Positions 1-39,473 of a stretch of 39,473 bases of DNA are shown here, piece by piece. The stretch's first letter is position 1. Each line of letters opens with the position of its first letter. Both the position numbers and the translations under genes were made by a program. This DNA is from Desulfurellaceae bacterium. Lineage in GTDB: Bacteria; Desulfobacterota; Binatia; Bin18. Under the pieces are notes generated by a model. The model was not told the origin of the DNA, ran no database searches, and worked only from the letters and a program-made list of their open reading frames with translations. The stretch covers positions 1 through 39,473 of the forward strand of contig JAGWBB010000041.1 in NCBI GenBank assembly GCA_021296095.1, read 5' to 3'.

Positions 1-4
1 AGAC

Positions 5-391
5 TTAGCTACCCTCCTGCGAGCTGGAATTCGAGACGTACAGATTGCCCTCGGCGTCATAACTGGCGAAGTTGGGGATGGAGATCGGAAAGTCCCCGGC
101 GTGGTCGGCAATCAGGGAGACCGTGCCGTCTTGGGGAGACAGCCGCATGACCGCCCTGTGGCGCAGGTCGCAGTACACGAAATTGCCTTCGCGGTCGAGC
201 GTCACCCCGTTCGGAATAGCCCGGTCGGGCAGCTGGGCCACCTGCTCGACCACCCCGTCGGGACTGACTTTATACACCTGCCCGCGGCGACCACCGCCCC
301 AGACGTTGCCCTCTTTATCCACCACCACACCTTCGGCGCGCAGCACGCCGGAACCAAAAATCTCGATCGCTGCGGTAGGAATCGTTGCCAT
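5..391 (-). CDS. SMP-30/gluconolactonase-like beta-propeller protein, short form
   Basis: The 128-residue product has propeller repeats typical of SMP-30/gluconolactonase/LRE-like lactonases: GVVVDKEGNVWGGGRRGQVY near residues 22-41, GVTLDREGNFVYCD near 63-76, and YDAEGNLYVSNS near 111-122. Family members usually have about 280-300 residues, so only the first half is present before TAA at 5-7. The start is placed at ATG 389-391, which follows AGGAG with an 8-nt spacer; an upstream in-frame GTG at 412 would put that SD inside the gene. It lies 24 nt downstream of the CoA-transferase and is probably cotranscribed with it. The early stop may reflect a frameshift, a real truncation or a contig-edge error; the window ends before this can be judged. 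Family is fairly clear; substrate is unknown. Confidence 0.7.
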   Translation of the reverse strand: MATIPTAAIEIFGSGVLRAEGVVVDKEGNVWGGGRRGQVYKVSPDGVVEQVAQLPDRAIPNGVTLDREGNFVYCDLRHRAVMRLSPQDGTVSLIADHAGDFPISIPNFASYDAEGNLYVSNSSSQEGS

Positions 392-415
392 TAGTCGGTC
401 TCCTTTCTTCACGGA

Positions 416-1642
416 CTAGGTGTCCCCGGCATGCAGCACCCCGGCGTCTTCCAGGGCGGCGATCTGACTCGGGGAATAGCCGAGCTGGTCGTGCAGCACG
501 GTCGCGTTGTGCTGACCGAGCAGCGGAGCGTGCAGGTCGGGCAGCTCCGGGAACTCCGAATATTTCAGCGGAAAGCCGGGAATGGTGAGTTCTCCCAGGA
601 TGGGGTCGGGCACGGTCCGGACCATGTCGCGGGCTGTGAAATACTCGTGCTGGACGGTATCGACAATTGACATCACCGGCGCGGACGGCACCCGGTATTC
701 TTCCAGCACGTGCAGGGCTGCCGCGTCATCGGCAAAGCTCCGCAGCCAAGCTTCGATCATGGCGATCAGCGCTTTCTGGTTAGTCGCCCGGTCGGGTCCG
801 GTGGCAAAGTGCGGATCGTTGATCAGCTCGGGCTGGCCCATGGCCTTGCACAGATTCTCCCACTGACGGTCCAGCACCAGAATCACAATCCAGCCCTGGG
901 GCCCCTTGAAGGTCCCGACCGGACACACCAGCGGATGATGGGCGCCGGTGCGTTCCGGCACATAGGCACCATCGCTCAGGCTATGCACCTGGAGATTGAC
1001 CTCATGCATATGGTACAGGGCGTCAATCATGGCCAGATCAATGTGTTGTCCGACCCCCGTCTTGTCCCGGTAGTACAGGGCATAGCCGAGGGCGGCAAAG
1101 GCGTGCACCCCGCTGCTGACATCGGCCATCCCGAGCCCGACAAACTGCGGCGGTCCGCTCGGTTCTCCGGTCATGTGCATAATGCCGGAAAACGCCTGGG
1201 CGATCAGATCGTAGCCAACCCGGTGCGACAGCGGACTGTGGCGGCCAAAGGCCGAGATCGAGGCCATGATGATTTGGGGATGGATTTTCTTGAGGGCCGC
1301 GTAGTCCAAGCTCCGCTTCTCGAGAACTCCGGGCCCGTAGTTCTCCACCACGACATCGACAGTCGGAATAAGAGAGCGCAACAGGTCCAGGGATTGAGGC
1401 TTGGCAAAGTCAAGACACAGGCTGCGTTTGCCACGATTCTGCTGGACAAAATACCCGCTGCGGCCATCTTTGATGAACGGCAGGGCACGCGACGGATCGC
1501 CCGTCGGCGCCTGTTCGACCTTGATAATATGGGCGCCCATTTCGGCCATCAGTCGGGTCACCGTCGGACCGGCCAGGTACTGGGTGAAGTCGAGCACGGT
1601 GACATCGTCCAGCATACGCGGCAGTGGCGTTCTGTTTTCCAT
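416..1642 (-). CDS. CaiB/BaiF family CoA-transferase (class III)
   Basis: This 408-residue protein is full length for class III CoA-transferases, which move CoA between acyl-CoA thioesters and free acids through an aspartyl intermediate. Visible family landmarks are VLDFTQYLAGP near residues 16-26, IIKVEQ near 39-44, VENYGPGVLEKR near 99-110, and the ADVSSG block with the candidate catalytic Asp174. The C-terminal GQHNA motif is also typical. The start is ATG 1640-1642 because GGAGGT sits 5 nt upstream; a longer reading from 1723 has no such site. It precedes the SMP-30-like gene by 24 nt. The substrate cannot be inferred. It is one of three such enzymes in the window and their sequences differ, so they are not recent duplicates. 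Confidence 0.93.
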   Translation of the reverse strand: MENRTPLPRMLDDVTVLDFTQYLAGPTVTRLMAEMGAHIIKVEQAPTGDPSRALPFIKDGRSGYFVQQNRGKRSLCLDFAKPQSLDLLRSLIPTVDVVVENYGPGVLEKRSLDYAALKKIHPQIIMASISAFGRHSPLSHRVGYDLIAQAFSGIMHMTGEPSGPPQFVGLGMADVSSGVHAFAALGYALYYRDKTGVGQHIDLAMIDALYHMHEVNLQVHSLSDGAYVPERTGAHHPLVCPVGTFKGPQGWIVILVLDRQWENLCKAMGQPELINDPHFATGPDRATNQKALIAMIEAWLRSFADDAAALHVLEEYRVPSAPVMSIVDTVQHEYFTARDMVRTVPDPILGELTIPGFPLKYSEFPELPDLHAPLLGQHNATVLHDQLGYSPSQIAALEDAGVLHAGDT

Positions 1643-1791
1643 ACAAGACCTCCAGCCCTCCGCCCGTGGTCTAGCACTCATCCTCGGAAAAAGCGAGGAC
1701 CGAGACAGGCGAAGGCAGGCCACGCATCACTTGCGGCCATTCCAGCACGGGGCAACAGCCCGAACCGTTCTTGGGCCCGGGAAGAACAGAC

Positions 1792-1813
1792 GGTCGGCCT
1801 GCGCGCCGACCGC
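1792..1813 (-). terminator. possible intrinsic terminator after the acidic hypothetical gene
   Basis: A perfect 8-bp stem (CGGTCGGC / GCCGACCG) with a 6-nt loop lies 15 nt beyond the stop of the minus-strand gene at 1829. Reading on the minus strand it is followed by TCTGTTCTTCCC, a weak T-rich tract rather than a true run. A weaker 6-bp hairpin without a T tract lies at 1681-1699. Confidence 0.4.
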
Positions 1814-1828
1814 GGAGGAGAGAGATGG

Positions 1829-2689
1829 TCAGTCGCCGCTGTGGGCCGAGGGAACCGGAACGTCGTAGCTCCAGGTCAGGGTCAGCACCGTCTCGCCCCA
1901 GGGCAGTAAGGCAACGTCCGATTCCGGAGCGGTATCGTCGGGCAGGTCCGGATGCCGGCGACGCGCCTCGGTCGTGGCCAGAGCGATCAGTTCGTCAGAG
2001 CTTGGCGCCGCGTCGCCGTTGGCCGGCAATTCCAACTCGGACACCCGCAGGGTCACGCTTGTCTTGACCTGCATGGAAGCCGAGCTGCGAGACGGAGGGT
2101 TCAACAGGACCTCGGGTTCGACCGGAATCTCTTCCGGCGGAGCATCGACCGGGATTTCTTCCAGCCCAAGGTCGTCGGCCGGGGCGGCCAGCGGCGGACG
2201 GTCCTGGTCAGCGTCGCTGGCCGCAGGAGAGTCTTGAGGCTCCGTCGGGCTGACGGCCGGGGGCTCAGCCCGTGACTCACTACCCCGCCCGCGGGTCCCG
2301 CGCCGGCGTCCGCTCCGCCGCGCCCGGGGCGCGTCGTCGGCCTCCTGCTCCTCGTCTTCAGCCGCCGGCTGCGAGCGCTGCACCCGCTGCTCGCCCGACA
2401 CAAGCCCGTGAGAGAAATACTGGAGATCGTCGGTCGATACGGCGTCGAGCACCTCATCAACCAACTCGGCCGCCTTTTCCTCGGTGTAGGCTTCGACATC
2501 AAAGTCGGCAAAGACGGTAAAATAGGCCGGGCCGCCGGCCAGTCCGGCCGTACCGGGAACCGTCTCATGTTCACAATAGCGGAGCCGTCTGTGGGAGACA
2601 GACGTCAGAAGGCTAGCCGCAGCCTGGTCCGTTTCTTCCAAGGACGACCCACGACCTTCGAAAAGCGTAAAAGCATGAAAGTATGGCAT
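1829..2689 (-). CDS. acidic two-domain hypothetical protein with disordered linker
   Basis: No known family was recognised in this 286-residue product. Residues 1-105 look folded (a hydrophobic YFTVFADFDV stretch near 56-65, then a helical acidic segment). Residues about 106-135 are charged with an RRSGRRRGTRGRG patch. Residues 136-200 are rich in Pro, Glu, Asp and Ala and probably disordered. A final folded domain of about 85 residues begins near MQVKTSVTLRVSELELP and contains WGETVLTLTWSYDVPVP. There is no signal peptide or membrane segment. The start is the only upstream ATG in frame (2687-2689); no good SD is visible, so the start is less certain than for its neighbours. It stands alone, divergent from the structured RNA region. 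Confidence 0.65.
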   Translation of the reverse strand: MPYFHAFTLFEGRGSSLEETDQAAASLLTSVSHRRLRYCEHETVPGTAGLAGGPAYFTVFADFDVEAYTEEKAAELVDEVLDAVSTDDLQYFSHGLVSGEQRVQRSQPAAEDEEQEADDAPRARRSGRRRGTRGRGSESRAEPPAVSPTEPQDSPAASDADQDRPPLAAPADDLGLEEIPVDAPPEEIPVEPEVLLNPPSRSSASMQVKTSVTLRVSELELPANGDAAPSSDELIALATTEARRRHPDLPDDTAPESDVALLPWGETVLTLTWSYDVPVPSAHSGD

Positions 2690-2730
2690 AGATCAAGGCC
2701 AACAGTATAACGCAGACCGGTTTTGCGCAA

Positions 2731-2763
2731 GGGTGAGTCGCCTGCCGCTCGGCCGACTCACCC
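2731..2763. repeat. 10-bp inverted repeat in the divergent gap
   Basis: GGGTGAGTCG at 2731-2740 pairs perfectly with CGACTCACCC at 2754-2763 across a 13-nt loop. It lies upstream of the proposed RNA promoter and about 40 nt upstream of the minus-strand gene start at 2689. It could be an operator or a 5' UTR hairpin for that gene. There is no adjoining T tract on either strand. Confidence 0.5.
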
Positions 2764-2792
2764 TAGACCTGACGGGGGTTTCGGCGTATAGT
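2764..2792 (+). promoter_or_regulatory. candidate sigma70 promoter for the structured RNA
   Basis: TAGACC at 2764-2769 and TATAGT at 2787-2792 are separated by exactly 17 nt. Each hexamer has 4-5 matches to the consensus. Transcription would begin near 2799, giving an RNA of about 330 nt that ends at the T tract near 3131. Confidence 0.45.
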
Positions 2793-2937
2793 GGCGACCA
2801 GAGCTATTCGGTCAGGTAGACACAGGCCTTGACGCTTCGTCTCTTGCACTGCGGCAGGACGAGGTGGACCGAGCCTCGGGCCGGTATTGGCGATCGGTTC
2901 CTGGTACAGCGGTTTCTGGCCCCGCAGCGGGTGCGCC

Positions 2938-2954
2938 AAGAAAGGAGGTGGTCC
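2938..2954 (+). promoter_or_regulatory. extended Shine-Dalgarno, near-perfect anti-SD complement
   Basis: AAGAAAGGAGGTGGTCC is complementary to the standard 3' end of bacterial 16S rRNA over 17 positions, with a single G-U wobble. Ordinary genes here pair over 4-7 positions. The ATG of the small ORF begins 10 nt after GGAGG. Confidence 0.85.
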
Positions 2955-2958
2955 AAAG

Positions 2959-3000
2959 ATGTGTAGTACTACGGTGATCTGTGAGGTGGTGGCCTCCTAG
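2959..3000 (+). CDS. 13-residue peptide MCSTTVICEVVAS
   Basis: ATG at 2959 follows the extended SD and runs 13 codons to TAG at 2998-3000. The peptide has cysteines at positions 2 and 8 and is otherwise hydrophobic with one Glu. It is too short for standard gene finders. I have an unverified recollection of similar elements, with the same long SD and a Cys2/Cys8 peptide of about 13 residues, in alphaproteobacterial genomes. If correct, this is a conserved small ORF or leader. No single amino acid is repeated enough to suggest classic amino-acid attenuation. Translation is inferred from the SD only. Confidence 0.55.
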   Translation: MCSTTVICEVVAS

Positions 3001-3060
3001 GCCGACGACCCAATACTGATGTGGGGTAGTCGCTTGGGAGGACCCAGGCACTACCGGAAT

Positions 3061-3131
3061 CCCGACAGCCCGCGTCTCATCACCCGCGGGACAATCCCAT
3101 CTGGGATTGTAGCACTGTCGGGTTTTCTTTT
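3061..3131 (+). terminator. branched (three-helix) intrinsic terminator
   Basis: CCCGACAG (3061-3068) pairs with CTGTCGGG (3115-3122), followed by TTTTCTTTT. Inside this 8-bp closing stem are two directly adjoining hairpins: CCCGCG/CGCGGG (3069-3090) and ACAATCCC/GGGATTGT (3091-3110). The result is a compact three-way junction, unusual for a simple terminator. It ends 26 nt before the ATG at 3158, so read-through would control that gene. Confidence 0.8.
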
Positions 3132-3157
3132 GCCCAAAATGCCCGGCGAGGGGGGAC

Positions 3158-3775
3158 ATGACAGATTCCAGGGCGGGAAACGCGACGATTACCCAAGCCG
3201 TGACCGATCTCAGCCGCCAGATTTTCGACCTGGCAACCGAGACCTGGCAGCAGTTGAAGGATCGCGATGCGGTGAGCCAGGAATTGCTGAAGGATCCGTT
3301 CAGTCAGGAGGCCAAGGAACACACCGCCACGGCCGAACTGCTGCTGCTGCTGCTGCACGTCAGCGACCGGGTGGCGGCGACCACCTTTCACAAAGCGTTG
3401 CCGGCTGAGCACGTCGAGACCGTGCGCACGACGTTTATCTCAGCCGTGGCCGGGGTAGCCATTCCGGCCTTCATCCAGCGCGCCTGTGCCGAACAAGACG
3501 CGGCCGAACAGGCCGAAACCCAGGCCGACCTCGTCCACCTGTACAATACTCGGGCGATGCAGTACGGGCTGTTTGACCTCAACGGCCAGGCTGTCGCCGA
3601 ATCTGGGGCCTTGCTCAAGCTGGGTGCCATCCGGGTTGCAGAGGCCATCGAGTGTCCAGACAGCCAGGCGGTCATCAGCCAAGCCCTGGACGCGATCGGG
3701 CTGAGCCTCCAGGCACTCACCCACGACGTGCCACTGCAACAAACGATTGCCCGGCTTCTGACCGAGGCCCGCTGA
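3158..3775 (+). CDS. all-helical hypothetical protein
   Basis: This 205-residue product was not recognised. It looks almost entirely alpha-helical, with a Leu-rich stretch LLLLLLHVSDRV near residues 61-72 that is amphipathic rather than membrane-spanning. No signal peptide, transmembrane segment or metal motif is evident. The ATG at 3158 follows GAGGGGGG only 2 nt away, an unusually close SD. The gene begins just after the branched terminator, so its expression may depend on read-through. It meets the minus-strand gene at 3780 tail to tail with 4 nt between stops. Confidence 0.65.
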   Translation: MTDSRAGNATITQAVTDLSRQIFDLATETWQQLKDRDAVSQELLKDPFSQEAKEHTATAELLLLLLHVSDRVAATTFHKALPAEHVETVRTTFISAVAGVAIPAFIQRACAEQDAAEQAETQADLVHLYNTRAMQYGLFDLNGQAVAESGALLKLGAIRVAEAIECPDSQAVISQALDAIGLSLQALTHDVPLQQTIARLLTEAR

Positions 3776-3779
3776 GGTC

Positions 3780-4154
3780 TCAGTCCCGGCCTTGCTGGCG
3801 CTCGACCAGCAGCCAGTGAGCCTGTCCGATACCGCGCAGGCTGCGGTACTCCTCATCCGAGAAGCTCAGGCCTGTTCGCCTGCGGACAACGTCAAGCGCC
3901 CGGGTTAGGCTCGCCTCACAAAACTCGAGCAGCAGGGGCAGAGCCGCATTCAGATCCTGGGGCGAGGCTTCGAGCAGGGCGTCGCGCGCCGCCCCCATGA
4001 GGTGTTCCAACTCCGACTCCGGCCGCTCCATCAAACCGGGGTCCGATGCGGTTTCGGACGGAGTAAAAAAGGCAAAGTGGAGTTGCCTGTCCGCCGTCGG
4101 CCCGGGGCCGGAGGACGCTTTTTTCTGACTGTGCTGGGGAGGCTTCACTTTCAC
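3780..4154 (-). CDS. small hypothetical protein coupled to holA
   Basis: The 124-residue product is hydrophilic at its N-terminus (KPPQHSQKKASSGPGP) and helical from about residue 40 (ESELEHLMGAARDALLE, then ALPLLLEFCEASLTRALDVV). No family was recognised. The GTG start at 4152-4154 overlaps the holA TGA (4151-4153) as GTGA, implying translational coupling. It ends 4 nt from the convergent gene at 3775. It occupies a position where rpsT is often found after holA, but the sequence is not ribosomal protein S20. Confidence 0.6.
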   Translation of the reverse strand: MKVKPPQHSQKKASSGPGPTADRQLHFAFFTPSETASDPGLMERPESELEHLMGAARDALLEASPQDLNAALPLLLEFCEASLTRALDVVRRRTGLSFSDEEYRSLRGIGQAHWLLVERQQGRD

Positions 4155-5158
4155 CGTGGCCGCGCGCAGATGTCTAAAACAAGGGCGTCAAACAGGACCC
4201 CGACCGGGGTTCGAGCCGACTTGAGCCGCCGGTCGAGCGCGGCCGCCCGGTGCACAACCCGGCGCAGGTCCGGCACAGAGTAGAGGCGGCTCTGATTCGA
4301 CAGCCTGCGCAGGCGCTGTCCGCGCAGGCCGAGCGCCCGCTCCATATGGGTCTCCGGCAGCCCCTGAGCCTGGGCGTCGTGCAGCTGCCACAGGCGACGA
4401 AAATGCCCCACCAGGGTGTGCAGGACCGGCAGGGCGCGCCGCTCGTCGCTCAAGACTTGGCGCAGCAGCCCTAGGGCCTTTTTTTGATCGCGCCGCCCCA
4501 GGGCATCCGCCAATTCAAACGCCTCGTGCTGGTGAATGTTGCCGGTGCAGCTCTCCACCGCCCGGGCGTCAATATCGGTGTCGGGAAAGACAAAGGTCGC
4601 TACCTTATCCAGTTCGGTGGACAGCGCCAGGAGATCCGGACCGATCAGTTCGGACAGCAGCTGCGCGGCCTCATCGCTCAGCCGCAGCTTCCGTTCGCGG
4701 GCAAGGCGCTGCGCCCAGACTGGGATCTGATTGGCAAAGGGCCGCCGAAATTCGGCGGCGAAGCCCGTTTTTGCACACCGCGAAAAAAATTTCCGGTTCA
4801 ACTCCAGCCGACCATGGGCGCACACGACCAGGGGTTGACCGGCATCCCGGAATTCGGCCTCTTTGCCCAGCCGCTCACGCTCCTCGTCTCTGAGTTGCTC
4901 GGCGCTACGCAGGATCACCAGGGTCTGGGGAGCAAACAGGGAGGGCACCCCCCAGGCGTCCAGCACCGCCTCGACCGGGTCTTGCCCGGCATAGAAGGTC
5001 TGGACCAGCGTATCCCGGGGCAGACGGCCACGGACCTGATCGACCGCCCGGTCGATCAGGTAGGCCTCATCACCATGAAACAGATACAGGGCGGCAATCG
5101 GCTCCTTGCTCAGGCGGGAGAGCACGTCTTCCGGGCGGGAGAAACGCGGGGCTGCCAT
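4151..5158 (-). CDS. holA: DNA polymerase III delta subunit
   Basis: HolA is the clamp-loader subunit that opens the beta sliding clamp during replication. The 335-residue product has the expected length. It shows the N-terminal LYLFHGDEAYLIDRAVDQVR block (an inactive AAA+ fold, no Walker A), the SLFAPQTLVILRSAE strand-helix, LSELIGPDLLALSTELDKVATF in the second domain, and the C-terminal collar helices with HFRRLWQLHDAQ and ARTPVGVLFDALVLDIC. ATG 5156-5158 (MAAPRFSRPEDV) is preferred over TTG at 5194, although neither has a good SD. It lies 57 nt after the cyclo-ligase gene and overlaps the next ORF by 4 nt. Confidence 0.9.
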   Translation of the reverse strand: MAAPRFSRPEDVLSRLSKEPIAALYLFHGDEAYLIDRAVDQVRGRLPRDTLVQTFYAGQDPVEAVLDAWGVPSLFAPQTLVILRSAEQLRDEERERLGKEAEFRDAGQPLVVCAHGRLELNRKFFSRCAKTGFAAEFRRPFANQIPVWAQRLARERKLRLSDEAAQLLSELIGPDLLALSTELDKVATFVFPDTDIDARAVESCTGNIHQHEAFELADALGRRDQKKALGLLRQVLSDERRALPVLHTLVGHFRRLWQLHDAQAQGLPETHMERALGLRGQRLRRLSNQSRLYSVPDLRRVVHRAAALDRRLKSARTPVGVLFDALVLDICARPR

Positions 5159-5215
5159 GCGGACATTCGTAGCCGGCGGTGGCGCACAAGACAAGGGCGG
5201 GAAGACACCTCCGCC

Positions 5216-5830
5216 TCAGCCATGCGGCGCGCGCTCGGCCCGGCAGTCGATCAGACGGCTCTCGGTGACAACCCAATCGACCCCTTCATCGTGCGGGCCG
5301 CCGGGAATGCGGTCCACAACCTGACAGTCATAGACCACGCCGACCCGTAGCGCACCGACCAGCACCCGGCCAAAGGCCCGGTCATAATAGCCTTTACCGC
5401 GGCCCAGGCGACGGCCCTCGGCGTCAAAGCCCAGGCCAGGGGTCAGGACAAGGGTGTGGCCGCCCTGACCGGGCGCCAAACGCTCATTGCCCGGGGGAAC
5501 AGGAATCCCGAACAGACCGGCAACGAGCCGGTCGTGTGGATAACGCCGAACAAACTCCAGACGGGTCCGGTCGAGGCTGACGCGCGGATAGTACACGGCT
5601 TTGGACTGGGCGGCGGCCCACACGGCTTCGGTCTGAACCTCCTTGTCGTCCGCCGCGTACAGGACGAGCCTTACGGCAGCCTCAAACGGTGCAAAGGTCT
5701 GGAGCCGGTCACAAATCCGCCGGCTCTTTTCGTCCACCTGTTGGGGGCTGAGTGCGCGTCTGCGCTGACGGAGCAGACGACGGAGCCGTTTCTTGGCGTC
5801 GACCAGAGCGGGAGGGTCAGCGCCGGCCAG
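5216..5830 (-). CDS. 5-formyltetrahydrofolate cyclo-ligase, apparent CTG start
   Basis: This enzyme makes 5,10-methenyl-THF from 5-formyl-THF with ATP. Signature features include LVAGLFGIPVPP, LVLTPGLGFDAEGRRLGRGKGYYDRAF (substrate and ATP sites) and VGVVYDCQVV. The first standard start in frame is GTG at 5737. Starting there removes the N-terminal KKRLRRLL...RRRALSPQQV segment (5708-5794), which matches the family's conserved beginning with its ATP-binding Lys/Arg. Upstream to the in-frame stop there is no ATG, GTG or TTG. CTG at 5828-5830 sits 8 nt after AGGAG and gives 204 residues, normal for the family, overlapping the MaoC gene by 14 nt. A sequencing error is an alternative explanation. 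Function is confident, the start less so. Confidence 0.85.
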   Translation of the reverse strand: MAGADPPALVDAKKRLRRLLRQRRRALSPQQVDEKSRRICDRLQTFAPFEAAVRLVLYAADDKEVQTEAVWAAAQSKAVYYPRVSLDRTRLEFVRRYPHDRLVAGLFGIPVPPGNERLAPGQGGHTLVLTPGLGFDAEGRRLGRGKGYYDRAFGRVLVGALRVGVVYDCQVVDRIPGGPHDEGVDWVVTESRLIDCRAERAPHG

Positions 5831-6278
5831 CGTCCTCGCTCCTCTCCGGCAGGGTAAAGCTTGCCTCTCCGCTCAGAATCCGCTCACCGGTCTGATTTTC
5901 CTGCCAGATCTGGCAATCGACCCGAGGCTCGCCAGTGTCGCTCCGGTAGGTCCGCGTTATGGTGCCCCGGCAGGTCAGCATATCATCGGGAAAGGCGTTG
6001 CCGGCAAAGCGCACCTTGGTCCGCCGGAGATCCCACGGCTTGTGCAACCAGTCGGTCACAAAGCGGTACAAAAAGGTCTCGTTCAGCGGCCCCTGCTGGA
6101 CCACATCGGGCAAGTCCCGCTCCCGGGCATACACCCGGTCGAGGTGGAGCGGGTTGGTGTCGCGCAGAATGAACGCGATCGGAATATAGGCGTAGCGGTC
6201 CATCGGCCCATAGGTCACGCTCGGGATGTCCATGCCCTCAGCCACGTCTTCAAAATACACCTTTGGCCGCCCGTCCAT
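5817..6278 (-). CDS. MaoC-like hot-dog dehydratase
   Basis: This 153-residue single hot-dog protein belongs to the MaoC-like (R)-specific enoyl-CoA hydratase group. It has YAYIPIAFILRDTNPLHLDRVYAR near residues 30-53, where the Asp of RDTNPLHLD corresponds to the catalytic D-x(4)-H region of hydratase 2. The ATG at 6276-6278 follows GAGGAG by 6 nt. It lies 10 nt downstream of a FAS1-like dehydratase half, so the two probably form a heteromeric hydratase of the two-subunit kind known in acyl-CoA and steroid side-chain degradation. The substrate is unknown. Confidence 0.85.
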   Translation of the reverse strand: MDGRPKVYFEDVAEGMDIPSVTYGPMDRYAYIPIAFILRDTNPLHLDRVYARERDLPDVVQQGPLNETFLYRFVTDWLHKPWDLRRTKVRFAGNAFPDDMLTCRGTITRTYRSDTGEPRVDCQIWQENQTGERILSGEASFTLPERSEDAGRR

Positions 6279-6288
6279 GCCCGGCTCC

Positions 6289-6747
6289 TCACTTGAAGAC
6301 CAGATACGACTGGGCGCCGCTGAAGGCCGTGGCGCCGGATTCGTCCCGAGCGGCAAACGACACCCATATCACGTCAAAGGCGCGTTTGCCCTGTTTCTCA
6401 TACACGTCGGACACCCGACCCTGGACGGTCAAAGTCTCACCCACGTACAGCGGTCGCTGGTACTCCAGTTCCTGCTCACCGAACATGGCGGTGTCTTTCT
6501 TGTAGTCCATGAAAAAGTCTTTTTGCCAGTCGAATGAGCGCAGCATGCTGATAACGGCCACATACGGCCCGAAAGACGGCGGAATCACCCAGCCGCCGTA
6601 GCCGGCCGCCCGCGACTCGGCCTCGCTGTGGAAGGCCTGATCGTCCTCACCGGCCACCGGCAGGTAGTCCCGGATATCTTCCTCACGGATGGTGTATGTG
6701 ACCGGCTCGAAGACCTTGCCGATCAGTGTCTTGCGGTCGGGCGCCAT
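6289..6747 (-). CDS. FAS1-like / MaoC N-terminal type dehydratase subunit
   Basis: The 152-residue product resembles the non-catalytic N-terminal half of MaoC hydratases: a start like LIGKVFEPVTYTIREEDIRDY, then VIPPSFGPYVAV and GEQELEYQRPLYVGETLTVQGRV, which is the hot-dog strand region. It lacks the D-x(4)-H pair seen in its neighbour. ATG 6745-6747 is chosen because homologous similarity begins there and AGAGAGG lies 11 nt upstream; a longer reading from 6867 adds unrelated sequence. It is cotranscribed with the MaoC gene, with a 10-nt gap. Confidence 0.82.
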   Translation of the reverse strand: MAPDRKTLIGKVFEPVTYTIREEDIRDYLPVAGEDDQAFHSEAESRAAGYGGWVIPPSFGPYVAVISMLRSFDWQKDFFMDYKKDTAMFGEQELEYQRPLYVGETLTVQGRVSDVYEKQGKRAFDVIWVSFAARDESGATAFSGAQSYLVFK

Positions 6748-6796
6748 AGGCGTATGCCTCTCTTCCACATCAAGGAAACAGCGGCCCGTGGAGAAC

Positions 6797-6836
6797 GGCT
6801 GAGCCGCGCCATTCTCGAACGACTGTCGGCTCAGCC
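6797..6836 (-). terminator. 10-bp perfect hairpin between NTF2-like and dehydratase genes
   Basis: GGCTGAGCCG (6797-6806) pairs perfectly with CGGCTCAGCC (6827-6836) across a 20-nt loop. It lies 48 nt beyond the NTF2-like stop on the minus strand. A clear T tract is missing (TTCTCC follows). It may be a factor-assisted terminator or a transcript-stabilising hairpin. Confidence 0.4.
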
Positions 6837-6884
6837 TGATTCGCAGCAGTAACCCGTCTTCCCCCATCGCGTCACAGAGGAGAC

Positions 6885-7283
6885 CTACTTGCCAAACACC
6901 TCGGTCACCAGCTCGGTGTCCAGATACTCGGTCACCCGCTGGACTTTCCCGTCCTGAAATGTGAACACCTGACAGTAGGTATTATCGTACGATTTGCCCT
7001 CTTTGGTCGTGGATTTACCCTTGGCCTGCATGGCCACGGTATCACCATCGGCAATGAAGTTTTCCGGTGTAAGGGTAATCCCGCCTTCGAGTTGGGCGCT
7101 AAGAGGCGCCAAGAGCTTTTCCACCAGCTCTTTTTTGCCGTCGAAGGTCCCGGAGTACTTGGTTGAGCCGATAATCGTGAACTGCACGTCATCGGCCATA
7201 TTGCCGAGAAAGGCATCACCATTGCCCTTCCCCAACTCCTCGAACATCTCCTGCATCAGTTTTTTGTTCTCTGCTGCGCCCAT
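6885..7283 (-). CDS. SnoaL/NTF2-like protein
   Basis: The 132-residue product has the cone-shaped NTF2-like fold signature: an N-terminal helix pair (LMQEMFEELGKGNGDAFLGNMADDVQFTIIG), GTFDGKKELVEKLLAPL, then four strands ending in YDNTYCQVFTFQDGKVQRVTEYLDTELV. This superfamily includes ketosteroid isomerase-like and SnoaL-like enzymes and binding proteins. Asp and His dyads of known enzymes are not obvious, so activity is uncertain. ATG 7281-7283 follows GGAGGT by 7 nt. It lies 85 nt after the alpha/beta hydrolase gene. Confidence 0.85.
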   Translation of the reverse strand: MGAAENKKLMQEMFEELGKGNGDAFLGNMADDVQFTIIGSTKYSGTFDGKKELVEKLLAPLSAQLEGGITLTPENFIADGDTVAMQAKGKSTTKEGKSYDNTYCQVFTFQDGKVQRVTEYLDTELVTEVFGK

Positions 7284-7368
7284 ACTGTGTACCTCCTGCA
7301 TGGATTTTGTCTGAGCACTAGGCCCATGCGACTCTAAGCCGTCCGGCGGGGGCATGTCAAGCAGCCAC

Positions 7369-8649
7369 TCAGCGCCCCGGAAAGCGCTCTCCCAGCCAGT
7401 CCGTAATGAGCTTGAGCGACGCCTCGCGCCCCCCCTGGTTGGGTTTGGACGGCAGGGGATAACCAAAATGGTCGGCGTCAACGTGATGCAGCTGTTTGTC
7501 GCTGGCGGCTGAGGTCTGGTACATGGCTTCGGAATCGGCCGGATAGATGGCATGGTCGCCGCTGTGGTTGATGACCAGGGTGGGGATACTGACCTTGCGG
7601 ATATTGTCCAACACCGCAGCATTGGCCGACAAGCCCGACCAGTTGCTGAGCCACGCCCGGGGGGTCTGGTATTTGGCAAAACCGGCCTCGGTGTAGTTGA
7701 ACAGATCCGGCCGGGGCGACCACAGCGAGCCATAGTCGCGTGACGAGGGGTGAATAGACGGGTCGGTGTAGGCCAGGTCGGCCTCGGTCCGATGGATGAT
7801 CATATAGCGGCCGACCAGCGCCCGGCGACTGAGAAAGGCGCGTATGTCCAGGGCCAGGCTGTCAAAATCGTCCTGGCCGACCAGTCCCCGAAAATAGCGC
7901 TGTTCTTCAATAAAGCGTTTGGCAATGGCGTCAAGCCGCGCCACCCGGGCCGTCTGAGCGGCACGATAGCGCTGGGCAAACTCCGGGCTGTAGGCACTCG
8001 GCTGGGGCGGCTCGCGAAAGCCGTTGGCCGGGTTGTACATGTCGAGTTTGGGATCGCACGACAGCGGGTCGTCTTCATCCGTAACCGACGGGTCAATGGC
8101 CGTCTGCATAAATTTTCCCTCGCCCAGGTGGGCGGCCAGAATAATCATGCCGTCGCCCGGCGGCAGTTCAAAACGGTTCAGATCGTAGGGGTCGCCGGCC
8201 GGGGTCACCGTCAACCGCCCGGGCGGCTGGGTGACGGCCTGGGCCTGGTAGAAGGTGTACAGCGAGCCCCCACCGCTGTTGCCGATGAACACGACCCGCT
8301 CAAAGCCCCGCTCCTGCTTGAGATAGCTGATACCGGCCGCAATATCCGGCAGCAGCATCTCGTGCAGACAGGCAATATCGTTGTTGGGCCAGCGTCCCTC
8401 TTGGCCGAACGCGGCATAGCCGGCCTCGAGCAGATACGGGATTGCATAGTGGCGGCTCATATCGGCCCGCGGGTGCATCAGACACACCACGGTTTTTTCC
8501 CCGCCCCGGGTGTACAACACGCCTTTTGACTCACCCCGGTCGGCGGCCTTGAGCGGTACCACCTCGGCTTGTACCCCCGGGGGCAGCGTGTCAAACGATA
8601 TCAGACTCAGGCCCATTGCCGCGTAGCGTGGAATCCGTGCCAGTGCCAT
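7369..8649 (-). CDS. alpha/beta hydrolase
   Basis: The 426-residue protein has an alpha/beta hydrolase core interrupted by a large helical lid (about residues 200-340). The nucleophile elbow is FIGNSGGGS with Ser125. The acid is probably Asp365 in HSGDHAIYP and the base His394 in DADHFGYPL, in the right order and spacing. CLMHPRADMSRHY near residues 56-68 corresponds to the oxyanion strand. No signal peptide is seen, so it is cytoplasmic. ATG 8647-8649 follows AGGAGG by 5 nt. It starts the minus-strand run down to 3780. The substrate is not predictable. Confidence 0.88.
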   Translation of the reverse strand: MALARIPRYAAMGLSLISFDTLPPGVQAEVVPLKAADRGESKGVLYTRGGEKTVVCLMHPRADMSRHYAIPYLLEAGYAAFGQEGRWPNNDIACLHEMLLPDIAAGISYLKQERGFERVVFIGNSGGGSLYTFYQAQAVTQPPGRLTVTPAGDPYDLNRFELPPGDGMIILAAHLGEGKFMQTAIDPSVTDEDDPLSCDPKLDMYNPANGFREPPQPSAYSPEFAQRYRAAQTARVARLDAIAKRFIEEQRYFRGLVGQDDFDSLALDIRAFLSRRALVGRYMIIHRTEADLAYTDPSIHPSSRDYGSLWSPRPDLFNYTEAGFAKYQTPRAWLSNWSGLSANAAVLDNIRKVSIPTLVINHSGDHAIYPADSEAMYQTSAASDKQLHHVDADHFGYPLPSKPNQGGREASLKLITDWLGERFPGR

Positions 8650-8715
8650 AGCGTCCTCCTGTGTTCGCGTCTCCGTGTATCTGGGCCTGAAGCCCGAGGC
8701 AAGCCGTGTCCTCTC

Positions 8716-8745
8716 TTGCACACTTTACGCCCAAAGCAGTATACA
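8716..8745 (+). promoter_or_regulatory. candidate promoter for the SirB1/TPR gene
   Basis: TTGCAC (8716-8721) and TATACA (8740-8745) are 18 nt apart, in the 132-nt divergent gap. The -10 is 36 nt before the ATG at 8782. The same TTGCAC -35 recurs at 13970-13965 on the minus strand. Confidence 0.5.
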
Positions 8746-8781
8746 GGAGAAAGACCCATCGCCCTAAGAAGAGAGGTGCCC

Positions 8782-9615
8782 ATGCCCTCACGCGCCCGCG
8801 AACGTTTCGCCGAACTCGTCTCCGGTTCGGAAGCCGACCTGAACTTGGCCGAAGCGGCCCTGCTGATTGCCCAGGAGGAACAGCCCGAGCTTGATGTGGC
8901 GGCCTACCTCGGCCGTCTGGACGCGCTGGCCGACAGCGTCCGCTCACGTCTGTCCGAAGCCCCGAGCTTTGCCGACATCATCCAGGCCCTGAACACGGTC
9001 CTGTTTGAGGACGAGGGCCTGTCCGGCAACCAGACCGACTACCACGACCCGCGCAACAGCTTTCTCAACGAAGTCCTCGACCGCAAGCTCGGCATTCCGA
9101 TTACGCTCTCGCTGGTCTACATTGAGGTTGGCAACCGCCTGGGCGTGCCACTGGTCGGGGTCGGCTTTCCCGGCCATTTCGTGGTCAAATACGACGGCCC
9201 GGACGGCGAAACCGTCCTCGACCCCTTCCAGGCCGGCAGCCGGGTCAGCCAAACGCAAATGGAAGACAAGCTGCGGGCCATGTACGGCCCCGACAACCCG
9301 TTCGTCGGTCAGCTGCCCAAGCTTCTCGCCGCAGTCGGCAAAAAAGACATGCTGCTGCGCATGCTGCGCAATCTGAAACAGATCTACACCCAGAAAGAGG
9401 ACTTTGCGCGAGCCCTGAGCGTGGTGGAACGCATCCTGCTGCTAGCGCCCGACCATCCGGTCGAGGTTCGCGACCGGGGCGCCATCCACCACCGCATGGG
9501 TCACCAGCAGCTGGCGGTGCGCGACTTCCAGCGCTACTTGCAGCTGGCGCCCAAAGCCGACGATGCCAGGGCGGTGCGGGCGGTCATGGTTCGGACCATG
9601 GCCCAGCTCAACTAG
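8782..9615 (+). CDS. SirB1/transglutaminase-like protein with TPR repeats
   Basis: The 277-residue product matches the SirB1 family: LNTVLFEDEGLSGNQTDYHDPRNSFLNEVLDRKLGIPITLSLVYIEVGNRLGVPLVGVGFPGHFVV (roughly residues 68-135), followed by FDPFQAGS-like LDPFQAGSR, then TPR-type helices (LRNLKQIYTQKEDFARALSVVERILLLAPDHPVEVRDRG and AVRDFQRYLQLAP). The transglutaminase Cys is absent (the position is ITLS), as in many SirB1 proteins, so it is probably non-enzymatic. ATG 8782 follows GAGAGGT. It leads a plus-strand set with the Nudix and permease genes. Confidence 0.9.
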   Translation: MPSRARERFAELVSGSEADLNLAEAALLIAQEEQPELDVAAYLGRLDALADSVRSRLSEAPSFADIIQALNTVLFEDEGLSGNQTDYHDPRNSFLNEVLDRKLGIPITLSLVYIEVGNRLGVPLVGVGFPGHFVVKYDGPDGETVLDPFQAGSRVSQTQMEDKLRAMYGPDNPFVGQLPKLLAAVGKKDMLLRMLRNLKQIYTQKEDFARALSVVERILLLAPDHPVEVRDRGAIHHRMGHQQLAVRDFQRYLQLAPKADDARAVRAVMVRTMAQLN

Positions 9616-9618
9616 GCC

Positions 9619-10056
9619 ATGGCGGTACGCGTGTCGGTCGGCGTGCTGACCTGTGGCTCACGGATATTGATCTGCCAGCGCAAAGCCGCTGCGCAGCACG
9701 GGCTCAAGTGGGAATTTCCCGGCGGCAAGGCCGAGACCGGCGAGGATGCCGCAGCCTGCCTGCGACGCGAACTGCGCGAAGAACTCGGCGTCGAGGCCAC
9801 AATCGGCACGCTGATGCTGCGCAAACGGTACACCTATCCCGACGGACGTTGCGTCGCCCTGAGCTTCTTTCATGTCCCGGCATACACCGGGGTCGCGTCC
9901 AACCGGGTCTTTGCAGACATGGTCTGGGTCGAACCCCGGCGGCTGCCCGGCTACGACTTCCTGGCCGGCGACCGCGATTTTATCATTGCCCTGGCCGGGG
10001 GAGCCTGGCAGGAGCTGTTTGCCCGGCCTGGCCCGCCGTCTGGTCGGCAGCCCTGA
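9619..10056 (+). CDS. MutT-type Nudix hydrolase
   Basis: This 145-residue protein has a perfect Nudix box: G36-x5-E42-x7-R50-E51-L52-x-E54-E55-x-G57-V58, preceded by the MutT-like QHGLKWEFPGGK. The family hydrolyses nucleoside diphosphate derivatives; the WEFPGGK context favours a role in clearing 8-oxo-dGTP or related nucleotides with Mg2+. It begins 3 nt after the stop of the SirB1-like gene, so translation is probably coupled. Length is slightly above E. coli MutT (129). Exact substrate is inferred. Confidence 0.9.
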   Translation: MAVRVSVGVLTCGSRILICQRKAAAQHGLKWEFPGGKAETGEDAAACLRRELREELGVEATIGTLMLRKRYTYPDGRCVALSFFHVPAYTGVASNRVFADMVWVEPRRLPGYDFLAGDRDFIIALAGGAWQELFARPGPPSGRQP

Positions 10057-10086
10057 ACCGCCGTTTCCCTTGAAACCCCTCCATAA

Positions 10087-11175
10087 GTGAACGACAATTT
10101 TGCCGTGAATCGCCAACAGCTGTTTGCCGCGTTTTTCTTCGCCGCCTTTGTCTTTCTCCTGTTTCAGCTGTACGCCCTGTTTGCGACTTTCCTCGTGCCG
10201 CTGGTGTGGACCGTCATTCTGGTCCTGACCTTTTATCCCCTGTACAGCCTGGTCTTGAGTCTGTGTCGGGGCCGACGCACCCTGGCCGCGCTGGGCATGA
10301 CGCTGTTTGTCGTCCTGCTGGTTGCGATCCCGGTGGTGTTTTTCTCCGGTGTCCTGGCCCGGGAGGTGGCCGACTTTTATCGTCAAGTCCGGTATGTGGT
10401 CGGCTCGGGCGAACTCCAACAGCTGCTGGCGGGCTGGCGCGACACCGCTCTCGGCCAGCTGTGGCAAAAATGGGGACCCCAGGCCGAAGCCTTTGATATA
10501 GACCTGCCGGGCCTGGCCCTGACGGGCGCCAACGCCGTGAGTCAGTACATCCTGGAACAGCTCAGGAACGTTGCCCAAAACGTGTTCCGCTTCATCTTCG
10601 GCTTTGTGGTGATGAGTTTCAGCCTGTTTTTTCTGTTCCGGGACGGCGAGGGATGGTATCACACCATCCGCGACCTGCTGCCGATGGCACCAGACCATAA
10701 GGAGGCGATTTTCATCCGCCTGTACGACACCGTGTCCGCAGTGGTCCAGGGCATGGTCGCCACCGCCGTCACCCAGGGCGCGCTGGCCGGGATTGGATTC
10801 TGGGCCGTGGGTCTGTCGTTCAGCTTTTCTCTGGCCTGTCTGTCGGCCTTTTTTGCCATGCTGCCAATAGGCGGGGCGGCGGCCGTGTGGCTGCCCTGCG
10901 CGGGCTATCTGGCCATCTCCGGCCTGTGGGGCCAGGCAATCGGTCTGCTGCTGTACGGCACCTTTGTCATCAGCATGGTGGATAATTTTCTGAAGCCCTT
11001 CATCATCGGCGGACGGGCCAAGCTGCCAACCGTGTTTCTGTTCTTCGGCATTCTGGGCGGGCTGCAAGCCTACGGGTTTCTGGGGATGTTCCTCGGGCCG
11101 GTCGTCCTCGGCACGATTCTGGCCTTTGTCGAAATCTACCGCCAGGAGTACGCCCAACAGCCGGCTAGACCTTGA
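10087..11175 (+). CDS. AI-2E family transporter (PerM/YdiK-like membrane protein)
   Basis: The 362-residue protein has about eight hydrophobic helices in the AI-2E exporter layout: two near residues 10-45, two flanking residues 60-90, a soluble segment (VADFYRQVRYVVGSGELQQLL...), and a C-terminal bundle including FGFVVMSFSLFFLFRDG and the conserved DNFLKPFIIGGRAKLPTVFLFFGILGGLQAYGFLGMFLGPV block. The family exports small molecules or ions; the substrate is not predictable. The GTG start at 10087 is tentative, as no strong SD is visible. Its last 11 nt overlap the convergent YchF-like gene. Confidence 0.88.
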   Translation: MNDNFAVNRQQLFAAFFFAAFVFLLFQLYALFATFLVPLVWTVILVLTFYPLYSLVLSLCRGRRTLAALGMTLFVVLLVAIPVVFFSGVLAREVADFYRQVRYVVGSGELQQLLAGWRDTALGQLWQKWGPQAEAFDIDLPGLALTGANAVSQYILEQLRNVAQNVFRFIFGFVVMSFSLFFLFRDGEGWYHTIRDLLPMAPDHKEAIFIRLYDTVSAVVQGMVATAVTQGALAGIGFWAVGLSFSFSLACLSAFFAMLPIGGAAAVWLPCAGYLAISGLWGQAIGLLLYGTFVISMVDNFLKPFIIGGRAKLPTVFLFFGILGGLQAYGFLGMFLGPVVLGTILAFVEIYRQEYAQQPARP

Positions 11176-12211
11176 ACCGAAAGTGGATCACGTCGCCGTC
11201 GCGCACCACGTAGTCCTTGCCCTCCAGGCGCATCTTGCCGGCCTCGCGGCAGCCGGTCTCGCCCCGGTGGGCAATATACTCGCCGTAGGCGATGACCTCG
11301 GCCCGAATGAAGCCGCGTTCCATATCGGAGTGAATCTTGCCCGCGGCCCTGACTGCGGTCGTCCCCCGGCTGATGGTCCAGGCCCGGGCTTCGCTTGGCC
11401 CGGCGGTAAAAAAGCTCATCAGGCTGAGCGCCTCATAGGCCGACCGGATAAAACGGTCACGGGCCGACTCGGCTACCCCTAAATCATCCAGAAACAGGGC
11501 GCGTTCGTCCTCCTCAAGCTGGGCGATCTCCATCTCAACCTGACCGCACACAGGAATGATGCACAGACCGTTGTCTTCGGCATAGGCGGCCACCTCGGCC
11601 GGCAGAGGATTATGCAGCTCGCTCTCCTCGACGTTGTAGACCACTAACAGCGGCTTATGGCTGAGAAAGGCAAAGCCGGACAGGACGAGCTGCTCTTCGG
11701 GCAGAAACGTCTCGCCGCGCAGCGGTTTCTCTTCCTCCAGGACGCGGTAGCACTTTTCCAGCAATGCCTGCTCACGTTCCCGGCTGTGCTCTTTGCGCAG
11801 GCGTTCGAGGCGTTTCTCAATCACGCCCATATCGGCCAGGAGCAGCTCGGTGTGAAAGCCGCGCAAATCGCGCAGGGGATCGGTCGGCGTGGTCGCCATA
11901 GGGTCGGCAAAGGCCCGCACGACCTGGGCCAGGGCTTCAAGCTCGCGCATCTGGGCCAGCGAGCGGATATCGAGCGCAGCCTTTCTTTCCGCCGAGGGCG
12001 GAAAATCGAGAAAGCTGACCTCGGCGTATTTTGTGCGCTCCGGCTCGACGATTTCGGCCAGCGCATCGACCCGCGGGTCGGGGACTTTGATAACGGCGAT
12101 GGCCGCCTCGGGCTTTGTCTCAAAACCGCCGACCTCGGCACTCATGCCGGTCAGGGCATTGAAGATCGTCGTTTTCCCACACCGGGCAAATCCAACGAGT
12201 CCGACTTTCAT
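11165..12211 (-). CDS. YchF-like Obg-family GTPase, divergent, DxxG lost
   Basis: The 348-residue protein follows YchF (OLA1 family) end to end. MKVGLVGFARCGKTTIFNAL is the P-loop, here ARCGKT instead of the usual PNVGKS. VPDPRVDALAEIVEPERTKYAEVSFLDF precedes the G3 site, where canonical DIAG reads DFPP and the following Gly-rich switch is shortened. NVEES preserves the YchF NxxE nucleotide motif. The TGS domain at the C-terminus is normal (AWTISRGTTAVRAAGKIHSD ... GKDYVVRDGDVIHFRFKV). ATG 12209-12211 starts at the P-loop, as in the family. It is the third gene of the selenoprotein operon, 11 nt behind the partner gene. Hydrolysis is doubtful. It is probably not the housekeeping YchF. Confidence 0.88.
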   Translation of the reverse strand: MKVGLVGFARCGKTTIFNALTGMSAEVGGFETKPEAAIAVIKVPDPRVDALAEIVEPERTKYAEVSFLDFPPSAERKAALDIRSLAQMRELEALAQVVRAFADPMATTPTDPLRDLRGFHTELLLADMGVIEKRLERLRKEHSREREQALLEKCYRVLEEEKPLRGETFLPEEQLVLSGFAFLSHKPLLVVYNVEESELHNPLPAEVAAYAEDNGLCIIPVCGQVEMEIAQLEEDERALFLDDLGVAESARDRFIRSAYEALSLMSFFTAGPSEARAWTISRGTTAVRAAGKIHSDMERGFIRAEVIAYGEYIAHRGETGCREAGKMRLEGKDYVVRDGDVIHFRFKV

Positions 12212-12222
12212 GGTGATGGGTG

Positions 12223-13305
12223 CTAGTGTCTGAAATCCTGAATCGACCGGGCGGGCATGCCGTCTCGGCGGGAAATCGCCCGGGTCACCGAGCGTGTCAT
12301 GCTGCCGAAAGTCGGCAGCCAGCACGAGTGGCGGCCCGGCCCGCCGACAACCAGAATCATCAGCTGCTCCGGCTGGCGGACGAGCGGCAGCGCAGCCTCA
12401 CCGGGAAACAGATCGTCCGGCACGAACCCCATGCCGTACATCCCGCCGGCTTCCCACAGCTCGCGCGGCACGCGGGCGTGCTGAAAGACATAGTCTCTGA
12501 TCTCGTCTTTGCCGATACCGTCCCGGGCCAGGATCTGGGCGTGTTCCGGTCCCAGGGCCAGAATCGGCTCGCCCAAGGCGTAGGCGTTGTTCGAGCCCAT
12601 GCCGGCCATGGTGCTGGCGACCGTGGTCAGGATGCCCGATGCCGCCGTGCTGATGTGGTCGTTGATATTGTGCGGTCCCTCGGCCCCACACACCGTGACG
12701 GTGCTGGTGTCGGCCCCAAAGCCGCGCTCGCGGTGCAGCGGGGTCCACGGGTTTTCGGCTTCGTTCTCGGCAATGCAGTACGAGTATTTGGACGGCTGGC
12801 CCTGGGTTGAGCGATCCAGCAGGCCCGGCACCCCGCCGCCGATATTCAGCAGCACCAGCCGAATCGCCCGGCCAATCGTAGCGTTCGGACGCCAGCCCTG
12901 GCCAAAGGCGTTATAGCCGCCGTTGACACCCAGCTCCTGGGCGATGGGACCGTTGAGAATGACCAGGGGTGCACACGGGTGGGTCGTGCTCTGGACCGCG
13001 TAGAGGTTGAAGGGGCTCTCCAGCAGAGCGTCGAGGGCGGTCAGGACGACCGGGAAATACTCCGGCACACAGCCGGCCAGAACCGCGTTCACGGCCACCT
13101 TCTCGACCGTCGCGATTCCATATTTTGGCGGCACCGGCCCGAGTTCGTCTTGCGGACCGCGGTCGCTCCAGGCCAGCAGGCGCTCGACCCGCTCGGCCGT
13201 CGGCGGAATGATCGGCAGGCCGTCCGTCCAGCCCTGGTCGTAAAACCAGTCGTTGACGGCCTCGAGCGAGTCGTCGAGAGCAATCTTCTCGGAACGCAGA
13301 TCCAT
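12223..13305 (-). CDS. unknown 360-aa partner of the UGSC selenoprotein
   Basis: No named family was recognised with certainty. The protein is soluble, alpha/beta, and begins DWFYDQGWTDGLPIIPPT near residues 19-36. Conserved-looking blocks include TTHPCAPLVILNGPIAQELG (Cys111), NATIGRAIRLVLLNIGGGVPG, TVCGAEGPHNINDH (Cys206) and VVGGPGRHSCWLPTFG (His326, Cys328). The conserved Cys and Gly-rich blocks could bind a cofactor or work with the selenocysteine of its neighbour; this is inference. Its ATG at 13305 follows the selenoprotein TAA by 3 nt, so the two are almost certainly translated together. The YchF-like gene follows after 11 nt. Confidence 0.75.
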   Translation of the reverse strand: MDLRSEKIALDDSLEAVNDWFYDQGWTDGLPIIPPTAERVERLLAWSDRGPQDELGPVPPKYGIATVEKVAVNAVLAGCVPEYFPVVLTALDALLESPFNLYAVQSTTHPCAPLVILNGPIAQELGVNGGYNAFGQGWRPNATIGRAIRLVLLNIGGGVPGLLDRSTQGQPSKYSYCIAENEAENPWTPLHRERGFGADTSTVTVCGAEGPHNINDHISTAASGILTTVASTMAGMGSNNAYALGEPILALGPEHAQILARDGIGKDEIRDYVFQHARVPRELWEAGGMYGMGFVPDDLFPGEAALPLVRQPEQLMILVVGGPGRHSCWLPTFGSMTRSVTRAISRRDGMPARSIQDFRH

Positions 13306-13308
13306 GTG

Positions 13309-13908
13309 TTACGCCGAGCGTTGCCGCAGCTGCTTGCCCATCGGCCTGAGGAAGCGGCCCCGATAGTCCGCGACCAGCTGCTCCGCCGGTCGGGTCAGAA
13401 TCGCCATCACTTCGTCGGCCACCGCCCCGGCTTTGCGCTCAACCTCGTCGGGAGTATTGCCGGCCAGCGGGTGCGGAATCACCGCAATCGGCATACCGCC
13501 CATGCCCAGGGTCTGCGACTCGGCGCGGCCCAGCGGAGCAAATTCGTCGCTGCAAATGACTGCGGTCGGCACCCCGCGTTTTTCCAGCTCAATGGTGTCG
13601 TGGAGACCCCACGACGTACACGAGCCTCAATCACCGATGGCGACAACCGCGGCGTCGCACTGGGCCAGCCGGGTCAGCACCTCATCCGACGCCGGCAGAG
13701 ACGCGTTTTTCTCGCCGCTGATACGGGAGAATGCTCCCAGGCGGGTACGCAGGATGGCCTCGACTTTTTCGAGCAGCAAACCGGCGTTGGCCTTCCGGTT
13801 GTTGAGAAACCCGATGCTTTTGCCCGCGAGATCGGCCGTCCGGCGCGCCAGCGGAAGCTCCGTGGTGCGCGCCTCGGCCGTGGGGTTGAGGACTTCCAGC
13901 TGTCCCAT
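13309..13908 (-). CDS. UGSC-type selenoprotein with in-frame TGA (Sec94)
   Basis: Two adjoining reading segments in the same frame, 13908-13630 and 13626-13309, are separated only by TGA at 13627-13629. Reading TGA as selenocysteine gives a continuous 199-residue protein with the motif VAIGD-Sec-GSCTSWGLHD. The Sec-x-x-Cys pair is a redox-type motif and the UGSC signature is known for a (seleno)protein family. A bacterial SECIS hairpin begins 11 nt after the TGA. The N-terminal half has AGKSIGFLNNRKANAGLLLEKV; the C-terminal half has GVPTAVICSDEF and GMGGMPIAVIPHPL, Rossmann-like strands. The ATG at 13906-13908 follows AAGGAGG by 5 nt. Automatic annotation would split it into two ORFs. Biochemical role is unknown. 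SelA/B/C must be elsewhere in the genome. Confidence 0.92.
13597..13615 (-). promoter_or_regulatory. bacterial SECIS element
   Basis: On the minus strand GTCGTGG-GGTCT-CCACGAC forms a perfect 7-bp stem with a GGUCU loop, starting 11 nt after the TGA. The loop has the G-U dinucleotide needed for SelB binding and the same GGUCU as the E. coli fdhF element. The loop begins 18 nt after the TGA, within the usual bacterial range. Confidence 0.9.
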
Positions 13909-13941
13909 ATCGCCCTCCTTGTCGACTGATTGCTGCCGGCC

Positions 13942-13970
13942 AGTGTAGAACACCGCTCTTGCCCGTGCAA
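13942..13970 (-). promoter_or_regulatory. candidate promoter for the selenoprotein operon
   Basis: On the minus strand TTGCAC (13970-13965) and TACACT (13947-13942) are 17 nt apart, 34 nt upstream of the ATG at 13908. The -10 has four of six consensus matches and the -35 three. Confidence 0.45.
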
Positions 13971-14015
13971 TGCGTCAGACGCTAGTGTGCGACCGTCAGC
14001 CTGAGGAGCGCTCCC

Positions 14016-14621
14016 ATGTCCAAGGTCATCATTCCCGTCTATTACGACTTTGCCTCGTCCCTGTGTTATGTGGCCAAAAAGGTCATGGAACAGCTCGACG
14101 GCCAGCTCGATATTGAGCTGCTGTGGAAGGGCGTCCAGATCGCACGCCGCCACGACGGCTGGAAAAACGGCGAAATGATCGGCGACGAGGCCAGGGGCAA
14201 AATTTTCCGGGTGGCCGGCGAGACCGGGGTCGAGCTGCGGGTGCCGGAGCGCTGGCTCGACTCGGCCGCCGCCCTCGAAGGCGCCGAGTTTGCCCGGGAG
14301 CGGAGCACGTTTGCCGCCTATCACCATAGCCTGTTCAGCGCGATCTACGAGGCCGGTCGGGACATTGGTGATCGGGACACCTTGCTGGAACTGGTCGAAG
14401 ACCTGGGGCTTCCGGTAGCCGAATTTGAGCACGCCGTGCGAGCCGGCACCTTCACCCAGCGGGTCAAAGACACCGAGGCCGAGGCGACGACCTTCGGCGT
14501 TGTCGGCTATCCGACCTTCATGCTGGGCGAGTTCCCGCTGATCGGCATTCAGCCGGCCGAGACCATGCGGATGATGATTCAGCGCTATATCGACAAGTCC
14601 CGGGAGCAGGTGTCACACTGA
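14016..14621 (+). CDS. DsbA-like (FrnE / HCCA-isomerase type) thioredoxin-fold protein
   Basis: The 201-residue product has the DsbA-like fold: [22 protein letters not shown] at residues 6-27, an inserted helical domain, and the cis-Pro loop [21 protein letters not shown] near 165-185. The usual CPWC motif is replaced by SSLC, leaving only Cys17, so it cannot form the standard disulfide. It may act like kappa-class GST or 2-hydroxychromene-2-carboxylate isomerase, which use Ser at this site. There is no signal peptide, so it is cytoplasmic. The ATG follows GAGGAG. It is divergent from the selenoprotein operon, which hints at shared redox or xenobiotic chemistry. Confidence 0.85.
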
Positions 14622-14626
14622 GGGCC

Positions 14627-15820
14627 TCACACCACCCCGTCGGCCCGTAGTCGTTCGACCTCGGGCGGCGAATAGCCCAGCAGTTCGGTCAGAATCTCTT
14701 CGCTATGCTCTCCCAGCAGGGGTGGTGGCAGGCGGTAGGCGACCGGCGTGGCCGACAGCTTGAGCGGCGAGGCGGCCAGCCGGACCTGGCCCGCGCTCGG
14801 ATGCGGGGCGTCCCAGACCATGTCTCGGGCGACCACCTGCGGGTCGCCAAACACCTCGTCTATGGTCTGCACCGGCCCGCACGGGATGCCGGCCTCACGT
14901 AGCGCGCCCAGCCAATAGCCGGTGTCGCGGCCGGAGAAGGCGTCTTGCAACAGCGGAATCAGGCTGTCCCGATGTTCGACCCGGGCCGGATTGGTCGCAA
15001 AGCGCGCGTCGTCGGCCCAAGCGGTCCCCAGCAGGCGGCACAGTCTCCGCCACTGCCCGTCATTGCCCACGGCCAGGCAGAAGATGCCGTCCCGGGAGTG
15101 AAAGGACTGGTAGGGCACGATTGTCGGATGGCCGTTCCCGAACCGGCCCGGCCGTTGGCCGGAGACCAGGTAGTTGCTGGCCACATTGGCCAGCCAGGTC
15201 ACCTGTGTATCGAGCAGCGCAATATCAATCGCCTGGCCCTGCCCGGTCCGCGAGCGGGCCAGCAGCGCAGCCTGAATGGCGTTGGCGGCGTACAGCCCGG
15301 CCGTCACGTCGGCGATCGCCACCCCGACCTTCATCGGCTCACCGTCGGGCTCGCCGGTAATACTCATCACCCCGCCCCGGCCCTGGATAATGAAATCATA
15401 GCCGGGCAGCTCCTTGTCCGGCCCGGTCTGGCCGTAGCCGGTGATCGAACAGAACACCAGCCCCGGGTTGAGCCTGCTCAGCTGGGCGTAGCCGATGCCC
15501 AGCCGGTCAAGCTCGCCGACCTTGTAGTTCTCGATCAACACGTCGCTGAGGGTCGCCAGCCGGCGGATCAACTCCTGGCCCTGGGACGATTTGAGGTTGA
15601 CAGTCAGGCTCTTTTTATTGCGGTTGGCACACAGATAATAGGCGCTCTCGCCGCCCGCAAACGGCGGCCCCCAGGCCCGCGTATCGTCCCCGCTGCCCGG
15701 CCGCTCAACCTTGATGACCTCGGCCCCCAGGTCGCCCAGGACCATGCCGCACAGCGGGCCGGCCAGAATCCGGGACAGATCGAGAACCCGAAAACCTGCC
15801 AGCGCCTGATCCATCGCCAT
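14627..15820 (-). CDS. CaiB/BaiF family CoA-transferase
   Basis: This 397-residue class III CoA-transferase has VLDLSRILAGPLCGMVLGDLGAEVIKVERPGSGDDTR (residues 12-48), NRNKKSLTVNLK, VLIENYKVGELDRLG, and AIADVTAG with the candidate nucleophile Asp171. The C-terminus has LLGEHSEEILTELLGYS. It resembles formyl-CoA:oxalate and succinyl-CoA-dependent members in layout, but substrate specificity is not readable. The start may be ATG 15820 or the second ATG two codons on; the SD is weak. It lies 32 nt after the amidohydrolase gene, in the same transcript. Confidence 0.93.
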   Translation of the reverse strand: MAMDQALAGFRVLDLSRILAGPLCGMVLGDLGAEVIKVERPGSGDDTRAWGPPFAGGESAYYLCANRNKKSLTVNLKSSQGQELIRRLATLSDVLIENYKVGELDRLGIGYAQLSRLNPGLVFCSITGYGQTGPDKELPGYDFIIQGRGGVMSITGEPDGEPMKVGVAIADVTAGLYAANAIQAALLARSRTGQGQAIDIALLDTQVTWLANVASNYLVSGQRPGRFGNGHPTIVPYQSFHSRDGIFCLAVGNDGQWRRLCRLLGTAWADDARFATNPARVEHRDSLIPLLQDAFSGRDTGYWLGALREAGIPCGPVQTIDEVFGDPQVVARDMVWDAPHPSAGQVRLAASPLKLSATPVAYRLPPPLLGEHSEEILTELLGYSPPEVERLRADGVV

Positions 15821-15852
15821 GTCCGGTCTCGCCCGTGCCCAGCCTGTCCGGC

Positions 15853-17007
15853 TCAGGACAGGCCATACACCCGGGCGACGTTAGCCCCCAGAAAGTTTGT
15901 GCGGCTCTGTTCAGACATCGGGGCCACCAGCTCGGCCAGGTCTTTGATATAGTCGCAGGTGTGGTCATCGTGCGGGAAGTCGCTGGCCCAGAAGAACTTG
16001 TCCGAGCCGATATACTCCATCATGTAGCGGACCGATTTTTCGTCTGGGTCGGCCGAGATCCAGCACTGGCGCTGGAAATACAAGCTCGGCAGTTCCTTGA
16101 GCCGCACGCTGTCGCCCAGGGCGGTCTTATACGCGGCGTCCATGCGGTCGAGCAGATGGCCGATCCAGCTCGCCCCGGATTCCAGGATGATAATCTTCAG
16201 CTCGGGAAAGCGGTCAAACAGGCCGTACTGGAACAAGCCCAGGAAGGCCTGCTGGGGGCCCTGAGCGCCCAGCAGATCGACCCACCATTCACCCCATTTG
16301 TACATCTCGCGGAAACGCTGAAAGACCCGCCGTTTGGGCGGCTCGGCAACCGGGTGAATGCCGATCGGCACGCCGAGGTCCTGGGCCGCAGCCCACAACG
16401 GGTCGTGATCGGGGTGGGCGTGAGCCTTATCGGTCAGCGTATACGGCGCCACAAAAGCGCCCTTGGCCCCGGCCTTGACGGCCCGCTCCAGCTCCCGGGC
16501 GGCGGCCTGTCCGTCGGCCAGCGTGATATGGGCGATCGGAATCAGACGGCCGCCCGAGTCCGAACAGAAATCCACCACCCAGCGGTTGTAGGCCCGGCAG
16601 TAGGCCAGGGCCAACTCAGGATCGGTGACTTCGGCTTCCCACTCAAGCGACAGCGTCGGATAGATCAGCGCCTTGGTCAGGTTCTCGCGGTCGAGCAGTT
16701 CGAGCCGTTCCTGGGGCTTATTGCCGCCAAACGGCACGCTGTCGGCGTAAGGCGTGCGTCTGACCTGCTCACGCTCCTGGGCGTCGTTGCCCATACTGCG
16801 TCCGCGGGCCAGAATTTCGGCGTCAAAGTAACGCGAGCGCTGCCCGTTCAGCTCCAGATGGTCGAGTCCGTCCGGGCCGGGCCGAATCCGAATCGCCCGG
16901 TCCAGGTACTGCGACTCCAGATAGTTTTCCCACAGATCGGCCGGCTCGTTGATATGGCCATCGGCATCAATAGCCCCGTCATAGGGCAGCGACGAAGTCC
17001 GAAACAT
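15853..17007 (-). CDS. amidohydrolase-2 family metal-dependent hydrolase/decarboxylase
   Basis: The 384-residue protein belongs to the amidohydrolase-2 group (TIM barrel, related to ACMSD-like decarboxylases and hydrolases). It has DADGHINEPADLWENYLE (residues 14-31; the first metal motif is usually DxHxH or DxH), LGVPIGIHPVAEPP with the metal His, LESGASWIGHLLDRMD, and the terminal metal Asp in FWASDFPHDD. The ATG at 17005-17007 follows AAGGAG. A similar but distinct family member is at 30762. It is the first gene of a two-gene unit with the CoA-transferase. Hydrolysis or decarboxylation of an aromatic or cyclic acid is a reasonable inference, not proven. Confidence 0.9.
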   Translation of the reverse strand: MFRTSSLPYDGAIDADGHINEPADLWENYLESQYLDRAIRIRPGPDGLDHLELNGQRSRYFDAEILARGRSMGNDAQEREQVRRTPYADSVPFGGNKPQERLELLDRENLTKALIYPTLSLEWEAEVTDPELALAYCRAYNRWVVDFCSDSGGRLIPIAHITLADGQAAARELERAVKAGAKGAFVAPYTLTDKAHAHPDHDPLWAAAQDLGVPIGIHPVAEPPKRRVFQRFREMYKWGEWWVDLLGAQGPQQAFLGLFQYGLFDRFPELKIIILESGASWIGHLLDRMDAAYKTALGDSVRLKELPSLYFQRQCWISADPDEKSVRYMMEYIGSDKFFWASDFPHDDHTCDYIKDLAELVAPMSEQSRTNFLGANVARVYGLS

Positions 17008-17044
17008 GCCTGCGCTCCTTTTTGGGCGTGTTCATACGTGAGCG

Positions 17045-17073
17045 TTCATAGTGTAAACCGCCAGAGCGATCAA
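17045..17073 (-). promoter_or_regulatory. candidate promoter for the amidohydrolase-CoA-transferase unit
   Basis: On the minus strand TTGATC (17073-17068) and TATGAA (17050-17045) are 17 nt apart, 38 nt upstream of the ATG at 17007. Each hexamer has four consensus matches. Confidence 0.45.
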
Positions 17074-17166
17074 GTGCGGAAAGTGTGGGATACCCAGCCA
17101 AGCAACCAAGTGCTATAGGGCAAAATCCAGTGCGATTACGCGTTTAGGCACTGAGGGAGGGAATAT

Positions 17167-18669
17167 ATGGCGGGACGCTCAGAGGGGAAAGAAGAAATAT
17201 CGGACGCCTCAACCGAGAACGCGCCCGGTACGGTAGCCCGCGACGACCTCCAGATGGCGCCCGCTCTGATGCGTGACCTCGCGCGCCAGGCAGCCGAGTT
17301 CTTGGTGGAACGGATTGAGAACCTGCCCGCAGGAGATGCCTGGGAGGGAGATTTTCGCCAAGAGCTTGAGAAGCAACTGATGGAGGATGCGCCCGAGGAC
17401 GGCCGACCGGCGGCAGAGGTCCTTGAACGAGCCGCACGCCAGATCCTCCCGGTGGCGGTGCAGCACGACCACCCCCGTTTCTTCGCCTTCATCCCCTCGT
17501 CGCCTACCTGGCCGGGGGTGCTGGCCGACTTTCTGGCTGCCGGGTACAACATCAACACCGTCACGTGGCTGGTCGCCAGCGGGCCGAGTCAGCTTGAGCT
17601 GGTCGTCATCGACTGGTTCCGGCGCTGGCTCGGCTATCCGGACAGCGCGGGTGGGCTTTTCACCAGCGGCGGCTCGGCGGGCTGCCTCGACGCCCTCGTC
17701 GCAGCGCGGGAAGCGGCCGGCCATCCCGAGCGTGCGACGGTGTACATGAGCGACCAGAGCCATAGCGTGCTCAGCCGGGCAGCGATGATCATCGGCGTGC
17801 GGTCGGAGGGCGTGCGCACAGTCCCGAGCGACGGGGACTTCCGCATGGACCTGGAGGCGCTCAGACGCACCGTGGCCGACGACCGCGCCGCAGGCTTCAC
17901 CCCCATTGCGGTGTGCGCAAACGCCGGAGCGAGCAGCACCGGAGCCGTCGATCCGCTCGGAGCGATGGCGGACTACTGCCAGGCGGAAGGCATCTGGCTG
18001 CACGCCGACGCCGCGTACGGCGGCTTTGCCGTCGTGACCGACAAGGGCAAAAGGCTCTTGGCCGGGATTGAGCGCGCCGATTCGATTGGGCTGGACGCGC
18101 ACAAGTGGTTCTTCCAGCCTTACGAGGCGGGCTGCCTGCTGGTGAAGGACGCCAGCACGCTGGAGAACGTCTTCGCCCTCCACCACGATGTCCTCCAGGA
18201 CACGGTATGGGGCGCAAACCATCCCAACTTCGCAGACCGGGGTCTGCAACTGAGCCGCTCGTTTCGGGCCTTGAAGGTGTGGATGTCGGTCCAGACCTTT
18301 GGCTTGGCCGCGTTCCGGCGCGCCGTGGCAAAGGGAATGGAACTGGCCGGCCGGGCAGAAGAGCATGTCCGGGCGAGCCCGCTCCTGGAGATCACGAACC
18401 CGGCCTCGCTCGGGATCGTGTGCTTCCGGATCAACCCTGCGGACGCGGCCATCGCCGATGAAGCCCTGGAAGAGATCAACCGTAATGTGCTCGCCCGCAT
18501 CTTTTGGGAAGACCCCGCGCTCATCTCCTCAACGCTGCTTCGGGGGACGTTCTCTCTGCGGCTGTGCATCATGAACCACACCACGACCTGGGACGACGTG
18601 CGCCAGACCCTGGAGGCTATCGAGCGGTTCGGGAGGGACGCCTTATCGAAAGGTGGGCATGGCGCGTAA
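17167..18669 (+). CDS. PLP-dependent group II decarboxylase (aromatic-L-amino-acid-decarboxylase-like)
   Basis: The 500-residue protein has the fold-type I decarboxylase pattern: HPRFFAFIPSSPTWPGVLADFL near 102-123, LFTSGGSAGCLDAL (PLP phosphate cup) near 164-177, SDQSHSV with His199 stacking on PLP, HADAAYGG with Asp281, and the Schiff-base Lys313 in DAHKWFFQPYEAG. Ala, Phe and Tyr side-chain choices suggest an aromatic or related amino acid, but the substrate is not fixed by the sequence. The ATG follows GGGAGGG. Its end overlaps the next gene's start, so it is coupled to the permease, suggesting uptake and decarboxylation of one compound class. Confidence 0.92.
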   Translation: MAGRSEGKEEISDASTENAPGTVARDDLQMAPALMRDLARQAAEFLVERIENLPAGDAWEGDFRQELEKQLMEDAPEDGRPAAEVLERAARQILPVAVQHDHPRFFAFIPSSPTWPGVLADFLAAGYNINTVTWLVASGPSQLELVVIDWFRRWLGYPDSAGGLFTSGGSAGCLDALVAAREAAGHPERATVYMSDQSHSVLSRAAMIIGVRSEGVRTVPSDGDFRMDLEALRRTVADDRAAGFTPIAVCANAGASSTGAVDPLGAMADYCQAEGIWLHADAAYGGFAVVTDKGKRLLAGIERADSIGLDAHKWFFQPYEAGCLLVKDASTLENVFALHHDVLQDTVWGANHPNFADRGLQLSRSFRALKVWMSVQTFGLAAFRRAVAKGMELAGRAEEHVRASPLLEITNPASLGIVCFRINPADAAIADEALEEINRNVLARIFWEDPALISSTLLRGTFSLRLCIMNHTTTWDDVRQTLEAIERFGRDALSKGGHGA

Positions 18670-20371
18670 ACCGGCAAACCTGATTTCCGGGGTGGACGAC
18701 ACGCCGAGCCCCTCGGTCGTCCTTGTCCTCGGCCTGCAACATCTTGTTGTTGTCTGCGGTGCCTCGGTCTTCGCCGTCGCGGTTGTCCGAGGGATAGGCG
18801 GAACCACTGGGCAGGCTGAGCTGCTGGTCCAAGTGTCCCTGCTCGTCGCAGGCATAGGAACGATGTTGCAGGCCCTGCGCACCGGGCCGGTCGGCTCTGG
18901 ATACCTGTGTCCGCACGTGTGCGGCCCGTCTTACCTGCCTGCCTCCCTCCTGGCGGCCCAGACCGGCGGCCTGTCCCTCATGTTGGGGATGACCGTCCTC
19001 GCCGGATGCTTCGAGGCGCTCTTTGCGCGGGTCCTGCCACGCTTACGGGCGCTCTTTCCGCCTGAGATAGTCGGGCTCGTTGTTATGATCGTTGGCTTGT
19101 CGCTACTCCCCATAGCGGTGTCAGGCTTTGTCGGGATCACGGCCACCGACCCTGTATCGGAGGTGCGAGAACTCCTGGTCGCCGGCCTGACGCTGGTCGT
19201 TATGGTTGGGCTCAGCGTATGGGGACAGGGTGCCTGGCGACTCTATGGTGTGCTCATCGGGCTGGGCGCCGGATACTGTGCCGCCTATGTGGGTGGCGTG
19301 CTGACCGCTCTCGATTTGCAATCCTTGCACCAGGCCCCGGTGCTCGCCGCTCCCAGTGTCGGGACGCTGGGCTGGTCCTTTGATCTGGCGCTCCTGGTCC
19401 CCTTCCTGCTGACCGGGCTCGCCTCCGCTCTGAAATCTGTTGGTGACCTGACGGTGTGTCAGAAAACGAACGATGCTGAGTGGAAACGACCCAACATGGG
19501 CTCTATCAGTCGTGGGCTACTGGCTGAGGCAATTGGCACGATCACCGCAGGACTCCTGGGCGGGGTCGGACAGTCTACGTCTTCGACCAACATCGCGGTC
19601 TCTCTTGCAAGCGGGGCAACGAGCCGCGTCATCGCCTTTGCGGCCGGTAGCCTGCTGATTGGCTGCGCGTTCTTGCCGAAAGTGGCGACCGTGTTCGCGC
19701 TGATGCCCACCCCGGTGATGGGAGCGTTGTTGATCTTCACGGCCAGCTTCATGCTTATTGCTGGCATCCAGCTCATCTCGTCTCGGATGCTGGATACCCG
19801 GAAGACTTTTGTGGTTGGCATTTCACTCCTGTTCGGCCTGAGTGTGAACGTCCTACCCCAGGTCTATGCGCAAGTCCCAGCCCAGCTGGCCCCTCTGTTC
19901 AGTTCTCCCCTGTCTGTCACCCTGGTGGTGGCTATTGGGCTCAATCTCCTTTTTCGGATCGGTATTGCCGTGCGTCGTTCCTTTGCGTTTGTGCCCGGCC
20001 TGGACTCTCCTGACAAAGTGATCGCCTTCATGGAGACCTGTGGAGCAGCCTGGGGCGCGCGCCCGGATGTGATCTCTCGCGGGAGTACGCTCCTGACCGA
20101 ATTTTTCGAGGGCCTGGTCGGGGCCGGCCTGGCAAAGGGACCGCTCCAGACCGAGGTGAGTTTCGATGAGTTCAATCTGGATATCGACCTGTGGTATGAG
20201 GGAGGGCTGATCGAGCTGCCGGTCACGCATCCCCCTACGCCCGACGAGCTGCTGTCCGATAATACCGCGGTGGCCCGCCTGTCTGCCTTTCTCGTCAGTC
20301 GTTCCGCCGATGGGGTCACGAGCGAGTTGCACGACGGACGCTGCCATGTGCGTTTCCACCTGGAACACTGA
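18659..20371 (+). CDS. NCS2 (xanthine/uracil) permease with C-terminal soluble domain
   Basis: The 570-residue protein has the NCS2 nucleobase-cation symporter layout, about 14 hydrophobic segments. It shows VLGLQHLVVVCGA in TM1 and the signature-like QSTSSTNIAVSLASGATSR near residues 305-323. After the last membrane helix (about residue 440) there are 120 soluble residues (SPDKVIAFMETCGAAWG ... VSFDEFNLDIDLWYEGGLIELP ... GRCHVRFHLEH). Their strand pattern resembles a degenerate histidine-kinase-like ATPase fold; no N-box or G-box is clearly visible. Ordinary NCS2 permeases end near 430-460. ATG 18659 follows AAAGG and overlaps the decarboxylase by 11 nt; GTG 18653 is an alternative. Substrate is probably a purine, pyrimidine or similar compound. 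Confidence 0.87.
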   Translation: MARKPANLISGVDDTPSPSVVLVLGLQHLVVVCGASVFAVAVVRGIGGTTGQAELLVQVSLLVAGIGTMLQALRTGPVGSGYLCPHVCGPSYLPASLLAAQTGGLSLMLGMTVLAGCFEALFARVLPRLRALFPPEIVGLVVMIVGLSLLPIAVSGFVGITATDPVSEVRELLVAGLTLVVMVGLSVWGQGAWRLYGVLIGLGAGYCAAYVGGVLTALDLQSLHQAPVLAAPSVGTLGWSFDLALLVPFLLTGLASALKSVGDLTVCQKTNDAEWKRPNMGSISRGLLAEAIGTITAGLLGGVGQSTSSTNIAVSLASGATSRVIAFAAGSLLIGCAFLPKVATVFALMPTPVMGALLIFTASFMLIAGIQLISSRMLDTRKTFVVGISLLFGLSVNVLPQVYAQVPAQLAPLFSSPLSVTLVVAIGLNLLFRIGIAVRRSFAFVPGLDSPDKVIAFMETCGAAWGARPDVISRGSTLLTEFFEGLVGAGLAKGPLQTEVSFDEFNLDIDLWYEGGLIELPVTHPPTPDELLSDNTAVARLSAFLVSRSADGVTSELHDGRCHVRFHLEH

Positions 20372-20393
20372 GGTGGCTGCTGGCGCACCCGTA

Positions 20394-21770
20394 ATGCCTC
20401 TCCATCCGGCCTGCCCCAGAGTCAGGCTGGTGCTGTGGTCGGTCATCCTGCTTGTGTGTAGCCTTGGCTGGGCGTCCGCCGGCCTGGCTCAATCCCCAGC
20501 CAAAACCTGGAAAACTCTCGACGAGCTGTCGGCCCAAGCACTGCAAACGCTGGACCTGCGCACCACCACCCCGCGTGATGCCCAGATTCCCTATCTGCCC
20601 GCCGAAGCGTATCCGTTCTCACCCCCCTATACCGCCGAAGAACTGGCCTATCTGGCCTTTGATCTTGACGCGCCCCGACCGCGCTTCTCGCACATCTGGC
20701 TCAGTGTCGTGCAGAGCATGACGGCCGATGGCCATATCCTGGGGACACTCAAGAACAATACCGCCATCCTCTACCATCCTGCGGATGGGGGTGCCCTGAT
20801 GCGTCTGCCGGCCGGCCAGGAGTATATGCGGGGATTGCTCCAGTTCACCAATCCTCCGGCAGCAGATGGACGCCAGAGCCTGTGGATGGAGTACCGGACC
20901 GATCAAGAATTCACCAAGAAGCAAGACCGCTATAGCTATACCCCGGCCCAGCGTCGTATTCGTCGCCAGCCTCAGCCGCGACGGGAGACCCGTTTCCTGA
21001 ACGACGCACAGACGTTTGACGATCTCCAGGGGCGGGATCCGTGGGAATTTTCCTGGCAGCTGATCGGGACGGATGTGTTGTACGACACCGTCCGTTTTCC
21101 CGATACACGGCCGACGATTACCCTCACCCGGCCGGACGGCTCGTCGTATGACCAAGACACGACCCAGATAAAAATGATGGGTGAGGGCTACCCGGCCTAC
21201 CGGCCTGACGGCGGGGTGGAGACGTACGTGGTGGAGGCGCTGCCACGCCCGGAGTGGCTGTCCGACTATTACTGCGGCAAGCTGCTGTACTGGATCGATA
21301 CGCAGGTCTTCTATCCGCTGCGGGTCGAGCAGTATGATCGAGACGGGAATCTTCTGCTGGTATCGGAGCGTCTGGCGCGTCAGGAATATCCAGAGGATGG
21401 GAGACTCGGCTATACTCCGCTCATTTTTCTGTTCTGGCGGACCGACCTTGATCTGCTGACGGCCGGTGTCCACGACTACCATAAAAAGATGGACTGGCAG
21501 TCTGACTGGGAGACGTATTTCAGCCCTGAGTTTCTGCGCCGGGGATGGCTCGTGAGTCCGAACAAGACCTATGCCGACGTGCCACGGCCCGACCAGTTTT
21601 ATTTGCGGCCGCAGCTCTACCCGGACAAATTTCCCAACCAGCGCCACATCCGACTCACGCCCCGTGTTACGGCTCGCATTGCGGCTCAGGAACGGGCCGG
21701 CCATCTGGTCTTTGAGGTCAACGACCAGCCCTCAGCCGGGCCGCCGACCGGAGGATCACGCCGAGAGTGA
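20394..21770 (+). CDS. exported DUF1329-family protein
   Basis: The 458-residue product has a Sec signal peptide (MPLHPACPRVRLVLWSVILL... ending AGLA, likely cut before QSPAK). It is then a beta-rich domain typical of DUF1329: WEFSWQLIGTDVLYDTVRFP, MMGEGYPAYRPDGGVETYVVEALPR, YYCGKLLYWIDTQVFYPLRVEQYDRDGNLL. DUF1329 proteins are periplasmic, LolB-like, and often lie beside outer-membrane DUF1302 or RND export genes. Here it follows a permease instead, 22 nt after its stop, and has no DUF1302 partner in the window. ATG 20394 is chosen since it gives a clean signal peptide; the SD-like AGGTGG lies far upstream (about 17 nt). Confidence 0.85.
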   Translation: MPLHPACPRVRLVLWSVILLVCSLGWASAGLAQSPAKTWKTLDELSAQALQTLDLRTTTPRDAQIPYLPAEAYPFSPPYTAEELAYLAFDLDAPRPRFSHIWLSVVQSMTADGHILGTLKNNTAILYHPADGGALMRLPAGQEYMRGLLQFTNPPAADGRQSLWMEYRTDQEFTKKQDRYSYTPAQRRIRRQPQPRRETRFLNDAQTFDDLQGRDPWEFSWQLIGTDVLYDTVRFPDTRPTITLTRPDGSSYDQDTTQIKMMGEGYPAYRPDGGVETYVVEALPRPEWLSDYYCGKLLYWIDTQVFYPLRVEQYDRDGNLLLVSERLARQEYPEDGRLGYTPLIFLFWRTDLDLLTAGVHDYHKKMDWQSDWETYFSPEFLRRGWLVSPNKTYADVPRPDQFYLRPQLYPDKFPNQRHIRLTPRVTARIAAQERAGHLVFEVNDQPSAGPPTGGSRRE

Positions 21771-21860
21771 ACGCCAACACCTCAACTGGACACGGCCGAC
21801 TGTGCGCCGTAGACTACGCTCATCAGCTCTGGCGACCGGCATATCAGCAAGGAGGCGCGT

Positions 21861-23135
21861 ATGAAATTCGGGATTTTTTACGAACTGCAAACCCCCGAGC
21901 CGTGGCGGGAGGGAGCCGAACAGCAGGTCTTCCGTGAAGCCCTGGAGCAGGCCGAGCTGGCCGACCGGCTGGGCATCGAGTATTTCTGGGAGGTCGAGCA
22001 TCACTTTCTGGAGGAATACTCGCACTCCAGCGCACCCGAGGTCTTCCTGGCTGCGGTGAGCCAACGCACCAAGCGGATGCGCATCGGCCACGGGATTGTC
22101 GCCCTGCCCCACGCCTATAATCCGCCCGCCCGGGTGGCCGAACGCATCGCCACGCTGGATCTGGTCAGCGACGGACGGCTGGAGTTCGGCACCGGGGAAA
22201 CCAGCTCGGACATGGAGTTGGACGGCTTCCAGATTCCGCGTGCAGAAAAGCGCGCCATGTGGGAAGAGTCGCTGCAGGCGATTACCCGCATGTTCGTGGA
22301 AGTCCCGTTTGCCGGCCATAGCGGCCAGTATCTGAACATGCCGGCCCGGAATGTCGTGCCCAAGCCGACCCAGAAACCCCACCCGCCGCTGTGGGTGGCG
22401 TGTTCGCGGCGTGACACAATCTTGACGGCGGCGCGCAAAGGCATTGGCGCCCTGACCTTCGCCTTTGTCAGTCCCCAGGAAGCCGAGCGGTGGGTCACCG
22501 ATTACTATCGAACGCTGGCCGAGGAATGTGTCCCGGTCGGCTTCAGCGTGAACCCCCATATTGCCACCGTGGCCGGCTTCATGTGCGACTGTGACGGCGA
22601 CCGCGCGCGCCAAAAGGGTACCGACGGCGCCCTGTTCTTCGCCTACTCGCTGGCCCACTACTACTATTTGAGTCATCACCAGCACCGCCCCGGCCAGACG
22701 AATGTGTACGAGCTGTTTGAGCAAGAGAAACACCTGATGGGTCTCGACCCCGAGTCGGTCGACCAAGCCGGCTTCAGCCCCGGCAGTAATGTCGTCGATC
22801 CGGGTGGCTTGGCCAGTCTGACCGCAGCGATCGGCTCACCAGACGAGCTGCGCACAAAGCTGCGCGAGTATGAAACCGCCGGCGTCGATCAGATGATCCT
22901 GATTGCCCAGGCCGGAAAAAACCGCCACGAGGACATCTGCGAATCGCTGGAGCTGTTCGCCAGGGAAGTCATGCCCGAATTTCAAGACCGCGATGAACAC
23001 CGCCAGCAGGAAAAAGCACGGCGGCTGGAGCCGATCATGGACCGCCTGAATCCGTTGTTAGCGACCAAGCTGGAGGAGGCCAGGGCGCGGGCGGCGAATG
23101 TGACGGACACCATCGCCGCCACAGGCTCGTTGTAG
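21861..23135 (+). CDS. LLM-class flavin-dependent oxidoreductase (long form)
   Basis: The 424-residue protein belongs to the bacterial luciferase-like monooxygenase family (FMN- or F420-dependent TIM barrel). Landmarks are MKFGIFYELQTPEPW, EQAELADRLGIEYFWEVEHHFLEEYSHSSAPEVFLAAVSQRT, HGIVALPHAYNPPARVAERIATLDLVSDGRLEFGTGE, and KPHPPLWVACSRRD. The EHHF motif is that of luciferase alkanal monooxygenase-like proteins. A C-terminal extension of about 60 charged residues (EFQDRDEHRQQEKARR...) looks helical. ATG 21861 follows AAGGAGG by 5 nt. It is followed by the SSS symporter after 12 nt. Confidence 0.92.
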   Translation: MKFGIFYELQTPEPWREGAEQQVFREALEQAELADRLGIEYFWEVEHHFLEEYSHSSAPEVFLAAVSQRTKRMRIGHGIVALPHAYNPPARVAERIATLDLVSDGRLEFGTGETSSDMELDGFQIPRAEKRAMWEESLQAITRMFVEVPFAGHSGQYLNMPARNVVPKPTQKPHPPLWVACSRRDTILTAARKGIGALTFAFVSPQEAERWVTDYYRTLAEECVPVGFSVNPHIATVAGFMCDCDGDRARQKGTDGALFFAYSLAHYYYLSHHQHRPGQTNVYELFEQEKHLMGLDPESVDQAGFSPGSNVVDPGGLASLTAAIGSPDELRTKLREYETAGVDQMILIAQAGKNRHEDICESLELFAREVMPEFQDRDEHRQQEKARRLEPIMDRLNPLLATKLEEARARAANVTDTIAATGSL

Positions 23136-23147
23136 TACTCAAGCCCC

Positions 23148-25061
23148 ATGCTCATCTCCAGCCTGTCCGTCCTGATTCTCATTGCCATCCTGTGGTCTCT
23201 GGGCTGGTACGCCAAACGCTGGGTGGCCACCGATACCGACTATCTTTTAGCCGGGCGTCAGGTCAGCCTCATTCCTTTTGCCGGCAGTGTGACCAGCATT
23301 ATCCCTGGTATCACGATCCAGTACGGATTCATGGGCTGGATCTGGGGGGCGAGTCTGCCCCTGGTCATCGGCTATTGTCTGTTCGGTATTTTTGCCAGTC
23401 CGTATGTGCGTCGGTCCGGCGCGTATACGCTGCCCGAATGGCTGGAGATGCGCTTCGATGCCCGAACCCGGCTGGTGGTGAGTATTGCGACCCTGGTTGG
23501 CGTGGCCGGCCTCGTCGCCATGAACATCGTCGCCATGGCGCTCATCATGACCGGCTTCCTGGGCGCCCCGCTGTGGCTGATGATCACGCTCGTGTTGGCC
23601 GGACACCTGGTCTTCATCCTCCTGGGCGGCCTGTGGGCCCTGACCCTGACCGATGTCGTGCAGGTGCTCCTGGGTTTTGTCATGCTGCCCGGTCTGGTCG
23701 GCTATTGCGCCTGGACCTTTGGCGGCTGGGAGATGATTCAGACCAGCTTTGTCTCGTCGGCCCCGCTCAGCCAGGGCACAGCCGGCACGTTTCCCGTGTG
23801 GCGGCTGAGCTATCCGAGCGTTTTTACGGTGTTTCTGGTCGTCGGCATGTTCATCCAATGGGGCGGAAACTATTACTGGCTGCGGGCCGCGTCGGCACGC
23901 TCGGAATCGGTCGCCCGTTGGCAGTATGTGATTGGGGGTATCGTCGTCGTTCTGGTCGTGCACGGCGCTTTAGGCATTCTCGGGCTGTATGCCGGCAGCG
24001 TCCACCGCGAGGAGTTTCTTGGCACGGCCGATCCGATGAGCGCGTACGGCATGCTGATGCGCAGTCTGCCGCCATGGGTCGCGCTGTTTGGGTTGGTGAC
24101 GGCCTTAGCGGCGACCATTTCAACCACCAGCAACGCCCATATGGGGATCACCGCCACGCTGGTGCGCGATCTCTACCAGCGCTTTCTCCATCCCCAGGCT
24201 ACCAGCGACCAGGTCTTGCGGATGAGCCGGATTCTGACCGTGGTGACTGGGGGGGGCATCTGGGCGCTGAGTTTTTACCCTGGCGGTCCGTATTTTCTGC
24301 TCGCCATCAGCTGTGCCCTGCTGGGACCGGCGGCACTGGTCTTTTTGCTCGGCCATCGGTGGTCGGGCCTGACTGCGACGGGCGCGTTCTGGGGAACCCT
24401 GCTGAGTATGATCAGCATGGCGATCTACGAGGGACTCCAGCTGACCGGCCTGATCAGCTGGTCAGCCCATACGGTGATTATTGGCACGGTGGTTGCCCTG
24501 CCCCTGATTATCGGGCTGTCTCTGTTCACCGCCACCACGCCCTCAGTCCGCAGCTCAGGACCATTGACCCTGCACGATGAGCATCGGCGCGTGCTGAGCC
24601 TGCTTGGCCAGGGCTATACCCAGATGGTCGAAATAACCGATTTTTTGACGCTTGATACCGCCCACGGCAACCGACTGATCGAGGAACTTATCGGAGCAGG
24701 TTTGGTCCAACGTCAGGCTGGGCAGGGACCTCATTTTTTTACCCTGGCTCTGACTGCTCGCGGCCGCCAGCAGCCGGGCACCGGCACCCCCGACGGTGAA
24801 ACCGACAGCGGAGCGACACAGGATCCCATCGGATTACAGGTTCTCGAACACATACAGGCAAGCCCCAGGACGCTGCGTGCCCTGGGCGCAAGCCTGGGCG
24901 TCCAGGCCTCAACCCTCGGGGCGGTCGTGAGTCGTCTCGACCGGCTCGGCTATTTGCACAACACCGGGATTTGGGAACGGCGCATCTCCCTGTCTCAGAA
25001 AGGTCAGACCGTGCTGGCCGCGTCCCGCGCTGAGCAAACACCAGCAATACGCCCCCAATAA
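23148..25061 (+). CDS. SSS-family Na+/solute symporter fused to two winged-helix-like domains
   Basis: Residues 1-465 form a sodium:solute symporter with about 12-13 membrane segments: a short N-terminal helix, TDYLLAGRQVSLIPFAGSVTSIIPGITIQYG (Na+ site region), TLPEWLEMRFDARTR, and ATISTTSNAHMGITATLVRDLYQ. After that come about 170 soluble residues. Residues 475-540 (HRRVLSLLGQGYTQMVEITDFLTLDTAHGNRLIEELIGAGLV...LTARG) and 560-625 (GLQVLEHIQASPRTLRALGASLGVQASTLGAVVSRLDRLGYL...LSQKGQTVL) both fit the helix-turn-helix/wing pattern of MarR-like domains. The fusion is unusual. Start ATG 23148 has no clear SD and depends on coupling to the preceding gene (12 nt). Transport substrate is unknown. Confidence 0.87.
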   Translation: MLISSLSVLILIAILWSLGWYAKRWVATDTDYLLAGRQVSLIPFAGSVTSIIPGITIQYGFMGWIWGASLPLVIGYCLFGIFASPYVRRSGAYTLPEWLEMRFDARTRLVVSIATLVGVAGLVAMNIVAMALIMTGFLGAPLWLMITLVLAGHLVFILLGGLWALTLTDVVQVLLGFVMLPGLVGYCAWTFGGWEMIQTSFVSSAPLSQGTAGTFPVWRLSYPSVFTVFLVVGMFIQWGGNYYWLRAASARSESVARWQYVIGGIVVVLVVHGALGILGLYAGSVHREEFLGTADPMSAYGMLMRSLPPWVALFGLVTALAATISTTSNAHMGITATLVRDLYQRFLHPQATSDQVLRMSRILTVVTGGGIWALSFYPGGPYFLLAISCALLGPAALVFLLGHRWSGLTATGAFWGTLLSMISMAIYEGLQLTGLISWSAHTVIIGTVVALPLIIGLSLFTATTPSVRSSGPLTLHDEHRRVLSLLGQGYTQMVEITDFLTLDTAHGNRLIEELIGAGLVQRQAGQGPHFFTLALTARGRQQPGTGTPDGETDSGATQDPIGLQVLEHIQASPRTLRALGASLGVQASTLGAVVSRLDRLGYLHNTGIWERRISLSQKGQTVLAASRAEQTPAIRPQ

Positions 25062-25084
25062 GCAACCCACAGAACGGAGGAACA

Positions 25085-25963
25085 ATGCGATACGGTTTAC
25101 ACTTGGCTAACGGCGTGTCGGTCACCGATCCGGCCGTGCTCAAAGATGTCTGCCAGCTGGCCGAAGAGCTGGGCTATGAGTCGATCCTGATCGGCGACCA
25201 CGTCCTGCCGCCGCGCAAGATCAACTCCAAGTTTCCGCTGCCGGTCGAGGACCCCCAGATCCACAGGTATCAGGACCAGCACTGGCCGGACTGCTTTGCC
25301 ATGCTGGGCTTCATGGCCTCCATCACCTCCAGCGTCCGGCTCGGAACCAGCGTCTTTATCGTTCCCTATCGGCATCCTGCGGTCACGGCCAAGATGATCG
25401 CCACGCTCGACAAGCTGTCCAACGGGCGCATTATTGCCGGCATCGGCAGCGGCTGGATCGAAGAGGAGTTCAATTTTCTGAACGCCCCGTTTGCCGAGCG
25501 GGGACGCATGACCGACGAATACATCGAGGTCATGAAAGCCCTGTGGACGGACGCCCATCCGCGTATCGAGGGCCGTTTCGTGACCATTGACCGGGACGTG
25601 AACTTTGGCCCCTACCCGGTCCACAAGCCTCACCCGCCGATCTGGGTCGGCGGCAACACCACGGCCGCCCTGCGCCGCGTCGTGCGCTGCGCCGACGGCT
25701 GGCAACCGGCCGGCCTGATGCCGGACGTTATCGGCCAGAAGCTCGACCAGCTGCGCTCGCTGATGGCCGAGGCGGGACGCGATTTCAGCCAGCTCGAAAT
25801 CACCTGCATGGTCGGCACGGACGCGACCGAGGCGGTGGCCGATGTCTTCGACAAGCTGGGCGCCCACGTCCTGTACGGTCTGGTGTCAGCGACCGACGAA
25901 GAAACGCCTCAGCTGTTTGCCGAGATCAGGCGCTACGCCGAAACCATGTCGCAGCGCGGCTAA
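25085..25963 (+). CDS. LLM-class F420-dependent oxidoreductase-like protein
   Basis: The 292-residue enzyme is a luciferase-like TIM barrel: MRYGLHLANGVSVTD, LAEELGYESILIGDHVLPP, VRLGTSVFIVPYRHPAVTAKMIATLDKLSNGRIIAGIGSGWIEEEF, and KPHPPIWVGGNTTAALRRVVRCADGWQP. This pattern matches the TIGR03619-like F420 group in layout. ATG 25085 follows GGAGG by 4 nt. It lies 23 nt after the symporter and 27 nt before the VOC gene, so the trio may be one unit. Cofactor (FMN or F420) is not decided by sequence alone. Confidence 0.92.
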   Translation: MRYGLHLANGVSVTDPAVLKDVCQLAEELGYESILIGDHVLPPRKINSKFPLPVEDPQIHRYQDQHWPDCFAMLGFMASITSSVRLGTSVFIVPYRHPAVTAKMIATLDKLSNGRIIAGIGSGWIEEEFNFLNAPFAERGRMTDEYIEVMKALWTDAHPRIEGRFVTIDRDVNFGPYPVHKPHPPIWVGGNTTAALRRVVRCADGWQPAGLMPDVIGQKLDQLRSLMAEAGRDFSQLEITCMVGTDATEAVADVFDKLGAHVLYGLVSATDEETPQLFAEIRRYAETMSQRG

Positions 25964-25990
25964 ACAAACTAGCAATAGGAGGTCGCCCCA

Positions 25991-26389
25991 ATGACCATCG
26001 AGCTCAACCACCTGATCGTTCCCGCCCATGATAAGGAAGAATCCGTGCGCTTCTACGAGCGCATATTCGGGTTCAAGTACGAAGGCCCGATGGGCCACTT
26101 CGCACCCATCAAGCTCCCCAGTCAGTCCCTGACGCTGGACTTCGACAATCGCGAATCTTTCCAGCCCGCGCACTACGCCTTCAAAGTGAGCGAGGCCGAG
26201 TTTGACGAGATCTTTGGGCGTATCGTGAACGCTGACCTGGTCTATGGCAGCGAGCCGTGGACGCTCGACGACATGCAGCTCAACCACTGGAACGGCGGGC
26301 GCGGGGTCTATTTCCGGGACCCGAATGGCCATATCCTCGAACTCTTGACCCGCGACTATACGGCCGAGCAGATGAACAGGTCGGATTAG
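25991..26389 (+). CDS. VOC-superfamily (glyoxalase/dioxygenase fold) protein
   Basis: The 132-residue product is a vicinal-oxygen-chelate fold with paired beta-alpha-beta-beta-beta units. Likely metal ligands are His7 (LNHLIVP), His61 (QPAHYAFKV) and Glu117 (NGHILELLT). Members include glyoxalases, extradiol dioxygenases and resistance proteins; the fold with a ring-cleavage-like HHE set is compatible with an oxidoreductive or isomerising role. ATG 25991 follows AGGAGG by 9 nt. It is the last gene of the LLM trio and ends at the heptamer repeats. Confidence 0.9.
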   Translation: MTIELNHLIVPAHDKEESVRFYERIFGFKYEGPMGHFAPIKLPSQSLTLDFDNRESFQPAHYAFKVSEAEFDEIFGRIVNADLVYGSEPWTLDDMQLNHWNGGRGVYFRDPNGHILELLTRDYTAEQMNRSD

Positions 26390-26433
26390 CGAAGCGTCAT
26401 CCGACATTGAACAAAGACGAAGGCAAGGCACAT

Positions 26434-26515
26434 GGCAAAACGCAAATGGCAAAAATGGACAACCGCTAGCGTGTCTGCCGTTTTGACTTTTGCCCTTTGC
26501 CCTTTGACCTTTGCC
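26434..26515. repeat. opposed heptamer repeat clusters in a convergent gap
   Basis: At 26434-26454 three heptamers (GGCAAAA, CGCAAAT, GGCAAAA) run in one direction. At 26481-26515 five tandem heptamers (TTTTGAC, TTTTGCC, CTTTGCC, CTTTGAC, CTTTGCC; consensus YTTTGMC) are their inverse. The pair could fold into an AT-rich hairpin between two convergent genes. The second cluster encodes the odd Lys/Gln/Arg-rich end of the minus-strand amidohydrolase, suggesting repeat invasion of the gene end. Confidence 0.7.
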
Positions 26516-28196
26516 GCCGGCCGGCTCGCAACACCTGGCCCGGCAGCTGGCCACAGTCCCGGCCGTCGGCCACGATCGGCACGCCGTTGACCAGCACCGA
26601 CTGGATGCCTTCGGCGTACTGGACAAAGCGGCCCTCCCCGCCCGGCAGATCTTCGAGCAGTTGTTTCTCCCCCGCCCCGACCGTGCGTGGGTCGAACACC
26701 ACCAGGTCGGCAGCCTTGCCACGGGCAATCGTGCCCCGCTCGTGTAGGCCGAAGAAGCGCGCCGGCTCGGACGTGATGCGCTGCACCGCGCGCTCCCAGC
26801 TCATGGTCTGCCGCTCGCGCACCCAGGTGCCCAACAAATAGGTCGGATAGCCGGTGTTACACAGCATATCGACATGCGCCCCGGCGTCGGACAGGCCGAT
26901 CATCACCCGTGAATCGGTCACCACTTCTTGCAGCAGCGGAGGATCGAAATTCAGGGCGGCCATGGAAAAGCTGGTACCCAGCTTGTCGGCCAGGGCACAG
27001 TCAAAAAAGGTATCCAGGGGATCTTTGCCCTGGCGCTGGCTCAGCTCGGCAATCGTCTTGCCCAGCCAGTCGTGGTGCTCGGGGTTTTCAACGATACACA
27101 CCTGAATATGCTGCCACTGGCCGCTGAACGCCTTGGGGCTGGTGGTGTAGGCTTGACGAAAAGCCGCCCGGAAGGCCGGATCGGCATAAATTGTGGCCTG
27201 CTCTTCGGCCGAACGGTTGAACAGCTGGTGACACACCTCGTACGGCCCCAGAATAAACGGGTTACGCAGGTTGAACTGGAGTTCGGTCGGCTGACAGCTG
27301 GCCTGAGGAATCGCCCCGCGCCGAATCAGGGCGGCGGTCTTGTCCAGCAGCTCACGGTGAGCGGTGGGCTGATCGTTGCGGGTCTGGACCGACAGCCAGG
27401 TGACTGGGCGCTGGCTTTCGGTCAGCAGAAAGTCAACCATATCCAGCTGTTCCTGGGGAATGATGGACGAACCGGCTCCGCCCAGATTGACCTCAATCGC
27501 CCCATAGCCGAGGTCGCGCAGGACGTGGGCATAGCTGGCCAGCTCGTCACGGCTGGCCAGTCGGCAGGCCAGCGGACGGCCCTTGTAGCCGACGTGCTGG
27601 GTGGCCAGGGTGGTCGAGAAGCCGAGCGCCCCGGCCTGCATGCCCTCGCCCAGCAGTGCGCTGATCTGGGCCGTTTCGTCAGGGGTGGCCGCCCGCTCCT
27701 GGGCGTGTTCGCCGATCACATACGAGCGCAGCGGCGTCAGGGCCATGAGAAAGCCCATATTGATCCCGATCCCATTCCGGGTCGGCACCCGCATGTATTC
27801 GGCGAAACTCTCCCAGCCCCAGCCAACGCCCTTGGACAGCACGTCGTAGGACATGCCCTCGACGTTGACCAGATCCCAGGCCAGGGCCTCGTGCTGCTGC
27901 GGCCGGCACGGGGCAAGGCCAACGCCGCAGTTGCCCATCACCACACTGGTCACACCGTGCCAGGCCGAACAGCTGATCTGGGGGTCCCAACAGATCTGGG
28001 CGTCGTAGTGGGTGTGAGGGTCGATAAAGCCGGGAGCGACCATCAGCCCGTCGGCGTCAATGGTCTGGGCTGCTCCGTCGAGATGGTCTCCAAGCTCCAC
28101 AATCCGACCGTCCGTAACGGCGACATCGGCCCGGAACTGCTGAGCGCCGGTGCCGTCAATCACCGTACCGTTTTGAATCACGAGGTCATATGCCAT
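26466..28196 (-). CDS. D-aminoacylase / N-acyl-D-amino-acid deacylase family amidohydrolase
   Basis: The 576-residue protein is of the amidohydrolase superfamily, N-acyl-D-amino-acid deacylase type. It has [18 protein letters not shown] with metal ligands His61 and His63, [36 protein letters not shown] (catalytic Asp and metal region), and [22 protein letters not shown] near the end. It acts on cyclic or N-acyl amide bonds, likely a D-amino acid or hydantoin-like substrate. Start ATG 28194-28196 follows GGAGG by 5 nt. The last about 15 residues ([14 protein letters not shown]) derive from heptamer repeats. It is transcribed away from an LLM oxidoreductase gene. Confidence 0.92.
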
Positions 28197-28228
28197 GGCT
28201 GCCTCCGTATTGTGTCCGCGTCTCCTAT

Positions 28229-28258
28229 GCAATAGAGAACACCGGACCGCATTGTCAA
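28229..28258 (-). promoter_or_regulatory. candidate promoter for the D-aminoacylase-type gene
   Basis: On the minus strand a perfect TTGACA -35 (28258-28253) is followed after 18 nt by TATTGC (28234-28229), 33 nt upstream of the ATG at 28196. The -35 is strong and the -10 weak. Confidence 0.5.
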
Positions 28259-28278
28259 GGAAAAACGGGGGATGTGCG

Positions 28279-28301
28279 GGGGCGGGTTTGAAACCCGCCC
28301 C
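28279..28301. repeat. GC-rich palindrome, REP-like
   Basis: GGGGCGGGTTT (28279-28289) and AAACCCGCCCC (28291-28301) form a perfect 11-bp inverted repeat with a single-base loop, in the 181-nt divergent gap. Such palindromes are commonly dispersed in bacterial genomes as REP elements. Only one copy is in this window. Confidence 0.6.
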
Positions 28302-28377
28302 TCCGTTGAGACCGGGCCGCGGGATGTGCTATGGCAGCGGTCACACCACACGCGCAGACACAGGGAGGGCAGCAACC

Positions 28378-29250
28378 ATGAAGTTTGGCATCCATTTCTC
28401 GCTGGGCGTCGGCATGCGGCCGAGCGCGGCCGATTATATCCGCATTGCCCAGAGGGCTGAGGAACTCGGCTATCACTCGGCCTGGCTGGGCGATCATATT
28501 GTTATTCCGGAAAAGATCGAATCGGCCTACCCGTATACCCCGGACGGCTCGGCCAGCTTTCCCCGCCGCCTGCCGTTTCCCGACCCCTTCGTGCTGTTGG
28601 CCGGCATTGCCGCCAGTACGCAGACCATTCAGATCGGCACCAGTGTGATTGTGGTCCCCTACCGCAACCCGCTGCACGTCGCCAAAGCCGTGGCGACCCT
28701 CGACATGGTCGCCAACGGCCGCTTTCAGTTCGGGGTCGGGGTGGGCTGGCTGGCCGAAGAATTCGAGGCCCTGGGAGAGACCTTCTCCGAGCGCGGCAGC
28801 CGCACCCGCGAATACCTGCGGCTGATGAAAGCCATCTGGACCGACGAGGCGGCCAGCTTCGAGGGCCGGTATTTCTCCTTTCCCGACCTGTACGCCCAGC
28901 CGCTGCCGGTCCAGAAACCGCACCCGCCAATAATTTTTGGCGGCGAAAGCCTGCCCGCCCTCAAACGCGTGGCCGACCTGGGCGAGGGCTGGCAGCCGGG
29001 TCCGATTCCGCTTGACGCGCTGCGAGAGCGGACCGAGCGGCTCAGAGCCCTGATGGCCGAACGCGGCCGGGATTTTTCTCAACTGGCCTTCTCGATGATG
29101 GCCGATGGCCGGGATTTGAAGGACAATCCGGACAGGCTGTCACAGCTGGAAGAGATCGGCGTTCAGGAACTGGTCTTGTCCATGGCCGATGTGGATACGG
29201 AAAAAACCCTGGCCAGGCTGGAAGACAACGCCCGGGCCTTCCTGTCCTAG
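28378..29250 (+). CDS. LLM-class F420-dependent oxidoreductase-like protein
   Basis: The 290-residue luciferase-like protein begins MKFGIHFSLGVGMRPSAADYIRIAQRAEELGYHSAWLGDHIVIP and has IQIGTSVIVVPYRNPLHVAKAVATLDMVANGRFQFGVGVGWLAEEFEALG and KPHPPIIFGGESLPALKRVADLGEGWQPG, all typical of the F420-type LLM group. ATG 28378 is chosen, since an SD (GGGAGG) lies 9 nt upstream and the family starts there; an upstream reading from 28195 crosses the palindrome. Compared with the 25085 enzyme it is similar in layout but not near-identical. Substrate unknown. Confidence 0.92.
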   Translation: MKFGIHFSLGVGMRPSAADYIRIAQRAEELGYHSAWLGDHIVIPEKIESAYPYTPDGSASFPRRLPFPDPFVLLAGIAASTQTIQIGTSVIVVPYRNPLHVAKAVATLDMVANGRFQFGVGVGWLAEEFEALGETFSERGSRTREYLRLMKAIWTDEAASFEGRYFSFPDLYAQPLPVQKPHPPIIFGGESLPALKRVADLGEGWQPGPIPLDALRERTERLRALMAERGRDFSQLAFSMMADGRDLKDNPDRLSQLEEIGVQELVLSMADVDTEKTLARLEDNARAFLS

Positions 29251-29286
29251 GCTGTTTCACGATTCCGTAGAGCCGTCCGGCCCCTG

Positions 29287-29363
29287 CCGTCATTCCGGCG
29301 CAAGCCGGAATCCAGGCTCCCAGACCCCGGCCTCTGGATGCCGGATCACGTCCGGCATGACGG
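29287..29363. repeat. REP/MITE-like palindromic element
   Basis: CCGTCATTCCGG at the left end and CCGGCATGACGG at the right end are inverted repeats matching at 11 of 12 positions. Internal ATCCAG and CTGGAT also pair, giving a nested hairpin of about 77 nt. It fills the convergent gap between the LLM gene and the helicase and may terminate both. It resembles widespread short dispersed repeats that begin CGTCATTCC. Confidence 0.7.
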
Positions 29364-29382
29364 GAGCGTCGCGGCGACCGGT

Positions 29383-30612
29383 CTACCAGCGTTTCTGGCC
29401 GCGCGGGGCAAAGTGCCGAATCGCGCCGGTGGCCAGCCGCGCCGCCCGCGACGCCTGGGGCTGGGTATACTGACGCACGGTCAGCGGACCCGGCTCAAAG
29501 CCGCGCACCATCTTGCGCGGGATTGCGGCGTCGAGGCTGCGCTCGATAGCCCGGACATAGCTCAGCTCGTCCAGGCAGGCCAGCGAGATGGCGTCGCCCT
29601 GGGCCTCGGCGCGGGCGGTCCGCCCGATCCGGTGGATGTAGTCGTCGGCGACCTGCGGCACATCGAAGTTGATGACGTGCGAAATGCCCTGCACGTCCAG
29701 ACCGCGGGCCGCCACATCGGTAGCCACCAGCACGTCAATCTGCCCGGTCCGAAAGCCGTCCAGGGCGCGCGTCCGCAGCCGCTGGCTCTTGTCCCCGTGC
29801 AGGGCTTCAACCTGACGGCCGGTCTGGCTCAGCCGGCGGGCCAGCCAGTCGGCCCGGCTCTTGGTCCGGGTAAAGACCAGCACGTGCCGTAGCTGTCCCC
29901 GCTGCAGCAGATAGTGGAGCAGGCGGCCCTTCTGTTCGGCCTCGACCAGATACAGCACCTGGCGCACGCTCGAAACCGGCGTGGCTCTGGGTCCGACATC
30001 AATCACAACCGGAGACTGCATGACATCGTGGGCCAGGCGCTCGATCTCAGCCGGCATGGTGGCCGAGAACAGCAGGGTCTGGCGTTCAGGTGGCAGGGCG
30101 TTCAGGATACGCCGCACATCGGGCAAGAACCCCATGTCGAGCATCCGGTCGGCCTCGTCGAGCACGACCGCGCTCAGGGCGTGGAAGCTCAGGTTGCCCC
30201 GCTGCATGTGGTCGAGCAGCCGGCCAGGGGTGGCGATCAACAGGTCTACGCCGCGCTCCAGCTGTTCGATCTGGGGGCCGAGTCCCACCCCACCGAACAC
30301 CACCGTCGAGCGTAGCTGGAGGTATTTGCCATATTTGAGGGCGCTCTTGCCGAGCTGAGCGGCCAGCTCGCGGGTCGGGCTGAGGACCAGCGCCCGTAAG
30401 CGGGGACCTGTGGCATAGGCCAGCTCGTGCAGGATGGGCAGCAGAAAACCGGCGGTTTTTCCGGTCCCGGTTTGCGCGCAGGCGAGCAAGTCTTTACCGT
30501 CCAGCACGACCGGGATAGCCTCACTCTGGACTGGCGTGGGGACCGTATAGTGAACGTCATCGAGGGCACGGAGCAATTCGGATCTGAGTCCGAGTTCGGG
30601 AAATGTCGTCAA
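29383..30612 (-). CDS. DEAD-box ATP-dependent RNA helicase (RhlE-like)
   Basis: The 409-residue protein has all helicase core motifs: Q-motif (PTPVQSEAIP), motif I AQTGTGKT (46-53), Ia PTRELA, Ib TPGR, II DEAD (152-155), III SAT, then VFTRTKSRADWLARRL, DVAARGLDVQGISHVINFD and HRIGRTARAEAQGD in the second lobe. The tail is short and basic (ASRAARLATGAIRHFAPRGQKRW), as in the RhlE group. Such enzymes remodel RNA in ribosome assembly and decay. The start is TTG at 30610-30612, with AAGGAG 8 nt upstream. No in-frame ATG lies nearby. Confidence 0.95.
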   Translation of the reverse strand: MTTFPELGLRSELLRALDDVHYTVPTPVQSEAIPVVLDGKDLLACAQTGTGKTAGFLLPILHELAYATGPRLRALVLSPTRELAAQLGKSALKYGKYLQLRSTVVFGGVGLGPQIEQLERGVDLLIATPGRLLDHMQRGNLSFHALSAVVLDEADRMLDMGFLPDVRRILNALPPERQTLLFSATMPAEIERLAHDVMQSPVVIDVGPRATPVSSVRQVLYLVEAEQKGRLLHYLLQRGQLRHVLVFTRTKSRADWLARRLSQTGRQVEALHGDKSQRLRTRALDGFRTGQIDVLVATDVAARGLDVQGISHVINFDVPQVADDYIHRIGRTARAEAQGDAISLACLDELSYVRAIERSLDAAIPRKMVRGFEPGPLTVRQYTQPQASRAARLATGAIRHFAPRGQKRW

Positions 30613-30642
30613 ACACGTTTCTCCTTTGGACCCTTATCTTAG

Positions 30643-30658
30643 CTGACCGGCCGGTCAG
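30643..30658. promoter_or_regulatory. 16-bp perfect palindrome, operator-like
   Basis: CTGACCGGCCGGTCAG is a perfect 16-bp palindrome in the 149-nt divergent gap between the helicase and the amidohydrolase, 31 nt from the helicase start and 45 nt upstream of the plus-strand -35. Its form recalls TetR-type operators. No regulator gene is adjacent. Confidence 0.5.
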
Positions 30659-30702
30659 ACGCCAGTCGCACGGAGTTGCCGGTATCAGGGCCGGCGACTC
30701 TC

Positions 30703-30732
30703 TTGACTTGATACGGTTGGGACGACCATAGT
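30703..30732 (+). promoter_or_regulatory. candidate promoter for the amidohydrolase at 30762
   Basis: TTGACT (30703-30708) and CATAGT (30727-30732) are 18 nt apart, 29 nt upstream of the ATG. The -35 has five consensus matches and the -10 four. Confidence 0.5.
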
Positions 30733-30761
30733 GGCCCGTGTTCCGGCACAGGAGGAGCAGC

Positions 30762-31949
30762 ATGTACCAGGGCTACAAATTCATTGACAGCGATTCGCAC
30801 ATCCTCGAACCGGCCGACATGTTTGAGCGCTATCTTGAGGCGCCGTTTCGTTCCGAAATGCCGCACGCGTGGGTCGATTATCAGGGCCAGCCGCTCGGCT
30901 TTGGTATTTCGGTGACCATTCCGGCGACCGACAGCGACCAAGACTATGTCATGCCGTTTGGCCGCGACCCCATGCCCGACGGCGAGCTGACCCTGGGCGA
31001 CGCGGGCACACGCATTGTCATGCCCGAGCACAACGACGCCTATGCCGGCTTTGCCCGCAGAGGCTTTCCGCCTGAGCTGTACAAGCTGGCCCTGGAGCGC
31101 ACCGGCATTGATTATATGGTCGTCTATCCGACCGTCGGCCTGTACGTGACTGCGGTTCCTCAGCTCAAAGCGGACACTGCCGCAGCCTACCGCCGGGCCT
31201 ACAACAACTGGCTGCACGATTTCTGCACCGAGGCCGGCGGCCGGGTCGTTGGCGCGGCGTCCATCGACCTGCGCGACCCCGACGAAGCGATCCGAGAGGT
31301 GCGGCGCTGCGTCAAAGACTTTGGCTTCAAGGCGGTCCATATCAACCCCACCCCGGTCGGCGAATACCGGATGTACGACGCCGTGTATGACCGGCTGTGG
31401 AGTACCCTGGAGGACCTCGACGTGCCGCTGGCCATCCATGTCGGGGCGGGCAATGCCGCGGACGAGATGCTGTACTACTACCTGCCCCGGCTGCGCTCCA
31501 TCCAGGGCACAATGGCCTTTACCATGGGCAATATGATTGCCAGCGCGGCGCTGATCATGGGCGGGGTGCTCGAACGCCATCCAAAGTTGCGCGTGGTGCA
31601 CCTGGAATCCGGGGCGGGCTGGGTCGCGTTTTGGATCGACCGCATGGACGCCGGCGTGCAGGGCGGTTTCCGTGACCTGGAAAATCCGGGTCTCAAGCTG
31701 CACCCCATCGACTACTTCCAGCGCCAGTGTTACATCGCGGCCGACCAGGATGACCCCGGCATCAAGCAGGTCATTGAGGTGATGGGCGACGACAATATCG
31801 TGACCGCGACCGACTTTGGTCATCCCGAGGGACGAAAATATGCCGGCGCAGCCGAGGAACTGCTCGGCCTGCCGGGGGTGTCCGAAGACAGCAAGCGCAA
31901 GATCATGTGGGATAACGCCCTGCGGCTGTATCCGCTCGAAGCGGCCTGA
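30762..31949 (+). CDS. amidohydrolase-2 family protein
   Basis: The 395-residue metal-dependent hydrolase/decarboxylase begins with YKFIDSDSHILEPADMFERYLEAPFR, where DSDSH carries the first metal ligands. It then has HVGAGNAADEMLYYYLPRL, VVHLESGAGWVAFWIDRMD, HPIDYFQRQCYIAADQD and the terminal ATDFGHPEG with the metal Asp. ATG 30762 follows AGGAGG by 5 nt. It shares architecture with the gene at 15853 but the two are clearly separate paralogues. A single-gene unit, it ends 63 nt from the convergent LLM gene. Substrate unknown. Confidence 0.92.
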   Translation: MYQGYKFIDSDSHILEPADMFERYLEAPFRSEMPHAWVDYQGQPLGFGISVTIPATDSDQDYVMPFGRDPMPDGELTLGDAGTRIVMPEHNDAYAGFARRGFPPELYKLALERTGIDYMVVYPTVGLYVTAVPQLKADTAAAYRRAYNNWLHDFCTEAGGRVVGAASIDLRDPDEAIREVRRCVKDFGFKAVHINPTPVGEYRMYDAVYDRLWSTLEDLDVPLAIHVGAGNAADEMLYYYLPRLRSIQGTMAFTMGNMIASAALIMGGVLERHPKLRVVHLESGAGWVAFWIDRMDAGVQGGFRDLENPGLKLHPIDYFQRQCYIAADQDDPGIKQVIEVMGDDNIVTATDFGHPEGRKYAGAAEELLGLPGVSEDSKRKIMWDNALRLYPLEAA

Positions 31950-31967
31950 ACGGGGTCTCCGAGATAA

Positions 31968-31987
31968 GAGGAGAAGGATCTCTCCTC
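31968..31987. terminator. hairpin between convergent genes
   Basis: GAGGAGA (31968-31974) pairs perfectly with TCTCCTC (31981-31987) across a 6-nt loop, in the 63-nt gap between the convergent amidohydrolase and LLM genes. A T run is not present, so bidirectional termination is only possible, not established. Confidence 0.4.
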
Positions 31988-32012
31988 GACCTCACCATCA
32001 AAACCACCCGGC

Positions 32013-33098
32013 TCAGCGTGCCGCGGCCTTGAGCCGGGGCATGATCTGTTTGGCAAACAGCTCCTGGGTCTTGAGCGCCTTCCACAGCTCCGTTCCGCCG
32101 TAGTGGCTCATGATGATGAGTTCATGGAAGCGGAACTCTTCCCACAGGTCGAGCAGCTGCTGGCCGACCTGCTGCGGGGTGCCGACGTACACAATGCCGG
32201 CTTCGATCAGCTCTTGATATGACAGCTCCCGCAGCCGCGGAAAATCCTCCGCAGCATAAAAGGCATAGCCCGCATCAATCAGGCGTTGTTTGTCTTGCGG
32301 ACTGTGGTGGGCCAGCGAATCCATGGGTGAGACGTTGAACTTCACAAAGTTTCGCACAACCGGTTCCGCTTCACGGTGCGCCCGGTCCTCGTCCTCGTCG
32401 AGGTAAATCGCCTTCACATAGCCGAGGCACGGCGTCGTGCCAGCCGCCTTGCAGGCGTTCAGATAGAAGGCCGCCGGTTCCTTGAAGACAAAAGACGGCG
32501 CCGGTCCGCCGACGGTCACGCCCCAGCCGCTGTCGGCCGCGCGCTGAAACCATTTTGTGCTGGTCCCGAGCTGGAAGATTTTCGGGTGCGGTTGCTGGAG
32601 CGGTTTAGGGACCACGGACAGATCCCTGACGGTGTAATACCTGCCGTCGTAGGAGAACCTGTCCTGGGTCCAGGCCAGGAGCAGGATGTCGAGCGCTTCG
32701 ACGTAACGTTCCTGATTTTCCTCCAGCCTGATATTGGCCGGCTCGTTCAGCCAGGCATGGCCGCGCCCGACTCCACACTCGAGCCGTCCGTGCGTCAGGA
32801 TGTCGGCCTGGGCGATCTCGCCGGCCAGCACCATCGGATTATGCAGCGGCAGGGTATGACACAGGGTCCGAAAGCGCAGCCGGCGGGTCCGCTGAGCCAG
32901 GCTGCAAAACAGCGCCAGCGGATTGGGATTAATGGCAAACTGCTCAAAAAACGGATGTTCAAGAGCCGTAAACAGATCGAATCCACGCTCGTCGGCGTGC
33001 TCGCCGAGTCGCAGCACGTCGTATATCATCTCCGCATGGTCCCTGCCCGGTGGGCACTGAATCTCGGTGTAGGTCCCAAAACGCAGGGGCGGGGTCAT
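32013..33098 (-). CDS. LLM-class flavin-dependent oxidoreductase (FMN type)
   Basis: The 361-residue luciferase-like protein begins LRFGTYTEIQCPPG, with LGEHADERGFDLFTALEHPFFEQFAINPNPLALFCSLAQRTRRLRFRTLCHTLPLHNPMVLAGEIAQADILTHGRLECGVGRGH and KPLQQPHPKIFQLGTSTKWFQRAADSGWG. It resembles the alkanal-monooxygenase-like branch, as does the 21861 gene, rather than the F420 branch. ATG 33096-33098 follows AAGGAG by 5 nt. It lies 41 nt downstream of the acetamidase gene, so the two may be cotranscribed. Confidence 0.92.
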   Translation of the reverse strand: MTPPLRFGTYTEIQCPPGRDHAEMIYDVLRLGEHADERGFDLFTALEHPFFEQFAINPNPLALFCSLAQRTRRLRFRTLCHTLPLHNPMVLAGEIAQADILTHGRLECGVGRGHAWLNEPANIRLEENQERYVEALDILLLAWTQDRFSYDGRYYTVRDLSVVPKPLQQPHPKIFQLGTSTKWFQRAADSGWGVTVGGPAPSFVFKEPAAFYLNACKAAGTTPCLGYVKAIYLDEDEDRAHREAEPVVRNFVKFNVSPMDSLAHHSPQDKQRLIDAGYAFYAAEDFPRLRELSYQELIEAGIVYVGTPQQVGQQLLDLWEEFRFHELIIMSHYGGTELWKALKTQELFAKQIMPRLKAAAR

Positions 33099-33139
33099 CG
33101 GAACTCCTTGTGACCGGCAGAGCGAAGGCGTGGCTGAGC

Positions 33140-34264
33140 TTAGTCAAAAATGTCGAGCGGCAAAAAGGCCGACACCACAAAGTTCGGCACATCCACCACC
33201 TCGCTGATCTTCAGATCGACCGCCACACTGCAAATGGCGTAGGCCTGCTGGCGGGTATAGCCGTACTCGGCCATCAGATGATCGATCATGTTCAGCAGCG
33301 CGTTCCTGGCCGCCAGGCTGGCGTCCTCGGCCCGGGCCTGGCCGTCACGGGTCGTACACTGGCCGGTGGTGGCAAAAAAGCGCCGGGGTGCGGCCATCTC
33401 GGGCGTGGTGAAGTACTCGCTGCGGGAGAACTGCACATCGTTGATCTGACGCTCGGCCGCGACCTGTTTGAGCAGGCTGAAAGAACAGTAACAGGTCGCC
33501 GCCATTTCCACCGCCGTGCCGCAACACTCGCCGTCGCCCTGGGCAAAATGCGCGTCGCCAACCGAAAACAGGCCACCGGGCACGTAGACGGGAATCCGCA
33601 GCAGCGTGCCTGCGGTCAGCTGCTTGATATCGACGTTGCCGCCGGTCTCGTGGGGCGCGATCGTCCGCATGGCGCGGCCGGCCAGCCCGCCATCAGCCGG
33701 AATCGCACCGGCCGTTTCGGGCAGCAGCACCATTCCGCCGCGACCGGCCAGCTCGGTCTCGCGGCTGTTGATACGCTCCAGCAGCTCGTGCGAGGGCGCA
33801 ACACCCATCACCCCCATGAACGGTGCGCCCGGGATGCGGACTCGGGGCAGATCCTCAGACGTGGCCGCGCCGTCGGCAATCGTCCAGCGCACGATATGGG
33901 GTTCGGGAAACACATCGCGCAGAAACCCAAAGCCCACCGCCTGGACGGTGAAGCCGAAGGGCTGCGGCTCAATGTCCCGGATCGTCACCTCAAGCAAATC
34001 GCCGGGCTCGGCGCCGCTGATATAGACCGGCCCGGTCAGCGGATGAACCACATTCAGGTCGATCCTGCCCACATCTTCGGTCCCTGAGTCGGGCTGTAGC
34101 TGGCCATCAAAGGCGTCGCGGGTTTCCAGGCCAACCACCTGACCGGGCTCAACCGTGGCCACCGGCGGAATGTCGGGGTGCCAGCGGTTATGGCCGGTGT
34201 GGGGCTCCTGACTGAGCGATTTGGTCCGGTCAATCGCAATATAGACATCGGCTGTTGGGGCCAT
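33140..34264 (-). CDS. acetamidase/formamidase family protein
   Basis: The 374-residue product fits the FmdA/AmdA family, metal-dependent amidases that release ammonia from formamide or acetamide. It has HNRWHPDIPPVATVEPGQVVGLETRDAFDGQ near the N-terminus, LNVVHPLTGPVYISGAEPGDLLEV, the PGGLFSVGDAHFAQGDGECCGTAVEMAA block with likely catalytic or metal residues Asp and His, and the C-terminal GYTRQQAYAICSVAVDLKISEVVDVPN. ATG 34262-34264 follows GGGGGAG. It is the first gene of a minus-strand unit with the LLM gene, divergent from the CoA-transferase at 34492. Actual substrate is not certain. Confidence 0.93.
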   Translation of the reverse strand: MAPTADVYIAIDRTKSLSQEPHTGHNRWHPDIPPVATVEPGQVVGLETRDAFDGQLQPDSGTEDVGRIDLNVVHPLTGPVYISGAEPGDLLEVTIRDIEPQPFGFTVQAVGFGFLRDVFPEPHIVRWTIADGAATSEDLPRVRIPGAPFMGVMGVAPSHELLERINSRETELAGRGGMVLLPETAGAIPADGGLAGRAMRTIAPHETGGNVDIKQLTAGTLLRIPVYVPGGLFSVGDAHFAQGDGECCGTAVEMAATCYCSFSLLKQVAAERQINDVQFSRSEYFTTPEMAAPRRFFATTGQCTTRDGQARAEDASLAARNALLNMIDHLMAEYGYTRQQAYAICSVAVDLKISEVVDVPNFVVSAFLPLDIFD

Positions 34265-34283
34265 ACGCTCTCCCCCTTTGGCT

Positions 34284-34336
34284 AAAGAGTAAACGTGTCA
34301 ACATGTTCATGTGGCTGGAGGACACGTTTACTCTTT
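34284..34336. repeat. 16-bp inverted repeat, copy 1, upstream of the amidase
   Basis: AAAGAGTAAACGTGTC (34284-34299) and GACACGTTTACTCTTT (34321-34336) are exact inverses around a 21-nt loop with AACATGTT inside. A second, shorter copy is at 34434. The element lies 20 nt upstream of the amidase ATG on the minus strand. Stem ends are A/T-rich with flanking T5, so it could also act as an intrinsic terminator or attenuator. Confidence 0.8.
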
Positions 34337-34433
34337 TTGGAATGTCTTGCCTTCTTAGCCCGCTTTGGCGGCCAAGGATAGGCCGCCGTTCGTCTTGCCC
34401 TTCCGGCCCGAGTTGATATACACCAGCCCCAGC

Positions 34434-34477
34434 AAAAGAGTAAACGTGTCAACATGTTCATGTGGTTTTACTCTTTT
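34434..34477. repeat. inverted repeat copy 2, upstream of the CoA-transferase
   Basis: Sequence from AAAAGAGTAAACGTGTC through ATGTGG repeats copy 1, then 12 bases (CTGGAGGACACG) are missing and TTTACTCTTTTTGG resumes. The stem is therefore cut to 11 bp (AAAAGAGTAAA/TTTACTCTTTT). It ends 14 nt before the CoA-transferase ATG. A 97-nt spacer separates the two copies. Confidence 0.8.
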
Positions 34478-34491
34478 TGGCAGGAGGGACT

Positions 34492-35718
34492 ATGAAGCCA
34501 CTCGAACATCTGCGCGTCCTCGACCTGACCCGTTTTCTGGCCGGTCCGTACTGCACCCTGTTGCTGGGCGGCTTGGGCGCCGAGGTCATAAAAGTCGAAC
34601 CCCCGGGCAAGGGTGAAGGCCACCGCGACCGTCCGCCCTACGCCGGTCCTCGGGGCGCCAGCCTGAGCAAGCAGACCGAGGACGACATCGGCCTGATGGT
34701 CCTGCATCGGGCCCGTAATAAAAAGAGCGTGACGCTCAACCTGCGTTCGGCTCAGGGCGTCGAGCTGTTCAAGCAGCTGTGCCGCAAGGCCGATGTCGTG
34801 GTCGAGAATTACTCGCCCGGCACCCTGGACAAGATGGGCCTGAGCTTTGCCAGCCTGCGGGAGGTCAACCCGCGGCTCATTGTGTGCTCCATCTCGGGTT
34901 TTGGTCAGACCGGCCCGTACAGCGAATGGCGGGCCTACGATCCGATCATTCAGGCCATGGGCGGGATTAACAGCGTGACCGGTTTTCCCGACCGCCAGCC
35001 GGTCCGCTGCGGGGCGGCCATCAGCGATACCACAGCGCCCCTGTTCGGGGTCATCGGCATCCTGTCAGCCCTCCAGCAACGTGACAAAACCGGCCGCGGC
35101 GAGTGGGTCGATATCTCGATGCAGGACGGGACTTTCTTCTTCCTGCCCGAGCTGGTCGAGTACCTGAACGCCGGGGAAATTCCGGTCCGGCGCGGCAACT
35201 CGCACATCGGCGGGGCGCCGTTCAACGTCTACGACGCCTCGGACGGCCACGTGTCGGTGTGCGCCGTCACCGCCCGTGGCTGGGAGAACTGTCTGCGGGC
35301 CATCGGCCGGGAAGACCTCAAGGACGACCCCCGCTATTCCCACCTGTCGAACCGGGTCAAAAACCGCGCCGAGGTTGACCAGCTCATGCAGGACTGGATG
35401 GCTCAGCATACGGTGGCCGAGGCGGTCCAAATCCTGCAAGCGCACGAGGTGCCCTCCAGCCCGGTGCTGGATCCCCAACAGCTCCTGGAAGACGAACATC
35501 TGGCCGCCCGAGGCATGGTCGTGCCCCTGTCGCATCCGACCCACGGCCCGATGCCGGGCGTCAAGGGCTTTGGCATGCCGATCACGTTTGTCGAAAACCC
35601 GGTGCAGTTCGACCAGCCGGCGCCGGAACTGGGCGCGCATAACGCCGAGGTATACGGCCAGCTGCTGGGTCTGGCCGACGCCCGGCTGCAAGCGCTGAAA
35701 GACCAAGGGGTTATTTGA
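34492..35718 (+). CDS. CaiB/BaiF family CoA-transferase
   Basis: This 408-residue class III CoA-transferase has HLRVLDLTRFLAGPYCTLLLGGLGAEVIKVEPPGKG at residues 6-41, NKKSVTLNLRS, VVVENYSPGTLDKMG, and AISDTTAP with the candidate nucleophile Asp179. The C-terminus has LGAHNAEVYGQLLG. ATG 34492 follows GGAGG by 4 nt. It leads an operon with the cupin and PLP dehydratase genes (gaps of 15 and 6 nt). The combination of CoA transfer with a hydroxy-amino-acid dehydratase suggests small-acid metabolism; the substrate is unknown. Confidence 0.93.
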   Translation: MKPLEHLRVLDLTRFLAGPYCTLLLGGLGAEVIKVEPPGKGEGHRDRPPYAGPRGASLSKQTEDDIGLMVLHRARNKKSVTLNLRSAQGVELFKQLCRKADVVVENYSPGTLDKMGLSFASLREVNPRLIVCSISGFGQTGPYSEWRAYDPIIQAMGGINSVTGFPDRQPVRCGAAISDTTAPLFGVIGILSALQQRDKTGRGEWVDISMQDGTFFFLPELVEYLNAGEIPVRRGNSHIGGAPFNVYDASDGHVSVCAVTARGWENCLRAIGREDLKDDPRYSHLSNRVKNRAEVDQLMQDWMAQHTVAEAVQILQAHEVPSSPVLDPQQLLEDEHLAARGMVVPLSHPTHGPMPGVKGFGMPITFVENPVQFDQPAPELGAHNAEVYGQLLGLADARLQALKDQGVI

Positions 35719-35733
35719 GAAAGGAGTCTCACC

Positions 35734-36072
35734 ATGGGTTTGTTCCGACTCTACACCGGTGCCGACGGTCAGTCGCACTTTGAAGACCAGAGTCTGGCCT
35801 CACACCCCGAGCTGACCGAGGCGCAAAACGCTTCGCGCATCTTTTTTGCCGAGATGGCCCCCGGCCGGTTCATCGACTGGCACCCGGCGCCCCGTCGGCA
35901 GTATGTCATCATTCTGTCCGGCGAGCTGGAGATCGGCCTGGGCGACGGCACCACGCGCCGCTTCGGTCCGGGCGACGCGCGCCTGGTTGAGGACACGACC
36001 GGCCAGGGCCACACCACGCGGGCGGTGAGCGACACCCCGGTCGTGACTGCGGTCGTGCCCCTGGGTGATTAG
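35734..36072 (+). CDS. small cupin-fold protein
   Basis: The 112-residue single cupin has the two-motif pattern in reduced form: DWHPAPRRQYVIILSGELEIGLGDG (motif 1) and FGPGDARLVEDTTGQGHTTRAV (motif 2 with PGD and His). Some of the usual His ligands of motif 1 are replaced (HPAPRRQYV), so metal binding is doubtful. Such proteins act as small enzymes or sensors. ATG 35734 follows AAAGGAG. It is cotranscribed with the flanking genes. Confidence 0.87.
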   Translation: MGLFRLYTGADGQSHFEDQSLASHPELTEAQNASRIFFAEMAPGRFIDWHPAPRRQYVIILSGELEIGLGDGTTRRFGPGDARLVEDTTGQGHTTRAVSDTPVVTAVVPLGD

Positions 36073-36078
36073 CCAGGC

Positions 36079-37023
36079 ATGAGACCCAGCCTGACCGATA
36101 TCCGCGCTGCCGCCGACCGCATCCGTCGCCATATCCACCGCACGCCGGTTCTCAGCTGTGCCGGCGTCGACCGGATTGTCGGCGCCCGGCTGTTCTTCAA
36201 GTGCGAGAATTTCCAGAAAGTGGGCGCGTTCAAGATTCGCGGGGCGACCAACGCGGTCCTGTCGCTCAATGAGCGGGCCGCAGCCGCCGGCGTCGCCACC
36301 CACTCCTCCGGCAACCACGCTGCGGCCCTGGCCCTGGCCGCCCGACTGCGGGGGGTGCCCGCCTATGTGGTCATGCCCGACACTGCTCCGCAGGTGAAAA
36401 AGGAGGCGGTCGCCGGCTATGGGGCGCAGATCACGTTTTGTGCTCCGACGCTTGAGGCCCGGGAAGCCGGGCTGGCCCGGATCGTGGCCGAAACCGGCGC
36501 GGTGTTTATTCCGCCGTATAACGACGAACGCATTATCGCCGGACAGGCGACCGCAGCCCTGGAACTGCTCGCAGACATACCCGACCTCGACCTGATTCTG
36601 ACCCCGGTCGGCGGGGGCGGTCTGGTCAGCGGAACGGCGCTGACAGTCCGCAGCCTGTCCCCACCTACCCGGGTGATCGCCGCCGAACCCAGGGGCGCGG
36701 ACGACGCCTACCGGTCGTTCCGGGCCGGCCACATCATTCCGTCGGTCAATCCCCAGACCATTGCCGACGGGCTGTTGACCTCGCTGGGCGACAAGACCTT
36801 TGCCATCATTCGGGACTGTGTGGACGATATTGTGACCGTCGAGGAGGCCGACATCGTCCGGGCCATGCGGCTGATCTGGGAGCGGATGAAAATCATCGTC
36901 GAGCCCTCGGCTGCGGTCCCGCTTGGCGCGCTGCTGGGCCGGTCGGTCGGGGTGCGGGGCAAGCGGGTGGCGATTATCTTGTCGGGCGGCAATGTCGATC
37001 TGGCCCGCCTGCCCTTTTCGTGA
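36079..37023 (+). CDS. PLP-dependent threonine/serine dehydratase-like enzyme
   Basis: The 314-residue fold-type II PLP enzyme has the Schiff-base Lys52 in VGAFKIRGA, SSGNHAAALALAA (75-87) binding substrate carboxylate, the glycine-rich phosphate loop PVGGGGLVSG (176-185), and EPSAAVPLGALL near the end. There is no C-terminal ACT-like regulatory domain, so it resembles serine racemase, catabolic threonine dehydratase and hydroxy-aspartate dehydratase. Reaction is likely loss of water and ammonia from a beta-hydroxy amino acid. ATG 36079 starts 6 nt after the cupin stop. Exact substrate is not fixed. Confidence 0.92.
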   Translation: MRPSLTDIRAAADRIRRHIHRTPVLSCAGVDRIVGARLFFKCENFQKVGAFKIRGATNAVLSLNERAAAAGVATHSSGNHAAALALAARLRGVPAYVVMPDTAPQVKKEAVAGYGAQITFCAPTLEAREAGLARIVAETGAVFIPPYNDERIIAGQATAALELLADIPDLDLILTPVGGGGLVSGTALTVRSLSPPTRVIAAEPRGADDAYRSFRAGHIIPSVNPQTIADGLLTSLGDKTFAIIRDCVDDIVTVEEADIVRAMRLIWERMKIIVEPSAAVPLGALLGRSVGVRGKRVAIILSGGNVDLARLPFS

Positions 37024-37097
37024 GCGCTGCGACTAGGGCCTCAGACGCGGGTTGGTTACACTACAGACAGCCGTTGTCACCGCAGGAGAAGACGCTC

Positions 37098-37139
37098 ATG
37101 CTACTCTTCCACAATCTGCCAGTGAGGAAGACGCGATGA
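37098..37139 (+). CDS. 13-residue upstream ORF (MLLFHNLPVRKTR)
   Basis: ATG 37098 follows AGGAG by 9 nt and runs 13 codons to TGA 37137-37139, which overlaps the ATG of the binding-protein gene (ATGA). The arrangement suggests a leader ORF that couples translation to the following gene. It could also be chance, since the SD is the only evidence. Confidence 0.35.
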   Translation: MLLFHNLPVRKTR

Positions 37140-38393
37140 TGAAGCTGGTGCGGCGTTTGGCTTCTCACTTGATCCCCTCCCCTCTTACGATGGTTGCAGG
37201 GTTACTGCTGGCAACCTTTGGCATGGCCTGTCTGGACGGGCAGGATGCCCCCGAGCCAAATGACGGCGGAAGGGGAATGCATACGCCGCACCCGGCAACG
37301 GCGCAGGAAGAAGGCCACGAGGACCCCGGGGTTTCCGACGACCACGTCCTTTTTGGTCAATCTGCCGCGTTCACCGGGCCTGCCCGGGAATTGGGCAAGG
37401 CGATGCGCCTGGGAATTGAGGCGGCATTCCACGAGGCCAATCAGGCAGGAGGCGTCCATGGCCGCGAACTGAAGCTCAGGGCGTTGGATGACGGCTATGA
37501 AAGCGACTTTGCCGCTTCCAACACGCAACGGTTGATTGAGAATGAAAGGGTATTCGCGCTGATCGGAGCGGTGGGCACACCCACGGCCCGCGCTGCATCA
37601 CCGCTGGCCCAGGCTGCCGGGGTGCCCTTCCTGGCTCCGTTCACGGGGGCCGAGTTCTTGCGCGACCGCGAGTTGGACAATGTGCTCAACGTCCGGGCCT
37701 CGTACTACCAGGAAACCGAGGAGATGGTGGCGCGTCTCACCGAGGACCTGGAGATCACCCGCGTTGCCGTCTTCTACCAGGATGATTCCTTCGGCTTGAA
37801 TGGACTGGAGGGCACACGATTGGCACTGGAGCGCCGGGGCCTGGAGCCGGTAGCGGCCTCGCACTACCCACGCAATACCCGTGCCGTGAAGGGAGCAGCG
37901 CTCAAAATCACCGCGGCCAATCCGGAAGCGGTGATCCTGATTGGCTCCTACAAGCCGGTGGTCAAGACCATAGAATTGGTGCGGCGGGAGCTGGACCCGG
38001 TGTTCATGACGGTCTCCTTCGTGGGGAGCAACGCTTTGGCGAACGAGTTGGGGCCCGACGGGGCCGGCGTGTACGTTACGCGAAAACATCCCCGTGGTAG
38101 CTCGATACCACAGCGCCCTCTCCGAGTACGCCCCCCAGGCGGAGCCCGGCTTCGTTTCGCTGGAAGGGTATCTGGCCGGACGCCTGGCCGTCGCCGGCCT
38201 CAAAGCCTGCGGCCCCGACCTGAGTCGAGAGTGCCTTCTCCACGCGGTGCGAGATGCCGGCACCATTGAAATCGACGGCATGCAGCTCAAGTACGGGCCG
38301 GACGATAACCAGGGCTCCGACGCCGTGTTCTTGACCGTGATTGCTACGGACGGCAACTACCACAGGGTCGAAAAACTCAGAGGCTCGTACTAA
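37136..38393 (+). pseudogene. ABC substrate-binding protein (LivJ/Leu-Ile-Val-type), frameshifted
   Basis: Frame 1 (37136 to about 38080) gives a signal or lipoprotein-like N-terminus (LVRRLASHLI...GLLLATFGMAC), then the periplasmic-binding type I fold: VLFGQSAAFTGPARELGKAMRLGIEAAFHEANQAGGVHGRELKLRALDDGYE, FALIGAVGTPTARAASPLA and AGVYVT. The continuation (PVVARYHSALSEYAPQAEPGFVSLEGYLAGRLAV ... VFLTVIATDGNYHRVEKLRGSY) is in the next frame from about 38085 to the stop at 38393. Normally about 8-10 residues lie between VYVT and PVV; here almost none remain, so a short deletion with frameshift near 38078-38085 is likely, not a simple one-base error. Unless corrected, the gene yields a product with a foreign C-terminus (stop at 38269). 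Confidence 0.85.
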
Positions 38394-38428
38394 AGACCTC
38401 TCAAACGGCACCTGCGGAGAACCTCAAG

Positions 38429-39473
38429 ATGTCCCTGGAAGGCTTCTCGCTCCAAGCGATAGCGGATCTGTTCGGATTCGGTGAGCACACGCATGAACTG
38501 CACCAATCGCTGTTGACTCTCGGGATGCTCATCATCGTTGCCAAGTTGGCCGAGGGCGTTTTTCGCAGGCTGCGGTTGAACTCCATCATCGCCTATGCGG
38601 CGACAGGGATGTTCCTTGGGCCGGTCCTGGAACTGACCGGCGTCTGGTGGATTGAGCCTTCGCTGCACCTCGAGCTGGTTTTGGCTCTGGGTGTGTTCAT
38701 TTTTTTCTTCCTCATCGGCCTGGACGAAGTGGATATCTCCAGTTTCATGTCGTCCCTCAGAGGCCATTACTTCCTCGCGGCCGTACTGTCCGTGATCGTG
38801 TCACTCAGTATTTCGATGCTGGTCACCACCGATGTCGTTTTCGATTTCGGACTGAAACTGAATTTCACCGAGTCGCTGGCCTTGGCCGGCGTGCTGTCGA
38901 TGACCAGTCTGGGCATCGTGGCCAAAGTGCTGACGGACGGCGGGTATCTGAAACAGCCGGTTGGACTGCAAATTTTCACGGTGGTGATCATCGCCGAGTT
39001 GATTACCCTTCTGCTGATCGGCTTCAGCATCGGCGAACACGCCCACCAGGTTTCGCCTGTCGGCATACTGATTTTGCTGGGCAAGGTTGCCGGTTTTTCG
39101 GTGGTAACCTGGGTCTTGTCGTCGCGGGTGCTGCCGCCGGTGGTAGCGCTGTTGCAGCGGGTGATCCAGGTGCCGCAACTCTCCCTGGGTTTGCTGCTCG
39201 GCATGCTCTTCCTGATAGTGTACGGCGCGGAAGCGGTGGGACTCCACGGCTCACTGGGCGCTCTACTGTTCGGGGCGTCGCTGTCGAACCTGCCCTACCA
39301 AGTGCAGCGGGAGATCATCCCGGGGATTCGCAGCGTGGCCGAGGGATTTTTCGTGCCCCTCTTCTTTGCTTCCGCCGGATTGAGCTTCAGCTTCACCTTC
39401 GTAACCTTGCCGCTGGAGGCCATGGCGGGGTTGGCGCTGATCCCATTGCTCGGCAACTTCACCGGCGCTTTCA
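38429..39473 (+). CDS. CPA2-type Na+/H+ (K+/H+) antiporter, cut at window end
   Basis: The reading frame from ATG 38429 stays open to the window end (348 codons). Hydrophobic segments follow the cation:proton antiporter layout: LTLGMLIIVAKLAEGVFRRLRLNSIIAYAATGMFLGPVLEL near residues 30-70, LVLALGVFIFFFLIGLDEVD, AGVLSMTSLGIVAKVL, FTVVIIAELITLLLIG, and LHGSLGALLFGASLSNLP. In CPA2 exchangers the motif SxTSxG-like segment and Asp/Glu of TM5-6 carry ions; here MTSLG and VIIAE are seen. Typical proteins are 380-420 residues or longer with regulatory domains, so about 40 or more residues lie outside. It starts 35 nt after the binding-protein gene. Confidence 0.88.
   Translation, partial: MSLEGFSLQAIADLFGFGEHTHELHQSLLTLGMLIIVAKLAEGVFRRLRLNSIIAYAATGMFLGPVLELTGVWWIEPSLHLELVLALGVFIFFFLIGLDEVDISSFMSSLRGHYFLAAVLSVIVSLSISMLVTTDVVFDFGLKLNFTESLALAGVLSMTSLGIVAKVLTDGGYLKQPVGLQIFTVVIIAELITLLLIGFSIGEHAHQVSPVGILILLGKVAGFSVVTWVLSSRVLPPVVALLQRVIQVPQLSLGLLLGMLFLIVYGAEAVGLHGSLGALLFGASLSNLPYQVQREIIPGIRSVAEGFFVPLFFASAGLSFSFTFVTLPLEAMAGLALIPLLGNFTGAF

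Follow-up and report, generated by a model that had tools for sequence, protein, structure and literature searches.

The window, the whole stretch of 39,473 nucleotides that was analysed, carries on its minus strand a gene for a UGSC-family selenoprotein (13309..13908). The gene runs from an ATG at 13908, with the ribosome-binding sequence AAGGAGGG upstream of it, to a TAA at 13309; an earlier annotation made from the letters alone (the sequence-only reading) had given no strand. Under translation table 11 the gene is split into two open reading frames, 13953-13627 (108 aa) and 13572-13309 (87 aa). When the in-frame TGA at 13627..13629 (minus strand) is read as selenocysteine (Sec), a single frame of 199 aa results, with U94-G-S-C97, a UxxC motif in which Sec94 is paired with Cys97. 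The sequence-only reading had joined the two frames through the TGA in the same way, into 199 residues with Sec94 in Sec-Gly-Ser-Cys, and both the translation and an uninterrupted profile match bear this out: the Pfam UGSC model (PF24696) matches residues 5-172 unbroken across the TGA (E = 1.7e-52, 178.4 bits, cut-off 25). The NCBIfam model NF041046 scores 139.4 bits, above its curated cut-off of 125. With both curated cut-offs passed and the U/C-x-x-C motif present, the protein is, judged by sequence, a new member of an already catalogued family (PF24696, NF041046). A second gene on the same strand (12223..13305, 360 aa) has its ATG 3 nt past the UGSC stop, and we refer to its product as the partner. 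At E 0.001 the partner has no match in Pfam or in NCBIfam, and we treat it as an unclassified family, defined here by its paralogues and by its fusions to UGSC. No Rfam family was found across the window at gathering scores.

In the Global Ocean Sampling data, UGSC was among the most abundant selenoprotein families, with 255 sequences (PMC2398784). The function of UGSC is unknown in the literature (PMC2398784, PMC13188914), in agreement with the statement in the sequence-only reading that the family has no firmly established biochemical role. Our literature searches found the phrase "UGSC family" in no paper, and no paper that joins "selenoprotein" and "Binatota".

The genome to which the window belongs (4.3 Mb in 185 contigs, 97% complete) encodes SelA (517 bits), SelB (383 bits) and SelD (385 bits), the last adjoining SelB and carrying one in-frame TGA itself, and a tRNA-Sec with anticodon UCA adjoins selA. 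The search for selA, selB, selC and selD that had been proposed from the window alone thus finds all four, and the accompanying claim that the organism makes selenocysteine is well supported by them. The same genome has two PrdB-like, PF07355-related genes in which a TGA interrupts a U-P-x-C motif (L152, contig C56:11425-11784, and L153, contig C17:4622-4978); from their sequences these are likely two further selenoproteins, and their neighbours include a luciferase-like monooxygenase and an amidohydrolase gene. Given the full Sec machinery together with the PrdB-like TGA genes, the sequence evidence is that the organism very probably makes selenoproteins.

We collected 123 UGSC domains from the window genome and related loci. 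At the column of the Sec codon, 117 of them have TGA, four have TGC, one has GGC and one has CAG. Homologues were expected to have Sec or Cys at position 94, and the only exceptions are the GGC and CAG copies, both of which are degenerate, low-scoring and located within fusions. These two copies (L087:3930-5774 and L108:3102-4772) are UGSC-partner fusions with Gly (GGC) or Gln (CAG) in place of Sec, and their sequences suggest that they are possibly catalytically dead paralogues. Another genome of the same class (G198) has UGSC in about 11 copies that carry the in-frame TGA; in this draft, called 100% complete, the SelA match is only marginal (E 5e-4) and no tRNA-Sec scores above the cut-off. 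One missing contig could explain this gap, since selA and selC are neighbours in the window genome.

Just downstream of the TGA, where a bacterial SECIS element is expected, lies a SECIS-like hairpin (13597..13615, minus strand) with arms at 13615-13609 and 13603-13597 and a loop at 13608-13604. Its stem, GTCGTGG/CCACGAC, has 7/7 pairs, the loop is GGTCT (GGUCU in RNA), and it starts 11 nt past the TGA, all of it as the sequence-only reading had described. Taken by itself, the window sequence is only mildly unusual in this respect, with 4% of synonymous recodings also reaching 7 pairs, so the weight for the hairpin is carried by the comparison of homologues. Across the TGA homologues (n=116) the stem has a mean of 5.9/7 pairs, compared with 1.4-3.8 when the 3' arm is slid by 1-3 nt. 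Residue 100, at +18..20 past the TGA, is encoded in most of these homologues by TGG or TGC, and the base opposite it in the stem, the third of the codon at +24..26, varies with it, being C with TGG in 63/65 cases and G with TGC in 28/28 (63:2 vs 0:28, Fisher 1e-21, a value that is indicative only, the sequences being related and their kinship uncorrected). With this covariation a change of residue is offset in the third base of another codon, which is what an RNA element would require.

With conserved protein on both sides of an in-frame UGA (the profile match runs through it, and 117/123 homologues keep it), we regard it as virtually certain, on sequence grounds, that the window gene encodes a true selenoprotein with TGA read as Sec. 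That the TGA instead ends translation or is a sequencing error, with the halves a pseudogene or separate proteins, is very hard to credit: the two open reading frames can formally be called apart, but TGA is present in 7/7 paralogues and 117/123 homologues with both flanks conserved, the hairpin covaries, and the Sec machinery is complete.

The window genome has seven UGSC copies, all with TGA, and seven paralogues of the partner, each adjoining a UGSC copy on the same seven contigs. UGSC occurs in 30 of the 297 genomes that we sampled in the phylum, and the partner is present in 30/30 of these; one additional genome of the 297 has a partner fragment only. Of 107 pairs of adjacent genes, separated by a median of 46 nt, 78 have UGSC first and 29 have the partner first. 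A mirror-tree comparison of these 107 pairs gave a correlation of r = 0.84 between the UGSC and partner distance matrices, to which shared species history contributes, the largest value in 2000 permutations being 0.16. At about two dozen loci there is a convincing in-frame fusion, in which the Sec codon is the sole stop and UGSC is always the N-terminal half. In five Poribacteria the UGSC and partner genes lie apart, yet each of these genomes has one UGSC and no more. Given the pairing, the fusions, the co-divergence and the 1:1 ratio in the Poribacteria, UGSC and the partner most probably belong to one enzyme as its subunits, as far as sequence comparison can tell. A fusion of UGSC to a domain named "Unknown_1" was already described in 2008 (PMC2398784). 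What is new here is the UGSC-partner system and the expansion of its paralogues; the selenoprotein family itself is known. Strongly kept residues of the partner are Cys79 (108/113), Cys177 (98/113) and Glu180 (113/113), and also Arg146 and Trp187.

At the UGSC loci of the window genome, CoA-transferase family III genes are found at 3/7, and the other neighbours include luciferase-like monooxygenases, a cyclase, an amidohydrolase and a TetR regulator. TctC transporter receptors and MmgE/PrpD recur at UGSC loci elsewhere. Clustering of the neighbours gave several catabolic families and no constant third partner. The neighbours are suggestive of the breakdown of diverse organic compounds and single out no one pathway. 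In the window a DsbA-like gene (PF01323, 14016-14621, plus strand) is divergent from the UGSC operon and has a single Cys (SSLC) in place of the expected CxxC.

Outside its own family, the known selenoproteins nearest to UGSC are GrdB, GrdF and GrdH (glycine, sarcosine and betaine reductase) and PrdB (D-proline reductase). Like UGSC, these have a UxxC Sec site followed at equal distance by E-x-x-G-I-P-T, and their Sec subunit acts with a second subunit, an arrangement that the pairing of the genes suggests for UGSC. When 69 alignment members were scanned against NCBIfam, 13 families were touched, five of them being GrdB, GrdF, GrdH, PrdB and an umbrella family; GrdB was matched by 16 of the 69, and the best E among these five Grd/Prd families was 4e-5. 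The similarity is local, covering about 40-80 residues, and lies far under the curated cut-offs (the window protein scores 19.7 bits against TIGR01917, whose cut-off is 602). With scores so far below the family cut-offs, we rejected an assignment of UGSC to GrdB or PrdB proper. The UxxC and ExxGIPT of UGSC also align with those of the PrdB-like L152 and L153 of the same genome, with an hhalign probability of only 4% from two template sequences. In sequence terms, the GrdB/PrdB resemblance supports a similar use of Sec in UGSC. Unlike the GrdB/PrdB systems, UGSC is widespread in genomes of uncultured environmental bacteria, and its partner is not recognisably GrdE or PrdA. A search of the partner against all of Pfam, GrdE/PrdA included, found no detectable similarity at E 0.05, and so no pyruvoyl group is indicated.

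To consider the fold we used a natural fusion (L123), whose predicted structure has a pLDDT of 94 and a pTM of 0.93. In this model the UGSC half consists of five alternating beta-alpha units, in which strand three ends at Sec. It resembles Rossmann-like and periplasmic-binding-type domains (Foldseek, VIA). Foldseek and VIA searches with the fusion model were dominated by the UGSC half and returned many Rossmann-like folds, with no single family prominent. Sequence searches of solved structures gave nothing significant with the fusion alignment; with the UGSC alignment we obtained only implausible matches, such as talin, which we discarded. The UGSC domain is thus predicted to be Rossmann-like, not thioredoxin-like. 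UGSC had been supposed to be thioredoxin-like with a redox role (PMC2398784), and the predicted topology disagrees with that fold, a case of prediction against supposition. The family as described (PF24696, NF041046; Global Ocean Sampling, PMC2398784) and the proteins studied here agree in scoring above the curated cut-offs, in UxxC and in having Sec in most members; they differ in that the family was described as probably thioredoxin-like, whereas here it is predicted to be Rossmann-like and occurs together with a single unclassified family, either in cis, as a fusion, or 1:1 per genome.

The fold bears on the possibility that UGSC is a thiol/selenol oxidoreductase for stress defence, peroxiredoxin- or thioredoxin-like in function, in which Sec and Cys97 would cycle via a selenenylsulfide with peroxides or protein disulfides and the partner would serve it as a dedicated docking protein or redox client. 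The UxxC motif is a classical one for redox proteins, a thioredoxin-like fold with a redox role is what PMC2398784 supposed, and there is a GST gene near one paralogue as well as the DsbA-like gene divergent from the window copy. However, the alternating beta-alpha topology is Rossmann-like, and seven diverged pairs in one genome, together with carbon-catabolism neighbours, are easier to reconcile with substrate-specific enzymes than with a general redox defence, so we consider such an oxidoreductase unlikely.

The predicted structure of the partner alone has a pLDDT of 95. In Foldseek, ranks 1-14 were taken by class I fumarases, with E from 6e-4 to 1.4e-2, and cyclic amide hydrolases came next, but comparison with the fumarase and cyclic amide hydrolase folds gave TM-scores of only 0.16-0.28, rmsd of 13-17 and VIA Z of 4.6-4.9, within noise, and comparison with the E. 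coli FumA sequence gave nothing (hhalign probability 0.1%). We therefore take a fumarase-like fold of the partner, as modelled, to be a lead only. The same results are relevant to a non-redox enzyme, be it an isomerase, a lyase or a hydrolase, whose selenolate would act as nucleophile or bind a metal; the partner, with a weak fold similarity to class I ([4Fe-4S]) fumarases or to cyclic amide hydrolases, would be the catalytic body. The conservation of Cys79, Cys177 and Glu180 fits this explanation, and the two cysteines might hold a metal. Since the structural matches lie within noise and similarity to FumA is absent in sequence, we think it improbable.

By analogy with the Stickland enzymes, we lean somewhat towards reading 13908-12223 (minus strand) as a two-gene operon for a two-component selenoenzyme akin to the Sec subunit of glycine/D-proline reductase, with the partner providing the substrate site. 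This reading takes the pairing, the Sec site and the fusions from sequence and the fold and the position of Sec from prediction; the chemistry and the substrates we infer. SelB, directed by the hairpin, would put Sec at the UGA, a step that is strongly supported. The UGSC subunit would be Rossmann-like, its third strand would end at Sec and the resolving Cys would follow three residues later, as the predicted structure and conservation indicate, and the 360-aa partner would bind it, as the fused relatives suggest, and presumably supply the substrate pocket. The selenolate could then attack a carbon or other electrophilic centre of the substrate held by the partner, splitting a C-N or C-X bond as in the GrdB/PrdB analogy, and Cys97 or a partner Cys (Cys79, Cys177) might free the product, forming a selenenylsulfide that a thiol reductant would reset. 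In glycine and D-proline reductases the selenenylsulfide is reset by a thiol system after the Sec chemistry (PMC10298544). For Cloacibacillus, cleavage of the C-F bond in fluoroacetate has been proposed as the task of a GrdB-like pair (PMC10838667), a similar two-component arrangement proposed for C-X cleavage; unlike the UGSC system, that operon has recognisable glycine reductase protein B components, and the abstract draws no link to UGSC. The seven copies of the window genome would serve different substrates.

More tentatively, UGSC and the partner may represent unrecognised selenium-dependent two-component reductases, kin of the Stickland Sec subunit with a new substrate-binding subunit and present in at least seven copies per genome in uncultured bacteria, for C-N/C-X cleavage of many compounds; we offer this broader proposal as a doubtful one. 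If true, it would extend GrdB/PrdB-type selenium chemistry to a paralogue-rich family of uncultured environmental bacteria. With UGSC and a defined partner as the putative active unit, the natural single-chain fusions of about 560 residues, such as the 579-aa L123:289-2025, make purification, structure determination and substrate screening directly possible. Three genomes of one family in the same phylum (G033, G208 and G252) each have at least 11 copies of UGSC, the majority of them within fusions, as open frames 550-640 codons long; some show a U-S-S-C variant motif and a possible N-terminal signal peptide, and some copies are without TGA. A kinship of the window's organism with the Candidatus Binatia lineage is suggested by the record L121, whose UGSC and partner share 79% identity with the copy on contig C74 of the window genome.
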